Virus record (IMG/VR): IMGVR_UViG_3300044846_004348
Location: 28,643-92,642 of that record
DNA from: a virus
Length of the DNA stretch: 64,000 bases
Strand: one strand, 5' to 3'
Shown piece by piece: positions 1 through 64,000 of the stretch. Each line of letters starts with the position of its first letter. The stretch's first letter is position 1. The notes under the pieces are model-generated. The model was not told the origin of the DNA. It made no database searches and saw only the letters and a program-made list of their open reading frames with translations. The position numbers and the translations under genes were made by a program.

Positions 1-138
1 TCTAATTTTTTAGAGGTTGACATAGATGAAATTAACAGGTATGTTCAGTACGAGTTACAAGTTTTAGAAGATTTAGATGAAGAAACAGAAACTAAATACG
101 TTGCAGAACTGATAGCGAGGATAAAAGATGGAAATTAA
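1..138 (+). CDS. C-terminal end of a truncated hypothetical protein
   Basis: An open frame runs from the first base of the window to a TAA at 136-138, giving 45 residues with no start codon in view, so the gene begins upstream. The visible part is acidic and rich in Glu, Asp and Leu, probably helical. It overlaps the start of the next gene by 11 bases, the tight packing seen in translationally coupled phage operons. I do not recognise a family from this fragment. Confidence 0.6.
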   Translation, partial: SNFLEVDIDEINRYVQYELQVLEDLDEETETKYVAELIARIKDGN

Positions 139-469
139 TGAGCAGGCGCAAAAATATAACGAGCAAGTAGTTACTCCTCCCGCTAAAGTTTCTGTAAGAG
201 TAGAGGCTTTAAGAGAAGCTGCAAAAATTATTGATGGAGATAGAAACAATCAGTACGGAAGTCCTGAAGATAATTTTGACAGAACTGCAAAAATTTGGTC
301 TGTAATTTTAGATCATAATGTGACAGCAGAAGATGTAGCAATGATGATGGTTGGGTTAAAAATGGCACGGTTTGCTGCAAAATCTGGTTTTCAAGGAGAT
401 ACTTGGATTGATATAGCAGGTTATGCAGGCTGTGGTTATGAAGTAGGAAAGAAAAACAGTAACTCTTAA
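128..469 (+). CDS. DUF6378-like phage protein
   Basis: A 113-residue protein. Residues 37-50 (GDRNNQYGSPEDNF) and 91-100 (DTWIDIAGYA), with a helical stretch between them, match the pattern I associate with DUF6378, a small domain common in actinobacterial and other phages whose biochemical role is not established. It resembles helical nucleotide-metabolism proteins, but that is only an impression. The ATG overlaps the preceding gene, and a WhiB gene follows 22 bases after the stop. Family assignment is from memory of the conserved GDR-QYG-PEDNF pattern. Confidence 0.75.
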   Translation: MEINEQAQKYNEQVVTPPAKVSVRVEALREAAKIIDGDRNNQYGSPEDNFDRTAKIWSVILDHNVTAEDVAMMMVGLKMARFAAKSGFQGDTWIDIAGYAGCGYEVGKKNSNS

Positions 470-491
470 ACTATAAAAAGAAAGAAGTAAA

Positions 492-788
492 GTGGGCAGC
501 CTAAGAAAACCTTCAGAATACGAACGCCCTCTCTGCGCTGAAATAGGTGGAGATCTATTTTTTAGCGACGATGTCGACACTAGAAGTACAGATAGTTTAA
601 GAAGATTTAGAATGGCTAAAAAAATTTGTAATAGTTGTGAGCATATCGAAGAGTGCGCTAGGTGGGGTTTAGAAAATGAAGTTTATGGGATATGGGGTGG
701 GACATCTCCCACTGATAGAAGAGAAACTAGACATAAAAGAAACATAAAACCCCCTGTAGAAACCCTCTATAACTTAAATATCATATAA
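492..788 (+). CDS. WhiB-like iron-sulfur transcription factor
   Basis: A 98-residue protein with the WhiB signature: four cysteines at 15, 46, 49 and 55 (C...CxxCxxxxxC) that would bind a 4Fe-4S cluster, followed by the glycine-tryptophan turn GIWGG at 66-70 and a basic tail (TDRRETRHKRN). WhiB proteins are specific to Actinobacteria and their phages and usually act with the main sigma factor. The start is a GTG with a purine-rich leader. A second WhiB gene lies 760 bases downstream on the same strand, so this cluster probably reprogrammes host transcription. Phage WhiB proteins have been linked to control of host septation and superinfection; which applies here is unknown. Confidence 0.93.
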   Translation: MGSLRKPSEYERPLCAEIGGDLFFSDDVDTRSTDSLRRFRMAKKICNSCEHIEECARWGLENEVYGIWGGTSPTDRRETRHKRNIKPPVETLYNLNII

Positions 789-825
789 AATATACACATA
801 GATATTTAATAGTTGGGAGCGATTT

Positions 826-1158
826 ATGTCAGATAAGTTGGCTATGGTTCCTTTTGCTACATGTGAAGAGTGTTGGCTATCTGCTCATTCTAAATGGGAG
901 CCACAAAGTATAGATCAGACTGGTAACATAATGATGAAACTAGTTGGTATAGAGGTTCCTCAAAAAACTAATACGGGTGCTGTTGAAGTCTGCTGTACCT
1001 GTGGTTCTGTGACTATTGCTGGTATATATGAGATGAAAAATCCAGAGACTGTTAATTTTACTAGGGAAGAAGAAGCAGATAAATATGAGTACGACTTAAC
1101 TCATAGTTTTTTAGAGGCAGACGATGATGATGATTTTAATGAAGATAATCCCTTTTAA
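826..1158 (+). CDS. Hypothetical protein with paired cysteine motifs
   Basis: A 110-residue protein with CxxC at residues 13-16 (CEEC) and a second cysteine cluster at 56-59 (CCTC), spaced as in a small zinc-binding fold. The C-terminus is strongly acidic with a run of Asp. It lies between the two WhiB genes on the same strand and starts with ATG after a GGGAG Shine-Dalgarno-like sequence. I do not recognise a family. The metal-binding idea is inference from cysteine spacing only. Confidence 0.7.
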   Translation: MSDKLAMVPFATCEECWLSAHSKWEPQSIDQTGNIMMKLVGIEVPQKTNTGAVEVCCTCGSVTIAGIYEMKNPETVNFTREEEADKYEYDLTHSFLEADDDDDFNEDNPF

Positions 1159-1163
1159 TTAAT

Positions 1164-1502
1164 ATGAAAGATACTAGATTTGGTGACGACTTGTGGCAAG
1201 AGTGGGACGGGTTAGAACTCTCTTTTAACAAGTATTCAGAGTCTACTGTTTATTATACAAAAGACCACACTAATATTAAAAATGATTTAGTTAGAAGAGC
1301 TTTGGCATCGGCTTTACAGAAAGACGGAGTTGCTATCTCTTTAGGTGAAGGTTTTAAAATAATAGAAAACTCTAGAGTTGAGTACGGTTGGTCTGGATGT
1401 TTAGAAGATGAAGATGTTTTATCTAAATGTGATGAGAATGGTGAGACAGATTACGGTGATTTAGTTGTTAACATTGTTCCAATTACTTGGATAGTTTTAT
1501 AG
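1164..1502 (+). CDS. Hypothetical protein
   Basis: A 112-residue, mildly acidic protein starting five bases after the preceding stop, so probably co-transcribed. No signal peptide, membrane segment or metal motif is visible. Sequence composition suggests a globular alpha/beta protein. Short AT-rich spacer sequence (1503-1547) separates it from the second WhiB gene. I do not recognise a family. Confidence 0.6.
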   Translation: MKDTRFGDDLWQEWDGLELSFNKYSESTVYYTKDHTNIKNDLVRRALASALQKDGVAISLGEGFKIIENSRVEYGWSGCLEDEDVLSKCDENGETDYGDLVVNIVPITWIVL

Positions 1503-1547
1503 TGTGTTTAGTGTATAGTTTATAGTTTTTAGTCTTATGATTGTTGT

Positions 1548-2069
1548 ATGTGGAAACCTGCTAACAATCTTGAGTGGCAAAGGGATGCGCTGTGCGCAAA
1601 ACCAAAAAATCGTAACTACATAAATTGGTTTTTTTCTAACAATACTTCCGAAAAATACGGGGCAAAGAATATATGTTTTTCTTGCCCTGTAAGAAAAGAA
1701 TGTCTTCAGTGGGGTTTAGAGCATCGTCAAATCTGGGGTATTTGGGGCGGTAAAGATGAAGTTGAGATACGAAGGGCTTTATCAGTTTCATATAAAGGTG
1801 AAGAGACTAGAAGAAGACGCTACCCAAACTGCCCATACTGTACTGCAAGACCCTCTAAATTAAGAACCTCAACCGAGCAGTTGCCTAATGGTGGTAGATG
1901 GACAACAGCAAAGGTTGTGACTTGTGACGAGTGTGGTTTTTCTTGGAGAAGTAGAACTAGTGCAAATGCTGTTGAGGCATACAAAATAGACAGACAAGAC
2001 AAAATAACTAAAAGATTAAAAGAAAAAGAAAAGTTATCTAAGAAGAAGAGGGGTCGGAAGAAGAAATAG
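1548..2069 (+). CDS. WhiB-like protein fused to a C-terminal zinc ribbon
   Basis: A 173-residue protein. The N-terminal WhiB part has cysteines at 16, 43, 46 and 52 and GIWGG at 64-68. It continues into a second metal-binding module with CPYC at 95-98 and CDEC at 126-129, the CxxC-(~27)-CxxC spacing of a zinc ribbon. The last 25 residues are almost all Lys and Arg. Ordinary WhiB proteins are 80-120 residues, so the ribbon and basic tail are an extension that could add a second DNA or polymerase contact. The 3' end overlaps the convergent glycosyltransferase gene by 32 bases. Confidence 0.88.
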   Translation: MWKPANNLEWQRDALCAKPKNRNYINWFFSNNTSEKYGAKNICFSCPVRKECLQWGLEHRQIWGIWGGKDEVEIRRALSVSYKGEETRRRRYPNCPYCTARPSKLRTSTEQLPNGGRWTTAKVVTCDECGFSWRSRTSANAVEAYKIDRQDKITKRLKEKEKLSKKKRGRKKK

Positions 2070-3126
2070 TTTTTCCACCTATTTCATAGAAAGTTAAGTT
2101 TTTTTGTAGTCTCTCATCATTTGGATTTATCTCTACAGCTTTCTTCCCGTACTCTAATGCTTCAGAGTACTTACCTAATCTATAGCAAGATATTGCGGCA
2201 AAATCGTATGGAGATTCCCCCCAAGCGTCTGCTTCGCAAAGATACTCTAAAGGTTTTTCTTTAATACTTAAAGTTTCTATGGAGCACTCTAGACAGTTTT
2301 TCCAGTCTTGTTTTGAGTAGTAATATTTTGCTAAATCTAGCCAAGGCTCTCTTCTACCAGGGGCTTGCTCTATTGCTTGTCTAAACCAGTACTCTGCTTT
2401 GTCTGTTTCAATTTTACCTAAGTAACGCATTGAAGCCGCACGTTCTGGTGGCCATTGTGCTCTTGGTAGTTCTAAATGACGTTTAAATTCTTTTGATGCT
2501 TCCTCATATCTACCATAAAAATATAACTCTCTAGCGTAATAAAAAGCATTTCTATCATCAGATAAATCTTCTTGCACTGCTTGAGCAAGTAGTGGAAGAT
2601 ATTGTGATCTTGGTTTTGTATTATCTGCGTGATGGTGTATTTCTAAATCTACCCATCCTTGTAGTTCTGGGCTATCACCGTATCTAACTAGAACTTCGTG
2701 TACTGGGTGTTTCCAGCGATACCCCCATCTGGTGTGGATTTTATCGCCTCCATATTGTAATCCTGGTGTTCCATCTTCATTCCAATTCCATGTGTACTGG
2801 TATCTAGGACGAGTCCAATTATTTTTTAGTGCTTTTTCTAAGCACTCTCTCCAGCCAGGTAGTAATACTTCATCCATATCTAAAGCTATGCAGTAGTCTA
2901 TATCTGTTGGTAGAGATGCAAGACTAGCGTTTCTTGCTACATCGAATCTCCAAGGTTTTACATATATAGGTAAAACATTTATGCCTAAAGACTTTGCGTG
3001 CTGTACAGTTCCATCTGTTGAACCAGTATCTGCAATTAGTAGATAGTCTGCTTCTTTTGCTGACTCGTACCAAGCGTCTACAAACTGTCTCTCATTTAAA
3101 GCTATGGTGTATATCGCTATTTTCAT
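2038..3126 (-). CDS. Family 2 glycosyltransferase with C-terminal TPR-like repeats
   Basis: A 362-residue protein. The N-terminus has the GT-A pattern of family 2 glycosyltransferases: a beta strand (KIAIYTIAL), DTGSTDGT at 33-40 for nucleotide binding and DMDE at 83-86 as the metal-binding DxD-type motif. From about residue 190 to the end, helical pairs rich in Tyr, Leu and Ala resemble tetratricopeptide repeats, an architecture common in bacterial glycan glycosyltransferases. It probably transfers a sugar to a phage or host glycan; donor and acceptor are unknown. It lies downstream of a small membrane protein and the halogenase on the same strand. Confidence 0.88.
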   Translation of the reverse strand: MKIAIYTIALNERQFVDAWYESAKEADYLLIADTGSTDGTVQHAKSLGINVLPIYVKPWRFDVARNASLASLPTDIDYCIALDMDEVLLPGWRECLEKALKNNWTRPRYQYTWNWNEDGTPGLQYGGDKIHTRWGYRWKHPVHEVLVRYGDSPELQGWVDLEIHHHADNTKPRSQYLPLLAQAVQEDLSDDRNAFYYARELYFYGRYEEASKEFKRHLELPRAQWPPERAASMRYLGKIETDKAEYWFRQAIEQAPGRREPWLDLAKYYYSKQDWKNCLECSIETLSIKEKPLEYLCEADAWGESPYDFAAISCYRLGKYSEALEYGKKAVEINPNDERLQKNLTFYEIGGKTISSSDPSSS

Positions 3127-3130
3127 ATAT

Positions 3131-3421
3131 TTACCCTATCAGAAAATGTCTTACTATTGCGGCTATAGCCAAAAAAGACCACAGTATGTTGAACCATATA
3201 AGTGTAGGTAGTGTTTTTACTGTAGAAGACCATATTAGCATTAAACTTGATATTAAAGCAAGTACGTAAAGCCACCATATTTGTATATTAAAAAGTAATC
3301 CAGGTATAATTATGACTGCTTTTACTACAAAAGCAAAAAATTCCACACTGTTTTCTCTATTCCAATATTTTTTATGGGTCATAGTTTTTAAGGCTACAAA
3401 CCACTCTTTTTTTATATTCAA
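3131..3421 (-). CDS. Small membrane protein
   Basis: A 96-residue protein with three hydrophobic stretches (about residues 28-45, 47-65 and 72-92), so probably an integral membrane protein with a basic, cytoplasmic N-terminus. Its start overlaps the halogenase stop by 4 bases, a coupling arrangement that suggests the two are translated together. No family recognised. It could anchor or transport something for the neighbouring enzymes, but nothing in the sequence proves this. Confidence 0.65.
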   Translation of the reverse strand: MNIKKEWFVALKTMTHKKYWNRENSVEFFAFVVKAVIIIPGLLFNIQIWWLYVLALISSLMLIWSSTVKTLPTLIWFNILWSFLAIAAIVRHFLIG

Positions 3422-4968
3422 GACTTTAGATCCTCTATAAAATCTTTATGTGACATACATTTTTCTACAACTTCATCTTGATTTTTTATAAAAACCTCAT
3501 AACTATCTGAAATAAAATCATATAGTTTATTAGATTCGTATGTATCTTTGTATGTTTTTTTATTTATTAAATCTAATCCTTCGCCTACAGAAATCCAACT
3601 CTCTAATGGAAACATTTTTGAAGAGAAATCTGTATAGTCCCAGACTCTATAATCTAAAATATCTATATAATTTTTTAGTTCTTTAGAGTATGTATCTTTA
3701 TTGTTAAATTTTTTCCAGAATTCAGTGTCTTTTCTTTTTGTTAAATAATGTAAATGAATAAAATCTACAATTTCTTCATTTGCTTTTATAAATTTTTTAT
3801 TGAATTCCTCTATAACATCATCATTTATATTTATTATACTGTTAAGATTTGACATAGAATTTGTTATATTTATTATTGAAACCCATATTGAAGTTGCCTC
3901 TAGTGGTTCTATAAAACCAGAAGAAAGTCCTACTGCAATACAATTTTTTACCCATGGTTTTTTATAGTATCCAGCATTAAATTTAAAAGTTTTAGGAGAG
4001 TCTATTTTAAAACCTAAATATTCTTCAATCTCTTTTTTAGCATCTTCTTCAGATACTAAACTAGAATCAAAAACATACCCGCACCCATACCTGTTTTGAA
4101 GTGGTATTTTCCACATCCAACCATATTTCATAGCTATTGACTCGGTGTATGAAGGAATATCTTTATCTATAGGTAGGAAAAAAGGTATGGCAGTGTCTAC
4201 TGGAAGTTTTTCTTTGTGACTTTTCCACTCAGATTTATAAATTTTTTCAATTATTAATCTTTTAAAACCAGAGCAATCAAAAATAAAATCAACTTCTATT
4301 TCTTCTTTTGTATCTAAAACTAGTTTAGAAATATTTCCTTCTTTGTCTTGCTTAATATCTAGTACTATGCCTTCTACTACATTAATGCCTCTTTCAATTC
4401 CTATGCTTTCTAGTGTCTTAGCAAAACTGACTGCATTAAAATGTAAAGCAAAGTAAGAATTCATTACATATTTATGTATTGGATCTTGTATAATTTGATT
4501 ATCGTAATCTGGATGTAAAGTAAATCCTACTTTATCCTTTTCTCCAATTTTTTCAACAAAATTTACCTGACTTAAAGGTTTGTCTAGTTCTTTAGTTACA
4601 ACATGTAGAACATTTGTTTTTGGTAAAATTTCTGGGTTGTCAAAAGAAGATAATCCTACATTTTCATTAGACAAAAAGCCGTGGTAATAGTAAGAATTAT
4701 CGCCATTCCAATTTGTAAATTTAATTCCGTTTTTAATAGTGGCATCTGCATCTTTTATAATTCTTGATGCTGGTATGTTTAGGTAGTCTAAAAAACTAAT
4801 TATGCTAGGGGTAGTTCCCTCTCCAGCTCCCAGCACACCAATATCATCAGATTTAACTAATGTAACATTTGAGTCATAAAATTTTTTCTTAGCGTATAGA
4901 GCGGTAAGCCACCCAGCGGTGCCTCCACCTAAAATGACAATTTCATTAAATGATTTGTTTTTTGACAT
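3418..4968 (-). CDS. Flavin-dependent halogenase (tryptophan halogenase family)
   Basis: A 516-residue protein with all hallmarks of the tryptophan halogenase family. GGGTAGWL at 14-21 is the FAD-binding GxGxxG variant; GAGEGTTPS lies at 48-56; IKFTNW at 82-87 places a lysine (83) where the catalytic lysine of PrnA and RebH sits; WMWKIP at 284-289 matches the family motif WxWxIP exactly; EPLEATSIW at 354-362 carries the conserved active-site glutamate region. The length is normal for the family. Such enzymes use reduced flavin, oxygen and halide to make hypohalous acid that halogenates an aromatic substrate. No flavin reductase gene is visible, so reduced FAD must come from the host. The substrate cannot be told from sequence. 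Confidence 0.93.
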   Translation of the reverse strand: MSKNKSFNEIVILGGGTAGWLTALYAKKKFYDSNVTLVKSDDIGVLGAGEGTTPSIISFLDYLNIPASRIIKDADATIKNGIKFTNWNGDNSYYYHGFLSNENVGLSSFDNPEILPKTNVLHVVTKELDKPLSQVNFVEKIGEKDKVGFTLHPDYDNQIIQDPIHKYVMNSYFALHFNAVSFAKTLESIGIERGINVVEGIVLDIKQDKEGNISKLVLDTKEEIEVDFIFDCSGFKRLIIEKIYKSEWKSHKEKLPVDTAIPFFLPIDKDIPSYTESIAMKYGWMWKIPLQNRYGCGYVFDSSLVSEEDAKKEIEEYLGFKIDSPKTFKFNAGYYKKPWVKNCIAVGLSSGFIEPLEATSIWVSIINITNSMSNLNSIININDDVIEEFNKKFIKANEEIVDFIHLHYLTKRKDTEFWKKFNNKDTYSKELKNYIDILDYRVWDYTDFSSKMFPLESWISVGEGLDLINKKTYKDTYESNKLYDFISDSYEVFIKNQDEVVEKCMSHKDFIEDLKS

Positions 4969-5019
4969 ATAGGTATATACCTCTCTGAATCTCTCTGTTA
5001 TATACTACACTAAACTATT

Positions 5020-5637
5020 TTAATATGGTGTTTTTCCACTAAAACTGTTGTGTGGTGTTAGTGCCCAAAAAGAGTCCTCTGAGTCCCCATCAAAATAGTT
5101 TTCTAAAGAGTTTGTTTTCTGTAGCATAACAGAATCTACAAAAAACACGTCTGTATCTGACGTTGATCCTGTGACTACTCTTATAATTACATAATTTGCA
5201 GAAGCATTTTTTGTAAAAGAGGCAGAAAGTCTAGTCCATTGACCTATTGTTGGTGTGGTGCTTCCAATATTTGACGCTACAATTGTTGATCCGCCAAGGG
5301 TATCGGTTTGTATAACTCTAAAAAAGTTTGTTGCAGTGGTATTACCTTCTTGTTGTTTTACCCATGCGCTTACAAAATAAGTACCCGCTGTTTCTAGAGG
5401 AACTGCTGAATGTGCTACAGCAGAACCACTTACATTGTAAACTTTTAAACAAGCAGATCCATTTACAGAGTCTGTAGTAACTCTTTCAAAAGTAGCTCCT
5501 GCCACACCAGACCAGTTACCTGTACCTACCTCAAAGGATGGGTTCTGTATATAGTTAACTTTGTAACCAAGTAATCTAGGTTCCTGAGTATTCTTTAAGT
5601 TACCTGCTGCCCCTACTATACCTACCGTTGATGGCAT
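5020..5637 (-). CDS. Carbohydrate-binding-module-like tail protein
   Basis: A 205-residue protein. Residues about 28-175 (NPSFEVGTGNW..., then alternating beta strands, then DVFFVDSVMLQ) follow the jelly-roll pattern of CBM4/9-like galactose-binding folds, which start with an N-P-x-F-E motif and end with a D-x-V strand. The C-terminus is a short tail (NYFDGDSEDSFWAL) often seen in phage tail-associated proteins. One base separates it from the collagen-like gene upstream, so it belongs to the adhesin operon and may be a glycan-binding tip or decoration. Ligand unknown. Confidence 0.7.
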   Translation of the reverse strand: MPSTVGIVGAAGNLKNTQEPRLLGYKVNYIQNPSFEVGTGNWSGVAGATFERVTTDSVNGSACLKVYNVSGSAVAHSAVPLETAGTYFVSAWVKQQEGNTTATNFFRVIQTDTLGGSTIVASNIGSTTPTIGQWTRLSASFTKNASANYVIIRVVTGSTSDTDVFFVDSVMLQKTNSLENYFDGDSEDSFWALTPHNSFSGKTPY

Positions 5638-5638
5638 A

Positions 5639-7579
5639 CTAAACCAATGCTAAATCTCCAGTAATCAGCCACTCATCAGTACCAATTTTAATTGCTGATG
5701 CGACTGAGTACTGAGTTCTTAAACTAGTAGTTGGTGTTGATCTTACAGTTACCCCACTAGCACCTACAAAAGTAACTTGACCAGTTCCATATTGAACAAA
5801 ATCTATTCTTTGACCAGTTCCAAAAGCTACGGCAGCTTCTGTTGGAATTGTTATTTGAACTGTTGTTGATTTATTAATTTTTAATAATTTTCCAGTATCG
5901 GTTAGTGACAAAGTGTAGTTATCTACTTGTTCTTCTATAGATTGAGCAGTTGCCCAGTCACCTTGCGGTCCAGTAGGTCCAGTTACAGTACTTGCCGCAC
6001 CCGTCGGACCTGTCGCACCCGTAGGTCCTTCAGATCCAGTCGGTCCAGTTACAGTACTTGCAGCACCAGTTGGCCCTGTCGGTCCCGTAGGTCCTGTCGG
6101 CCCTGTAGGACCTAAAATTGGACCCAAATCATCCCATGCTGCACCGTCCCAGAAATAAACATCTCCAGTATCTAAAGTTAAATATGAATCATCTGCTGTA
6201 GGTCCTGTAGGTAGACCTGCAAAATTAGCAACACTACCTAAAAAGTTAACTGGGTAGGCTTGAGCACCCGTTGCACCCGTTGCACCAGTTGCACCCGTCG
6301 CACCCGTTGCACCTGTCGGACCTGTAGGTCCAGGAGCAGTAGATGTTGGTCCCGTAGGTCCAGTATCCCCTAAATCACCAGTTCTAGAAAATTCTATTGT
6401 ATAACTGCTACTTGCTAATGGTATTGCCCCAGAAATATAAGAAATTGGAACTTTAAAATAATCTCCAGAAACTACCACATCTGATGTAACTTTTAAAACC
6501 GTTCTTACTGCCCCAGGTGTAGTTGAGATAAATAAAGTTCCTCTATCTGAAGAAGTAGTTGAATCATCCCACGAAGAAATCCAACTAGAAAAATCAGCAG
6601 CAAATGTAAAACTTGTTTTATTTATAAACAATTGACTAGCACTAGCTACAGTTGAATTATTTAATCTAAATTGACCAGTACCTGGATCTTCATCGACTGT
6701 GCTACTAGAAAACCTAAAAGTAGGAAATGATCTAGGCCCCGTTGCACCTGTCGGACCAGTGTCTCCTGTAGGTCCTGTAATACTTGCACCCGTCGGTCCC
6801 GTAGGTCCAGTTGGTCCACCTTCTGGTCCCGTAGGTCCAAGCGCACCTGTTGCACCTGTAGGACCTGTCACACCTTGAATTCCTTGTGAACCAGTTGGTC
6901 CTATCGGTCCTACAAAAGGTCCGACGTTGTCCCATTCTTGGTTTAAATCATTCCAAATATATAATTCATTTTGGATAACATATGAGTCTCCAATATTTCC
7001 AACTGGACTATCGGCTTCTAAAAGTTCTAAAGTTGCATAACTTCCTAATACAGAAACTCCAGATCCCTGTGGTCCAGTTGATCCCGTTGGTCCAAGCAAT
7101 CCTTGCGCACCTGTTGGTCCTGTTGGCCCTAAACCTACGTAAGCAAGTTCTAACCAAGCACTACCTGTATAGAAAGAAACTTCTCCATCACTTGGCTTTA
7201 CCCAAATGTCACCTACTTCAGCAAAGCCTGGTTGATTTTCTACATAAGATATATTAGATCTACCTTCAGTTTCATATAACAAATTTAGAGAAAAAGATAT
7301 AGTTGCAGTATTGCTAGTAACGTAAACTATATCTCCTATATCTAGTGCAAATCTAAAAGTTTCAAAAGTTTGTCCTCCAGCTACTTCTAAATCATATGCA
7401 AGGTAGGCTCTATCTGTTGCGGAGTTAGTTCCAGAAGGCTGTATATAAACCTGTACTAAAGAAGATACGCTGCTTTTGTTAGTTACAATAACTGAGGCAA
7501 CACCAGAAATAGTTAGTGTTGGAAAAGAATCTAAAACATTTGCTAAAGGATTTAATACTCCAATTCTTTGAATAGCCAT
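5639..7579 (-). CDS. Collagen-like tail protein, head type A, tip type 1
   Basis: A 646-residue protein with three parts. The N-terminal ~130 residues form a beta-rich head with the motif [10 protein letters not shown], shared with the 506-residue protein at 7818-9338. The middle is interrupted collagen-like stem made of Gly-Pro-Thr and Gly-Ala-Thr triplets, with inserted globular units. The C-terminal ~90 residues ([13 protein letters not shown] through GVTVRS to WLITGDL) closely resemble the tip of the 550-residue protein at 22367-24019. Gly-X-Thr stems in phage tails form trimeric rods. The start ATG overlaps the preceding stop by one base (TAATG). Likely a side fibre or virion decoration; receptor unknown. 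Confidence 0.85.
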
Positions 7580-7817
7580 TACTCACCACCCTCTACTAAA
7601 GAAACTTTGCCTTCATAGCAGCAGTGATCTGCTCCTGCAAGAGTTTCTACTGCTGTGTTGTAGACACCTTCAAGAAAATCTTCACGTCCAGTAGCCCATA
7701 CTACATCTGAAATTAAAACTGTTTTGTTCTCAGAGGTGTTTTTGATAGTTAGGTTAAGCAAAGGAGCGTTCTCACTTTCTTCTGCTTTCCATTCAAAGTT
7801 GCCTACAGTTTCCATTA

Positions 7818-7821
<4 letters not shown>
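7579..7821 (-). CDS. Hypothetical small protein in the tail-fibre operon
   Basis: An 80-residue acidic protein with no collagen repeats, placed between two collagen-like genes. It overlaps the upstream gene by 4 bases and the downstream gene by 1 base, so it is translationally coupled to both. Two adjacent cysteines sit near residue 66 (ADHCCYEG). A second in-frame ATG three codons in could be the real start. Position suggests a fibre assembly factor or chaperone, but no family is recognised. Confidence 0.65.
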
Positions 7822-9338
<1,517 letters not shown>

Positions 9339-9347
9339 ATTATTCTC

Positions 9348-12300
9348 CTACGCCTGAGCTTCAGCCCACGACAATTTCGCTGATGTCAGTGTTTCTGAGC
9401 CAGTTAAACGTGCTACAGCAATTGTTATAATATCTGGACCATCTGGGAATACGCTGTTTCCACCTAAAATAGAGTTAGATAGTTCAAACAAATCACCGAT
9501 GTCTACAGTAGTTCCTAATTCTTGACCATTTGCACCACTTGCACGGAAATTATAAACTTGAATACCACCAGAAATTGTGTCATTTGATGTGTGCTCAATT
9601 GTTTGAACTAGAGAAGGGGACTCTACTCCTACGAAATTTAAGTTATTTAGACGACCGTTGAGTAGTACTTTAACATCAATTAATTGATTAGTCTGTACAC
9701 CAATTTCATTTAGACGAAGTTGCATTCTATTTATAATATCTCTATCACCTAATTGACCAGTTAATCCTTCGGAAACAGACGGACTTAAGCGAAGAGAAAT
9801 TAGTGGCTGGTAGTTACCTCCAGAAGTGTTATTTAAACTTCCAGCAGGTGTAAATGAGTATGTTGATAAAGTATTACCTTGGTTGAAGAAGTTGACAACA
9901 TTTTTTGAAACTAATGTTCCACCAGGAGGAGTTGCAGATCCTACATCTCTTCTATCAACGAAAGCGTCGTAAGTAAATTGATTAGCAGCAGGTACAGTTG
10001 CAATTGTGTAGGATCCGTTAAATGAAGCAGCAAAAGCATCGGTGCTCATATTTACAAATACACTATCCCCAACGTTGTATCCATGATTAGCACTCGTTGT
10101 TATTGTAACTCTGAAAGAGTTCTTTACTCTAGTAGTTACTGTAAATGTGGTTGCTTGTAAGTCGGCTAGTCTGTAATAAAGAATTATGTTATTAGTGTTT
10201 AGTGGTCTTATAAAATATGTTGCTTCGTTTTGAAGATTGTTAAAAGCATTTATTCCTGCAACTGTTTGTATAGCTGGGTTTTGGCTATTAGGTTGAAGGG
10301 AGCCAGAACCACTTATACCTTTAAATTGTAGTGGATCTCCTAAAGCAAAACCGTGTGAAGGTATGTTTATAATTTCGGTTTGAGTGTTAATTGCACTAGA
10401 ACCAAAAGTTTTTGCGGTAGTTCCACCAATATTTAAAGAGGCACTAGATTTAGTGAACAAATAGGCTCTATCATCATCAAATGTTCCATCCATCATTACC
10501 GAAGTTCCCCAGTGGAATAGGTATGGAATGTAGGTAGGGTTTTCAAATGTTACTACTTCGTATCGAGCAGGTAAGTTACCTGAGCGGAAGTATGATTCAA
10601 ATTTTTGGTTGTTGTGAACAAACTCATGGACATAGCGAACTTGACCGTCTACTGTCTTAAATCCATAACGAATCTTACCTGCACCGTACCAAGAGTAATC
10701 CATATAAATCATTTGAATTTTAGATAGATCTAGGTTGTATCCAGTAATACCAGTGCCATCGCAAGGATCTATTGACCATTGTGATTGAGGAACTCTTGTG
10801 TCTTCGGTAAGTGTTGCAATGATACCTGTTTTAGCGGAAACAAAAGAGTGTACAGTTCCCGATCCAACATCAGATAAGGTTACAAATTGCTCGGCAGTTG
10901 GACTTGCTTTTAACTTTAATGTGTTATTAGTTAGTACACTAATGTAGTAAGTTCTTCCATTAATTAACCCGCCTATAGGGGTTCCATCAATTGAATTGTA
11001 AATTACTGGAAGGTTTTCAGTGTATCCATGATTTAATATAGTAATAACATTAGTTGAGGTATTTACTGCTGTACTTGGATTAAATTCTGTTTCATTACCA
11101 GAAGAACCTTTGTATTCAGGTTTAATAGAAATACGACTATCACTAGTTATTTCAGAAACTTTATATGATTGACCTCTAAGAACAATGCTGTCTCCTACAG
11201 TTAGTTGAGCTTGGAACGCTGTATTTGTTCCAAAAATAAACTCTGATCCTTGTAAAGCAGCTATAGTTCCAGATATTTGTTGTGTTGAAGATCTACGCAC
11301 ACAGTAAAGTTCTTGTCCATCGAACTCAAAGAACATTCCGTTTTGATCATCGAACATTCCAGCGCGAAGGGCGCCATTTGTCCAAGCAGTAACGTGCATT
11401 CTTGGATATCCGTATGATCTGTTTTCTGTAATATTTACATTAGATATGTAGGTAAAGTTAAATGCGTCAATTACAGTAACTTGGAAAGTTCCGTTATAAA
11501 TTTGACTTAACACATTTTGGGAATCAAAGGCATCATCAATTTTTACAAATAGACCGTTAATTAGTCCGTGAGGTCTTCTGGTCCTAACTGTGATAACGGA
11601 AGATGACCCTACTCTTCTCATATCTTCAACATCTATTGATGGTTTAAAGTTGATACCTGCAGATGTTTGAATACCTTTACCCGATTGATAACGGAAATAT
11701 TTACGGGTTTGACGAATTATCTTTCCGTACCAGGTGCCGTATCCTGTAGACATTTCTACTCCACCATCAAATGGACGATGTAGTGAGTATCCTTGAGGAC
11801 GAACATATATGAATGTTGGGTACGAGTAACTTACATTTGTGTAGGCAGTGCTGTAAGGTCTGTCTACTGTAATTTGATCGTCTCCACCTATAGCAGCGAT
11901 AGTTCTAATAATTGGTGTAGATGGTGTTATTTTAGATAGTTTTAAAGCAAAGCCAGTTCCCGCTGAAGAAATATCTACAGCGTTTGTATCGGCTGTTGCA
12001 TCGGCTAGCGTGTTATAAAGTTTTACACTATTACTACTTAGTGGCGTTAGTGTTCCAGTTACTCCTGCTCCAGCTATATTACCCCCTGTAACTGTTGCAA
12101 TAGCTTGTATTCTATTTGCAGCTGGCACATGAACTACAGTAAATGTACCGTTAAACACTTCTGGATTTACACCAGTTATAGATGAGATAGTAAATCTATT
12201 ACCAGCACGTAAGTTATGGTTTATTGATGTTGTGTAGTCTAGTATATTATCTGTTCTATTTCTATTGTTTACTGTAAAAGTAGTTGAGTTGGGTATAGAT

Positions 12301-15300
12301 CTTACAAAGTAGTAGTATCCGTCAATTAAAGGACTTGGTGATACCCCAGCAACACCTGATGTTTGAGCAACACCAGTTGTCTGCACTTCATTAGTAAGAG
12401 TCGATCCTAATGAATTTGCACCTGTATATGTAAACTGAAAAGTATCTGGGGTTCCAGTAATTGTGTATGTTCCATTAAACTCAACAGCAGTTGTAGAACT
12501 TAGTCCACTAATAGTTACAATGTTACCAATTGTGTAACCATGGGCTTCTCTAGTTCTAATTGTTCTACTAGTACCTGAACCAGAAATTTGGAAAATTTCT
12601 CTTCTAGGTCCACCAGTGCCTGGACTGAAAACAACTGAATCTTCTGTACTAAATTGGTGAGAGGCTAGAGTTATAACTTCTGTAGAAGTGTTTACATCTG
12701 AGGCAGCAAAAAATGCAGGTTGTTCTGTGTCTGGAGGGAATATTCTTAGTCTATCTCCCACTTTTAGAATTTTACTAAAGTTTGTTCCATCTCCATCTAC
12801 TAGTACGGAGTTGACTGTAGTGTTTAGGGTTCCCGTTCCTGTAATATTTCCATTAATTTGAGAACTAGTTAAAGTGTGGGATAGACCTGCTCCAAAACTT
12901 GTAATGGAGATAGGAACACCTGATTGTGAGTTTGCTACAGTACTAGCCAGTCTTAACCAGTCTTTAGAAACTGCTATTACGTAATAATCATCACCGTCTG
13001 TTAGCCCGCCAATTGGTGTTTCTCCGCCGTCAGAGTATGTAACTTTTGTTCCAGTTAAAAATCCGTGTGAAGGTATTTTTATATAATTTTCTGATACGTC
13101 TACATTGAATCTTGGACTAAATGTTTTAACAATCTCTGGTACAGATCCTGAAGCAGTTACTTCAAATTCGGTTGCACTAGTTACATCGCTAATTGAGTAT
13201 GTACCATCTGGTGTTCTAATTAATGATTTTAATTTATGTCTACCGACTGGTGCTGGGGATGCAATTAAATCTATTGCAGTTCCATTTGATGCATTAATAC
13301 TACTTGTTGCTAGTTTTATTGTGTTTCCGTCTATTACAATTACATAATATGGAGTTGCACTTACCAAACCATTTATATCAGTTTGACCTACCGTGTCATA
13401 TTCTACTAGCTCACCTGTAGAAAAACCATGATTTGGGATTGTTAAAGTGTTTTCAACAAAATCTACAACGAATGTAGTTACCGAATGAGACCCTATACCT
13501 ACTCCAATAATATTTTCTACTAAAGTAAGATTTTTGTCGTTGTACAGTCTAAGTGTGTTAGCATCTATTCTCTGTATAAAGTAAATTTTTTGATTTTGTA
13601 GTCCAAAAATATTTGTATTAGTGTCTATTTCTCCAACAACACCAGTAGCACCTACTTCTCTAAGTAGTGTGTTTCCAGTTGTTGCTGTTTGTATAGGTAT
13701 AGTATTTAACGTAATTGTTGCACTAGCGTTGGCGGCTGGTACTTGATCTACAGTTAAAGCTCCAGAAACTGCTGCAGTAGTTACAGTTCCTGATGTTTGT
13801 GTAAAAAATTGAATTCTGTTAGCAGCAGGTATTGCCGTAATAGTGTGAGTTCCGTTGAATATATTTGCATCTGCACCTGACATGCTGGATATAGTTACAG
13901 TATCGCCAACTTGTAAATTATGGGTTGTATTTAAGGTCACATCTGCTACGTTTACTGTTCTTAATCTATTAGTTACAGTAAATGTTGTAACGTTGGCTGC
14001 TTGAGGTCTGGTTACAGTGAATATTGTGCTTGAAGGAACGTTGTTAATTACAAATGTTCCATTAAATATGTTTGGATTATTTGCAGATATGCCAGAAATT
14101 GTTACTGTTGTTCCCACTTCAAGATGGTGAGGTAGGGTGGTTGTATATCTAGCCACCGTGTTTGAAATAAGTTCTCTATTGGATACAACTCTTGTGTATG
14201 TTGGAATGGTGTATCTTAGTTGATTTACACCAGCCATTGTTCCACCAACTACTTCATTTGATATGGTCCCACTAGTTGGTGTTGTAAAAGTTACTCTAGT
14301 GCTTGAAGGAATACTACTAATAACCCATTCGCCATTAAAGGTTTGAGGAACTGAACCTCCAATATTATTAATTCTTATTCTTTCACCCACTTCAAAACCG
14401 TGAGCTGCGCTTACAGTTACGTCAGCAACGTTTGCGCTTCTACTTCTTGCAGTAATAGTGAAAGCAGGTCTAGTCATGAGAGAAGCTCTTACAGTTGTTC
14501 CAGTAGTAGCACCGTTGGCAACAGTAATAGAAGTTGTACCTATATATGTAAATTGATTTGCAGAAGGGACACCATTTACTGTGAACTCTCCTATAAAACT
14601 GGAAGCATTTACTCCAGTCATATTTATAATTCTTATTCTGTCGCCAATAGCAAAGTAATGAGGATTATCTGTGGTTATAGTTCTTGTAGTAGCTTCACTC
14701 TGTCTAGCAGTAATGTTTACTTGGTAATTCCAAAAATTACCATCGTTACCGCTGTTGTTTTCTAGGTATACGTAGTTATTAGTTTCTAAATTGTGTGGCG
14801 CTGCGGTGTTAACAACTAAGTTAGTGTTACTAAACAGTCTTCTAGTTGATAGTGTAGATTTTTTTTCAGGACTATCAAACGTTATAACTGATGCAGAAGG
14901 AAGTGAAGTTACTCTATACTCTCCATTGAAAACATCTTGATTTGTATTAGTTATACCAGTTACAACAAATCTATCATTAACTTGAAGATCGTGGTTAGCA
15001 TCAAAGTTTAAAGTTCCAACAGTTCTATTTGCTAGATTTCTGTTATTAATTCTTACACCAATTTTTGAAGTTTTACCTATTGCTGTAGTTGTTGATAAAG
15101 TGTAGCTTGAAGGTGGCATCTGATATCTAAACTGAGTGGAGCTGCTTATAGTGTCTACAATTGCATCTCTATAAACAAAACCAGCATTAGTTATGCCACC
15201 AGATCCAACATTTGTATTGCTAAAAGTAATATTTGGATCTAAGTTAGAACTTCCTACTGATTGAATTCTGTAGTCTTGATTTGCTGTATATGTAAATGTA

Positions 15301-17939
15301 TTAGTTCCAGGTACAGAGGTTATAAAGTAGGTTCCATTAAAATATTCACCTATGTCTCCTTGAATACCTACAACACTTCCTGAAATATTTTTAACAACTA
15401 CTGGAAAACCATTTGGTAGGTAGTGTGGCTCTGTTGTTACAATAGTTCTAGTAGTTCCTGAAGAAGATATACTTCTAATATTTGTTGTAAAAAGATGAGG
15501 TAGATAGTCTAAATCTGTTCTAGCTATAATATATGCTGCAACATCGGTATTAGTCTCTAAAGTTAAACTAAAACTTTCTTCAGCTGTATAAGTTATTTGG
15601 TTAGATGATGGTACACCAGTTACAACATATCTTCCATTAAATCTTGTGTTATTTGTGCCTGTGTTTCCTACAACTTGAAAATAGTTTCCAGTAGCTAAGT
15701 TATGGCTACTAGCAAGAGTGAGTGTTCTTGTTTGACCAGAACTTCCTCTTTGTGTTATTAATATTTGAGGAGTGGCTATACCTGGTATTGAGAAGTTATC
15801 AAATGTTACTCTACTTCCGTTTTGTAAATTGTGAGGCTCTGTTGTTGTAATAAATCTAGAATTTCCGCTACTAGAAACGTTAGCTATAGTTAAGTCTCTA
15901 CTCTTTTGATATCTTACTGTTTGTCCAGAAACATAACCGTGACTTGGTATGTAGATACTGTCTTCTGAAATGTTTACAATATTCAAAATAAGACTGTGGT
16001 TTATTCCAGTGCCAGCAGCAGATAAGTCAATTACTGGACCCTGTAGCGATTGACTTAATGTAAATCTATTTTCGTCTACCACTTCTTTTATATAATATGT
16101 AGAATTATTTTGTAAAGGTGTAATAGCTGTTCCAGTACCGACTGAATATCTTACTGGCTGATCCAGTAAAAATCCGTGATTACTTATAGTAATAATATTT
16201 AGAGCTGTATTAACAGTAACGTCTCTAAAACCCTCTACTGCATTGATACTAGATGGACCAGTAATATTTAAAGTAGTAAAATTAGGATCTGGAGTGCTAC
16301 TTAATCTATAACTAAAATCATCTACTAAATTTATATAGTAAACCGTGTTTTGTGCTAAACCTATAGGAGCTGTACCGTTAGTGAAATAGTTTACAGCTTC
16401 CCCGTTAAAGAACCCGTGTGCAGTTTTTTGACTAATTATTTCTGTGTCTAAATCTATAGTTATTGGTACTAATGCGTGGAAAGAACTTCCAGCAGGGGCA
16501 ATAGGAATTGCGTTTTCTTCATTGTTTGCATCTTCTGCAGTTGGGTGAAGTGTAAATCCAAACAAAGATCTTTCTACAAGAGTTACAGAAACTTCTCCTT
16601 CAACATCTCCTGTATTGTAAAGATTTAAGTTTTCAATTGGTTGACCTAGTAAAGTTGCAGATCCATCATATAAACCAGTAGATGTTGCAACATTTGTTGC
16701 TGTAGCAAATATGAATGAGCCACCACCACCACCAGTTAAACTTCCAATGCGATCGGTAGTTGCTCCACCACTGTAACCACCTGCTCCACCATTACCGCCC
16801 CAAGATTCGCCGTCTGAACCTGCTCCGCCGCCGAAACCACCTATTGCTGATGAGCCACCAGCAGAAAAACCACCTACAAGACCATTGTTAAAGCCGCCGC
16901 CGCCGCCGCCTCGCTCAGAGTTTCCGCCTGCAGAGAAGAAACCTCCTCCACCACCACCAGCAGAACGTCCTGCTGCACCTTGACCGCCTTGACCACCAGT
17001 GTAACCTTGTTGCGATGTACCACCGATAGTTGTTAATACAGCATTAAAACCAAATTGTGTGTTAGATGAGGATGCTCCACCGCCAGCAACAAACAAAGGA
17101 ATATTTCCAGCTTTTCTTACAACAAATGTTCCACCAGAAGATGCTGGCCATGTAATATTATTAGGAGGTAGTTCTCCTCTTTGACCTATTGCAAAAGTAA
17201 TAATTTCGCCTTTAATTAAGCGAACACGACCTCTTACAATTGCACCACCGCCACCAAGTGCTCTACCTTGACGACCAGGAGCACCTTTTACTGTAAATTC
17301 GTACAAACCATCTTCTGGAACTGTCCAGTCTTGGTATCCCTGAAAACTACCTAAATTTAAATATGTATTTTCCCAAGTTTCTGCAGCATAAGCTGATCTC
17401 ATTTGTGCAAGATTTGGTCCTTGCCCTCCAGTAACCCCAGCGGATGTAAATGTGTGATTATCAAATAGATATAAGGCAGAGCCACCAAGACCTGTTAAAA
17501 GATTTTTTACATAATATGTATTACCTGAAGTAAGACCTGTAATTGGGGTTGAGTCGGTAAGGTATTTTACTGCTTGAACATCATCGTATTTTACGTTAGT
17601 TATGTTTATAGAATTATCGTAAACAGATGGGAAGTTGAAAGTTACGGTTCCTGCTGAATATTCAGTTAAATTTATATTAGTAGTAGAGGCTGCTGTAGTT
17701 GTAAAACCTATAGAAAAATTATCAGCAGTGTTTAGAAAATATACTTCACCACTGTCTAAACCATCTATAGTTCCTGTAGTTTCTCTTACTACCCAAGCGC
17801 TATCATTTACTAAATTTGTAGCTTTTGTGGTATTGATGTCTCTACCAGGAAAGTAAATATAATCTTCATCTAAGTTAACATTTACTTTTTGAAGAGTGTG
17901 TGTACCTGACCCACCTACAGCGGTAATATTAATAGTCAA
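9348..17939 (-). CDS. Giant repeat-containing tail protein
   Basis: A 2863-residue protein, the largest in the window. It begins at a TTG codon preceded by GAGGTAA. After two short repeats comes a glycine-rich region (about residues 230-430, with runs such as GGGGGGFFSAGG) like the glycine-rich domain of ALK/LTK-type and phage proteins. Then come many degenerate 60-75-residue repeats of two kinds: one centred on HGF-G--V-Y...GL--G--YY, the other on HNL--GD-V-I...FNGT--I--VP----F. The last part holds a unique beta-rich region (LDLSK, YGAGKIRYGF, LPARYEV) paralogous to the 410-residue protein at 45165-46397. Size and place suggest a main fibre or baseplate protein built as a long string of beta modules. 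Confidence 0.85.
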   Translation of the reverse strand: MTINITAVGGSGTHTLQKVNVNLDEDYIYFPGRDINTTKATNLVNDSAWVVRETTGTIDGLDSGEVYFLNTADNFSIGFTTTAASTTNINLTEYSAGTVTFNFPSVYDNSINITNVKYDDVQAVKYLTDSTPITGLTSGNTYYVKNLLTGLGGSALYLFDNHTFTSAGVTGGQGPNLAQMRSAYAAETWENTYLNLGSFQGYQDWTVPEDGLYEFTVKGAPGRQGRALGGGGAIVRGRVRLIKGEIITFAIGQRGELPPNNITWPASSGGTFVVRKAGNIPLFVAGGGASSSNTQFGFNAVLTTIGGTSQQGYTGGQGGQGAAGRSAGGGGGGFFSAGGNSERGGGGGGFNNGLVGGFSAGGSSAIGGFGGGAGSDGESWGGNGGAGGYSGGATTDRIGSLTGGGGGSFIFATATNVATSTGLYDGSATLLGQPIENLNLYNTGDVEGEVSVTLVERSLFGFTLHPTAEDANNEENAIPIAPAGSSFHALVPITIDLDTEIISQKTAHGFFNGEAVNYFTNGTAPIGLAQNTVYYINLVDDFSYRLSSTPDPNFTTLNITGPSSINAVEGFRDVTVNTALNIITISNHGFLLDQPVRYSVGTGTAITPLQNNSTYYIKEVVDENRFTLSQSLQGPVIDLSAAGTGINHSLILNIVNISEDSIYIPSHGYVSGQTVRYQKSRDLTIANVSSSGNSRFITTTEPHNLQNGSRVTFDNFSIPGIATPQILITQRGSSGQTRTLTLASSHNLATGNYFQVVGNTGTNNTRFNGRYVVTGVPSSNQITYTAEESFSLTLETNTDVAAYIIARTDLDYLPHLFTTNIRSISSSGTTRTIVTTEPHYLPNGFPVVVKNISGSVVGIQGDIGEYFNGTYFITSVPGTNTFTYTANQDYRIQSVGSSNLDPNITFSNTNVGSGGITNAGFVYRDAIVDTISSSTQFRYQMPPSSYTLSTTTAIGKTSKIGVRINNRNLANRTVGTLNFDANHDLQVNDRFVVTGITNTNQDVFNGEYRVTSLPSASVITFDSPEKKSTLSTRRLFSNTNLVVNTAAPHNLETNNYVYLENNSGNDGNFWNYQVNITARQSEATTRTITTDNPHYFAIGDRIRIINMTGVNASSFIGEFTVNGVPSANQFTYIGTTSITVANGATTGTTVRASLMTRPAFTITARSRSANVADVTVSAAHGFEVGERIRINNIGGSVPQTFNGEWVISSIPSSTRVTFTTPTSGTISNEVVGGTMAGVNQLRYTIPTYTRVVSNRELISNTVARYTTTLPHHLEVGTTVTISGISANNPNIFNGTFVINNVPSSTIFTVTRPQAANVTTFTVTNRLRTVNVADVTLNTTHNLQVGDTVTISSMSGADANIFNGTHTITAIPAANRIQFFTQTSGTVTTAAVSGALTVDQVPAANASATITLNTIPIQTATTGNTLLREVGATGVVGEIDTNTNIFGLQNQKIYFIQRIDANTLRLYNDKNLTLVENIIGVGIGSHSVTTFVVDFVENTLTIPNHGFSTGELVEYDTVGQTDINGLVSATPYYVIVIDGNTIKLATSSINASNGTAIDLIASPAPVGRHKLKSLIRTPDGTYSISDVTSATEFEVTASGSVPEIVKTFSPRFNVDVSENYIKIPSHGFLTGTKVTYSDGGETPIGGLTDGDDYYVIAVSKDWLRLASTVANSQSGVPISITSFGAGLSHTLTSSQINGNITGTGTLNTTVNSVLVDGDGTNFSKILKVGDRLRIFPPDTEQPAFFAASDVNTSTEVITLASHQFSTEDSVVFSPGTGGPRREIFQISGSGTSRTIRTREAHGYTIGNIVTISGLSSTTAVEFNGTYTITGTPDTFQFTYTGANSLGSTLTNEVQTTGVAQTSGVAGVSPSPLIDGYYYFVRSIPNSTTFTVNNRNRTDNILDYTTSINHNLRAGNRFTISSITGVNPEVFNGTFTVVHVPAANRIQAIATVTGGNIAGAGVTGTLTPLSSNSVKLYNTLADATADTNAVDISSAGTGFALKLSKITPSTPIIRTIAAIGGDDQITVDRPYSTAYTNVSYSYPTFIYVRPQGYSLHRPFDGGVEMSTGYGTWYGKIIRQTRKYFRYQSGKGIQTSAGINFKPSIDVEDMRRVGSSSVITVRTRRPHGLINGLFVKIDDAFDSQNVLSQIYNGTFQVTVIDAFNFTYISNVNITENRSYGYPRMHVTAWTNGALRAGMFDDQNGMFFEFDGQELYCVRRSSTQQISGTIAALQGSEFIFGTNTAFQAQLTVGDSIVLRGQSYKVSEITSDSRISIKPEYKGSSGNETEFNPSTAVNTSTNVITILNHGYTENLPVIYNSIDGTPIGGLINGRTYYISVLTNNTLKLKASPTAEQFVTLSDVGSGTVHSFVSAKTGIIATLTEDTRVPQSQWSIDPCDGTGITGYNLDLSKIQMIYMDYSWYGAGKIRYGFKTVDGQVRYVHEFVHNNQKFESYFRSGNLPARYEVVTFENPTYIPYLFHWGTSVMMDGTFDDDRAYLFTKSSASLNIGGTTAKTFGSSAINTQTEIINIPSHGFALGDPLQFKGISGSGSLQPNSQNPAIQTVAGINAFNNLQNEATYFIRPLNTNNIILYYRLADLQATTFTVTTRVKNSFRVTITTSANHGYNVGDSVFVNMSTDAFAASFNGSYTIATVPAANQFTYDAFVDRRDVGSATPPGGTLVSKNVVNFFNQGNTLSTYSFTPAGSLNNTSGGNYQPLISLRLSPSVSEGLTGQLGDRDIINRMQLRLNEIGVQTNQLIDVKVLLNGRLNNLNFVGVESPSLVQTIEHTSNDTISGGIQVYNFRASGANGQELGTTVDIGDLFELSNSILGGNSVFPDGPDIITIAVARLTGSETLTSAKLSWAEAQA

Positions 17940-18001
17940 CTAAATTACCTCTTCCAAATTATAAATATTATTAATACTTTTGTTTTTAATTTTACCAGAA
18001 A

Positions 18002-20482
18002 TCATCGGACGTAAACCGCCAAGTTTAGGAAAGTTCTGTTTGCTGCACCGTTGGAACTATTTCCAAAGTTCCACCAGTGTCCGTGTGCTCTCCAGTGCGA
18101 GTTAGATGTGTATGTAAATCCAATACCACCGCCCCATCTATCAGACGTTGTTCCTGTACCACCCATACCTATCATCGAGGCACCGTGACCAGTTACAAGG
18201 TTTGATGTTGCTGTGGTGTATCCGCCTGTCATGTATTGGTTTATATTTCCATAATTATTTGCATAGTCAGATAAAACTTTAAATCCAAATCTTGCGCCAG
18301 TTTGTAGTAATTGTTGACGAACGCTAGTGTGGGTGCCTAAACGACGTACCATAGACCACTCGTTTGGATCGTTTACATAAATAGATGGGAATAGCCAAGT
18401 ATTTCCATATGTAGATTGATTTGTTCCACCAGTAACAGATCTCATATTTGGAATGGTGACATTGTGTCTCCAACCAATTCTATTTGCAGTGTTTGTTATT
18501 TGAACTATCATCACATCGTTGAAAGGTAGTTTGTAGAATAGAGGACTAAATGCATCAACATCGTTAAGATCTTGACTATTTGCAGAAGCAAATAAACTTG
18601 TAAATTGATTATCTGCATTCCAAGCCCAACCATCCCATATAGGACCAAATGTGTGGGATGCTCCCGATTGAGGTGCATTACCACTAGGTAGCGAGTTAGT
18701 TAATAATGTGTTGCTAGATAACTTCATAATTTGAGTCCAACCACCGCCCTCAACTCCAAAGAAGCAGTGAGTTAAATGTGCTGTAGCAGAACCTGCTGGT
18801 TTAATCCAATAAGCACCAGTTGTAGATGCTGGTGCGGCTAAAAGAATAGCGGCAGCGCTTGTAGCGGCTCTTGCTTCAGTTGTTCCGTCTAATACAAAAC
18901 CTTTATCTCTCGTTAAAGAAATATGTGTGCCGTCATATACTCTTTTAACAAAATAGTAATTAGCTGGAGCTTCGACAGTTGTTATTGGTGCCCCTACTGG
19001 ATATGAGTACTTGACCATATCTGCTTCTTCAAAATTATGACCAGGTACTGCAAGTATTTCTTTATCTATTGAAACAGATATTGCTTTTAATGTTTGAGTA
19101 CCAGTTCCACCAGAAATAGCACTTAGAGCGGATCCTCCAGGTTCTGCAGATAAGTTGACAATATTTGTCTGAGCATTAATGCCAGCAACAAAGTATGTAG
19201 TGTTATTAGTTAATCCAGTAGCAGCGGAACCAGAAGTTGAGTAAAGAAGCATCTGTCCATTTGCCCAGTTTGTGTTTGAAGCTAAAGTAAAGTTAGTAAT
19301 ACCGCTTCCACTTATTGAACTAATAGTGTATGTTGATCCTTCTGAATTATCTCCATCAAACTCGTAACTTGTGCCTTGTATTAAAGTAGTAGAGATTTGG
19401 TTTGTAGTGTCTAAATTTCCTCCAGCAAAAGTTGCCACCAAGTCTGCTTTTTGAAATGTTCCAGTTATATTAGATGTAATATCTATAACTGTTCCATTAG
19501 GAATTTGACTGACTGTAAATGTAGAAGAACTAGTTCCTAAACTGTTGGCAGTTTTAATAAACACGACACCGCGAGGGTTAGTTGCAAAAAAACCTTCAGC
19601 TGCACTAACACTATATTGAAGAGCAGACCCTACAATAAGATTTGAAAAATTTTCTGAAGTATGTGAGACAGTTATTGTGTCTGATTCAGTATTTACACCT
19701 GAAACTGTACTAGCAACGGATATAGGGCTACTTGATGCATTATTAGATAGACTTAATAAACTTTGTGAAGCTGTATTTGATCCATCAAAAATTCTAGCAG
19801 TTGCGTTATTTGAAGCATCAAAGGATTTTGATTCTGTGTTAGTTGAATCAAACTCTTGACTAATAGTTGAGTTTAAGTTAATAAAATAGAAAGGAGTATT
19901 TGGTCCGAACCCATGAGGACTTTCTGTTTTTATAGTTAAAGTAGAAGTTGGCTCTGCGTCTGTAACGATACCTTCTGAGTCAGATATGCGAATTTGAGAC
20001 CCTTGAAAAAATTCACCTGTAATAATAGATGTATACAAATCTTCAATACTTTTAGTTTGAAATTGATTCTCTCTCGCTAAATATGTAAAAGTTCTAGCAT
20101 TAGGTATTGAGTTAATAATATAAGATCCATCAGCAGTTATTTCTTTAGTTCCACTAACACTTATAGGTATACCTGCAGCAAGACCGTGATCTAGGGCGGT
20201 AGTAATTGTAATTTCTCTTGAACCAACTATTGTAGTTATTGATTCTATGTTAGGGATAGTTGTATCACCAGATTTTGAAAAAAATGAAGGAATATTATTA
20301 ATTAATTCTACTGTTTCCCATTTTGTTGGCTGTAAACCGTACTCAAAGTCTGTATCGATTAAGTTTTCAGGTTGGGAAACCCTAAGTTTAGTTACTGGAT
20401 CGATAAACTCTTTTGGAAAAGAAATTTCTCCGCCAGTAGTGCCGCCGCCGCCGCCGCTAGAGCCTCCTAGAAAACCTGGCAT
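18002..20482 (-). CDS. Repeat tail protein with fibrinogen-like C-terminal domain
   Basis: An 826-residue protein. The N-terminal two thirds contain the same degenerate beta repeats as the giant protein upstream (for example HGLAAGIPISVSG followed by SYIINSIPNARTFTY). From about residue 545 the character changes: WIKPAG, a cysteine, then GGGWTQIMK at 579-587, and a 240-residue domain rich in Trp, Gly and Asn ending NLAVYVR. The GGGWT-x-x-x-K signature after a cysteine is the hallmark of fibrinogen-related lectin domains, which bind acetylated sugars in animal lectins. It is a strong candidate receptor-binding domain. Preceded by GAGAGGTG as ribosome-binding site. Confidence 0.78.
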   Translation of the reverse strand: MPGFLGGSSGGGGGTTGGEISFPKEFIDPVTKLRVSQPENLIDTDFEYGLQPTKWETVELINNIPSFFSKSGDTTIPNIESITTIVGSREITITTALDHGLAAGIPISVSGTKEITADGSYIINSIPNARTFTYLARENQFQTKSIEDLYTSIITGEFFQGSQIRISDSEGIVTDAEPTSTLTIKTESPHGFGPNTPFYFINLNSTISQEFDSTNTESKSFDASNNATARIFDGSNTASQSLLSLSNNASSSPISVASTVSGVNTESDTITVSHTSENFSNLIVGSALQYSVSAAEGFFATNPRGVVFIKTANSLGTSSSTFTVSQIPNGTVIDITSNITGTFQKADLVATFAGGNLDTTNQISTTLIQGTSYEFDGDNSEGSTYTISSISGSGITNFTLASNTNWANGQMLLYSTSGSAATGLTNNTTYFVAGINAQTNIVNLSAEPGGSALSAISGGTGTQTLKAISVSIDKEILAVPGHNFEEADMVKYSYPVGAPITTVEAPANYYFVKRVYDGTHISLTRDKGFVLDGTTEARAATSAAAILLAAPASTTGAYWIKPAGSATAHLTHCFFGVEGGGWTQIMKLSSNTLLTNSLPSGNAPQSGASHTFGPIWDGWAWNADNQFTSLFASANSQDLNDVDAFSPLFYKLPFNDVMIVQITNTANRIGWRHNVTIPNMRSVTGGTNQSTYGNTWLFPSIYVNDPNEWSMVRRLGTHTSVRQQLLQTGARFGFKVLSDYANNYGNINQYMTGGYTTATSNLVTGHGASMIGMGGTGTTSDRWGGGIGFTYTSNSHWRAHGHWWNFGNSSNGAANRTFLNLAVYVR

Positions 20483-20554
20483 TAGCTGACACCTCTCTTA
20501 AAAAAGTTTGTAATCACAAGTTTAGACCAAAAAATATATAGTGAGTTTAATAAA

Positions 20555-21205
20555 TTATACACCTAACCACCAACTTGTAGTTATTTTAAAAGACCCAGGA
20601 TTTCCTTGAGCCCCAGCTGGTCCTGTATTTCCTCCAGCAGTTTCTACAAAAACCCCATCAAAAAATACATAAGTTTTTGCATTTGAAGTGTTAAACCAAG
20701 CGTCACCATTTGTAGAAGTTTCTGGATCTGGTTGCGTTGTACTAGCAGTAAATTTACCTGCAGGTCCCGTAGGTCCAAGTGGTCCAGGAACTTCAGACTG
20801 CGCACCCGTTGGTCCTGTTGGTCCAACAACACCTCTAGGTCCCGTAGGTCCTTGCGGTCCAGTTACTTGTGAATCTAAACCTTGCGCACCTGTAGGTCCT
20901 TGTGAACCTTGCGGTCCAGTTGGTCCTTGCGGTCCAGTTGGACCTTGCGGACCTAAATCACCTGTCGGTCCAGTTGGTCCTGTTACTGTCGAATCTGGTC
21001 CTGTCGGTCCTACATCACCCTGCGGTCCTGTTGGTCCCGTATCACCTATTGGTCCTGTTGAGCCAGTTGGTCCAGCGGCACCTGTTGGTCCTATTGGAGC
21101 AGTTCTTTTTACTTCCCATTTGACGCCATCCCATATCCAAATATGACCATTAGCCTCGAACTCTTCATTGAGTTCTGGTGGTGATGGGAAATCGATGGCT
21201 GCCAC
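20555..21205 (-). CDS. Collagen-like tail protein, head type B
   Basis: A 216-residue protein. The first ~35 residues ([13 protein letters not shown], then [10 protein letters not shown]) form a short head shared with the 550- and 230-residue proteins nearby. A Gly-Pro-Thr/Gly-Pro-Gln stem of about 100 residues follows, then a GDAWFN...[10 protein letters not shown] module and a short final collagen stretch. There is no separate large tip. The start is GTG with a clear AAGGAGAT upstream. Probably a short fibre or a spacer subunit. Confidence 0.8.
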
Positions 21206-21277
21206 TTCGGCTTATCTCCTTAATCGGGTGGATTTTATTATCTTTAACTATTCTAGTGCAATTTTTAGTAAGTCAGA

Positions 21278-21430
21278 TTAATTTAATCCAGCATTTAATT
21301 TGTTTGTGTAGGCTTCAGCCCATAATTCTGCTGCTTCAGTAGACTCCCAAGGACCGCTGTGATCTATAACAGAGTCATTAAAAAGAACTTTACACATTGG
21401 TGGTGTTCCAACTATTTCATATGTGTACAT
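21278..21430 (-). CDS. Small hypothetical protein in the tail-fibre operon
   Basis: A 50-residue open frame beginning MYTYEIVGTPPMCKVLFND and ending KLNAGLN. It is preceded by a strong AAGGAGGTAAT ribosome-binding site, better than that of most neighbours, which makes real translation likely. It fills the space between the propeller gene upstream and the 216-residue collagen-like gene downstream. One cysteine, no membrane segment. No family recognised. Confidence 0.65.
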   Translation of the reverse strand: MYTYEIVGTPPMCKVLFNDSVIDHSGPWESTEAAELWAEAYTNKLNAGLN

Positions 21431-21439
21431 ATTACCTCC

Positions 21440-22363
21440 TTAGATTGAGTAAGCTATTTTTCCTGAATTACCGACAGCTAGACCTAATTCATTTGTTACG
21501 TATAAATCATTTATAGTACTAGAACCAAATGATGAAACTCTTTGATCCCACGAAATACCGTCGTATGATGTTGCTAGTTTTCCACTTGCTCCTGCTGCTA
21601 TATAAGCAGCATCTTGTTCTTGTGCCACTGCTATGGTTCTAATTGTTGACGATCCAAAACTCGTAAATGGAAATGCTATATCCCACGAAATACCATCGGT
21701 TGATATAGTTACTTTTCCTAACTCTCCTACTGCTACATATCTATTGTTTATGTTTGAAACAACGTCAAATATAGATTCTGTAGAAAATCCAGATGTTCTT
21801 AAAGTCCAACTTGTACCGTTAGTTGATGTTGCAAGTTTTCCGTCATAACCAACTGCAATTATTAAATTATCGTTAGCAAAAACTTTATTTGTATATGTGG
21901 TTCCTAGTGGAGGAGTTCTAAGAGTCCAAGATATTCCATCTGGTGATGTTCCTAGTTTTCCATCGGAAGCGACTGCTATCCAAAGATTTGCTGAAGATGA
22001 GTATGTTACAGATGTTATTGCAGCTGAACCAAATCCAGATGCTCTCTGTGTCCAATTTATTCCATTAGTAGATGTTGCAAGTTTTCCTGAACTTCCAGTA
22101 GCTACATACAGTTCCTGACCAGCATCATAAGCAATTGAAAATATTTTGCTTGTACCAAAAGAAGAAGTTCTTATAGTCCATGTTAAAAAATCTATAGATG
22201 TTGCAAGTTTCCCTGAGTCTCCTACGGCAACATATTTATCTCCGCTATAAATAATTGAATTTATGTTCGATACATTAAAAGAAGTATCTCCAGTTTGAGT
22301 CCACGATACTGGTGCAAATGGTATAAATAAGGTTGAATTAAATGCATGGGTTACTGTAAACAT
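21440..22363 (-). CDS. Seven-bladed beta-propeller tail protein
   Basis: A 307-residue protein composed of repeats of about 43 residues. Each repeat ends in a strand such as GKLATSTNGINWTQR, with variants GKLGTSPDGISWTLR and GKVTISTDGISWD. Six full copies plus a final GKIAYSI that would pair with the N-terminal SWTQTG strand indicate a closed seven-bladed propeller. The S-x-D/N-G-x-x-W pattern is the Asp-box or BNR pattern found in sialidases and related propellers. No catalytic residues are evident, so a binding role is more likely than hydrolysis. It lies in the adhesin operon. Confidence 0.8.
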   Translation of the reverse strand: MFTVTHAFNSTLFIPFAPVSWTQTGDTSFNVSNINSIIYSGDKYVAVGDSGKLATSIDFLTWTIRTSSFGTSKIFSIAYDAGQELYVATGSSGKLATSTNGINWTQRASGFGSAAITSVTYSSSANLWIAVASDGKLGTSPDGISWTLRTPPLGTTYTNKVFANDNLIIAVGYDGKLATSTNGTSWTLRTSGFSTESIFDVVSNINNRYVAVGELGKVTISTDGISWDIAFPFTSFGSSTIRTIAVAQEQDAAYIAAGASGKLATSYDGISWDQRVSSFGSSTINDLYVTNELGLAVGNSGKIAYSI

Positions 22364-22366
22364 TAT

Positions 22367-24019
22367 TTATACTACTAAGTTTCCACTTAGTAACCATGTG
22401 TTTGATGAAAGTTTAATTAAAGAGGCTACAGCGTGTTGGGCTTTAGTTTTTAATCTTGTTCCTTCAGATCTTACAGTTACTCCTGCTGCTCCAGTAAATG
22501 TAATCTGTCCTAATCCATTTTGACTAACTAAAATTTGAGTGCCCACTGGAAAACTGTACGTTGAGTCGGCTGGAATTGTTAGAGTTACTGCAGTACTTTT
22601 AGCTATTTGAACTAATTTACCTATATCTACTGCACTCAATATGTAGTTTTCAGTAGCTATAGAAAATTCTAAGTTATAAAAAGGAGGTCCAGGCACTGTA
22701 CTTGCTGCACCAGTTGGTCCTGTTGGTCCTTGCGCACCTGTAGGACCCGTAACATTTGAAGCAGCACCTTGCGGTCCCGAAGGTCCTGTAGGTCCTGTTG
22801 ACCCCGTAGGTCCTGTTACAGTTGATGCAGGTCCCGTTGCACCCGTTGGTCCTGTAGGTCCTACTGATCCAGTAATACCAAATTTCCAACTAGAAAATGT
22901 TCCAGATCCATTCACTATATCTACGTTTACTAAAATATCTAAAGAACTTATAGTTAAAATAGTTCCTTCAACGTAAATAGTTGGGGAACCAACGACAAAT
23001 ACTCTTACTCTATTTCCTACAGCATAAGCTCGTATAGAGTTAACTGTAAATAATAAGTTTCCTAAAGACATAGTTCTAGATGTACTAGAAGTGGTGTTGT
23101 CGTAGTCACTTCCTGTTAATCCTGTTGCACCAGTTGGTCCCGTGGGTCCTTGTGCACCCGTTGGTCCTGGAGTAGTTGATGCCGCACCAGTCGGTCCCGT
23201 AGGTCCAGTTGTACCTCTAAGACCTGTCTCTCCTTGTGAGCCTGTAGCACCAGTCGGACCTGTTGCACCTGTAGGTCCAGTTGGTCCACCTGAAGGTCCC
23301 GTAGGTCCTGTTACACCTGTTGCACCCGTAGGTCCTGTAATACTTGCACCAGTAGGTCCTTGTGGTCCTGAAGGTCCAATAAATCCTCTAGGTCCCGTAG
23401 GTCCTTGCGGTCCTTGTGATCCAGTAGCACCCGTAGGTCCTAAAGGTCCTGTCTCTCCTATATCTCCAGTATCACCTTTATCACCCTTTGGTCCAGTTGA
23501 CCCTCTCTCACCTGTTATACCTATTAATCCTTGCGGTCCTGTAGGTCCTTGCGGTCCAGTTGGTCCCGTTGGTCCAGTTACTGTATTTCCTTGAGGTCCT
23601 GTTTGACCTCTTGCACCTGTAGGACCTGTTTGACCTATCGGACCAGTTGGTCCTGTTACAGTTGAATTAGCACCTTGAGGTCCAGTCGGACCAGTTGGTC
23701 CTGGTAATCCTGTGTTGCTAGAAGCAGATTCAACCCAAAAACCGTCATAATAAACATAAATTTGACCTGTTTCAGCATTGAACCAAGCATCACCTAAATC
23801 TGGAGATGCTGGAGGAGTTGCTGAGGATGTACTAAAATTACCTGTTGGTCCTGTAGGACCCGTAACATTTGAAGCAGAACCTTGTGCACCTGTTGGACCA
23901 GTAGGTCCTACTACTTCAGAAACTACAAGTTGCCATGCAACGCCATCCCATTCCCATGTGTTTATTCCTGAAGTAAATTGTTGTGCTACTGATGGTGTAT
24001 CTGGAAAATTAATTGCCAT
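22367..24019 (-). CDS. Collagen-like tail protein, head type B, tip type 1
   Basis: A 550-residue protein. It has the short type B head ([23 protein letters not shown]), a GDAWFN...[10 protein letters not shown] module, a long collagen-like stem rich in Gly-Pro-Thr and Gly-Pro-Gln, an inserted globular segment of about 70 residues, a second stem, and a C-terminal tip ([26 protein letters not shown]) paralogous to that of the 646-residue protein. It pairs a head type and a tip type that occur in different combinations in the neighbouring genes. Four bases separate it from the propeller gene. Confidence 0.85.
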
Positions 24020-24022
24020 TTA

Positions 24023-24715
24023 CTATACCGTCGCTTCGTATTGAAAATGGATAAGAATTCTATCACTGCTACTAAATAAAAATGGTGTATCAAAAGCTAC
24101 TGGGAAACCTTCGTCATAAGAAGAAGATTGTCCATGAACCCACATCTCGACTCTACTATCATTATTTTCATTAAAAATTGCTGTACCAAAGTATGTTAAA
24201 CCTGGACCCTCGTCTCTAATAACTACTTGACCCATTGGCTGATAGTTTTCTGCAATACCTGTTGCTGGTAGAGAGAAAAAATATTTACCAGTTCCTCTAT
24301 TGAATCCAACAGTTCCAGCAACCATTCTTATTTCACCAACAATAGTTGCACCTAAAGCGACATACCTTCCTGTAATACTTCCATTTCCTATTGCTGGCTG
24401 TGTAGCACCACTTGAAGTCCATGTTGGTGTGTAAGTAGTCCATGCAGTAAAACCAAAAGTACCTGCAGGTCCAGTTGCACCTGTTGGTCCCGTTACTGTA
24501 CTTGCAGGTCCTGTCGGTCCAGTAGGTCCAAACGGTCCTGTAGGTCCTGTTGAACCAATTGCTGTTGAATCTAAACCTGGGGCACCAGTTGGTCCTGTTG
24601 GTCCAACGGCGCTAGTACGAACTAGACGCCATGCGGTTCCATTCCAAATATAAGTTTGAGTACCAAAGGTGTAAGTATCATTTACTGTAGGTGTACTTGG
24701 AAAATCAATAGGCAT
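24023..24715 (-). CDS. Collagen-like tail protein, head type B, tip type 2
   Basis: A 230-residue protein with a type B head ([23 protein letters not shown]), a short stem of about 45 residues and a C-terminal beta domain ([26 protein letters not shown]). The tip is recognisably similar to the C-terminal domain of the 1522-residue protein upstream, which has the same YTPLWT and [10 protein letters not shown] strands. A strong AAGGAGG sits upstream of the ATG. It reads as a minimal head-stem-tip adhesin. Confidence 0.82.
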
Positions 24716-24760
24716 TACTTACCTCCTTTGTTTGTGTATTTAAATTCTATACTTAGTTTG

Positions 24761-29329
<4,569 letters not shown>

Positions 29330-29448
29330 TTACACTCCATAAAAATTAAATGAGAAAACAACTGAGGTGCAATCAGTTTTCTCGACCATCTATATATTAC
29401 AGGTGTTTCTATACCTATTATTTGGATTAAGTACACATTTTTGTGTAG

Positions 29449-30654
29449 CTATCTAACCGTTCCGATAATACTTATGTCTTTTCTAGGGTCGTGACCAGAG
29501 CCTATTACCATACTTAATACCCCTGGAGGTGATTCTAAACCACTTTTTTCACGAAACCAGGAGGACCCAGGATCGGTGGTCGGGGCCTGCACCCAAAAAC
29601 GAGATCCAATATCCATACTTTTAAAATTATGATAATGCCCAGAAATCCACACGTCGCAACCCCCGATTGGAGTTTGTCCCGCTGCTTGTCCTGATAAGTA
29701 CTTAAGAACGTCTCTTCCTGCTTGATGACCATGAAAAATGCCTAACATTGTTCCACAAATATTTACTGAAACAGTGTTTGTGTCTTTTGCTGGAAATCTA
29801 AACTCTACATGAGATAAATTTTCGTTTTCTGCGCAAGCATCTTGTACAGCACTAGCAATCTCAACATTCCATCCATCTGATGGGTCAGCCGTTACTTGGC
29901 GAGTAGATTCGTCGTGATTTCCATTAACTACTGGGACAATTAAATTTTCACACAGTGGTGCAAATGCTTTGATTTGTGCTAGTAAAAGTCTTCTGGCAAC
30001 TCTAGTTTGCTCGGTGATGCCTAAATCTGATGCTGCTTGTCCTTGAAGTCTTCCGTGTTGAGAAACATTTCCTTCTACGTGATCCCCAGGAAGAGCCAGA
30101 ACTATCGTCCCAATTTTTCTTCCAATTTTTCTTAATTCTTGAAGTCTGTGTATTCCACCTTCTGTAGTTTCTAAAATTCTTTTTACAGATCCAGCTGTTC
30201 CATCGTCTCCAGATTTTTTACCAATTTGTTGATCGCTGGGGGCAAATATGTATGCTAACTCTCCAGTTTCTTGTTTTTGTCCTTTTGAAGGTTTCCATTT
30301 TTTAATTTCATCTACTAAAGCCTCTACATCTAAATCAGAAGATTCTCTATTTACTAACGGTATTAAATTTAATCTGTAGGCTTCTAACCACTCGCCATCA
30401 AATTTTTGCCACCTTGATCTTCTAACAGATGTGACGCACCATGTGTTTGGATCTAAGTCAAACTCTTTAAGTAGTTGTTCGGAGTCTGGAGTCTGTCCTG
30501 CTGGTCTTGGGGTTGATACTAAAAATCCACCGCTATCATCTATTTCCATTCTTGGCTTCCAAGATTCTGGGGTGTTGCTTGCTTTTGTGTCAGAGACGCT
30601 TGGACCTGGACTAACTAAAGCGTAAAATTTTTCTGTAAGAGTTTCGTCAGACAT
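29449..30654 (-). CDS. Calcineurin-like metallophosphoesterase
   Basis: A 401-residue protein. The C-terminal two thirds carry the metallophosphoesterase motifs: SDQQIGKK near 140-147 in the place of the D-x-H strand, GDHVEG at 190-195, GNHDE at 245-249, HGH at 308-310 and GHYH at 339-342. These residues bind two metal ions and cut phosphoester bonds in DNA, RNA or nucleotides. The first ~130 residues have a separate, unrecognised domain. The D-x-H motif is altered to D-x-Q, a known variation. Phage relatives are often annotated as SbcD-like nucleases, but substrate here is unknown. Its start overlaps the next gene's stop by 8 bases. Confidence 0.85.
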   Translation of the reverse strand: MSDETLTEKFYALVSPGPSVSDTKASNTPESWKPRMEIDDSGGFLVSTPRPAGQTPDSEQLLKEFDLDPNTWCVTSVRRSRWQKFDGEWLEAYRLNLIPLVNRESSDLDVEALVDEIKKWKPSKGQKQETGELAYIFAPSDQQIGKKSGDDGTAGSVKRILETTEGGIHRLQELRKIGRKIGTIVLALPGDHVEGNVSQHGRLQGQAASDLGITEQTRVARRLLLAQIKAFAPLCENLIVPVVNGNHDESTRQVTADPSDGWNVEIASAVQDACAENENLSHVEFRFPAKDTNTVSVNICGTMLGIFHGHQAGRDVLKYLSGQAAGQTPIGGCDVWISGHYHNFKSMDIGSRFWVQAPTTDPGSSWFREKSGLESPPGVLSMVIGSGHDPRKDISIIGTVR

Positions 30655-30940
30655 TAATTTCCTCTGAGTGTGTAGATCTTGTGGATTTACCTACAAAGCA
30701 TCTGCATTGTTTTCTTCTATGTAGGGCGATAGACGCATAGGCTATGTCATACCCCTCGCTTAAAAGAACATTTTGAATTTGTCTATTTGAGATTCTTCGA
30801 GAATCTGATGTTTTAACGGCTAGAACTGCCTCTAATGCTTTTACATCTTTATCTGGCATATCTTTTAATATTTTTGCAATTCCGCAAGGTAAGCCTGATT
30901 CTGATGGAGCAATGTCAGAAAATCTATCTGAAAGACTCAT
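30647..30940 (-). CDS. Putative helix-turn-helix DNA-binding protein
   Basis: A 97-residue protein. Residues about 52-80 (RRISNRQIQNVLLSEGYDI then AYASIALHRRKQCRC) look like a helix-turn-helix with a conserved basic R-x-x-x-C-R-C ending, a pattern I know from small actinophage proteins encoded near packaging or replication genes. It could be a regulator or a packaging accessory; the sequence does not decide. It overlaps the phosphoesterase gene by 8 bases and is the first gene of that pair. Confidence 0.65.
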   Translation of the reverse strand: MSLSDRFSDIAPSESGLPCGIAKILKDMPDKDVKALEAVLAVKTSDSRRISNRQIQNVLLSEGYDIAYASIALHRRKQCRCFVGKSTRSTHSEEINV

Positions 30941-31102
30941 TGAAAGATCCTCTCTACTGTTGTAGTAATGTTTGTTATCTCTCAGTTAACAAATTTAACA
31001 GAAGTAAGTCAATAAGTCCCTTATTCAGTAGATTTTGAGTACAGCGTGTCGGAACTGTTTTGGAAAGAGAAAATGCTCTAAAACTCGACTTATTTGGTCA
31101 GA

Positions 31103-31468
31103 TTATGCTGATTTATTGGATTTAGTTTTTTTAACTTTTGCGGTTTCTTTCTTTATAATGTGTGTCACTAATAAATCTTTTAGCTCTAGATTCTCTGACT
31201 TAATGTGCTTAAGAGTGTTTTCAATTTCATTTACTTTTCTAGCTACATCTGGAAGACTTAGGCCTCCATTAGCGCTTGGGTGTATTGGGGCAGTTGCTTC
31301 ACCAATTTCCTCTTTTATTACGCTTCTAAGTTGTCTCATCCACCATCTCGAGAACCCTCTAGCAACAGTATAAAAAGTTATAATAAAAACTAAGATTGCC
31401 GTGGCATCACCAATGTCAAAACCTACTGTGCCAGGTTCCCACCAAGTGTTGCTTATAATAAAATCCAC
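31103..31468 (-). CDS. Membrane-anchored coiled-coil protein
   Basis: A 121-residue protein starting at GTG. One transmembrane segment (about residues 18-38, IGDATAILVFIITFYTVA) is followed by a basic patch, the motif SANGGLSLPDV at about 66-76, and a helical region likely to form a coiled coil ending in a Lys-rich tail. This N-terminal anchor with an NGG-S-L motif is seen in small actinophage membrane proteins of the DUF2746 type, some near lysis genes. Assignment to that family is tentative. A role in lysis or membrane anchoring is possible. Confidence 0.6.
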   Translation of the reverse strand: MDFIISNTWWEPGTVGFDIGDATAILVFIITFYTVARGFSRWWMRQLRSVIKEEIGEATAPIHPSANGGLSLPDVARKVNEIENTLKHIKSENLELKDLLVTHIIKKETAKVKKTKSNKSA

Positions 31469-31629
31469 TTAATACCAATCTTGACTATAAATAACTAATA
31501 TCTATAAAATATACCATGAAACACGCGACTCGCTTATACGACTCTAGTTCTTGTAAATGAGCTTTAGTTTGTATACTCTTAATTCTTAACATACTGAATA
31601 AACTAAACAAAATGACAAAGAGGGTCTAA

Positions 31630-31851
31630 GTGTTTGACACGCAAAAGAGGGTTAGTGCAAGGGCAATAGCTCTTCATTATGGTTTACCTCAAAATGTGGT
31701 TTATAGAGCAATTAGCTCAGGAGAACTTCCAGCGGCTTCAATAAAAACTAAAAACAAAACAAGAGCATATATTCTTCCGCAAGATGCAGAAGTTTGGTTT
31801 AACTCTTTACTAGAAAACAAAAATTTTAAATCTTTAATGGAGACAAAATGA
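31630..31851 (+). CDS. Excisionase-type helix-turn-helix protein
   Basis: A 73-residue protein beginning with GTG. Residues 8-50 (VSARAIALHYGLPQNVVYRA, then GELPAASIK and RAYILPQDAEVWF) match the winged-helix arrangement of excisionase or MerR-like helix_turn_helix_17 domains. It overlaps the primase-helicase start by 4 bases, so it is probably its co-transcribed regulator or an origin-binding partner rather than a true excisionase. It starts the rightward operon opposite the leftward gene ending the previous block. Confidence 0.78.
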   Translation: MFDTQKRVSARAIALHYGLPQNVVYRAISSGELPAASIKTKNKTRAYILPQDAEVWFNSLLENKNFKSLMETK

Positions 31852-34511
31852 GTAACCATAAAGATGCAAATGGAAGACTAGCTAGTGCTGCTACTTGGTA
31901 TGCAAACATAGATTGGAAAATTCTTCCGTGCTACGGAATTATTGATGGCAGATGTACTTGTAGTCAGCCTCACGCTGAGCCAAAAGATATGGGAAAGCAT
32001 CCAAGTATTGACCAGTGGAATACACGAGCCACGTCTGATGTAAATCAAATATCAAATTGGTGGAACTCTAATCCAGAAAATAATATTGGTGTTTACTGTG
32101 CTCCTAGCGGTTTTTTTGTAATCGACATTGACCCTAGATCTGGTGGCGTTGAATCTTTTGACAAATTTGAATCTTATGTAGATGGTGCACTTCCTCCAAC
32201 AGTAGAAGCCTTTACTGGTGAATACAACGTTCAAGGAAAAATTGTTAGAGGTAGACATCTTTTCTATAAGTGTGATCCAACAGAAGAGTTAGTTGGAAAC
32301 TTAATTAAAGCTGGATTTAAAGGCGTAGATATTAAACATAATGGATATGTTCTTATCTCTCCTTCTCGTCATTTTTCTGGGAATTGCTACGACTGGAAGA
32401 GTGGTCATGCCCCTTGGGAAATTGAAATGGCAGAGGCCCCAGAAGAACTTCTATCTGTAATCAGAAAACGTTCAAGAAAAATTGGTAGTAGAACTTCTTT
32501 AGGTACCACCGATTGGGACGAAATATTTGGAGATCTTGATTACGAAAAAGATCGAGTAGATATTGAAAGAATGATGAAAGAGGGTATAGATGAAGGCTCT
32601 CGTGCTGTAGATATTTACAAGTTAACTTGTGCTCTTGCTAATAAATATGGAGTAGAAGATGATCTAAAGAAAAAAGCTATTGAAGTTTTAATGATGGAGT
32701 TTAATCACACTAAAGTTAGACCTCCTCTTCCATTAGAAGGAACTAACGGTTTACTTCACCATGTCCGTAGAGCAATAGATTTTGTTTCTGCTAATCCAAT
32801 AATTGGAAAAATTGCACCTAAAACTCTTGAGTGGTTACAAACTACTGGAAGAAAAATATCTGAAAATTCAGGAACTGAAACTAAAACTGTAGAAAGATCT
32901 CTACAACCTTTAACTGGTGTAGTTAGACCTCAGATAGTAACAACTAATGCTGCTCTACCAGGAACTATTGCTGGGTCAATTGCTGAGTCTATTGAAAATG
33001 GTGACTCTATTTCATTTGCAACTTCTCTACATAACATGGATGTTCCTTTAGATCCAGATGCTGTATCTGAAAATGACGGTGGAGAAATAGGTGGTCGTTC
33101 TATGACAGACACTGGTAATGGTCGTAGATTGATAGATACCTTTGGTCAAATTATTCGTTACTCGGAAGGTTTGGGTTGGTTTCAATGGGATGGAACTTGT
33201 TGGTTACCAGACAAGGAAGCACTTGGAGTTCAAGAACTAGCAAAAAACTTAGCGTCAATAATTAGTCAAGAAACTAAAAATTACGAAAGTAATACCGATA
33301 AGCAAATGGAAATTATAAAATTTGCACACTCTTCTAAATCAAATGCAAGAATTGACGCTTCAATTAAAAGTGCTAACTCTGATCCAAGAATTATGGTTCC
33401 AGTTGAAAAGTGGGATTCTGATGAGAATTTGATAGGTGTTGCAAACGGAGTTATAGATTTAAAAACTGGAGAACTTCTAAAAGGTCGTCCAGATTTGTAC
33501 ATCAGCAAAAGAGCTCCAGTTTCTTACAGCCCAGGTATAAGAAATATTAGGTGGGAACAATTTATTGATTTTGCTACTGGAGGAGATAAAGAACTTCAAG
33601 ACTGGATCCAACGCGCTGCTGGTTATACATTAACTGGCTCTCGCAAGTACGACGTTATGTTTTTAGTTTATGGCCCTGCTGGCTCTGGTAAAAATACATT
33701 AGTTGAAGCAATAGTTAAAGCTTTAGGTACAGATCAATATGCTTTTCCTTTTGATTCAACAATTTTGGCTCAGGGAGACGGTAAAGCAAATAGTTCTGAT
33801 TTATACCATTGGGCAGAACTTCGTGGTAAAAGAATGATTTGGGTCGACGAATTACCTGATTCAGAAAGACTCAAAGAAAACTCTGTTAAAAAATTAACTG
33901 GTTCATCTGAAATTTCTGCTCGTTCTCCTGGTGGTAGACCTTTCAGTTTTTCTTCTAGAGCAAAGCTTTGGATTACAACTAACCACAGACCAATTATCAA
34001 TGATGATGCTATGTGGCGTCGTATTAGAGCAATACCTTTAACAAAGGTGCCAGAAACATCTGACCCTGATCTAAAAGAATATATTTTTAGTCCAGAGGGT
34101 GCTTTGCCAGCAGTCCTTGCTTGGGCTGTTGAAGGTGCTGTAAAAATTCTTAGTTCAAGTTCTAGAGATGCTTTAGGAATGTGTACTGCTGTTAAAGAAG
34201 CATCAGAAATGTATCGTAAAACTGAAGACAGAATTGGTATGTTCCTTGATGAGGAAACTAATGCTGTTGATGGAGCAGTAGTTAGTATTAAAGAACTTTA
34301 TGGTACTTACCAAATTTGGAGTGATTCTCGTGGTGAGAGGGCTATGACACAAATTGCTTTCGACAAAAAACTTCGTGAAAGAGGTTTTGACGTTGTAGGA
34401 AATGGTAGTCAAGCAATTATAAATAACCTTTCTCAAAAGCCAAGGGCAGTTAGAAGTCCTGAAGAAAACTGGTCTCATCTAACAAGAAGTGCTTCATTTA
34501 ACAAATACTAA
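31848..34511 (+). CDS. Primase-polymerase/D5-type helicase fusion protein
   Basis: An 887-residue replication protein. The N-terminal region has the bifunctional primase-polymerase pattern: GVYCAPSGFFVIDID with the catalytic D-x-D at about 93-95, and a later GRHLFYK strand. After a linker (about 200-400) comes a D5-type N-terminal domain and a superfamily 3 helicase with Walker A GPAGSGKNT at 609-617 and Walker B WVDE at 665-668, then an arginine-finger region (SRAKLWITTNHRP). This is the P4-alpha/D5 architecture that unwinds DNA and primes synthesis at an origin. No DNA polymerase gene is in the window, so it probably works with a polymerase encoded elsewhere. Confidence 0.93.
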   Translation: MSNHKDANGRLASAATWYANIDWKILPCYGIIDGRCTCSQPHAEPKDMGKHPSIDQWNTRATSDVNQISNWWNSNPENNIGVYCAPSGFFVIDIDPRSGGVESFDKFESYVDGALPPTVEAFTGEYNVQGKIVRGRHLFYKCDPTEELVGNLIKAGFKGVDIKHNGYVLISPSRHFSGNCYDWKSGHAPWEIEMAEAPEELLSVIRKRSRKIGSRTSLGTTDWDEIFGDLDYEKDRVDIERMMKEGIDEGSRAVDIYKLTCALANKYGVEDDLKKKAIEVLMMEFNHTKVRPPLPLEGTNGLLHHVRRAIDFVSANPIIGKIAPKTLEWLQTTGRKISENSGTETKTVERSLQPLTGVVRPQIVTTNAALPGTIAGSIAESIENGDSISFATSLHNMDVPLDPDAVSENDGGEIGGRSMTDTGNGRRLIDTFGQIIRYSEGLGWFQWDGTCWLPDKEALGVQELAKNLASIISQETKNYESNTDKQMEIIKFAHSSKSNARIDASIKSANSDPRIMVPVEKWDSDENLIGVANGVIDLKTGELLKGRPDLYISKRAPVSYSPGIRNIRWEQFIDFATGGDKELQDWIQRAAGYTLTGSRKYDVMFLVYGPAGSGKNTLVEAIVKALGTDQYAFPFDSTILAQGDGKANSSDLYHWAELRGKRMIWVDELPDSERLKENSVKKLTGSSEISARSPGGRPFSFSSRAKLWITTNHRPIINDDAMWRRIRAIPLTKVPETSDPDLKEYIFSPEGALPAVLAWAVEGAVKILSSSSRDALGMCTAVKEASEMYRKTEDRIGMFLDEETNAVDGAVVSIKELYGTYQIWSDSRGERAMTQIAFDKKLRERGFDVVGNGSQAIINNLSQKPRAVRSPEENWSHLTRSASFNKY

Positions 34512-34571
34512 AAATCACCTCTTAAAAAATAAGGTATTTTATAGGTATCTAATTTTTAAGGAAGGTAATAA

Positions 34572-35231
34572 ATGGTCTGGCCTGTACCAAAAAACTATAA
34601 AATCACGACTGCTTTTGCAAAACCAGGAAAAATGTGGACAACAGGACGCCACGAAGGAGTAGATTTTGCTGCTCCAGTTGGAACTCCTGTTTATGCTGCT
34701 GGAGATGGCAAAGTAATTGGAACTGGTATTTGGGGAAGTGCTTACGGAAGTAAGTCTCTTGTAATTCAACACGGAAAACTTTATGTTATGTACGCTCATA
34801 TGAGCGAGTTATTTGTTAAAAAAGGTGACACCGTTAAAGGTGGACAAGAAGTTGGAAAAGTTGGTAAAGAAGGAAATGTTACGGGTCCTCATCTTCACTT
34901 AGAGGCTCAAGCAAAACCAACTTGGACTCGTGGTGGTGGAATTGATCCAGCAGAACTTCTTGCAAGTGGCGGAGGTTCGGCTCCAGTTGCCGCTGCTCCA
35001 GTTGCCGCTGCTCCAGTTGCAAATCCAAAAGCATACCCTGGTAATCCAGTAAAACTTGGAGATAAGGGTCCTCACATTGCTGAACTACGTAAAGCATTGG
35101 GTCTTAGTGCTGGTACTACTTATGATGCTAAAGCTGTCGAGGCTGTTAAAAAAATTCAAGCAGCAAATAAAGCTTTGGGTACTCCAGATGGAGTTATTGG
35201 TCCAAAGAGTTGGAAAGCAATCGTAAAATAA
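34572..35231 (+). CDS. Endolysin: M23 peptidase with peptidoglycan-binding domain
   Basis: A 219-residue protein without signal peptide. The N-terminal M23 domain has zinc ligands His27 and Asp31 (HEGVD) and His109 (PHLHL), with His76 and His107 as likely catalytic residues. A linker of Ala-Pro-Val repeats (SAPVAAAPVAAAPVA) at 136-150 leads to a peptidoglycan-binding domain from about 158 (VKLGDKGPHIAELRKALG). M23 enzymes are endopeptidases that cut peptide crosslinks. The lack of a signal peptide fits holin-dependent release; the holin candidate is far away at 61471. The AAGGAAGG upstream is a good ribosome-binding site. Terminase large subunit converges on it with no spacer. Confidence 0.92.
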   Translation: MVWPVPKNYKITTAFAKPGKMWTTGRHEGVDFAAPVGTPVYAAGDGKVIGTGIWGSAYGSKSLVIQHGKLYVMYAHMSELFVKKGDTVKGGQEVGKVGKEGNVTGPHLHLEAQAKPTWTRGGGIDPAELLASGGGSAPVAAAPVAAAPVANPKAYPGNPVKLGDKGPHIAELRKALGLSAGTTYDAKAVEAVKKIQAANKALGTPDGVIGPKSWKAIVK

Positions 35232-36647
35232 TTAAGGATTAATAATCCTTGCACCGCGGCTGCCAGTTGAACTTCTAAAATTAGGAATTCTTCTGGCAGC
35301 TGGTGATTTTGCAGTAATTCTTCCACCCATAAATCCTTGTGGTGGTTTAATTAATAACGCAGTGAGAGCATGAACTAGTGCGTCTACTCTGTCTGGAGAT
35401 TTACTTGCATTTTCTGGTATCCATGAAGTCATTTGAGATTCTAAATCAACTAAGTAACCTATGTGGTGAACTCTTTGCTGTTCATAAGATAAAACTATAG
35501 GTTCTGCGCGAAGTGCTTTTCCATATTTTGAATGAACTTCTAAAACTTTAACATTTGGATCAATCGCATTAATTGCATTACGAACAAGTGCTCCACCTTG
35601 ATTTACTTCAGCTACAACAGGTGCGCCCCATCGACGAGCCATCTCAACTACTTTATTAGCCCACACTTCAGGAGAGCCGTGAATTGAAGCGTCTTCTAAA
35701 ATCCATGCATGACGTTTGTATAAATCTCTATCTGCAGTAGAAGCGCAAACAACAATTCCGCACTCATCTCTTGGATTTTCAGCAACTGATGGATCAACGC
35801 CAATAACTCTTAATGGTGCTTGAGGTGGAAGAACTCCTTGACGAGAAGATTCAATCATTTCAATAGTCCACAAAGCACCTTCAACGTCATCAAGCATTTC
35901 ACCATAAAGTTCTTGTTGGGCTAGACGAGTTCCTTCGTAAACTCCAGTAATTGCTTGTAGATATGCTTCAGATAAGTTACCAGCATTATCTAGTGTAGAA
36001 CCTTTAGAGATAATTACTCTTCCAGTTTTTTCTGCTTCTGAAATTAAATTATAAAGAACTGGTACACGTTTTGGTGTTGTAGTTGCAATAATTTGTGGAT
36101 TAGAACCAAGACGAGCAGATACACGCAAGTTATCCCAAGATGTCATACCAGCGTTGTCTGGGGTTTGACGCCATGCTGCTAATTCGTCTGCCCATGCGTA
36201 GTGACATTGAGGACCACGAAGTCCGTCTGGTTCGTCTGCAGTAAAAAGTGTTGCTGTGTTTCCATTAGGCCAAGTTAGTCTTCGTTTAGATGGTTCGTAA
36301 TGTGGTTTTTCACTAGGTGGTGATACAGAAATAATTCCGCTTTCACCTTCAACAATTACATCTCGCACGTCTGCAGCAGTACGAGCAACTAAAGCAAAAC
36401 GAAGTTGTCCTTCATTTGTGTATTTTGCTTTCTCTCTTACCCACTCGGCTGCACTTCTAGTTTTTCCAGCACCACGACCTGCAAGATATAACCAAATGCT
36501 CCAGTCTTTTGTATTTGGAGGCATCTGCTCTGGTCTGGCCCAAGAGGACCAGTCCCATTGCAGAGCGTCCATATCAACGTTTGCTAATACAGCACGACGT
36601 TCTTCTATGGGCAGTGCAGCCACAGTTTCCATAAGGCTTTTACCCAT
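35232..36647 (-). CDS. Terminase large subunit
   Basis: A 471-residue protein with ATPase and nuclease domains. Walker A is GRGAGKT at 57-63; Walker B-like YAWADE is at 150-155, including the acidic catalytic residue; coupling motif ATTTPKR follows near 188-194. The C-terminal RNase H-like nuclease begins with VIGVDPS at 281-287, supplying one metal-binding Asp (285), and PDRVDALVHAL near the end supplies another. It packages DNA into procapsids. The gene before it (36654-37118) is a helix-turn-helix protein that may be its small subunit. Confidence 0.95.
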   Translation of the reverse strand: MGKSLMETVAALPIEERRAVLANVDMDALQWDWSSWARPEQMPPNTKDWSIWLYLAGRGAGKTRSAAEWVREKAKYTNEGQLRFALVARTAADVRDVIVEGESGIISVSPPSEKPHYEPSKRRLTWPNGNTATLFTADEPDGLRGPQCHYAWADELAAWRQTPDNAGMTSWDNLRVSARLGSNPQIIATTTPKRVPVLYNLISEAEKTGRVIISKGSTLDNAGNLSEAYLQAITGVYEGTRLAQQELYGEMLDDVEGALWTIEMIESSRQGVLPPQAPLRVIGVDPSVAENPRDECGIVVCASTADRDLYKRHAWILEDASIHGSPEVWANKVVEMARRWGAPVVAEVNQGGALVRNAINAIDPNVKVLEVHSKYGKALRAEPIVLSYEQQRVHHIGYLVDLESQMTSWIPENASKSPDRVDALVHALTALLIKPPQGFMGGRITAKSPAARRIPNFRSSTGSRGARIINP

Positions 36648-36653
36648 TTGTAA

Positions 36654-37118
36654 CTACCGCTTTCTTCTCTGCAAACTTCTCTGTACTCCATAGTATAGGG
36701 GAGCGGCAGAACTTAAACCTATCTCTTTTGCAAGATTTGAAAGAGGAACTCCTCTAACGTATTCTTCTGCAAGTTGATCGTGGTACTCTTCAACACTTTT
36801 ATCTCTTGCTTTTTCTACTCTTTTAGCAGATGCTGTGATTTCTTTTTCTGTATATTTAACTCTTTTTGGCTTAACTGATTCAACTGTTATGTCTTTCATA
36901 ACGATTCTTCTTCTTAAACCAGCGTAAGCAACCTTTAGTTCGTCTGCTAGTTGAGGTAAACTTCCACCTTTTTCGTAATACTCAAGCAGTAGTGATGTGT
37001 ATTGACGACTTGCTTTATGTTGAGGTGTGTTTTGTGTTCTAGAACCATAGGCTTTTTTAGCCAGTGGAAGAATAGGTTTTATCTTATTTGCGTACTGAAC
37101 TGTCAGTTCGTCTTTCAT
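36654..37118 (-). CDS. Putative helix-turn-helix DNA-binding protein next to terminase
   Basis: A 154-residue, strongly basic protein. Two helix-turn-helix-like segments are visible: LPQLADELKVAYAGLRRRI near 55-73 and VPLSNLAKEIGLSSAAPLYY near 125-144. A Lys/Arg/Glu-rich linker separates them. It ends six bases before the terminase large subunit starts, the usual place for a small terminase subunit, which recognises the packaging site. A second small-subunit-like gene lies at 61808-62743, so which one (or both) serves that role is open. Confidence 0.68.
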   Translation of the reverse strand: MKDELTVQYANKIKPILPLAKKAYGSRTQNTPQHKASRQYTSLLLEYYEKGGSLPQLADELKVAYAGLRRRIVMKDITVESVKPKRVKYTEKEITASAKRVEKARDKSVEEYHDQLAEEYVRGVPLSNLAKEIGLSSAAPLYYGVQRSLQRRKR

Positions 37119-37203
37119 TTACTTCCTTCTTTTAAGTTCCAGCTTAAGTGTCCTATCTATTCTAGAACGCTATCATATACTTTTTAGAAGGTCAAAATGG
37201 GGG

Positions 37204-37692
37204 TTATTCGTCCTTTTCCATTCTTAGAGGTAGGGAGATAATCCATATTGTTAGGGCTAAAAGGGTTGCGTACCCTACTATGGTTTTTGCGGATCCCTCA
37301 AGTGTTACCCAAGCGATGAACATACCTAGCAATGTCCACATTTCGGCTATCAAATCTTTTACTACTGCCCATACTGCTTTGGCTGTTTTTACTACTAAAA
37401 ACAATAAAGTTTTGACTATTTTTACAACTACAGCCCACACTGCTTTGGCTGTTTTTACTACTAAATTTTTTACAAATGTGTAGATTTTATAAGGAACTAA
37501 AAGTATAGTTTTAACTATCTTTACAACTGTATTTAGAACTAGTTTATATAGTTTTACTATTAAACTTTTTACATATTTATAAATTTTGTATGGCAATGAA
37601 ACTACACTTTTAAATACATTAGTTGCAAGGGCAGGCAACTTTTTCATTTTGTTTTTAGAAGTTTTATTCTTTGTTTTTTTAGCGTGTAGCAT
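37204..37692 (-). CDS. Amphipathic-repeat membrane protein
   Basis: A 162-residue protein made almost wholly of Lys, Val, Leu, Ile, Tyr and Ala. Short repeats recur: PYKIYKYVKSL / PYKIYTFVKNL, and VVKTAKAVWAVV twice, encoded by an exact 27-base direct repeat. The pattern of Lys every three to four residues among hydrophobic ones predicts long amphipathic helices lying on a membrane. A typical transmembrane segment follows (about 137-155). A strong GGAGGAAAG ribosome-binding site precedes the ATG. It could be a lysis or membrane-remodelling factor, or a virion membrane-contact protein; no family recognised. Confidence 0.7.
   Translation of the reverse strand: MLHAKKTKNKTSKNKMKKLPALATNVFKSVVSLPYKIYKYVKSLIVKLYKLVLNTVVKIVKTILLVPYKIYTFVKNLVVKTAKAVWAVVVKIVKTLLFLVVKTAKAVWAVVKDLIAEMWTLLGMFIAWVTLEGSAKTIVGYATLLALTIWIISLPLRMEKDE
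37373..37465 (+). repeat. 27-bp direct repeat inside the amphipathic gene
   Basis: The 27-base unit that begins ACTGCTTTGGCTG occurs identically at 37373-37399 and 37439-37465, 66 bases apart. It encodes the repeated TAKAVWAVV-type helix, in frame on the minus strand. Exact identity in otherwise diverging repeats suggests recent internal duplication or slippage. Confidence 0.8.
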
Positions 37693-37741
37693 TTTCAGGG
37701 TCTTTCCTCCAGATTATAATTTTATAGTTTTTTGTAAGTTT

Positions 37742-39556
37742 CTATCTTTTAAAACTTCGTACATTACGCCTTACTTTTCTATACTTTCTAGTTTTTTTAA
37801 TTCTTTTTTTCGGTTTAGACCTTTCACTACCAGCAGGAATTTCTCCTCCGCCTCCAGAACCGCCTGAACCGCCTGAACCGCCTGAAGCTCCTGAAGAACC
37901 AGATCCTCCTGTAGAAGCAGCTGCAATAGATGCTGCAGCAGCAATCTGTGTCACAACTACTGAGGCAACAACTACCGTTTGCGCTTCTTCTCTTTCTTCA
38001 GTGTTCATATCCGCACCCACTTGACCTAATGCTTCTAGTACTTGACCTGCGTCAGAAGAAAACGCAGCGGCTAGAGCTGACAAATCTGACAGTTGTTCAA
38101 ATACGAGTGCTATACCTGCTTCTAAATTAACGCCTTCTCGGTATTCAATAATTTGATCTGGATCTAACTGCTCTAAAAACTCTAAAGTTTGCTCATCAGT
38201 TAATCCTTCAAGTAAATCTGCTACTGGCATTGTTTCGTCTACTTCATAATTTTCAATCAATAATGCTGCAATATCTTCTAACTGCTCGTCCGTAATCTCT
38301 TCTTCAGTACCTAATAATTCTTCAATTGCATTATCAATCTCTTCTTCAACTAATATAATTTCTTCTATTGGCGTTGGTTCTAGCGTAGGCTCTATGGATG
38401 GTGATTCACTTTGGATAGGTTCAGGTATTGGCGTTGGCTCTGGGTCCAGAGTTGGTTCAACGCTTTCGACTGGTTCAGGGCTAAGACTTGGCACAGGTTC
38501 TGAGGTTGGCTCTGAAGTCGGTGTAGGTGTAGGCGTAGAAGTTGGAGTTGGAGTTGGAGTTGGAGTAGGTAAAGTTGGTATAAATAATTCAACTATATTT
38601 GAATCACTAGAATATACAGACAGAGTATTATTATCTGATCTAATCTTAAATTGATAGTTTTTTCCTAATCCTCCAGTTGTTGAGAATACTTCTGGTGATA
38701 AGTACGAATTTGTTTCTTGTGAACTTATGCCCCAACCATCCGATACAAAGTTTGTTGTAGACCAACTAATTGCATAACTTTCAACTGCTGTCCCACTACT
38801 AACTGGTGCATTCCAAAGTAACTCTACATTTCCTGCAGATAATAATGTTGCGGTTAAGTTTTGTGGTGGATTTAGTGAAGGCGTAGGAGTTGGAGTAGGC
38901 GTAGGTGTAGGAGTTGGAGTAGGTGTAGGAGTTGGAGTAGGGCTTGCTACAGGAGGTTCAGTAATAGTTTGAACAGTTAATGGTTGGATAGGCCCATTTT
39001 GAATGTATCTTGCACCATACCTAGCATTTGCTGGTGCACTAGAACTTACTTCATAGGTTGGTTGCCATGTGTAATTTATTGGATTTACTTCTGCCAACAT
39101 TCTTATGTAGACAGGGTTTCCTGATGATTGACCCCATGGTAATACTTTCCAATCTACGCATATAGAAGTTGCTGTAGAGCCATATCTAACATATAAATTA
39201 TTTCCGTATCCCCATCCAGGACTCCATACTCCAGGAGTTTCTTGATTTGGAAAAGCGTGATAATCAAAGGACGCTATAGAAATAGAGGGAGTTGGTGGGT
39301 AATCCCAGAATGTATAGTCTCCTTGACCAAAAGTTATTGTTCCTTTTGGACTTACATAAATATTGTTTGTATAAACCGTTCCACCCCATTCAAGAGGTGT
39401 ATTTAGATTCATTAAAAACGCTTGATCGCCACCGTTAACTTGATGAGTATCGCAGGGCGCGGCAGTAGATCCAGAGCTTTTATTACTATCTAAAAACACT
39501 AAAAAGCCAAGTGTTAATGTAAATACAAGAAAAGCTCTAACTAAACTCTTAATCAA
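37742..39556 (-). CDS. Secreted Thr/Pro-rich surface protein with fibronectin III-like domain
   Basis: A 604-residue protein starting at TTG after a GGAG. It has a signal peptide (about 1-26, basic start then LVFTLTLGFLVFL), a beta domain with FGQGDYTFWDYPP (about 70-195), a first Pro-Thr stem (PTPTPTPT), a fibronectin type III-like domain (NPPQNLTATLLSAGNVELLW), a second Pro-Thr/Glu-rich stem, an acidic helical region (LLEGLTDEQTLEFLEQLDPD), a Gly-Ser-rich linker and a very basic tail. The layout resembles secreted cell-surface proteins of actinobacteria. In a phage it may be a superinfection blocker, a host-derived cargo gene or a surface decoration. The signal peptide argues that it acts outside the cell. 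Confidence 0.75.
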   Translation of the reverse strand: MIKSLVRAFLVFTLTLGFLVFLDSNKSSGSTAAPCDTHQVNGGDQAFLMNLNTPLEWGGTVYTNNIYVSPKGTITFGQGDYTFWDYPPTPSISIASFDYHAFPNQETPGVWSPGWGYGNNLYVRYGSTATSICVDWKVLPWGQSSGNPVYIRMLAEVNPINYTWQPTYEVSSSAPANARYGARYIQNGPIQPLTVQTITEPPVASPTPTPTPTPTPTPTPTPTPTPSLNPPQNLTATLLSAGNVELLWNAPVSSGTAVESYAISWSTTNFVSDGWGISSQETNSYLSPEVFSTTGGLGKNYQFKIRSDNNTLSVYSSDSNIVELFIPTLPTPTPTPTPTSTPTPTPTSEPTSEPVPSLSPEPVESVEPTLDPEPTPIPEPIQSESPSIEPTLEPTPIEEIILVEEEIDNAIEELLGTEEEITDEQLEDIAALLIENYEVDETMPVADLLEGLTDEQTLEFLEQLDPDQIIEYREGVNLEAGIALVFEQLSDLSALAAAFSSDAGQVLEALGQVGADMNTEEREEAQTVVVASVVVTQIAAAASIAAASTGGSGSSGASGGSGGSGGSGGGGEIPAGSERSKPKKRIKKTRKYRKVRRNVRSFKR

Positions 39557-39622
39557 ATAAAACTCCAGCGAGTGTGTCCAATACTCTCTATATCTATTTT
39601 ACATGTTAAAAGAGTTAACTAC

Positions 39623-40309
39623 TTACTCCAAAGATTTTTTATACGACAAATACACATGTCTAACTGTTGATGCATGCCATTTACTGTCTTTTTTAACTGT
39701 TGGAATATTTTCTTTGTTTAACATTTCTGCAATCCGTCCAAAAGATAAACCTTTTAATCTGTGCTCGTAAATTCTTATTCTCACATCATCTGTAAGTATT
39801 GGTTTAGGACCTAAATCAATACCCCACTTTTTATTGTTATCTCTTCTATCTTGATGGACATCTCTTTGACGAAGTGAAATCATTCCTCGTTCCATCTCTG
39901 CCATTGCAGACATAATGGTTACAACGAAGCGACCTTGATAGGTAGCAGTATCTAAACCTAAGTCGAGCATGGCTAAACGCCAGTTGTATTTATGAGATCT
40001 ATCAACAATGCTTAAAAAGTCTCTAGTTGATCTAGCCAACCTATCCAAACGAGTGACATAGAGAGCATTGGCTTTACCTTCATCTAAATCCTCTAAAGCC
40101 TGTCTTAGAACTGGTCTACCTTGAATGCTTTTACCTGAGCGACCTTCTTCCCTAAGCATTACTACTGTGTAGCCAGCGGCTTCTGCAGCAGCTTTAAGTT
40201 GCTTTTCTTGGGCATCAAGACTTACTCCGTCTTCAACTTGCATTTGAGTTGAGACTCTTGCATAGCAATATGCAACACCTGGTAAAACTGTTTTTAATAC
40301 TTCAGTCAT
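39623..40309 (-). CDS. Serine recombinase of the resolvase/invertase family
   Basis: A 228-residue protein. The catalytic domain has CYARVS with Ser20 as nucleophile and Arg18, and TRLDRLARS at 86-94 supplying further active-site arginines; the E-helix region follows (QGRFVVTIMSAMAEMERG). A DNA-binding helix-turn-helix occupies about 170-215 (LKGLSFGRIAEMLNKENI). The size is that of small resolvases or invertases, not of large serine integrases (over 450 residues). It could invert or resolve DNA, for example in the adhesin locus, or be a mobile-element remnant. Direct repeats lie just upstream. Ribosome-binding site GGAGCG. Confidence 0.9.
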   Translation of the reverse strand: MTEVLKTVLPGVAYCYARVSTQMQVEDGVSLDAQEKQLKAAAEAAGYTVVMLREEGRSGKSIQGRPVLRQALEDLDEGKANALYVTRLDRLARSTRDFLSIVDRSHKYNWRLAMLDLGLDTATYQGRFVVTIMSAMAEMERGMISLRQRDVHQDRRDNNKKWGIDLGPKPILTDDVRIRIYEHRLKGLSFGRIAEMLNKENIPTVKKDSKWHASTVRHVYLSYKKSLE

Positions 40310-40387
40310 TTGTCGCTCCTATTTGACTAAAGTATACACACTTAACCTGAAAATACATACACACTTAGACTTAAATATGTATGGAAT

Positions 40388-40409
40388 ATGTACAAGAACA
40401 TGTACAAGA
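40388..40409 (+). repeat. Direct repeat upstream of the recombinase gene
   Basis: ATGTACAAGA occurs at 40388-40397 and 40400-40409, 12 bases apart, and sits about 80 bases upstream of the recombinase start. A period close to one helical turn suits a protein binding site, perhaps for the recombinase itself or a regulator. Confidence 0.5.
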
Positions 40410-40422
40410 TTTGTAGCTAGCC

Positions 40423-40431
40423 TGTGGATAA
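40423..40431 (-). promoter_or_regulatory. DnaA-box-like sequence
   Basis: TGTGGATAA on the plus strand is the exact reverse complement of the DnaA consensus TTATCCACA. A single copy in 64 kb of AT-rich sequence can arise by chance, so this is weak evidence of DnaA control or a replication start. Confidence 0.3.
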
Positions 40432-40446
40432 CTTTTAAAAACGCTA

Positions 40447-40512
40447 TTTTTCGGCCTCTCGCTCCGTTATGAAAGGAAGCGGGAGAGTGGGGAAAAAATG
40501 TGTGTGTTTGGG
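40447..40512 (+). repeat. G-rich intergenic repeat, copy 1
   Basis: The core GGCCTCTCGCTCC lies at 40453-40465, preceded by TTTTTC and followed by a G-rich tract (GGGAGAGTGGGG) and TGTGTGTTTGGG. CTCTCGCTCC can pair imperfectly with GGAAGCGGGAGAG. It lies directly downstream of the stop of the minus-strand gene ending at 40520. One of five related copies between 40.4 and 45.2 kb. Confidence 0.8.
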
Positions 40513-40519
40513 TTTATCT

Positions 40520-40795
40520 TTATTTTCTACATTCTTTACATATGGTGCCCCACTCATTTGCTGAGTCAGCATCAACCATTTGATTTGGTGGTGAAACCAT
40601 TAAATCGTGATAGTTAGTGTCCCAAGTGGATGAATCGTTTTTGTCATCTTCTTCATAATCATCCCAAACGGCTGTGTACATATCTGCATACGGAGAAAAC
40701 TTTCTTGCCAACCAACCAGACGCATCCATAGCTCTATTTGAGATCCAGCGAACAACTGAACCTTTGTCTACTTCTACTTGCTTTACAAAATCCAC
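40520..40795 (-). CDS. Hypothetical protein
   Basis: A 91-residue acidic protein with a GTG start and AAGGAGTG ribosome-binding site. It is rich in Asp and Trp and ends with CKECRK, one CxxC motif. No family recognised. It is bounded on both sides by copies of the G-rich intergenic repeat, so it looks like a single-gene cassette. Confidence 0.6.
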   Translation of the reverse strand: MDFVKQVEVDKGSVVRWISNRAMDASGWLARKFSPYADMYTAVWDDYEEDDKNDSSTWDTNYHDLMVSPPNQMVDADSANEWGTICKECRK

Positions 40796-40821
40796 ACCAA
40801 CACTCCTTCCTTAAAACCTAA

Positions 40822-40902
40822 TTTTTCGGCCTCTCGCTCCAACATAATAATAGGGCAAAAAAGCAAGGAAGGGAAGGAAGGTTGTGTTTTGGTGTGTTTT
40901 GG
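40822..40902 (+). repeat. G-rich intergenic repeat, copy 2
   Basis: Core GGCCTCTCGCTCC at 40828-40840, preceded by ATTTTTC and followed by a purine-rich tract (GGAAGGGAAGGAAGG) and GTTGTGTTTTGG. The copy ends directly at the stop codon of the minus-strand gene that ends at 40903. Hairpin pairing is weak in this copy. Confidence 0.8.
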
Positions 40903-41289
40903 CTATAGTTTCTTTGCTTTGATCTGTCTTCCATCTAGAACAATAGGACCTTTACTGTCATGCCAAATCCAAAAACCGATTGGCATAGATGGATCAGAAT
41001 TAAACGTGTGTGACCAATGTAGATGATAGTTTTTTCCATCCCAGCCGCCGATGTTCTTATCATCGTGACCAGTTTCATCTAGTTTGTCAGTACCTGGGTA
41101 GCGACCAAATCTTCCTCTAAGAACTTTTCCACCAACGCCAAATTCTATTCTTAGAACAGTTGTCCATTGCCATACACCAGCGCTGTCTACCTTGTACGAG
41201 ATACCTTTAGGGTACTCAACCCAAGTCCAAACTTTAGGTGGAACTGATTGCTTAGACTTACCACTTTCTACTTTCCATAAATTTGACAC
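40903..41289 (-). CDS. Hypothetical protein
   Basis: A 128-residue protein with GTG start and GGAGTAAT ribosome-binding site. It is rich in Trp, Gly and Lys (for example HLHWSHTFN, FGRYPGTDK) and looks like a beta-rich globular domain. No cysteine motif, signal peptide or membrane segment. Flanked by repeat copy 2 on its 3' side and an inverted repeat on its 5' side. Not recognised. Confidence 0.6.
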   Translation of the reverse strand: MSNLWKVESGKSKQSVPPKVWTWVEYPKGISYKVDSAGVWQWTTVLRIEFGVGGKVLRGRFGRYPGTDKLDETGHDDKNIGGWDGKNYHLHWSHTFNSDPSMPIGFWIWHDSKGPIVLDGRQIKAKKL

Positions 41290-41318
41290 TGTTATTACTC
41301 CTTAAAACCCTGCACTAG

Positions 41319-41342
41319 TTGTGTAAAACAATTATTACACAA
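41319..41342. repeat. Perfect 8-bp inverted repeat
   Basis: TTGTGTAA (41319-41326) and TTACACAA (41335-41342) are separated by 8 bases, upstream of the minus-strand gene starting at 41289. No T-run follows on the minus strand, so an operator is a better guess than a terminator. Confidence 0.45.
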
Positions 41343-41357
41343 ACAAAGCAACCTCAT

Positions 41358-41507
41358 TTACTTCAATGAATTTTGGTATCCTCCACAGATAAGGCACATG
41401 CCGTAATCTGAAAACTTATGCCCGCTTGGAAGGCAGCCGTTTGGTAGCGCGTCTTCTCCAGCACTAAACCACTCTTTAATCTTTTTTACTATATCTTTAC
41501 TTTTCAT
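41358..41507 (-). CDS. Small cysteine-motif protein
   Basis: A 49-residue protein from the ATG at 41507. It has CLPSGHKFSDYGMCLICGG, a C-H-C-C arrangement suited to one zinc ion. I prefer this start to one 147 bases upstream because the longer reading overlaps most of the neighbouring 126-residue gene, while this one overlaps it by only 11 bases. No family recognised. Confidence 0.6.
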   Translation of the reverse strand: MKSKDIVKKIKEWFSAGEDALPNGCLPSGHKFSDYGMCLICGGYQNSLK

Positions 41508-41877
41508 AGTTACGTAAAATCTCGTTATTTTCTTCAACTGTGTGGTCAAGGTATTCTTTGTAAGTACCAAACTTTTTGTCGTTTTCTTCTCTACCCTCAC
41601 GGATAATCTCTGCAATATCTTCTGGAGCCAAGTTAGGTCTATGCATTTCGCCAAAACTACTAGTTCTCTTGTTGTACCTATCCATCATGGATTTAATGGC
41701 TTTTTGGTCGTACTTCTCTGATTCTTCTAAAAAGAAATTAACCACTTCTTCAGTGTTTAAATAATCTATATCTATTCTCTGTCCAAAGCGTTTAACAAAA
41801 CTCTTGTGTAAACTCTTTGCCTTCGGGGTTTCTAACATGATTCTCCTTGCCTCTGCAGGTTTATACAGGTTTCGCAA
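41497..41877 (-). CDS. Hypothetical helical protein
   Basis: A 126-residue, highly charged protein predicted to be almost all helix (Glu-, Lys- and Arg-rich). No cysteine or membrane segment. It overlaps the upstream gene by 46 bases in another frame, and the downstream gene by 11. No family recognised. The end of the gene upstream is Cys-rich and this one is not, so the two are separate proteins. Confidence 0.55.
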   Translation of the reverse strand: MRNLYKPAEARRIMLETPKAKSLHKSFVKRFGQRIDIDYLNTEEVVNFFLEESEKYDQKAIKSMMDRYNKRTSSFGEMHRPNLAPEDIAEIIREGREENDKKFGTYKEYLDHTVEENNEILRNYEK

Positions 41878-42329
41878 AGACTACCGTGAATAAGAACAGA
41901 ACCGATATTAGCAAAATACTCATGAAAGATACTTATCCCCCTCTTCTTACATGAATCACACTCGTCTGAGTTGTATTCGGCAGAGGCTTTTTCTAAAGCT
42001 TGTACACAATCAGAGCAACCAAGAAAATCAGACTGCCCTACAAAAACACACCAAACTGTAGGATTATCAAAATCTACATGTGGGCAAAACTCTAACTTAT
42101 CGAACTCTTGTCTATCAATCATCCACCTTAACTTTTTAAGCACAGGTGTACTCATATAAGTATTTACATCAAAACTTTTAACTCTTACTTCTGCTGGCTG
42201 ATGAGGAATATTTACAGATGCTTTATGGAAAATATCTCTTGCTTGTTCCGTGGCTGCTTCAAGTTGCTCTTCCATTCGAGACATGCGAAGACGCTCTATG
42301 GCTTCATCTTCTTCATTATCCATGAGCAA
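41832..42329 (-). CDS. Cysteine-rich hypothetical protein
   Basis: A 165-residue protein. The N-terminal half is acidic and helical. The C-terminal half has several cysteine pairs (CSDC, CDSCKKRG, CETCIN) that look like two zinc-binding units. It overlaps the next gene by 46 bases. Its start lies about 30 bases from repeat copy 3. No family recognised. Confidence 0.6.
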   Translation of the reverse strand: MLMDNEEDEAIERLRMSRMEEQLEAATEQARDIFHKASVNIPHQPAEVRVKSFDVNTYMSTPVLKKLRWMIDRQEFDKLEFCPHVDFDNPTVWCVFVGQSDFLGCSDCVQALEKASAEYNSDECDSCKKRGISIFHEYFANIGSVLIHGSLCETCINLQRQGESC

Positions 42330-42356
42330 CCTTTTTCTATATAATAAAAAACTTTA

Positions 42357-42430
42357 CTTTTTTGGCCTCTGGCTCCGATTAAAGAGTAGGGGGAATACGG
42401 ACGGGGGAGGGTTGTGTGTTTTGGGGGTAG
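42357..42430 (+). repeat. G-rich intergenic repeat, copy 3
   Basis: Core GGCCTCTGGCTCC at 42364-42376, preceded by TTTTTT and followed by GGGGG, GGGGG, GGG and GGGGG runs and TTGTGTGTTTTGG. These four G-runs make the plus strand able to form a G-quadruplex. Unlike the other copies, its G-rich half overlaps the last codons of the gene ending at 42379. Confidence 0.8.
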
Positions 42431-42651
42431 TTTTCTGTGTCGTCTTTCCAAAGTTCATCGTAAATGTTTTCTGGGAGTCTGTCCCCTCTACTCTCATGAA
42501 CTTTTAAATGATCCACCATCTCTTGAGTTGAGTTAGCGTTAAAAGATACAGAGTCCATCTCTCCTAAACCACAAGCCATACACACAAGTCGATTTGTTCC
42601 AGCATGCATAAAAACGTAAGCATCAGACTCAATGAATCTTGAGTAAGCCAT
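42379..42651 (-). CDS. Hypothetical protein with a zinc-finger-like motif
   Basis: A 90-residue protein. A CMACG motif near residue 24 and HLKVHES near 48-54 give the C-x2-C...H-x3-H spacing of a classical zinc-finger-like unit. The last 15 codons (SPVRIPPTL at the end) run through the G-rich intergenic repeat, so the C-terminus may be recent. No family recognised. Confidence 0.6.
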   Translation of the reverse strand: MAYSRFIESDAYVFMHAGTNRLVCMACGLGEMDSVSFNANSTQEMVDHLKVHESRGDRLPENIYDELWKDDTENYPQNTQPSPVRIPPTL

Positions 42652-42741
42652 TTGTCTCCCTAGTTTAAAGTGTTACCTACCGTGAGAATATTTATTTTAA
42701 ATTTATTTATCCACGGCAGGTAACTATTACTATCATACAAC

Positions 42742-43227
42742 TTACTCTGGAAATGTTAAAAAACTATCGTCTAATGGCGAGTTGGGGTTCCAAGACTTAA
42801 ACTGCCTTAAAGAAGATTTAACGGTTTTTGGGCCGCCTCCGTACTTAACCTGTGCAACTACTGGGTAATCAGGGTTAATCGCCCAGCAGGTGGCTCCTTG
42901 CCACTTCTTAGGACTGTTTTTACCTAGGACCCAGGTGTTAGTGCCAGTAGTGTTTAGCTTTCCAGATGGTAGAACTCTGGCTATGCGAACTTTAACCCAC
43001 TTTGGCTTACTTTTGCCAAAAGTTAAATGAACTTGAGTACAGTAAAGACTTCTAGTACCAAATGGTTTCATTTGGCTTTTTCCATCAAACTTTAATGTTG
43101 TCCACTTATTTCGAGGAATTTCTTGAGCAGTTGTAGATTTCCAAACATTAGTGTTTTTTGCAACCACTGGGTTTGTAGAAGAAAATAAGAATAATAATAT
43201 AAACGCAATAAAAACCTTTTTTAACAT
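42742..43227 (-). CDS. Secreted hypothetical protein
   Basis: A 161-residue protein with a clear signal peptide (MLKKVFIAFILLFLFSS, cleavage near residue 23 after VVAK or before it). The mature part is beta-rich with two cysteines (about residues 63 and 113) that could form a disulfide. Trp, Lys and Gly-rich strands suggest a jelly-roll-like extracellular domain. No family recognised. As an exported early-type cargo it may alter the host surface. Confidence 0.65.
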   Translation of the reverse strand: MLKKVFIAFILLFLFSSTNPVVAKNTNVWKSTTAQEIPRNKWTTLKFDGKSQMKPFGTRSLYCTQVHLTFGKSKPKWVKVRIARVLPSGKLNTTGTNTWVLGKNSPKKWQGATCWAINPDYPVVAQVKYGGGPKTVKSSLRQFKSWNPNSPLDDSFLTFPE

Positions 43228-43431
43228 AAAACAAGTGTAAGTGTTAACATTTTTAGAACAATTTAATAATTTGATTACTTTTATTAATAATTTGTGGATT
43301 AAATAAAGTAATTCCTTGAATATAAACAGAATTAGTTGTGGAACTTTGATTTGTGGAAAACTTAAAAAACTAACTAAAATCTAAATAAAATTGTAGATTT
43401 TGACATTAGATAAGTTATAATTAAAGCAACT

Positions 43432-43459
43432 CCCATAAGGAGGTTTTTTTATTTATGGG
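43432..43459 (+). promoter_or_regulatory. Hairpin over the start codon of the NlpC/P60 gene
   Basis: CCCATAA (43432-43438) pairs with TTATGGG (43453-43459). The right arm includes the ATG start codon (43455-43457), while the Shine-Dalgarno GGAGG (43439-43443) sits in the loop. Such a hairpin could hold the start codon closed until ribosomes or a trans-acting factor open it. Confidence 0.45.
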
Positions 43460-43904
43460 TCCTTTATTAAGTACGTTTATATCCGCTACGTTTATTGCAA
43501 CTAGTATTCTACCTACTGAAAAACCAGTTCCTATTATTAATAGCGTTCAAATTCTAGCTACTGCAGACAAATACATTGGAGTTCCATATTGTAGGGGCGG
43601 TAGTAGAGGTAAATGTTTTGATTGCTCTGGTTTTACTTCCTTTGTTTATGGAAAGTATGGAGTTGATTTATCAAGGAGTGCGAGTCAACAATATAGAAAT
43701 GCAGTAATAATTTCTAAAGAAACAGCCGTTCCTGGTGACCTAGTTTTCTTTAAAAATAAAAGCGGTTATGTTTATCATGTCGGGATCTATATAGGAAACG
43801 ACAAAATTATCCACGCTCCAAGATATGGAAAAAGGGTTCGCGTAGAAACTATATGGGGTCAGAGAGTTGAGTTTGCAAAAGTTGCTTATGTGACTGCAAC
43901 CTAA
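43455..43904 (+). CDS. NlpC/P60 family cysteine peptidase
   Basis: A 149-residue protein with a short hydrophobic N-terminus and the NlpC/P60 pattern: DCSGF with catalytic Cys57, GDLVFFKNKSGYVYHVGIY with His108, and His120 as third residue (KIIHAPRYG). These enzymes cut D-gamma-glutamyl-diaminopimelate bonds in peptidoglycan. The hydrophobic N-terminus (residues 1-20) may be a signal peptide or anchor, which would let it act outside the cell. It stands alone on the plus strand with its own start-codon hairpin; a second lytic enzyme besides the M23 endolysin, or a virion-associated one. Confidence 0.88.
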   Translation: MGPLLSTFISATFIATSILPTEKPVPIINSVQILATADKYIGVPYCRGGSRGKCFDCSGFTSFVYGKYGVDLSRSASQQYRNAVIISKETAVPGDLVFFKNKSGYVYHVGIYIGNDKIIHAPRYGKRVRVETIWGQRVEFAKVAYVTAT

Positions 43905-43911
43905 AACTAAA

Positions 43912-43980
43912 TTTTTCGGCCTCTCGCTCCGTTATAAAAAGCGGAGGACGATTGGGGTAGGGTTGTGTGTTTTTTGGTTT
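43912..43980 (+). repeat. G-rich intergenic repeat, copy 4
   Basis: Core GGCCTCTCGCTCC at 43918-43930, preceded by ATTTTTC, followed by CTCCG-(10)-CGGAG as a perfect 5-bp hairpin and then GGGGTAGGG and GTTGTGTGTTTTTTGG. It lies at a convergent junction, between the stop of the NlpC/P60 gene and the stop of the minus-strand gene ending at 43982. Confidence 0.8.
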
Positions 43981-43981
43981 T

Positions 43982-44671
43982 TTAGTAGCTAGTGCTGTAG
44001 TCCTCAGACCACAAAGTAGTTTTCCTGCTCTCCCAGTTATCTAAGTCTTTAGGGTAGTCAAAATCCTCAGTCCAATCATTTATCTCCACAAAACCACCAT
44101 TCTTAAATAACTCTTGCCTAGAGCGAGCATTGCCTAGAGTCATATCTTTAAATAGATGCCAACCCCCAGCACTTAGTATTTCAGAGACCGAAACATAAAG
44201 CATAAAAATCTTGTGACTAAAAGTAACTGACATGCTGCTACTAAAAGAAATAGCAAAAATCTCTTTATGAGGCTTTCCAGTAATAATGGAACCCTTACGG
44301 CGAAGAAAAAACTTCCACTCATCTTTATCAGAAACTATTGTTCTAACTGCATCGTCAGTAAAATAGACATCTCCAAAAACTAAAATGTTTTTAGAGTTTT
44401 TCTTGTCTAACCATAAATCATGCGAAGAGATAAACTTAGACATTTCTTTAGGGCTGTCATCAATCTCAGGGGTATAAAGATTTGCCCCGTCAAACTTATA
44501 TCGGTCATCTGGACCTACAACCCAAACATCAGAAGTGTGTTTAAGAAACTGTTTAACGGTTCTTGCTAAAAGAACTTCTCCCTCTATCTCAACTAAATGT
44601 TTAGGCACGCCTCTATAGTTGCCCCACCTTGAACCGCTACCGCCAGCAAGAATTATTACTCTAAGTTCCAT
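43982..44671 (-). CDS. Sugar nucleotidyltransferase-like protein
   Basis: A 229-residue protein with the nucleotidyltransferase start: VIILAGGSGSRWG (6-18), then VPKHLVEI carrying the conserved Pro-Lys. FGDVYF near 119-124 gives an acidic metal-binding residue. The pattern fits the Rossmann-like NTP-transferase superfamily (GlmU, MobA, IspD and sugar-1-phosphate enzymes), which attach an NMP to a sugar phosphate. It may make an activated sugar for the phage glycosyltransferase. The exact substrate cannot be told. Confidence 0.82.
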   Translation of the reverse strand: MELRVIILAGGSGSRWGNYRGVPKHLVEIEGEVLLARTVKQFLKHTSDVWVVGPDDRYKFDGANLYTPEIDDSPKEMSKFISSHDLWLDKKNSKNILVFGDVYFTDDAVRTIVSDKDEWKFFLRRKGSIITGKPHKEIFAISFSSSMSVTFSHKIFMLYVSVSEILSAGGWHLFKDMTLGNARSRQELFKNGGFVEINDWTEDFDYPKDLDNWESRKTTLWSEDYSTSY

Positions 44672-44712
44672 TAATTAAGTTTATCAGGGGTTATAGTGTA
44701 AGAGTGCCTGAT

Positions 44713-44741
44713 TTGACTTGCAGGCTTATTACCGTTATAAT
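44713..44741 (+). promoter_or_regulatory. Sigma-70-type promoter candidate
   Basis: TTGACT (44713-44718), a 17-base spacer and a perfect TATAAT (44736-44741). It lies 30 bases upstream of the ATG at 44772, so it is well placed to transcribe that gene. Confidence 0.75.
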
Positions 44742-44771
44742 AAACTATAGCTGGAGATATTTAGGACACGT

Positions 44772-45056
44772 ATGGCAAAGAAAAAAATAGAAATAAAGAT
44801 TCCTGAGCACTGGGTCGTAGAAGAATCAATTCAGGTCAACAATCAAACAGTTGTGCCAGGAACTGAGATATCTGTAAAAGGTGAAAGAGGAAGATTTAAA
44901 TTCCTTAAAAAAGTAACCACCCCAAACACCTCTTGGGTAGATTGCATTGGTGGAAGAAAAGGTTACGAGGTATACAGATCATTTGAGACATCTAAAATAA
45001 AAACCGTTCATCGCAAAAAAACAACACGACCAACTAGAAACAAAAACGCTATATAA
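44772..45056 (+). CDS. Small basic hypothetical protein
   Basis: A 94-residue, very basic protein (Lys- and Arg-rich at both ends) with a middle part suggesting a small beta-barrel (EISVKGERGRFKFLKKV, then TSWVDCIGGR). It may be a nucleic-acid-binding protein. It is a solitary plus-strand gene with its own consensus promoter, and is followed by repeat copy 5. No family recognised. Confidence 0.65.
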   Translation: MAKKKIEIKIPEHWVVEESIQVNNQTVVPGTEISVKGERGRFKFLKKVTTPNTSWVDCIGGRKGYEVYRSFETSKIKTVHRKKTTRPTRNKNAI

Positions 45057-45069
45057 TAAAAACTTAAAA

Positions 45070-45150
45070 CTTCTGGCCTCTGGCTCCAATAGAGATTAGG
45101 AGGAGGAGGCGGGAAAAAGGGGGAGGTTTGTGTTGGGGTGTGTTTTGTTT
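45070..45150 (+). repeat. G-rich intergenic repeat, copy 5
   Basis: Core GGCCTCTGGCTCC at 45075-45087, preceded by TTC, followed by GGAGGAGGAGGC (which can pair with GCCTC and CTCC of the core across a 3x3 internal loop) and GGGAAAAAGGGGG and TTTGTGTTGGGGTGTGTTTTG. It sits at a convergent junction between a plus-strand gene and the minus-strand gene ending at 45165. Confidence 0.8.
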
Positions 45151-45164
45151 TGTTTGATTCTAAC

Positions 45165-46397
45165 TTAAACTATATCTAGCCAAGAAATAGAACCAACAAC
45201 ATTTTGAGTTCCACCAAGCGAGCGCACAGCTAAAGTTAGTGTGTCACTTGTTGGAGTCGTTGCATTAGTTCTACCTAACTGAATGTCCCAGCGGAAAATA
45301 TCTCCCAAAGATACTGACCCAATTGATTGATTGGAAGAACTAAAAAATCCTTGCTCAACTATTGTTCCACCCGTTAAAACAGTCTGAGTAATATTATATT
45401 CAACATTACCTGTAGATTCTGTGTGAGGCACCCATGTACCACCAGTTAAGGTTGCATTTTTTATAAGAGCGTATTCATAATCTCCAGCAGATCTTCCAAG
45501 TATAGATATAGCATTAGGAACTATTACTGAGTCCGTTCTAGCAGAAGCTAAGCGAATAGAAACTATTGGGTAAAAGTCTCCAGCAACACCAACTTGTGTA
45601 GATCTAGATGCAGTCCAATGTTCTGTTTTTCTGGTATATCCTCCATTAGAAATAACAGTGGCGCATATCTGCTTCATTGTAGAAGAGCTTGAAGTTGCTC
45701 CAGTGTTCTCAACTTCATAACGTAAAGGTAGAGAGGCTGTTGTTATATAGACAGATGTAGTTTTGTTTGCATGATGAAAAGCATGAACTGGAATAAAATA
45801 ACCATCTATAGCAAAGCCGCAGCGTACTGAACCTACGCCAAGCCATTCATACTCTGTCCAAAAAATTTGAGCTTTAGATAGATCTAAAACTATGTCTGAA
45901 GGTCCATCTCCGTTAAGTTGGTCAATATTCCAATCACTTTGTGCAACTCTTGTATTGACTACTTCGCCACTGATATAACTACGCTTAACTAAATAAACGC
46001 TTGTACCATCCTGCTCTAAATAAATTCCGTTTTGTCTAGAAAAATAACCAACTCTTTGTCTCAAGTTTGCTTTAGGTGGAGCCATAACAAAAGTCTGCAT
46101 AACCTGCAAAGACTTGCCTGGTTGATATGGAAAAGTTTTAAAGGACTCAAGAGTTACCTTGTCACCTGAAGCACTGCCTATTGCTAAAGACAAAGAACTT
46201 TCATTTGTAAGATGAGAAACTGTTGCTGTGCCAGAAGTTTCTTTACTAAAATCTCCAGATTCTTTATATCTATGTGAAGAGTCAAATACAGTATAAGGTT
46301 CAGATGTTTTAATTCTTCCAAAAAGATCCGTACGAAAGCTAGAAAAACCTTGCTGAGGTACATTAGGAATCTTGCCTTCGTTATTATTATTTGTCAT
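45165..46397 (-). CDS. Paralogue of the C-terminal domain of the giant tail protein
   Basis: A 410-residue protein with the same conserved strands as the 3' part of the giant protein at 9348-17939: QSDWNID, LDLSKAQIFW, GVGSVRCGF and LPLRYEV against QSQWSID, LDLSKIQMIY, GAGKIRYGF and LPARYEV. No repeats or collagen stem. It is therefore a stand-alone copy of a receptor- or virion-binding domain, placed 27 kb away in the accessory region. The duplicate may be an alternative tip or a decoration. The N-terminal part is unrelated to the giant protein. Confidence 0.75.
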   Translation of the reverse strand: MTNNNNEGKIPNVPQQGFSSFRTDLFGRIKTSEPYTVFDSSHRYKESGDFSKETSGTATVSHLTNESSLSLAIGSASGDKVTLESFKTFPYQPGKSLQVMQTFVMAPPKANLRQRVGYFSRQNGIYLEQDGTSVYLVKRSYISGEVVNTRVAQSDWNIDQLNGDGPSDIVLDLSKAQIFWTEYEWLGVGSVRCGFAIDGYFIPVHAFHHANKTTSVYITTASLPLRYEVENTGATSSSSTMKQICATVISNGGYTRKTEHWTASRSTQVGVAGDFYPIVSIRLASARTDSVIVPNAISILGRSAGDYEYALIKNATLTGGTWVPHTESTGNVEYNITQTVLTGGTIVEQGFFSSSNQSIGSVSLGDIFRWDIQLGRTNATTPTSDTLTLAVRSLGGTQNVVGSISWLDIV

Positions 46398-46439
46398 AGT
46401 AGAATAAGTTTACAGGTTTTCTCTTTGATGTGTTTTATG

Positions 46440-46634
46440 TTAAAGACGTTCAGTTTCGTCAATGTATTCAAGGGCAATAAGTTTTAGTTTATCTTCGTGT
46501 TCTTTTGCGTGATGTCCACAAAAAACTAACGAACTTCCACTTAAAAGTTTTACTAAAACATAACCTTGTGACCCACAACGATCGCAACGATCAAAAGAAT
46601 TTAATAAAAACTCTTTAGCTAGTGCAGTGCTCAT
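46440..46634 (-). CDS. DUF7455-like zinc-binding protein
   Basis: A 64-residue protein with CDRC at 17-20 and CGHHAKEH near 39-46, matching the small zinc-binding family I know as DUF7455, widespread in Actinobacteria. The known members have no assigned function, though their compact form and conserved cysteines suggest nucleic-acid or RNA-polymerase contacts. It overlaps the nuclease gene by 4 bases, so the pair is translationally coupled. Confidence 0.8.
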   Translation of the reverse strand: MSTALAKEFLLNSFDRCDRCGSQGYVLVKLLSGSSLVFCGHHAKEHEDKLKLIALEYIDETERL

Positions 46635-47038
46635 TTTGAGGCTTTTGCTCTAAGGCTCTTTAGCAACTCAAAATCTTTAACTTTAGTTTCACCCATATAG
46701 CCCCAAGCATAGCCAGTAGCAATTAAAGCCTCGTTAACGGACTGCTCTGCACCATCAAGATAAAGCCAACCAAGTACGCGACCATACTTTTCAGTGGAGT
46801 CTGGTTTTTCAGTTTTAATAACAATTAAGTTTGCTTGGGATATCAAATCACCGAGTTTTTTCTTAACCTCTAGACCTAATTCTTTTTCTACTTTATCTTT
46901 AGTGCGAGATTCAGGTGTGTCAATACCAGCAAGTCTTACACGCTGAGAGTATGAAATGTTAAAGCCTAAATCAATTTCGACATCTATGGTGTCTCCATCA
47001 ACAATTTTAGTTACTTTTTTTATTCGATATGTATACAA
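46631..47038 (-). CDS. Staphylococcal-nuclease-like endonuclease
   Basis: A 135-residue protein with the SNase fold: VDGDTIDVEID at 13-23, then catalytic Arg35, Glu43 (GIDTPE) and Arg87 (KYGRVLG). The three catalytic residues are all present, and their numbering happens to equal that of staphylococcal nuclease. Calcium-dependent enzymes of this type cut DNA and RNA. No signal peptide, so it should stay in the host cell and could degrade host or competitor DNA. Confidence 0.9.
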   Translation of the reverse strand: MYTYRIKKVTKIVDGDTIDVEIDLGFNISYSQRVRLAGIDTPESRTKDKVEKELGLEVKKKLGDLISQANLIVIKTEKPDSTEKYGRVLGWLYLDGAEQSVNEALIATGYAWGYMGETKVKDFELLKSLRAKASK

Positions 47039-47050
47039 AGTAGTTTTCCT

Positions 47051-47770
47051 TTAAGCGCCAAATGCTTTAGTAAATCCTTCAGGACAAGTTTTGTTGCATA
47101 TTAAATCTGCGATTACAGGTGCAAATGCTGCTCCGATTGCGATACCAACACCTGCTGGTGTTGCCCATAATGCTGCTGAATCTAAGCTTTTAGCAAGACA
47201 GTTTGAAATTATGTTGTATAACAGAGTGTGGTCAACACTGTTTGCAATCTCTGGTATTAGTAGAAACGCATCTGTTATGACTGTGCTCATTCCCGCTACT
47301 ACGGTTACCTTTAGTGCCATGTCTGTGGCATAAAGAAGTGGCTGTGCCATAGCAGATAAAGTAGTTGATGTTACAGCACCTTCAGGTTGCGCTGGTGTAA
47401 AGAAGGCAACGACTCCTGCAGAAATTGCTGCGGTTACTAGTATGTTGCAAGCGTTTGCATCCACCCAGTTGTACGCATCGATTACGCCTTCTTCTACTAC
47501 TTGATAACCTTCTTTAAGTCCATTTTCTATTTTGTTTCCAAGATCAATTAGTACTGGCGCAACTACATCATCCCACTCCATAGCCCAAATATCTTCAACT
47601 TTATGATTTATTTCAGGGTGGTCGTGAATATACTGTAGTGCTTTATCATTAAGTCCAAATGTTTCACATGCTGAGCCGTCCCAGTCGCCACCTGCCCCAT
47701 ACAATCTTACATAGCCAGGACTACAGTCCGAGCGATGATAAACAAATCCGTCGCCATTTTTGCCAGCCAT
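47051..47770 (-). CDS. Hypothetical membrane-associated protein
   Basis: A 239-residue protein. The first ~110 residues are hydrophilic with Cys16 and Cys35. Three hydrophobic stretches follow (about 112-130, 150-172 and 200-225), rich in Ala, Gly and Val, with a Cys-rich C-terminus (CNKTCPEG). The glycine-rich hydrophobic helices suggest membrane insertion or a pore. No family recognised. Good GGGAG ribosome-binding site. Confidence 0.6.
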   Translation of the reverse strand: MAGKNGDGFVYHRSDCSPGYVRLYGAGGDWDGSACETFGLNDKALQYIHDHPEINHKVEDIWAMEWDDVVAPVLIDLGNKIENGLKEGYQVVEEGVIDAYNWVDANACNILVTAAISAGVVAFFTPAQPEGAVTSTTLSAMAQPLLYATDMALKVTVVAGMSTVITDAFLLIPEIANSVDHTLLYNIISNCLAKSLDSAALWATPAGVGIAIGAAFAPVIADLICNKTCPEGFTKAFGA

Positions 47771-47781
47771 CTTGTTCTCCC

Positions 47782-48093
47782 TTATTCTTTATTATGATCA
47801 GAAGTAGATTCTACTCCTGCTGCAGAAGTGCCATTAAGCATAAAACCTGAAATAACACCAACAAGAAAAGAAATTGTTGTTGAAAGAAGACCAAAGAACG
47901 CTTTATCATTTTCGGACTGGACTTCACCTAACGGCTGAGTCACAAAAGTCACGGCGTAGATAATTGCCAATGTTGAGAGAAAAACTGTAAAAGCCAACAT
48001 AACGCCAACAGAAAATCTTAAGCGAGCGTTTAGTTCTTCTGTAGTGTATCTGTTTCTTTTACTTCTTTTAGGCATATTAATTTTCATCTTCAA
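47782..48093 (-). CDS. Two-helix membrane protein
   Basis: A 103-residue protein with a basic N-terminus (RSKRNRYTTEEL) and two transmembrane segments (about 28-50 and 70-92), the second containing GVISGFMLNG. It overlaps the lipoprotein gene by 17 bases. Two-helix proteins of this size can be holin- or superinfection-exclusion-like, but the sequence does not identify it. Confidence 0.6.
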   Translation of the reverse strand: MKMKINMPKRSKRNRYTTEELNARLRFSVGVMLAFTVFLSTLAIIYAVTFVTQPLGEVQSENDKAFFGLLSTTISFLVGVISGFMLNGTSAAGVESTSDHNKE

Positions 48094-48340
48094 CCTCTTC
48101 TACTAAAATGGTGTCTTCTTCTGTTTCATCTAAACCTTCAAATATCAATCTCGTTCCCTCAAGAACCTGATCTGGACACCCGCCCCAAGCATCGCAATGA
48201 GGAGACTGACACTGCTCTTCTTCCCATTTGTTAGGGTCTTGACATGGGTATCTGTAGGATTCTTCAAAGTTGTATTTCCCGCAAGCAGTTAATGCAACAC
48301 ACGCTAATAGCAGCCCAAGGGATTTAACAAGTTTCGACAT
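48077..48340 (-). CDS. Small lipoprotein
   Basis: An 87-residue protein with a lipoprotein signal: MSKLVKSLGLLLACVALTACGK, where LTAC is the lipobox and Cys20 would be lipidated. The mature part is acidic with several Cys (CQSPHCDAWGGC). A lipoprotein beside a membrane protein in a phage often blocks superinfection or injection at the cell surface; that role is inference. It is the first gene of this minus-strand group. Confidence 0.8.
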   Translation of the reverse strand: MSKLVKSLGLLLACVALTACGKYNFEESYRYPCQDPNKWEEEQCQSPHCDAWGGCPDQVLEGTRLIFEGLDETEEDTILVEEVEDEN

Positions 48341-48383
48341 AAGATAATTTTACTTTAGATATCAACTACTGAGGAGGTTTTGC

Positions 48384-48485
48384 ATGTACTGGGGAGATTA
48401 TGTAGCTATAGGGATATTGTTGTTTGTGTCTGGATTTATATTTGGATGGGTATCATATAGTAGAGCCGAGTTAAAGGATAAATAA
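48384..48485 (+). CDS. Small membrane protein
   Basis: A 33-residue open frame (MYWGDYVAIGILLFVSGFIF...) with one transmembrane segment and a short charged tail. A strong GAGGAGG lies 6 bases before the ATG. The next small gene starts 2 bases after its stop. Confidence 0.6.
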   Translation: MYWGDYVAIGILLFVSGFIFGWVSYSRAELKDK

Positions 48486-48487
48486 AA

Positions 48488-48664
48488 GTGAGAGTTGTGG
48501 AACTATTTTGGTTTTTATTCGGTCTTGGGGTAGGGCTTCTCTTGGACTTTTTTCTAGTTTTGCATATGCTTAAACCTATAAAGAGACAGATAAATAAATT
48601 AGAAAGCTCAATACCGCGTTATGTTAAATTAGAAAGTTATAACAACAAATTTAAGGAAGATTAG
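48488..48664 (+). CDS. Small membrane protein
   Basis: A 58-residue open frame starting at GTG with an N-terminal transmembrane segment (LFWFLFGLGVGLLLDFFLV) and a basic, helical tail (KRQINKLESS). It follows the 33-residue gene directly and ends 15 bases before tRNA-Glu. The start is uncertain because no strong ribosome-binding site is visible apart from the end of the upstream gene. Confidence 0.5.
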   Translation: MRVVELFWFLFGLGVGLLLDFFLVLHMLKPIKRQINKLESSIPRYVKLESYNNKFKED

Positions 48665-48679
48665 AATTAATAAACAGAA

Positions 48680-48752
48680 GCCTCGTTGGTCTAGCGGTTA
48701 GGACGTCTCCCTCTCACGGAGAAGATCGTCGGTTCGAATCCGATACGAGGTA
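48680..48752 (+). tRNA. tRNA-Glu (CTC)
   Basis: A complete cloverleaf of 73 bases: acceptor GCCTCGT with ACGAGGT (one G-T pair), D arm GGTCTAGCGGTTAGGAC, anticodon stem TCTCC/GGAGA with loop CTCTCAC and anticodon CTC, T arm with GGTTCGAATCC, discriminator A. No CCA is encoded. Confidence 0.93.
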
Positions 48753-48755
48753 CAC

Positions 48756-48827
48756 GCCTCCTTAGCTCAGTGGTAGAGCACCCGCCTTGTAAGCGGGCGG
48801 TCATCCGTTCAAATCGGATAGGGGGCT
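48756..48827 (+). tRNA. tRNA-Thr (TGT)
   Basis: A complete cloverleaf: acceptor GCCTCCT with AGGGGGC, anticodon stem CCCGC/GCGGG with loop CTTGTAA and anticodon TGT, T arm with CCGTTCAAATCGG. It reads ACA codons, which suits the threonine-rich collagen-like proteins with AT-rich codon use (inference). Three bases separate it from tRNA-Glu. Confidence 0.93.
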
Positions 48828-48835
48828 CTAGTAAG

Positions 48836-49594
48836 TTAATTTGCTTGGTAGGGCGGCACACAAATGTTATGCCACTCTCTTGCTTGATTAACATTGTCAA
48901 AAAACTCTACATCTTCTATATAAACTGACTCTGCCCAGTCTTTCCATTTAGGTGCGCAATTAACATAATTAAATTTAAATAAACCAAAAGGTGTTCCATA
49001 AGCGTGAGCCGCTATTGCAACATGTAGAGAGCCAGTTAAAACAAATCTTGCTCCAGATATTAATTTAGTGAGGTCAACAATATCTTCCTCGCTAGCTACA
49101 GCAGTAGTGTAGAAAGAATCTGCTCCATGATCTAAGGGGTCGTAGTCCTCTATGTATGGATCTAGTATGTGAGGAATAAAAAGTATTTGGGCATTTAAGT
49201 CTCCCTTTGGAATAAATTTAGGTAAGTTGTATCCAGGGTCAGGACTAACTGGAACTTCAATCCCATAACTTGCTAAAACGTCTTGAGTCTTTGGACCTCT
49301 AACAGATACAAATTTTGATTGTTCTAGGAGGAAAGAATCTAATTCTTCTCCACGCCATCCGCAATTAACAAAAATTGGAGTAAAGCCTGACTCTAATATT
49401 TCAATCATAACTTCATTACAAATAGTGCTACCTAGTACCGAATAGCAATTTTTGTCGTCTTGATAGAAACCCTCTAACTCTTCTTTAGATAGTAAGACAT
49501 CTATTAGAGCATCCCCATAGTTTCTAATAGAATCATGCTTATTTAGAGGGTTGTCTGTAATAGGTTCTTTATCTGGTAGCCACTCATAAATCAT
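48836..49594 (-). CDS. Polysaccharide pyruvyl transferase family protein
   Basis: A 252-residue protein. NYGDALIDVLLSKE near residue 26-39, VSVRGPKTQDVLASYGI near 97-113 and LTGSLHVAIAAHAYGTPFG near 185-203 match the WcaK/AmsJ-like polysaccharide pyruvyl transferase family, which adds ketal-linked pyruvate to sugars using phosphoenolpyruvate. Some family members have other functions. With the nucleotidyltransferase, glycosyltransferase and propeller enzyme it indicates glycan modification. Confidence 0.85.
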   Translation of the reverse strand: MIYEWLPDKEPITDNPLNKHDSIRNYGDALIDVLLSKEELEGFYQDDKNCYSVLGSTICNEVMIEILESGFTPIFVNCGWRGEELDSFLLEQSKFVSVRGPKTQDVLASYGIEVPVSPDPGYNLPKFIPKGDLNAQILFIPHILDPYIEDYDPLDHGADSFYTTAVASEEDIVDLTKLISGARFVLTGSLHVAIAAHAYGTPFGLFKFNYVNCAPKWKDWAESVYIEDVEFFDNVNQAREWHNICVPPYQAN

Positions 49595-49690
49595 TGCTTT
49601 AACTTATCAAAGAAAAATAACCCTTATAAGTTAATACACGCTATGGGTGTGTCTTACAGAATCACAAACAAGATTTGATACTATTTTTCT

Positions 49691-50092
49691 ATGGCTGCAT
49701 ACCACTATCACCTGTTACTTAACGGGTACGCAAATAAACCACCTACAAGCGTGGAAGAAACTGAAGCATGGGTTTATCAATTAGTAGACAAAATTGGTAT
49801 GAAAGTTGCTATTGATCCACGCGCTGCATATGTTGAAAAAGAAGGAAACAGAGGTATGACAGCAGTAGTAGGAATAGAAACGTCTCACATTGCTATGCAT
49901 GTTTGGGACGAAACTGACCCTTCATTTGTCCAGTTCGATTTATACACCTGCTCAACTTTAGACATAGATGTAGTTATTGAAGAATTAGAAAAATTCTTAG
50001 ATCTTTATGAATACCAAACTTGGATCTTAGATAGAAGTCAAGGGTTTAAACATATAGAAGCCAAAGAAACTTTAGGGCAACAAAACCTTTAA
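49691..50092 (+). CDS. speD: S-adenosylmethionine decarboxylase-like protein
   Basis: A 133-residue protein that matches bacterial SpeD in length and in core motif: TSHIAMHVWDE at 64-74 against the family ESHLxIHTWPE, with Ser65 as the pyruvoyl-forming serine, His70, and Cys87 in DLYTC. SpeD cleaves itself to make a pyruvoyl group and supplies decarboxylated SAM for spermidine synthesis. The residue before the serine is Thr instead of Glu, which may affect self-cleavage. SpeD is also carried by some cyanophages. Polyamines can aid DNA packaging. The -10-like GATACT lies just upstream. Confidence 0.8.
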   Translation: MAAYHYHLLLNGYANKPPTSVEETEAWVYQLVDKIGMKVAIDPRAAYVEKEGNRGMTAVVGIETSHIAMHVWDETDPSFVQFDLYTCSTLDIDVVIEELEKFLDLYEYQTWILDRSQGFKHIEAKETLGQQNL

Positions 50093-50112
50093 ATCAGGGG
50101 ATATGCCCCAAT

Positions 50113-50142
50113 TTGACATATTAAATACTAGTAGTATATGCT
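50113..50142 (+). promoter_or_regulatory. Promoter candidate for a near-leaderless transcript
   Basis: TTGACA (50113-50118), an 18-base spacer and TATGCT (50137-50142). The expected start of transcription, about 7 bases on, falls at the ATG at 50149, so this mRNA could be leaderless, a common arrangement in Actinobacteria. Confidence 0.55.
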
Positions 50143-50148
50143 GTATCT

Positions 50149-50757
50149 ATGATACAAAATGAAACGACGAAATTGGTTCCAAAATCAAGAGTGGGTAAGC
50201 CAAAGATGAATAATCAGGAGCTACCTCTAGAAGTCATAGAAAAATTACAATCTATAGACAAACGCACTCCTGTGGGCAAAGAGACTAGAAAAGCATATAT
50301 GAAAAAACTGCACTCTCTTAATTGGACTTTAACTGCTATAGCAAGAGGTGCTGGTCTATCTAGAGAAAGAGTTCGTCAACTTATTGAAGAAAATAAAAGT
50401 TATGACTTTTCATTAGTAGAAGACTTTCCTGCACCACGAGTTGATGTATGGGTTGCTAGTGCTAAAAAAGAGATAGTTCTTCCAGACGAAGAAATACTAA
50501 AAAGACTTTTAGAACTAAAAGCTTATGCTGCAAGAGTTAGAAGCCATAGTCCAAGGTATCGTGAAGAAGCCGAGGAATACACAAAACTTATTAACGAGTG
50601 CGTAGAAAACGGTGTAACTCTATACAGACTAAGTAAACTACTTGATGTTACTCATGGCGCATTATTGTTTAGATTAGTTAGATACGGTTATAAAGAAACT
50701 ACTGGAACTTCTAAATCTCTTACAAAAGTATTAGACAAAAACAGAAAGCAAGTTTAA
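50149..50757 (+). CDS. Putative DNA-binding protein with sigma-region-4-like helix-turn-helix
   Basis: A 202-residue basic protein. Residues about 58-83 (LNWTLTAIARGAGLSRERVR then QLIEEN) resemble the helix-turn-helix of sigma factor region 4 (the RERVRQI pattern). A second, similar unit may lie near 165-185 (LYRLSKLLDVTHGALLFRL). It could be a regulator or sigma-like factor, though the other sigma regions are missing. Its 3' end overlaps the convergent gene at 50754-51029 by 4 bases. Confidence 0.7.
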   Translation: MIQNETTKLVPKSRVGKPKMNNQELPLEVIEKLQSIDKRTPVGKETRKAYMKKLHSLNWTLTAIARGAGLSRERVRQLIEENKSYDFSLVEDFPAPRVDVWVASAKKEIVLPDEEILKRLLELKAYAARVRSHSPRYREEAEEYTKLINECVENGVTLYRLSKLLDVTHGALLFRLVRYGYKETTGTSKSLTKVLDKNRKQV

Positions 50758-51029
50758 AGTCTTTTACCAATCCATTCAGCGATGTTGACGGTCACTGCAT
50801 TTCCTATTTGTTTATAGCGATCTGCAGTTGACTGTCCATCAGTCCAGTTATCTGGAAAACCCTGTAATCTCTCACACTCTACTGGCGTAAGTTTTCTAAC
50901 AAACAATTCATCATCTAAAAGAAGTGGGACATTGTTTCCACCAGTGCCATATCTGGCAGTTATTGTTGGTGCAATGTCTTTATAAACTCTAGGATCTCCA
51001 ACCCTATTACCTTCATAAAGAGTAGACAT
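50754..51029 (-). CDS. Fragment-like paralogue of the C-terminal end of a C5 cytosine methyltransferase
   Basis: A 91-residue protein. It has the distal target-recognition strand (TARYGTGGNNVP) and motifs IX and X (VECERLQGFPDNWT, YKQIGNAVTVN) of C5 methyltransferases but no SAM-binding or catalytic cysteine motifs. Its last 48 residues parallel the end of the full methyltransferase directly upstream. Its ATG shares one base with that gene's stop (TAATG), so it should be translated by coupling. It may be a remnant of a second gene, or a helper subunit. Confidence 0.8.
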   Translation of the reverse strand: MSTLYEGNRVGDPRVYKDIAPTITARYGTGGNNVPLLLDDELFVRKLTPVECERLQGFPDNWTDGQSTADRYKQIGNAVTVNIAEWIGKRL

Positions 51030-52414
51030 TAAAGTCTTTTACCAATCCATTCAATAACATTTACAGTTACTGCGTTACCCATTTGCTTATATCTATTTGA
51101 GTCCGCTTGACCTGAAGTCCAATCATCTGGAAAACCTTGAAGTCTTTCACATTCGATAGGTGTAAGACGACGAACAGTTGAATTTTTAATTACTGCTGGA
51201 AATCTATTTTTCTCTGGCATTGTTTGTCCTTTTGCAAGAACTGCGTCTAGTGTTTGAGAAGTTTGACCACCGTTCCACCAAGTGCCATCTGTTTGAGCCT
51301 CTGCAACGAAGTCACCTGAATCTGTTCCTGTGCGAAGAGATCTATAAACTTCTTGCTCTAACTTTTGATTGTAAGCATCATAAGAGATTGCAACCCCATG
51401 TGGACCAACAGTGTCTACTGTATACATCGGGCCATCAATTTCTCCATAGCCTTTACCTTGAGGACCTGAAGTATCTGCTCTTCCAATAGTTGTTGATTGA
51501 ATTGCAATTGATTGAGCTCCAGTTGAATCCAAAGTATAAGAAGGTTGTCCAGCAGTTTGTGCAACACCTAAACCATTTTGATTCTTCTGCATCTCTCTAC
51601 CATCTTGAATTGGATAAACATCTGTAAGTAAAACAGTTGCACGAGCCTCGCCACTATTATCAAAAACATTTAATGTTGGAGAAACTAATTGTTCTGCCCA
51701 AACTTCTGGTGGAAGATTACCATTTTCGTCTCTAGCACCAGAGCGAATAGTTTTTATGAAAGTGCTGACTTCTCGATGATCTTCTTCAGAGCGTTCTCCA
51801 GAACTTCTGGTAACGGTTTCCCGCGACCCGTTGCTCGACGAATAATTCCCTCCGCTGCTTTCGCGCTCAGTGAGTACTTCTCGGAAGCGTTTGGTTCCAA
51901 GATTTGCGACAACAAAGACTCTCCTGCGTCGTTGCGGGACTCCGAAGAACTGCGAATTAAGGACACGCCATTCGATGTTGCTATACCCTGCGTCGGCCAA
52001 ACTAGAGAGGACGACTCCGAAATCGCGTCCGTTGTTGCTTGATAAAAGTCCTGGGACATTTTCCAAGATGATAGTTTCTGCTTTGACATGCGTCGCGAAA
52101 GAGAGAGCGTCAAAGAAGAGTCCTGTTCGCTTACCAGCGAGTCCAGCCCGTTTTCCTGCAACGCTAACATCTTGACACGGGAATCCTCCAACGACAAGGT
52201 CGACTTGTCCAACGAGTCCGATTTCATCTGCCCACTCCTTTGCTGTAACAACATCATTATGTTTTGGCACATCTGGCCAATGATTTTCTAAAACTGATAA
52301 ACACTTTTTATCTATTTCAACTTGACCTACGCAAGTGTGACCTGCTCGTTCTAGACCCAAATCAAAGCCACCAACACCTGCAAAGAGGCTTACAAATTTA
52401 ATAGATTTTCCCAT
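51029..52414 (-). CDS. dcm: C5 cytosine-specific DNA methyltransferase
   Basis: A 461-residue protein with all core motifs: FAGVGGFDLG at 11-20 (SAM binding), GFPCQ at 77-81 with catalytic Cys80, ENV at 118-120, QRRRR at 161-165, and GNAVTV near the end (motif X). The variable region (about 180-400) determines the target sequence, which I cannot tell. It adds a methyl group to cytosine C5 in double-stranded DNA. No restriction endonuclease gene is visible nearby, so self-protection against host restriction is the likely role. Confidence 0.94.
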   Translation of the reverse strand: MGKSIKFVSLFAGVGGFDLGLERAGHTCVGQVEIDKKCLSVLENHWPDVPKHNDVVTAKEWADEIGLVGQVDLVVGGFPCQDVSVAGKRAGLAGKRTGLFFDALSFATHVKAETIILENVPGLLSSNNGRDFGVVLSSLADAGYSNIEWRVLNSQFFGVPQRRRRVFVVANLGTKRFREVLTERESSGGNYSSSNGSRETVTRSSGERSEEDHREVSTFIKTIRSGARDENGNLPPEVWAEQLVSPTLNVFDNSGEARATVLLTDVYPIQDGREMQKNQNGLGVAQTAGQPSYTLDSTGAQSIAIQSTTIGRADTSGPQGKGYGEIDGPMYTVDTVGPHGVAISYDAYNQKLEQEVYRSLRTGTDSGDFVAEAQTDGTWWNGGQTSQTLDAVLAKGQTMPEKNRFPAVIKNSTVRRLTPIECERLQGFPDDWTSGQADSNRYKQMGNAVTVNVIEWIGKRL

Positions 52415-52452
52415 AGGAAACAGCTTACCAAAATAAAGCTGCTAATTCAATG

Positions 52453-52701
52453 CTAAAACGCTTTTAACCACTTAACAATATCTTCTAACTCTAATTCGTT
52501 AGATTCTTCCTCGCCAACTAAATTCTGTAGACGAACCAACTTATCAGACAACTCTTGCTTATTTAGCCCAGTATGGTACATTAAATACTCTTCCATTTTA
52601 ATTAATGCCTCGTGAAGAGCATTTATTGAAACCACACTGAAACCAGAATTATGCATGGCATCTTGCAAAATAGAGTCTTCTTCAGGACTAATGTTTTCCA
52701 T
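52453..52701 (-). CDS. Small acidic hypothetical protein
   Basis: An 82-residue, highly acidic, helical protein ending with a Glu-rich stretch (EESNELELEDIVKWL). No cysteine motif or membrane segment. Acidic small phage proteins often inhibit DNA-binding enzymes by mimicking DNA, but no known family is recognised here. It lies just upstream of the methyltransferase on the same strand. Confidence 0.6.
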   Translation of the reverse strand: MENISPEEDSILQDAMHNSGFSVVSINALHEALIKMEEYLMYHTGLNKQELSDKLVRLQNLVGEEESNELELEDIVKWLKAF

Positions 52702-52771
52702 GCCTAAAGTATAAACCCATAAACACTTGTTAAAAGGAATGTATAATTAAAAGACAAGGAGATATGTATAT

Positions 52772-53053
52772 ATGAAATGCGATAGATGTGTGTGGCACGA
52801 AATGCCTAATAACACTGTTCGTTTAGTCAAACATGTGGAGCAATGCTCTGCCTGTTCAGATTACGATGTAGTTGCTGTATGGAGAGATGCCGAACTCGTT
52901 GTAACTAAAGAAGCTCTAGAAACAGACATTGTATTAGAAGAGATTGTTTTTAAAAAATACAAAAAACCTGAAGTATATGTGCAGACAGATGAAAGAATTG
53001 ATTCTGGAGAAGTAGCGGTTGAAGAAGAGGAAGTAGTAGAAGAAGAAGTATAA
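52772..53053 (+). CDS. Zinc-ribbon-like hypothetical protein
   Basis: A 93-residue protein with CDRC at 3-6 and CSAC near 30-33, the spacing of a small zinc ribbon, and a long acidic C-terminal tail (Glu- and Val-rich). A TATAAT lies upstream near 52740 with AAGGAG closer to the start. No family recognised. Confidence 0.6.
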   Translation: MKCDRCVWHEMPNNTVRLVKHVEQCSACSDYDVVAVWRDAELVVTKEALETDIVLEEIVFKKYKKPEVYVQTDERIDSGEVAVEEEEVVEEEV

Positions 53054-53060
53054 GTACTAA

Positions 53061-54032
53061 TTAATAACGTACTGCTTCTAAACTATCTAAAACCTTTTCT
53101 TTAGAAATTGTTATTAAAAACGCTGCTATATCTTGTACACCAAAACTTATAATAAAATTACCTTTATGCTCAACTAATCCTGACGCAAACTCAACGCCAG
53201 ACTTTCTAAACTGAAAATGATCTGAGATACCAATAATCTTACCTTTTTCATCAAAACGAACAAAGCAATGAGTGTAGTTTCTTATAAAAGCATTAACGGT
53301 GCCAAAAGAATTATTCTCTTGAACCGTTGTGTGTCTACCTATAGTTCTATGCATAATTCCTAAATAAGTTGAATCCTTTAAACTTATAAGATTAGTGTTA
53401 CCTCTTAAAGCATGAAGATCACTATTGTCACTCATTAGTGTAGTTAGCACACCATTTTTAACGGTGGCATTAGGACCATAAATAAAATCAAAATTGGGGT
53501 TATTGTCTGGAGGAAGCATCCAGTTCTTTTCTGGTCTCTTTACTTCTATGCCAGGAAACTTCTCCATGTGAACTACTTTTTCTGCTTTTGCATCAAGTCT
53601 ACAAATTGCCATTCTTGCAACTTCACAGAGTTCTTTCTCCATCATCACACAAGTAAAATGCCAAGCATTATCTCTCCAAAAAAGTTTTGGATCTTCCATA
53701 CCTCTATCAAGTTTTATATTAAGTTTAGAAAAATCTATTTGACGAAGATTTTTTAATTCAAAGTCTTTATCCAACTCAGCAAAATATACTTTATTTTTTA
53801 TCAGACCAGAGGAATGGCTAACCGTATAAGCACCATTTGGTGCAATGTAATAATTACTTGACCTTATTGCTACTGCATAACCCTTCTTAGGTGAGTGACC
53901 AATTGAAGGATTTGTTGCAGACCAATGGGTATCTTTAGGATCTACATATCTAGCAAGTTCTTTGCATGCTGCATCAAAAGGTGGATTTGTTAATTTTGCA
54001 TAGTCATAGAGACTTACTACTGGACTAGGCAT
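53061..54032 (-). CDS. Beta-propeller glycosidase-like protein (GH130/GH43-type fold)
   Basis: A 323-residue protein with the pattern of five-bladed beta-propeller glycosidases and glycan phosphorylases: GMEDPKLF near 111-118 carries the acidic residue typical of GH130, EKNWMLPP near 168-175 follows, and VEFASGLVEHKGNFIISFG near the end. Such enzymes act on beta-mannosides or similar glycans; some members are only sugar-binding. It overlaps the methyltransferase upstream by 8 bases, so the two probably act on the same glycan. Exact activity unknown. Confidence 0.7.
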   Translation of the reverse strand: MPSPVVSLYDYAKLTNPPFDAACKELARYVDPKDTHWSATNPSIGHSPKKGYAVAIRSSNYYIAPNGAYTVSHSSGLIKNKVYFAELDKDFELKNLRQIDFSKLNIKLDRGMEDPKLFWRDNAWHFTCVMMEKELCEVARMAICRLDAKAEKVVHMEKFPGIEVKRPEKNWMLPPDNNPNFDFIYGPNATVKNGVLTTLMSDNSDLHALRGNTNLISLKDSTYLGIMHRTIGRHTTVQENNSFGTVNAFIRNYTHCFVRFDEKGKIIGISDHFQFRKSGVEFASGLVEHKGNFIISFGVQDIAAFLITISKEKVLDSLEAVRY

Positions 54033-54813
54033 CGTAAACTCCTTTAGGATATCTATCTACTACTTCAGATATTTTTCTTGAAACACCAAAAATATTATCT
54101 CCCACATGATCCATTCTATAGCCAATGGCTTTCAATTTATTTACATCATGAAAAACAGGATCTTCAAAAGTATTCTCTGTCCAAGCTTTTCCATCAAAAC
54201 CTGCACTTTTTAAAAGACTAACTAAAGAATGAATACTGTACTCGTAATTATGCCTATGATATGCAGGTGGCACTTGGTAGTGCATATAAAAGTATGGCTC
54301 TATGCCATTAAGCATTTTTGTAATAGATAAAGAACTAACAGCATTAGGAGTAGTAGTAATTAGAGTTCCTTTAGGTTTTATAACTCTATTAATCTCAGAA
54401 AGCATGGCCATAGGATCTATCTCCATATGTTCAAGAACTTCACAACAAATTACATAATCAAAAGTGTCTGGCTTTTCTTTAATTAAATGCTTTTCTAAAT
54501 CTAATTGGTATGTAGTGGCCTCTACCTGTTTTCCACCAAACTCAAAAGTTTTCTTAACTACAGAACTCTTCTTCTCATCTAACTCTGTAACATAAACTTC
54601 TAAATCAGGAGCGAACTCTTTTAAAACTATTGGAACTAAACCACTAGTTGCAACCTCTAAAAGTTTTCCTTTAGGTTCCTGATCAAGTAAAACTTGAATA
54701 GTTCTAAGAAATCTTCTTTCATGAGTTTTATGATAGCTATCATCTTTAGGTATAAGTTTACTTACAAAACTAGCAAGTTTAGGGTTTATGTCTTTATAAG
54801 TATCTTTTATCAT
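54025..54813 (-). CDS. SAM-dependent methyltransferase
   Basis: A 262-residue protein with class I methyltransferase motifs: GKLLEVATSGLVPIVL near 54-69 (motif I variant), VYVTELDE near 80-87 (the acidic ribose-binding end of strand 2), DYVICCEVLEHM near 121-132 and GTLITTTPNAV near 153-163. Such domains methylate sugars, lipids or small molecules. It overlaps the propeller enzyme gene by 8 bases and probably modifies a sugar or glycan. Confidence 0.88.
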   Translation of the reverse strand: MIKDTYKDINPKLASFVSKLIPKDDSYHKTHERRFLRTIQVLLDQEPKGKLLEVATSGLVPIVLKEFAPDLEVYVTELDEKKSSVVKKTFEFGGKQVEATTYQLDLEKHLIKEKPDTFDYVICCEVLEHMEIDPMAMLSEINRVIKPKGTLITTTPNAVSSLSITKMLNGIEPYFYMHYQVPPAYHRHNYEYSIHSLVSLLKSAGFDGKAWTENTFEDPVFHDVNKLKAIGYRMDHVGDNIFGVSRKISEVVDRYPKGVYDA

Positions 54814-54827
54814 TAGTTTGGTCGCAG

Positions 54828-55028
54828 TTAACTACTACTTACTACACCCTCTCGCTTCTCTGCTCTTATCCTCAGTTTTTCTGGTGAGTATCCTCCAACA
54901 GTTCTACCTGTTGCCTTACCTCTTCCAGAAACTGCTGGAGCAGTGCGTGGATTCTGTTTTCTTGCTTTAGTGCGACCACTACTTTGAACAGGTTCGCTAA
55001 AACCTTTACCTTTTTTCTGTTTTCCCAT
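54828..55028 (-). CDS. Small basic hypothetical protein
   Basis: A 66-residue, strongly basic protein (Lys, Arg, Gly and Ser) with low-complexity stretches (for example RTKARKQNPRT and AVSGRGKATGR). It may be disordered and nucleic-acid-binding. No family recognised. Confidence 0.5.
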   Translation of the reverse strand: MGKQKKGKGFSEPVQSSGRTKARKQNPRTAPAVSGRGKATGRTVGGYSPEKLRIRAEKREGVVSSS

Positions 55029-55073
55029 AGCAAAAGAATACTAAATAAAATAAGCGACTATATGTAGAAACGC

Positions 55074-55247
55074 TTAACCTCTAGAGGAATAAAAACCAGA
55101 ACCCTTAAAAAGCACTGGATTACTTGTAAAAACTCTTTTAAGAGGTTTACTACATACTGGACACAGTGTTTTAATCTGCTCTGAGCCCATTGGACGCTCC
55201 TCTAAATAAGAGTGCCCGTCTTCACATTGATATTCGTATGTAGCCAA
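55074..55247 (-). CDS. FmdB-family zinc ribbon protein
   Basis: A 57-residue protein from a TTG start. It begins MATYEYQCED, has CPVC at 29-32 and ends FKGSGFYSS, the pattern of FmdB zinc ribbons (usually xYEYxC...CPxC...GSGFY). One usual cysteine of the first CxxC is missing (C8-E-D-G). It begins 10 bases after the ribonucleotide reductase stop, so it is translated as part of that operon. The FmdB function is not established. Confidence 0.75.
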   Translation of the reverse strand: MATYEYQCEDGHSYLEERPMGSEQIKTLCPVCSKPLKRVFTSNPVLFKGSGFYSSRG

Positions 55248-55257
55248 AATCTACTCA

Positions 55258-57318
55258 CTATTTTGAGTTATCTGCAATAAGACGGATTTCGCAAGCGTCT
55301 GTAGTGCAGTAAGCCTCACCGATAGCGTCAGAAGCCATTCCAGCATAAACACCAGAGAAGTCGATAGGGAACAACTTCATAGTTGCATCTACATACTCTT
55401 CTTCAGTCATTTGTGTATATGGCATTTGAGGATAAGTAAAGTTTCCTGATGGTAAGAAACTTACAGTTTTTAGTTGTCCGTCATACATATGAAGGACAGT
55501 TCCAACATGCTCTTTCTCTGTTTCAGGATTAAACGAAATAGTTACAGAGACAGAGTTATCTGACCAGTAGCGTTGTGCAGTTGCTGCAAGCGCCATCTTT
55601 TCAAAAATAGTTACATCTTTTTCTGCACGCTCTGCATCTGATTTGATAGGAAAGAAAACAACAGAAGTTGTGTCAGGTGATTCTGAAGCTGGTTCAACTC
55701 TATAGTTTGCCATTTTAAAAAGTGGAAGCATTGCATCAGAGTTAGCAAAACGAATTGCTCTTAAGAAATACTTTCCACCTGGAGTCCAGTGAACTCCTGG
55801 GCTTTCACCTGCAAGAATTGAAACGGTGCCAGAAGGCTTAACGGTTGTAGTTTTGATTGACTCACGAATACCAAGCCACTCTGAATAAGTTGTGTCGTAG
55901 TTCTTAATATTTTTATAACCTTCATCCATCCAATCACGCAAAATTGGTAAACCAACTTTGTCAGCAAAATTTGCAACACCTGACATAGAAGTACCAATAC
56001 GACGATTACGTTGCATGATTGCGTTTGTCTCTTCCCAGTGAGTTGGAAGAAGAGTTACAGTCTTTGCATAAAGATAAGCGAACTTTAGTGTGCGCTTGTA
56101 ATCTTCTAAAGACTCATGACGATTTAGATAAGTTTCAACAAGAGTACACATTTCATATGACTCAAGTGATTGTTCAGCGCAAGGGTTGTAACCTGCAATG
56201 CGATGATCTTTATTATTAATTGGATCTGCAAGACGGCCATACTTTTTAGAGACATCCATCCAAATAACGCCAGGTTCACCATTGCGAGCGATACCATCAA
56301 CAATTTTTGATAAGTCTTGACCAACGCTAACTGCAACTGAGTTATTACTCATCCAACCCCAGCCAGGAGCTTTTGGATCGTAAGAATTACGCTCTGGAAA
56401 AATATCAGCATTTTTTAGATTTAAAAACTCATCGTCATCAATAGAGCCAATAAGAAGTTCAGCACTACGACGTACGTTGCCAGATACAACACAAACACCA
56501 ATTAAGTTTCCAATATCTGCAATATCTCTTTTTGTTAACTTCTCTCCAGCACGATTGTTAAACAAATTATGTATGTAGTTATGTAGTCTTTCTAGAGGTT
56601 CGTGACCTGCAGCAGTTCCACCGAAAGTTGAAATAGGTGCGCCAGCAGGACGGATTAGAGAGTAATCAAACTCTAAGCAATTCTGTTCAGGCTTTAAATA
56701 AGAATTAACAAGCATGGTTAGAGAGTCAACCCAACCCTCGCGAGTGTCAGGAATTTCAAACTTTACGCACTCTTCAGATTTTGGTTTGTAAATTGTAAAA
56801 TCTTTTTCAGCACCTTTATCATCAAAGCCAACACCAACGCCAAGCATTGATGCTTCCATTAAAAATCCAAAAGGTTTTGCTGGATCGTTCTTTGTCATTT
56901 CTAAAGTAGAAACAAAAGCACAGTTTTGTAGTGCTGCTGAGTTTCTTTGCTCATTAACAATTGGAGTTCCCATAACCCAAAGTCCACGTCCTGGTGGAGT
57001 CCACTTCAAATTGAATAAACGATCAAATGCTTCTTTAGCAGATGCTTGACCGCGAGTATCGTTCCAAGGTAAACGGTTAGTTTTGCAATGATCTTTTTGT
57101 AATGAATACATGCCATTAATAACACGCTCACAAACATCAACCCAAGTCTCTTTAGTTCCATCCTCTTTAAGTCGAGAGTAAGTACGAAGAAAAGTAATCT
57201 CTCCAACAGAGTTATCAGCAGCGTCTCTATAACCAAAAGGTGATTTTTTACTTCTGTATCCTGATACAAAGTCCTCTGACAACTTAAAAGACAATACTAA
57301 TGACAATTTCTTCTCCAT
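55258..57318 (-). CDS. nrdJ: Class II adenosylcobalamin-dependent ribonucleotide reductase
   Basis: A 686-residue protein of the monomeric class II type. GRGLWVMGT is at 110-118; Cys133 (NCAF), Cys380 and Glu382 (NPCAEQ) and Cys391 (YEMC) match the active-site set; the C-terminal Cys671 and Cys676 (CTTDAC) form the redox pair that reactivates the enzyme. It makes deoxynucleotides without oxygen, using vitamin B12 from the host. This is near the length of the lactobacillar enzyme (739). It is a standard metabolic gene of larger actinophages. Confidence 0.95.
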   Translation of the reverse strand: MEKKLSLVLSFKLSEDFVSGYRSKKSPFGYRDAADNSVGEITFLRTYSRLKEDGTKETWVDVCERVINGMYSLQKDHCKTNRLPWNDTRGQASAKEAFDRLFNLKWTPPGRGLWVMGTPIVNEQRNSAALQNCAFVSTLEMTKNDPAKPFGFLMEASMLGVGVGFDDKGAEKDFTIYKPKSEECVKFEIPDTREGWVDSLTMLVNSYLKPEQNCLEFDYSLIRPAGAPISTFGGTAAGHEPLERLHNYIHNLFNNRAGEKLTKRDIADIGNLIGVCVVSGNVRRSAELLIGSIDDDEFLNLKNADIFPERNSYDPKAPGWGWMSNNSVAVSVGQDLSKIVDGIARNGEPGVIWMDVSKKYGRLADPINNKDHRIAGYNPCAEQSLESYEMCTLVETYLNRHESLEDYKRTLKFAYLYAKTVTLLPTHWEETNAIMQRNRRIGTSMSGVANFADKVGLPILRDWMDEGYKNIKNYDTTYSEWLGIRESIKTTTVKPSGTVSILAGESPGVHWTPGGKYFLRAIRFANSDAMLPLFKMANYRVEPASESPDTTSVVFFPIKSDAERAEKDVTIFEKMALAATAQRYWSDNSVSVTISFNPETEKEHVGTVLHMYDGQLKTVSFLPSGNFTYPQMPYTQMTEEEYVDATMKLFPIDFSGVYAGMASDAIGEAYCTTDACEIRLIADNSK

Positions 57319-57403
57319 CTACTTGTAAACAAAAACAAACACTATGTTAGTGGTTGATTGATATTTCTTGGGGTTACCCTCTTGGGAATATTAAGTATAC
57401 AAG

Positions 57404-57646
57404 TTATTCGAAAAGATTAATTTGATTCGGATAAACTTCATCTTTAACTTTGACACCTAGAACAACACTAATAGCTGCTTTAACGCCTGCACAAAAATGT
57501 TCTGGTTGTTCTGAAAACTCTGCTGCTTTTAAAAGATTCTCTAACTTAGTAGCAAGAGAGTGTCTTACCTCTGCCTCTACTAAACTTCTAGTTGCGTCCC
57601 AGTGAGACCAATCAACGCCAACGTAAGCAGAATTATCGTAACTCAT
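57404..57646 (-). CDS. Hypothetical protein
   Basis: An 80-residue, acidic, mostly helical protein with one cysteine. It overlaps the next gene by 4 bases and belongs to a coupled set of four short genes. No family recognised. Confidence 0.6.
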   Translation of the reverse strand: MSYDNSAYVGVDWSHWDATRSLVEAEVRHSLATKLENLLKAAEFSEQPEHFCAGVKAAISVVLGVKVKDEVYPNQINLFE

Positions 57647-57945
57647 AGTAAGTCTCCAATATCTTTAATAGGGATGTCGCATTGAGAAGCAACCTCAACC
57701 TCAAGTTTAGCCCCAAGAGAGTCTTGCCACCCTGGTAACAGGGCTACTATTTCGCAGTCGAGAAGGGCTCTTATATCTTCTCTCATAAAATCTGCTCTAG
57801 GTTTTGAACTATCCCCATCGAAAAGTTCAGACGGATCAAAAACTTTAAAACCTTTATCTCTTAATAACTTTGCTGCTTGCCTAAAAGCAGGGTAATTAAA
57901 ATCTTCTATTCCAGTCATGGGACCAGACAGATAAACACTTTTCAA
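57643..57945 (-). CDS. DUF4406-like nucleoside deoxyribosyltransferase-fold protein
   Basis: A 100-residue protein beginning MKSVYLSGPMTGIEDFNYPAF, the fingerprint of DUF4406, related to nucleoside 2-deoxyribosyltransferases. The pattern YLSGPMTG with FNYPAF and a later REDIRALLDC is typical. Such proteins may process or salvage modified deoxynucleosides. It overlaps its neighbours on both sides by 4 bases, consistent with coupling. Confidence 0.82.
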   Translation of the reverse strand: MKSVYLSGPMTGIEDFNYPAFRQAAKLLRDKGFKVFDPSELFDGDSSKPRADFMREDIRALLDCEIVALLPGWQDSLGAKLEVEVASQCDIPIKDIGDLL

Positions 57946-58187
57946 TCTCTAACTCCAAACAAAGACTTAAATATATCTAAACAGGTAGGACAAACTGGAT
58001 ATTTATCAGGGTCTCTAGAGGGAACCCAAATTTTCCCACAAAGAGCCACTACTGGAGTGCCTTCAATTAGAGCTTTGGTTGCCTCTTCTTTTTCAACGTA
58101 GTGAGAGAATCTTTCATGATCTCCGTTGTCGTTAGTAACGCCAGACGTTTCTAATTCTTCAATTAGAAGATTTTTCATTGCACTCAT
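57942..58187 (-). CDS. DUF3039-like protein
   Basis: An 81-residue protein with GDHERFSHYVEK (22-33), GTPVVALCGKIW (43-54) and CPTC at 66-69, the fingerprint of DUF3039, a small protein conserved across Actinobacteria. The cysteines and histidines (C50, C66, C69 and His24/29) suggest a zinc site. The function is not established. It overlaps the next gene by 4 bases. The first four residues may precede the true start (a second ATG is at residue 4). Confidence 0.82.
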   Translation of the reverse strand: MSAMKNLLIEELETSGVTNDNGDHERFSHYVEKEEATKALIEGTPVVALCGKIWVPSRDPDKYPVCPTCLDIFKSLFGVRD

Positions 58188-58195
58188 ATTTAAAA

Positions 58196-58411
58196 TTACT
58201 TTTCTATCAATCTTTTAATAAATTTTTTAAACTTCTTCTTTTTGTAGTATTTTTTTGCAATTTTTACAGATGTCAGGCAGTCTTCGTAAACTAATCGATA
58301 TTGGCTATCCTCGTTATAGAAATCCCACTCTAAGGGGTTCCGTTTCTTACTTAAATTTCTTTGCTTCAAAACTGCTTCAGTTGCCTTGTGTGCCAGTTTT
58401 TTACTCTTCAT
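58196..58411 (-). CDS. Small basic hypothetical protein
   Basis: A 71-residue, very basic protein (net positive, with KYYKKKKFKKFIKRL near the end). Likely nucleic-acid-binding. No family recognised. It follows the membrane protein gene upstream and precedes the DUF3039-like gene by 8 bases. Confidence 0.55.
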   Translation of the reverse strand: MKSKKLAHKATEAVLKQRNLSKKRNPLEWDFYNEDSQYRLVYEDCLTSVKIAKKYYKKKKFKKFIKRLIEK

Positions 58412-58449
58412 TTGAATCCCTAGTCCTTTGCGTCGATAAAACTATACCT

Positions 58450-58662
58450 CTAAGAACGGGTAAATAGGCTATAAACAATGAAAATACCTAAAATAACTAA
58501 ACACCCTAGAAGCACCCAACCGTCTCCCGTAGAGCCTCTATTTATGTAATATCTGCTCTCTTCATAGAGTTCATAGTCCTCTTGACCTAAAGGCGTGTAT
58601 GGGCTTTCTGGACCCTTTAAGCCTGTTTTCTCATGCTTTGGCTTAGAAACACGTCTGCCCAT
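58450..58662 (-). CDS. Small membrane protein
   Basis: A 70-residue protein with a basic, charged N-terminal half and one transmembrane segment near the C-terminus (about 50-68, GWVLLGCLVILGIFIVYSLF), so a tail-anchored protein. It is the first gene of this minus-strand operon, whose likely promoter lies in the non-coding region to its right. No family recognised. Confidence 0.6.
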   Translation of the reverse strand: MGRRVSKPKHEKTGLKGPESPYTPLGQEDYELYEESRYYINRGSTGDGWVLLGCLVILGIFIVYSLFTRS

Positions 58663-59191
58663 AAAGCCTCATCCTTTCCATAAGTAGGTAGAGAGTACCA
58701 CCTAAAGGGGCTATTTTCAGCTATTTTGTATTATATAGCATGTCGTTTTTAAATGCAAAAAGGGGCCTACTTTCCTGCATTTTTGTCTATAATAAAGGGG
58801 GTTTTCTATTATAGATGAAAAAGGGTCAAAAACAACAAAAAACTCTAAGTTTGTGAATAGTATACTTTTTTGCCTTTTAGGTGGTATACTATCCAAAAAG
58901 TAACTAGTTATATCTAAAATAGTAAAATAGTATAACTATTAAACTATCCATCTAACATCAATAAAACTAAAGTTACTCGTATTCATAGAGACTTTATCTC
59001 CACGCCTATAGTAAAGTATAGTTAGAATTGATGTTAGATGGTTGGTTTATTTTAGTTAATTTAGGTGTTATAGTTGCATATTTTTTTATAGTGTGTATAG
59101 TGTTAGTGTATTGATGGATATAGGGGTAGTTGCGTATGGTTTTAGGTGCGTGCTATCGTCTTAGCCAAAGACAAAGAGATGAGGTAAGAAA
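58663..59191. other. Non-coding, palindrome-rich region between divergent operons
   Basis: About 530 bases without a supported gene, AT-rich, between divergent operons. It holds six inverted repeats: TACCACCTAAA with TTTAGGTGGTA (58696-58706 and 58876-58886), AAATGCA with TGCATTT (58751-58757, 58776-58782), TCTATAATA with TATTATAGA (58786-58794, 58807-58815), ATAGTATAC with GTATACTAT (58857-58865, 58884-58892), AATAGT with ACTATT (58926-58931, 58935-58940) and a 15-bp pair CCATCTAACATCAAT with ATTGATGTTAGATGG (58948-58962, 59027-59041). A minus-strand TATAAT (58730-58735) could drive the leftward operon. Candidates are a replication origin, an operator set or both. Confidence 0.65.
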
Positions 59192-59368
59192 ATGCAATAC
59201 AAAGAAAATTGGTTTCCAATTGGATTACTTTTAGTTGTTATATCAATGTCAATGGAATCTTGGGGTAAATATGTTGTAGGAACTTTTGCAGCATTATTTA
59301 TTTTAGCTTCTTTTGGATCATCAACTAACAAAGAAAAAAATGACTACAAGAGATACTACAAACCTTGA
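59192..59368 (+). CDS. Small membrane protein
   Basis: A 58-residue protein with two hydrophobic stretches (about 8-22, PIGLLLVVIS and 28-45, VVGTFAALFILASF) and a charged tail. ATG preceded by GAGG. It overlaps the next gene by 4 bases (TTGA), the first of a series of tight overlaps in this operon. No family recognised. Confidence 0.6.
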   Translation: MQYKENWFPIGLLLVVISMSMESWGKYVVGTFAALFILASFGSSTNKEKNDYKRYYKP

Positions 59369-59595
59369 GCAAAGTAGATGAAGCCATAGATGCCAGAGGA
59401 ATACCAACGGCTGTATGTCCTCTTTGTGGAAGTGATTGGTTCTATGTTCCAGTTAAGTTTAACCTAGAAACACACAAAATCTCTGCATGGGGAACTGATG
59501 GATACTGCTACTCATGCTCTAGCAAAGTTACTGTTGTAACTCCTGTAGATGGTGAGGTACTACTTGATGAAGATGAAGACGATAACAATGAGTAA
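59365..59595 (+). CDS. Zinc-ribbon-like protein
   Basis: A 76-residue protein from a TTG start. It has CPLCG near 18-22 and CYSCS near 48-52, a CxxC-(~26)-CxxC zinc ribbon, and an acidic tail. It overlaps both neighbours by a few bases. No family recognised. Confidence 0.65.
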   Translation: MSKVDEAIDARGIPTAVCPLCGSDWFYVPVKFNLETHKISAWGTDGYCYSCSSKVTVVTPVDGEVLLDEDEDDNNE

Positions 59596-59806
59596 AAAGA
59601 AACTAGAAGTTATCAAAGGTGGTAATCAAGAACTGGATATAGAAATACCAGAACTAGACAAAAGAGTAGAGATTGCTTCAACGGCTCTACTTAAATACTG
59701 GTTCCCTAAAAGGGTTCCAGAAGATATTGAAAAGTGGGCAGAAATTGCTTACAACGATGCTTCAGCAGTAATTAAAGCCCTAGAAAAGAAAGGCTACCTT
59801 AAATGA
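59588..59806 (+). CDS. Hypothetical helical protein
   Basis: A 72-residue protein from the ATG at 59588. It is highly charged and predicted helical (IEIPELDKRVEIAST, VPEDIEKWAEIAY). It overlaps the previous gene by 8 bases and the next by 4. I chose this start over one 39 bases upstream because that reading begins inside the acidic tail of the previous gene. No family recognised. Confidence 0.6.
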   Translation: MSKKKLEVIKGGNQELDIEIPELDKRVEIASTALLKYWFPKRVPEDIEKWAEIAYNDASAVIKALEKKGYLK

Positions 59807-60012
59807 CCTTAAGAGAATATTTCCTAATAGGTGCTGTTACCTTTGCGTCTAGTTTTCTAGCAATCTTTAGTTTCTCACTTATGTCGTTTTTTCATAAAAG
59901 AAAAATAGCACTGAGAATGATAGATGACCTAAAAAGCGAAATAGAGACAGAAATGAAATTTAGAGACATAGTTAAAAGTAATTTTAAATCGGAAGGAGTA
60001 GACGATGAGTAA
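59803..60012 (+). CDS. Small membrane protein with helical tail
   Basis: A 69-residue protein with one transmembrane segment (about 8-30, LIGAVTFASSFLAIFSFSLM) and a basic then acidic helical tail. It overlaps the next gene by 8 bases. No family recognised. Confidence 0.6.
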   Translation: MTLREYFLIGAVTFASSFLAIFSFSLMSFFHKRKIALRMIDDLKSEIETEMKFRDIVKSNFKSEGVDDE

Positions 60013-60508
60013 TGAAGAAGAGTTACAAAACTCTGCCTTATCTGCTTTAGGTCTTACCTCTGAACAAGTAACCAACGTAGATAGACAGTTAAGAGATAGA
60101 CCAGAAGCAAGAGATCCAAGAGTCTGTATCTGTGGACACTCTTTCTCTAGACATTACATGGCTGGAGGTGTCTCCATATGCAAACCATCAAAAATGAAAT
60201 GCAAATGTACATATCCAATGTATGTCCTAGAAACTAACGACACTAGAGCATTCCTAAGAAAGACTAGTGGGTCTGGAGCGTTCCATGCACTATCTCGAGG
60301 AATTGCTGCAACGGAGAATCATGGAAAGAAAATTAAGTGGCTAATTCCAGTTCCAATTGAGTGCTTCGAATGTGGTTCAACGACAGGGGTCACAATTACT
60401 CCCGTGTCTGAAAACAAAATCCCAATTGAAGTAGAAAGTTCTAGAAACGCGTTTTTGTGTATCTCATGCAGAAATCAGAAAAAGACAGCTCCTTTGGAAG
60501 AGGTCTAA
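60005..60508 (+). CDS. Protein with three CxxC-type zinc motifs
   Basis: A 167-residue protein with CICGHSFSRHYMAGG near 40-54 (with CKP and CKCTYP following), then CFECGS near 121-126 and CISC near 155-158. At least two zinc sites are plausible. The C-x-C-G-H-x-F-x-x-H start resembles small zinc-finger proteins from actinophages. No precise family recognised. The next gene begins with the very next base. Confidence 0.6.
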   Translation: MSNEEELQNSALSALGLTSEQVTNVDRQLRDRPEARDPRVCICGHSFSRHYMAGGVSICKPSKMKCKCTYPMYVLETNDTRAFLRKTSGSGAFHALSRGIAATENHGKKIKWLIPVPIECFECGSTTGVTITPVSENKIPIEVESSRNAFLCISCRNQKKTAPLEEV

Positions 60509-60793
60509 ATGAAGCACACCAAAACCACTACTGCTGGAAGAATATATCTTCTACTAGAGCCAGTCATATCTAAAGAAGATAAAGACTTCGATGAAATAAT
60601 TGACGCCATCAACACTGGTCTGACAGAGTGGAGAGACGCAATAGCAGAAGAGTTACATAAGAAAGCAACAACCTGGGAAACTAAAATGGACGACGGAGAC
60701 ACCACTCTGTACTCATTAGGACTTAGACATGCTGTTGACTTAGTATTGAATTATGACCCAACAATCGAACAGGAAGAAGTAAAGAAATCATGA
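60509..60793 (+). CDS. Hypothetical helical protein
   Basis: A 94-residue acidic, predicted helical protein. No cysteine motif or membrane segment. It begins directly after the stop of the previous gene and overlaps the excisionase-like gene by 4 bases. No family recognised. Confidence 0.6.
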   Translation: MKHTKTTTAGRIYLLLEPVISKEDKDFDEIIDAINTGLTEWRDAIAEELHKKATTWETKMDDGDTTLYSLGLRHAVDLVLNYDPTIEQEEVKKS

Positions 60794-60993
60794 CAACAGG
60801 AATAAACCAAAAATCTGGACTAAAGTTCTACACTGTTAAGGAAGTTGCCAGTCATATGAGAGTTTCAAAAATGACTGTCTACAGATTGCTAAACTCCAAC
60901 GAACTGCCTAGCGTCAGGGTTGGTAACAGTTTTCGAGTGCCAGAAGTAGCAGTAGAAAACTACATAAAGAAAAACACAACGGTGGAGTTCTAA
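60790..60993 (+). CDS. Excisionase-like helix-turn-helix DNA-binding protein
   Basis: A 67-residue protein. YTVKEVASHMRVSKMTVYRL near 15-34 and PSVRVGNSFRVPEVAVENYI near 41-60 match the helix-turn-helix 17/excisionase family, with the basic R-V-G-x-x-F-R-V wing. This family includes recombination directionality factors and regulators. With a serine recombinase at 39623, it could direct recombination, but the two are far apart, so a transcription role is equally likely. Confidence 0.85.
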   Translation: MTTGINQKSGLKFYTVKEVASHMRVSKMTVYRLLNSNELPSVRVGNSFRVPEVAVENYIKKNTTVEF

Positions 60994-61239
60994 ATGGAAG
61001 ATATATTCTTTGAAAGCTCAACCCAACTAGAGGATGAAGTGACCTTTGACTTCTTCATTCAAGATGGGTGGGGAGGTCTTTACATAAAAGATTTACTAGG
61101 TTTGGATTTCAATGTAGCCAACACACTACTTCTAGTAGCAGGGCTATGGGTACTTATAAGATCCTACAAAGTTATTAAAAAGTACGCACTAAAAAAGTCT
61201 TTAACTAAACAATGGGGAAGACTTAGCGACCATTTTTAA
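60994..61239 (+). CDS. Small membrane protein
   Basis: An 81-residue protein starting directly after the previous stop. The N-terminal half is acidic (FESSTQLEDEVTFDFF), followed by a hydrophobic stretch (about 39-57, VANTLLLVAGLWVLI) and a basic tail. Likely membrane-anchored. No family recognised. Last gene before the terminator. Confidence 0.6.
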   Translation: MEDIFFESSTQLEDEVTFDFFIQDGWGGLYIKDLLGLDFNVANTLLLVAGLWVLIRSYKVIKKYALKKSLTKQWGRLSDHF

Positions 61240-61259
61240 CAAGGTCAAAAGCACTTTTT

Positions 61260-61295
61260 AGGGCATCAAATATTATTTTTTGGTGCCCTTTTTTC
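61260..61295 (+). terminator. Rho-independent terminator
   Basis: AGGGCATC (61260-61267) pairs with GGTGCCCT (61282-61289), one G-T pair, followed by a run of T. It closes the small-gene operon that began at 59192. Confidence 0.85.
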
Positions 61296-61470
61296 TATTA
61301 TATAAGTTTTACATTTTCCCCCATAAAACCCCACATTTTTCCACTTGTTGTTTATAAAAGAGGCAAAAATTAGGTGCGTTCTCTCTCCATTTTCCCAAAA
61401 ATTCTTTTCTAGAAAGCGGCTTACTATGGATATAACGGACACAACCGAAAAAACAAGGAGAAATAAAAAC

Positions 61471-61731
61471 ATGTTCGAAGTTGATTTCCTAAAGGCCACT
61501 GCCGAGAGAGCAATCAAAACTTTCGTCCAAACCCTACTTGCATTAGTGGGTACAGACGCAGCAGGTATCTTGTCAGTTGACCTAAACGCTTCACTTCAGG
61601 TAGCAGCCTCTGCTGCTTTCATCTCAGTACTAACCTCATTTGGATCTTCCTCATTTGGTAGTACAGGACCATCTTTGGCTGGTGAAACCACAAAGCAAAT
61701 CGTGGTTAAGGCAGCAGCTAAGAAGAAATAA
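61471..61731 (+). CDS. Holin (r1t-like)
   Basis: An 86-residue protein: FEVDFLKATAERAIKTFVQ at the start, then two hydrophobic stretches (about 17-40 with LLALVGTDAAGILSVDL, and 44-62 with AASAAFISVLTSFGS), a Gly-Ser rich turn and a basic tail. The AERAIKTFxQTL opening matches the r1t-type holin family of actinophages. It would make pores that release the endolysin. AAGGAG precedes the ATG, which I chose over a frame starting at 61345. It lies far from the M23 endolysin at 34572. Confidence 0.85.
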   Translation: MFEVDFLKATAERAIKTFVQTLLALVGTDAAGILSVDLNASLQVAASAAFISVLTSFGSSSFGSTGPSLAGETTKQIVVKAAAKKK

Positions 61732-61740
61732 TTAACTAAA

Positions 61741-61786
61741 GAGCCGAGGCTCCTTTAATATTTTTTAGGGGAGTCTTGGCTTTTTT
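61741..61786 (+). terminator. Rho-independent terminator after the holin gene
   Basis: AGCCGAGGCTCC (61742-61753) pairs with GGAGTCTTGGCT (61770-61781) over 12 bases with two G-T pairs, followed by six T. The loop contains TTTAATATTTTTTAGG, the motif repeated further right at 63.1-63.6 kb. Confidence 0.9.
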
Positions 61787-61807
61787 GATAGGAAAGAAAA
61801 ACCCTCA

Positions 61808-62743
61808 ATGAGCAACGAATTAGAGTTCCTGGGCCCAGACCCAGAAGAAATTGACCCAACGGACTCAATCCCTAGACACGATGACCCAATGGATTTGCGC
61901 CCCGATCTTTCGCGCATCGGCATCGTTGAGATAGAAAAGGGTGTGTGTGAGGATACCTACGAAAACCGTCAACTCCTACGCCGAAACGAATTTAACTGGG
62001 ACGCTGTCTATGACAACTCTGGCCGCCCAACTGGGCTAATCGCGGCTCGCTCTATTGAGTCGTCCCGTGAACGCCGTCTACTTTCACTTGCCGAAAAGAA
62101 ACCTCTTCTTTCCGACCCCAACAACACAAACTCAGATTTCATTACGGGCGTCGACCTTATGGCAGATGACGCCGCCTACAAACTTTGCCCACCTTGGGTT
62201 GTCGGTGCTACTCGCGCCTACATAAAGGAACAAGAGCAAGGCGGCCCGAAGTCTTCAAAGCGGGCACCTCTTGGGCTACCTGCTCGGTGCCGCATTGTGA
62301 AACCAGACGGCATCCGATGCCAGCTTTGGTTTAGTGGTCGTATTAAGGATGACGGTCTCTGCCGTATCCATCTAAAAACAATTCGCCGTCCTGGAGCTGA
62401 CGTTGAACGGGCAAGACTCAAACTTGTTCAGGCTGCCCCATACGCTGTGGACAAACTTGAACAACTTATGGAAACGGCAATCTCAGAACCCGTCGCCCTT
62501 AAAGCGGCAACAGAGATTCTGGATCGCGCTGGAGTTCGAGGAGGCGTGGAGTTAGATGTCGGTATTGATGTCCAAGACTCACGGCCAGCCCATGTGATTG
62601 TTGCCGAAAGACTTCAACGGCTTGCCGAAGGAGCAACCATGATTGCTGGAGTTTTGGGGGATCAACACAGAGTTATTGACGCCGAGATTGTTGTTACTGA
62701 AGATTCTGAATCAACCGATGAAGAGAAAGATAAGAAGGACTGA
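61808..62743 (+). CDS. Terminase small-subunit-like protein
   Basis: A 311-residue protein. CRIVKPDGIRCQLWF then LCRIHL (about 158-189) form a C-x8-C-x(15)-C-x2-H knuckle like that seen in small terminases of some phages. The C-terminal half (ARLKLVQAAPYAVDKLEQLM and LKAATEILDRAGVRG) resembles helices of terminase small subunits. The first ~140 residues are unrecognised. Its base composition is clearly richer in G+C than the rest (36 of 60 bases in 62161-62220, against 17 of 60 in 60541-60600), suggesting different origin. Another small-subunit candidate sits beside the terminase large subunit at 36654. Confidence 0.65.
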   Translation: MSNELEFLGPDPEEIDPTDSIPRHDDPMDLRPDLSRIGIVEIEKGVCEDTYENRQLLRRNEFNWDAVYDNSGRPTGLIAARSIESSRERRLLSLAEKKPLLSDPNNTNSDFITGVDLMADDAAYKLCPPWVVGATRAYIKEQEQGGPKSSKRAPLGLPARCRIVKPDGIRCQLWFSGRIKDDGLCRIHLKTIRRPGADVERARLKLVQAAPYAVDKLEQLMETAISEPVALKAATEILDRAGVRGGVELDVGIDVQDSRPAHVIVAERLQRLAEGATMIAGVLGDQHRVIDAEIVVTEDSESTDEEKDKKD

Positions 62744-62750
62744 ACAGCTT

Positions 62751-62948
62751 ATGAACAACTTAGATGACGGCACGGGAAGTAACAACTCTTCTTTGTACCT
62801 GGTAGATCTGGCAAGAGAGCTTGCTGAAGAACTTCAATCGGATATCAGACTAGCCACCCACCGTGAAGAACATGTTCGAGTAACGGCTAGGGCTAACAAG
62901 GCTTTAGAGTTATACGGTTATGTATTAGGAGAATCTGAAAACAAGTAG
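62751..62948 (+). CDS. Small hypothetical protein
   Basis: A 65-residue protein from the ATG at 62751. Acidic and mostly helical (LVDLARELAEELQSDIRL, VTARANKALELYGYVLG). It starts 7 bases after the previous stop. I preferred this start to one 108 bases upstream, which overlaps the end of the previous gene. No family recognised. Confidence 0.6.
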   Translation: MNNLDDGTGSNNSSLYLVDLARELAEELQSDIRLATHREEHVRVTARANKALELYGYVLGESENK

Positions 62949-63018
62949 TTTATATATTAGACAGTTGTTATCAACAGTCTAATTAATAAACTACCATTTG
63001 TCAAATCGGAGAAACGGC

Positions 63019-63120
63019 ATGGGACTTAAAGACGGAAACTGTACAAAGGAAACGGACTACGACCCTTACCAGTACGAAGATGTCCTAGATTCTATCTTTG
63101 GCCATAAAAATATTTTTTAG
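63019..63120 (+). CDS. Very small hypothetical protein
   Basis: A 33-residue acidic open frame (MGLKDGNCTKETDYDPYQYE...) with a GGAG upstream of the ATG. Its stop lies inside the TATTTTTTAGGGG motif of the repeat array, so the C-terminal codons and the repeat share bases. Small size lowers confidence. Confidence 0.45.
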   Translation: MGLKDGNCTKETDYDPYQYEDVLDSIFGHKNIF

Positions 63121-63131
63121 GGGAAAAACGG

Positions 63132-63147
63132 CCTGCGCCTTCGCAGG
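63132..63147. repeat. Perfect hairpin inside the repeat array
   Basis: CCTGCG (63132-63137), loop CCTT, then CGCAGG (63142-63147). It sits between two array motifs and follows AACGG, so it seems to be one of the variable hairpins the array carries. Confidence 0.6.
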
Positions 63148-63317
63148 AACTAATAACTTCCCTTTCCTAGCTATATAGCCCCTCCCAGGTGCACGGTTCA
63201 TTATAAAGAAAAACCGTACAGACTTAAAACTAAGGGTGTATGGAAAGCGGCCTGCCCATGTACACATTTATAACGGATTCAATAGGGAAGTGTAGTTTGC
63301 ATAAGGTGTAGCTTATG

Positions 63318-63391
63318 TGGGGCGGCTGGGGCTCGAACCCAGGACCGACGGATTATGAGTCCGTAGCTCTAACCAACTGAGCTACCGCCCC
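63318..63391 (-). tRNA. tRNA-Met (CAT)
   Basis: On the minus strand: acceptor GGGGCGG with CCGCCCC, D arm TAGCTCAGTTGGTTAGAGC, anticodon stem ACGGA/TCCGT with loop CTCATAA and anticodon CAT, T arm with GGGTTCGAGCCCC, discriminator A. The CTCATAA loop fits elongator methionine tRNA; tRNA-Ile with a modified CAT anticodon cannot be ruled out. It lies inside the repeat array and is transcribed against the flanking genes. Confidence 0.92.
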
Positions 63392-63893
63392 TAGAAGAAC
63401 CAGTCTATTGGATTTTATGAAAAAGCGGCCTGCGAACAGGGAAGTTATTTTTTAGGGGAACGGATCGTGTTTCACATTATGCAACAACGGGAACCTTTAA
63501 TATTTTTTAGGGGAACGGAGCTAAGCGGCCTGGGAAAGAACGGCGTGCGCGTAAGCGAGCCCTATATTTTTTAGGGGAACGGATCCGAGCTGATCCATCC
63601 ACGGGAACTAATAACTTTTTAAAACTAGAAGACGGATCGAAAAATGCAAGTAAACCAGGGATTGGATCCAATCGCAGGAAGTAATAACTTTTTAATTAGA
63701 GCTATATACCAGCTGACCTGGATGGATCGGATCTAAATAATTAAATAAATACTTGACTTTTACTTGACGGATTGGGTAGGATAACTTTACTCACCAGGGT
63801 TCGTAAAGCTTTTTCTGCAGGTAGAACTCGCAGTTGTTTTTTAAATTGATTAACTTCCCAGGTATCGCGCAGTCCCGCCTACCATCCCCCGAT

Positions 63894-63922
63894 TTGACAT
63901 AAATTTACTAACATGTTATCTT
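63894..63922 (+). promoter_or_regulatory. Sigma-70-type promoter candidate
   Basis: A perfect TTGACA (63894-63899), 17-base spacer and TATCTT (63917-63922). It lies 20 bases before the ATG at 63943 and would drive the operon that continues beyond the window. Confidence 0.65.
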
Positions 63923-63942
63923 TGTTATAGAAAAGAGGAAAT

Positions 63943-64000
63943 ATGAGTTTTAAAGTACTTACAGAAACAGATGCAACAAACGGCACGTCAATGAAGGGTT
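63943..64000 (+). CDS. N-terminal end of a truncated hypothetical protein
   Basis: The first 19 codons of a gene that runs off the window (MSFKVLTETDATNGTSMKG). AGAGG lies just before the ATG, with a promoter candidate further upstream. Too short to identify. Confidence 0.6.
   Translation, partial: MSFKVLTETDATNGTSMKG

Follow-up and report, generated by a model that had tools for sequence, protein, structure and literature searches.

Short repeats at gene ends of a probable actinobacterial phage as possible boundaries of exchangeable gene cassettes

Why should one short sequence recur behind several genes of a viral genome, always in the same orientation and within one region? The question is raised by the window (the whole 64,000-nucleotide stretch of viral DNA analysed here), in which the exact core of the repeat lies at 40453, 40828, 42364, 43918 and 45075 (n = 5). 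The remaining matches to the core in the window have three mismatches each, and no shuffle attained 27 matches. The complete IMG/VR viral record (92,642 bp) holds the same five cores, with zero on the opposite strand and zero with the reversed pattern, which bears out the preliminary description of five copies in a single orientation, each 3' of a minus-strand ORF and found nowhere else. That description gave the repeat unit as 66-81 bases, a length that does not stand, as the part conserved in sequence is a motif of 24-31 nt and the C-rich part beside it is conserved in composition only. The C-rich, G-poor character noted for the minus strand holds, since the 60 nt before the motif contain 20-29 C and 1-3 G across the five copies, which are arranged as follows.

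Copy 1, 40438..40519, minus strand: 24-mer motif at 40445-40468, T-run at 40438-40444, and C-rich tract reaching to the stop of the ORF at 40520-40795.
Copy 2, 40813..40902, minus strand: motif at 40820-40843, T-run at 40813-40819, and C-rich tract reaching to the stop of the ORF at 40903-41289.
Copy 3, 42349..42435, minus strand: motif at 42356-42379, T-run, and C-rich tract.
Copy 4, 43903..43981, minus strand: motif at 43910-43933 and C-rich tract, flanked by the convergent NlpC/P60 gene (plus strand) and NTP-transferase gene (minus strand).
Copy 5, 45060..45164, minus strand: motif at 45067-45090 and C-rich tract, flanked by the convergent DUF7246 gene (plus strand) and phrog_1645 virion gene (minus strand).

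At copy 3 the C-rich tract is translated through by the end of ORF 42379-42651, the stop codon of which overlaps the motif. All five copies recur at equal spacing in the near-identical contig L025/L030. The host of the window phage is likely actinobacterial, because its large terminase shares 81% identity with that of Actinomycetia phage DSL-LC01, which was assembled from a Dishui Lake metagenome (PMC10611076). Rfam matches in the window are tRNAs only, and adjacent tRNA genes (Glu, Thr) at 48680-48828 adjoin the minus-strand ORF 48836-49594. The genes in and around the repeat region are listed below.

39623..40309, minus strand: small serine recombinase, 228 aa (PF00239, E=1.9e-35; PF07508).
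40520..40795, minus strand: putative cassette gene, 91 aa, function unassigned, between copies 2 and 1.
40903..41289, minus strand: putative cassette gene, 128 aa, family F03, before copy 2.
42379..42651, minus strand: putative cassette gene, 90 aa, family F09, zinc-finger-like, before copy 3.
43455..43904, plus strand: NlpC/P60 hydrolase gene, convergent with copy 4 (PF00877, E=6.8e-25).
43982..44671, minus strand: putative cassette gene, MobA-like NTP transferase, family F01, before copy 4 (PF12804, E=3.6e-10).
45165..46397, minus strand: virion structural protein phrog_1645, the first gene upstream of the array (E=5.9e-120).

The recombinase and the terminase side of this region are conserved, and genes of the array are rarely common to different phages. 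In about eleven phage loci a member of family F09 ends in the motif at the 3' side, and across these loci the next gene downstream is of about nine different kinds. In L032 a relative of F03 is placed after a site rather than before it, the same holds for F01 in L110, and no relative of ORF 40520-40795 was found in the 41 terminase loci compared. Elsewhere in the window, collagen-repeat tail-fibre genes have as neighbours a protein resembling beta-1,4-glycosyltransferases (2038-3126, minus strand) and a tryptophan halogenase (3418-4968, minus strand; PF04820, E 1.9e-106).

The search for the core in related genomes suggested by the preliminary description recovered diverged versions in relatives of the terminase. 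The family comprises at least 113 non-redundant sites, collected from terminase-relative loci and loci encoding the recombinase, in related, probably actinobacterial, phage contigs that are all metagenome assemblies, where repeats can produce false joins, and whose genes are simple ORF calls. Scanned with a transcript-sense weight matrix, the terminase-relative loci yield 87-89 sites versus 2 in reversed sequence, and a degenerate pattern gives about 84 matches across 34 records (0 with the reversed pattern). The family consensus, in transcript sense, is AACGGAACGRGAGCSCGRAAAAAY followed by about four loose bases and, loosely, TTTT. Over positions 7-19 the motif is more alike within a phage (identity 0.84) than between phages (0.70; label shuffles reached at most 0.74), which suggests homogenisation of the copies or their co-evolution with a trans-acting factor. 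As for a bacterial chromosomal source, an exact-pattern scan of genome contigs gave four matches in unrelated organisms, which were taken as chance. In one 133-kb contig (G027; L122 and L123), two oppositely oriented sets of motifs flank the terminase and recombinase, and recombination between the sets could invert about 10 kb. A search of the literature covered here for a conserved gene-end repeat in such phages found none, and the element family is apparently undescribed so far in freshwater actinobacterial viruses.

What do the sites have in common? The motif lies 3' of a gene on the same strand and is followed by one of several kinds of sequence, including start codons, promoter-like stretches and the ends of convergent genes. 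At 30 of the 113 sites the next start codon overlaps the end of the motif (start-coupled sites). Other sites are separated from the next gene by a gap or adjoin the stop codon of a convergent gene, as do copies 4 and 5 of the window and sites in L032, L063 and L110. Since the downstream context differs in this way, the common feature is the end of the preceding gene and not the start of the following one. A promoter element was considered and rejected, as the -10-like matches total 37, which is not above shuffles (mean 27.8, maximum 39); outside the start-coupled sites, these matches are concentrated at positions 38, 42 and 45 of the motif.

Comparison of near-identical phages places the boundaries of cassettes on the repeats, with junctions inside the motif, an outcome in favour of the recombination point that the preliminary description had offered as one possibility and had proposed to judge in this manner. 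In alignment, L112 carries 3.83 kb between two copies and L113 instead carries a single hybrid copy, which agrees with the left site at positions 3 and 8 and with the right site at position 24 (one genome for each form). A 441-bp segment encoding an HNH-type protein lies between two copies in L254, L065, L259 and L260, and is missing from L199, L256 and L257, which come from other metagenomes and have one copy (several contigs for each form; L065 family, 97-100% identity). Two further events are 705 bp inserted in L255 at a copy of L254 and 749 bp in L285 at a copy of L295. In both of these pairs the paired sites share only about 6-10 contiguous bases, because the left part of the motif is missing at the right junction, and so short a stretch would speak against general homologous recombination. 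All four junction events are compatible with a crossover at motif positions ~12-19; a crossover at 16-22, derived from L065, was ruled out when L254 showed the diagnostic base 15 to be strain-specific. Amongst 27 distinct clean indels near the arrays, four overlap the motif core versus 0.22 expected for random positions (p ~6.5e-5), an excess that would be smaller against gene ends alone; the junctions of the other 23 lack the core, about nine of these indels lying within 60 nt of a copy. Within the L065 family, the members of which are 97-100% identical, arrays differ as motif-bounded blocks (e.g., K444 takes the place of block D605 over a stretch that starts about 66 nt past one motif and runs up to the next motif). 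A left edge some 66 nt beyond the motif, as seen in some of the replacements, counts against a crossover inside it in those cases. Taken as comparisons between assembled sequences, these cases make an exchange-point role of the motif well supported.

The same cases have to be weighed against the main rival, a regulatory reading, which we judge less likely. The motif would be a stoperator-like transcription-halting operator or an SAS-like control element that selection maintains at gene ends; exchange would be a by-product of general phage recombination at short repeated identity, and the serine recombinase would be unrelated to it. Asymmetry and orientation with transcription are indeed features of stoperators (PMC9283540), yet the sites between convergent genes have no start to control. 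Overlap with the start codon at 30 of the 113 sites recalls SAS, which nearly overlap starts (PMC3203893), but start-coupled sites within dense operons would be an odd location for a transcription block. Copies homogenised within genomes are what sites tracking a trans-acting factor would show, and many other indels of the region lie away from the motif core. On the other side, the identity at two of the junctions is too short for ordinary homologous recombination.

If the motif is instead a site of cassette exchange, the gene immediately after copy 1 in the window is a candidate for the enzyme. It encodes a protein with a resolvase catalytic domain and a helix-turn-helix 'Recombinase' segment, the catalytic residues of which (R18, S20, R87, R90 and R93) are invariant in 25 relatives, and its AlphaFold model (mean pLDDT 81) matches the catalytic domains of resolvases and serine integrases. 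All motif-bearing terminase loci with at least 6 kb upstream (41 of 41, redundant loci included) encode a serine recombinase of 220-250 aa. Neither recombinase nor motif occurs in 14 loci, and nine loci, mostly of one clade and including the truncated L049, have the recombinase with no recognised motif. Orientation is shared with the recombinase gene by 398 of 405 motifs, which lie at a median of 2.9 kb upstream of it; because nearly all motifs are thus direct repeats, segments would be gained or lost rather than inverted. The association between recombinase and motif is weakened by shared ancestry, since the neighbouring core genes g36654 and g37204 co-occur with the motif nearly as well and the terminase tree requires only about four changes of motif label. 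The best dyad centre of the motif (25/26) does not coincide with the crossover window (~12-19), which differs from a textbook resolvase site and would not be predicted for a simple resolvase-like one. A tyrosine integrase (PF00589) was found in 0 of 36 records by a search that was positive in 14 of 14 control genomes. We take the recombinase as the most likely catalyst of cassette exchange. A search for a second motif in recombinase-bearing phages with no array turned up nothing beyond a single diverged site in each of two such phages. This site, GGAGAGCCCGGAAAAATC, lies at upstream position 7208 in L247 and 4399 in L104, and could be a primary insertion site.

The C-rich tract raises the further question of whether the element also ends transcription. 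At 58 of 113 sites the motif is preceded by 50 nt rich in C and poor in G, versus 2 of 793 control gene ends in the same loci, so that the Rho-loading-like composition pointed out in the preliminary description proves strongly enriched, as a matter of composition only. Because of this enrichment, the element may plausibly be terminator and recombination point in one, and the tract probably stops transcription between cassettes in a Rho-type manner. The other structures once proposed for the repeat fared less well: a simple scan found a GC hairpin with T-run, as in an intrinsic terminator, at 2 of 113 sites, and the canonical four-run G3 pattern of a G-quadruplex is found in none of the five window copies, four of which have the weak G2 pattern alone. 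Four runs of G3 or longer on one strand occur at 15 of 113 family sites. Visual inspection of copy 4 suggested an RNA hairpin in which the C-rich tract pairs with the purine-rich motif (CCUCCGCU/AGCGAGAGG); this idea was set aside because pyrimidine and purine tracts pair trivially, and it is also disfavoured by the start-coupled sites, which mostly lack the tract. In L086, L087, L094, L097 and L101, an apparent intrinsic terminator (CTGCCC...GGGGGCAGTTTGTTTTT) stands directly upstream of the terL start.

Termination might be the element's main function, in which case the C-rich tract would act as a Rho-dependent terminator with the conserved sequence as a pause or roadblock, and the junctions would merely mirror exchange at the borders of transcription units. 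We consider this improbable. The excess of tracts over control gene ends speaks for it, as do the two window sites between convergent genes and the few sites (L258, L285 and L112) at which an apparent hairpin with T-run stands in for the tract. However, only 6 of the 30 start-coupled sites have a tract and the motif is conserved there nonetheless, and it would be senseless to end a transcript exactly where a gene starts. It is very improbable that the segments move by HNH homing-endonuclease activity with the motif as target and co-conversion tract, a reading suggested by the HNH-type protein of the cleanest mobile segment (441 bp, L065/L254), as other motif-bounded blocks carry other genes and the 3'-end motif of many unrelated genes would be left unexplained.

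The explanation that we favour, with moderate confidence, is that the repeats are boundary elements of a recombinase-driven gene-cassette array, with transcription insulation, in a probable actinobacterial phage. A cassette would consist of one or more genes and an element at the 3' end of the last gene, and the element of an optional C-rich untranslated tract, probably a Rho-type end of transcription, followed by the 24-31-nt recombination motif. Recombination inside the motif would allow cassettes to be inserted, deleted or replaced, presumably through circular intermediates, with the small serine recombinase next to the array as the most likely catalyst. We propose more tentatively that freshwater actinophages possess a gene-capture system in which a small serine recombinase, acting on a short asymmetric 3'-end site, runs an integron-like reserved slot for cassettes. 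The acquisition of accessory genes by phages is usually explained as rare illegitimate recombination sifted by selection. If our reading is true, an array with a dedicated recombinase would make gene acquisition in these phages programmed and testable, and the motif would serve as a ready marker for accessory genes; if it is confirmed, the defined site of a small serine recombinase would also be in hand. Should the element prove to have a regulatory function alone, conserved repeats at gene ends would still appear to be undescribed for this phage group.

Amongst known systems, integron cassettes with attC, including those of phages, are similar in having one 3'-end site per cassette in one orientation, single genes that are gained and lost, and a recombinase gene beside the array (PMC9892861). 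Unlike integrons, in which the enzyme is a tyrosine integrase, the candidate here is a serine recombinase, and the motif is short, of double-strand type and without the R''/R' boxes of attC (RYYYAAC ... GTTRRRY), which match 1 of 113 sites versus a shuffled mean of 0.97, and none of the five window copies. The SAS/ESAS of cluster K mycobacteriophages are likewise short, asymmetric, repeated gene-border elements of actinophages, and the GGnACGGGAGCCC-like core of the motif resembles SAS GGGATAGGAGCCC (PMC3203893). SAS lie 3-7 nt before starts (PMC3203893), whereas the motif follows gene ends. Membership of the SAS family was rejected both by sequence (GGGATAGGAGCCC with at most 2 mismatches; the window copies have 6, and only 7 of 113 family sites have 2) and by place, as the window copies are 24-135 nt from the next start or have no downstream gene on the same strand. 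To our knowledge, SAS are not known as exchange points. Stoperators of cluster A mycobacteriophages, a 13-mer bound by the immunity repressor, are also asymmetric, oriented with transcription and situated in short intergenic spaces (PMC9283540). They differ in that their sequence is unrelated and that the copies described here are clustered in one region beside a recombinase. The recombinase itself shares its catalytic domain, conserved residues and predicted fold with gamma-delta/Tn3 resolvase, Hin/Gin, TP901-1 and the CcrB catalytic domain. Known serine recombinases of these kinds resolve, invert or integrate fixed segments, whereas the role proposed here would be to exchange numerous cassettes between directly repeated sites. 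Phage morons and boundary sequences also place extra genes with their own expression signals between phage genes and involve exchange at gene borders; unlike morons, the present arrays have their borders marked across divergent phages by one conserved element, which stays with the upstream gene.
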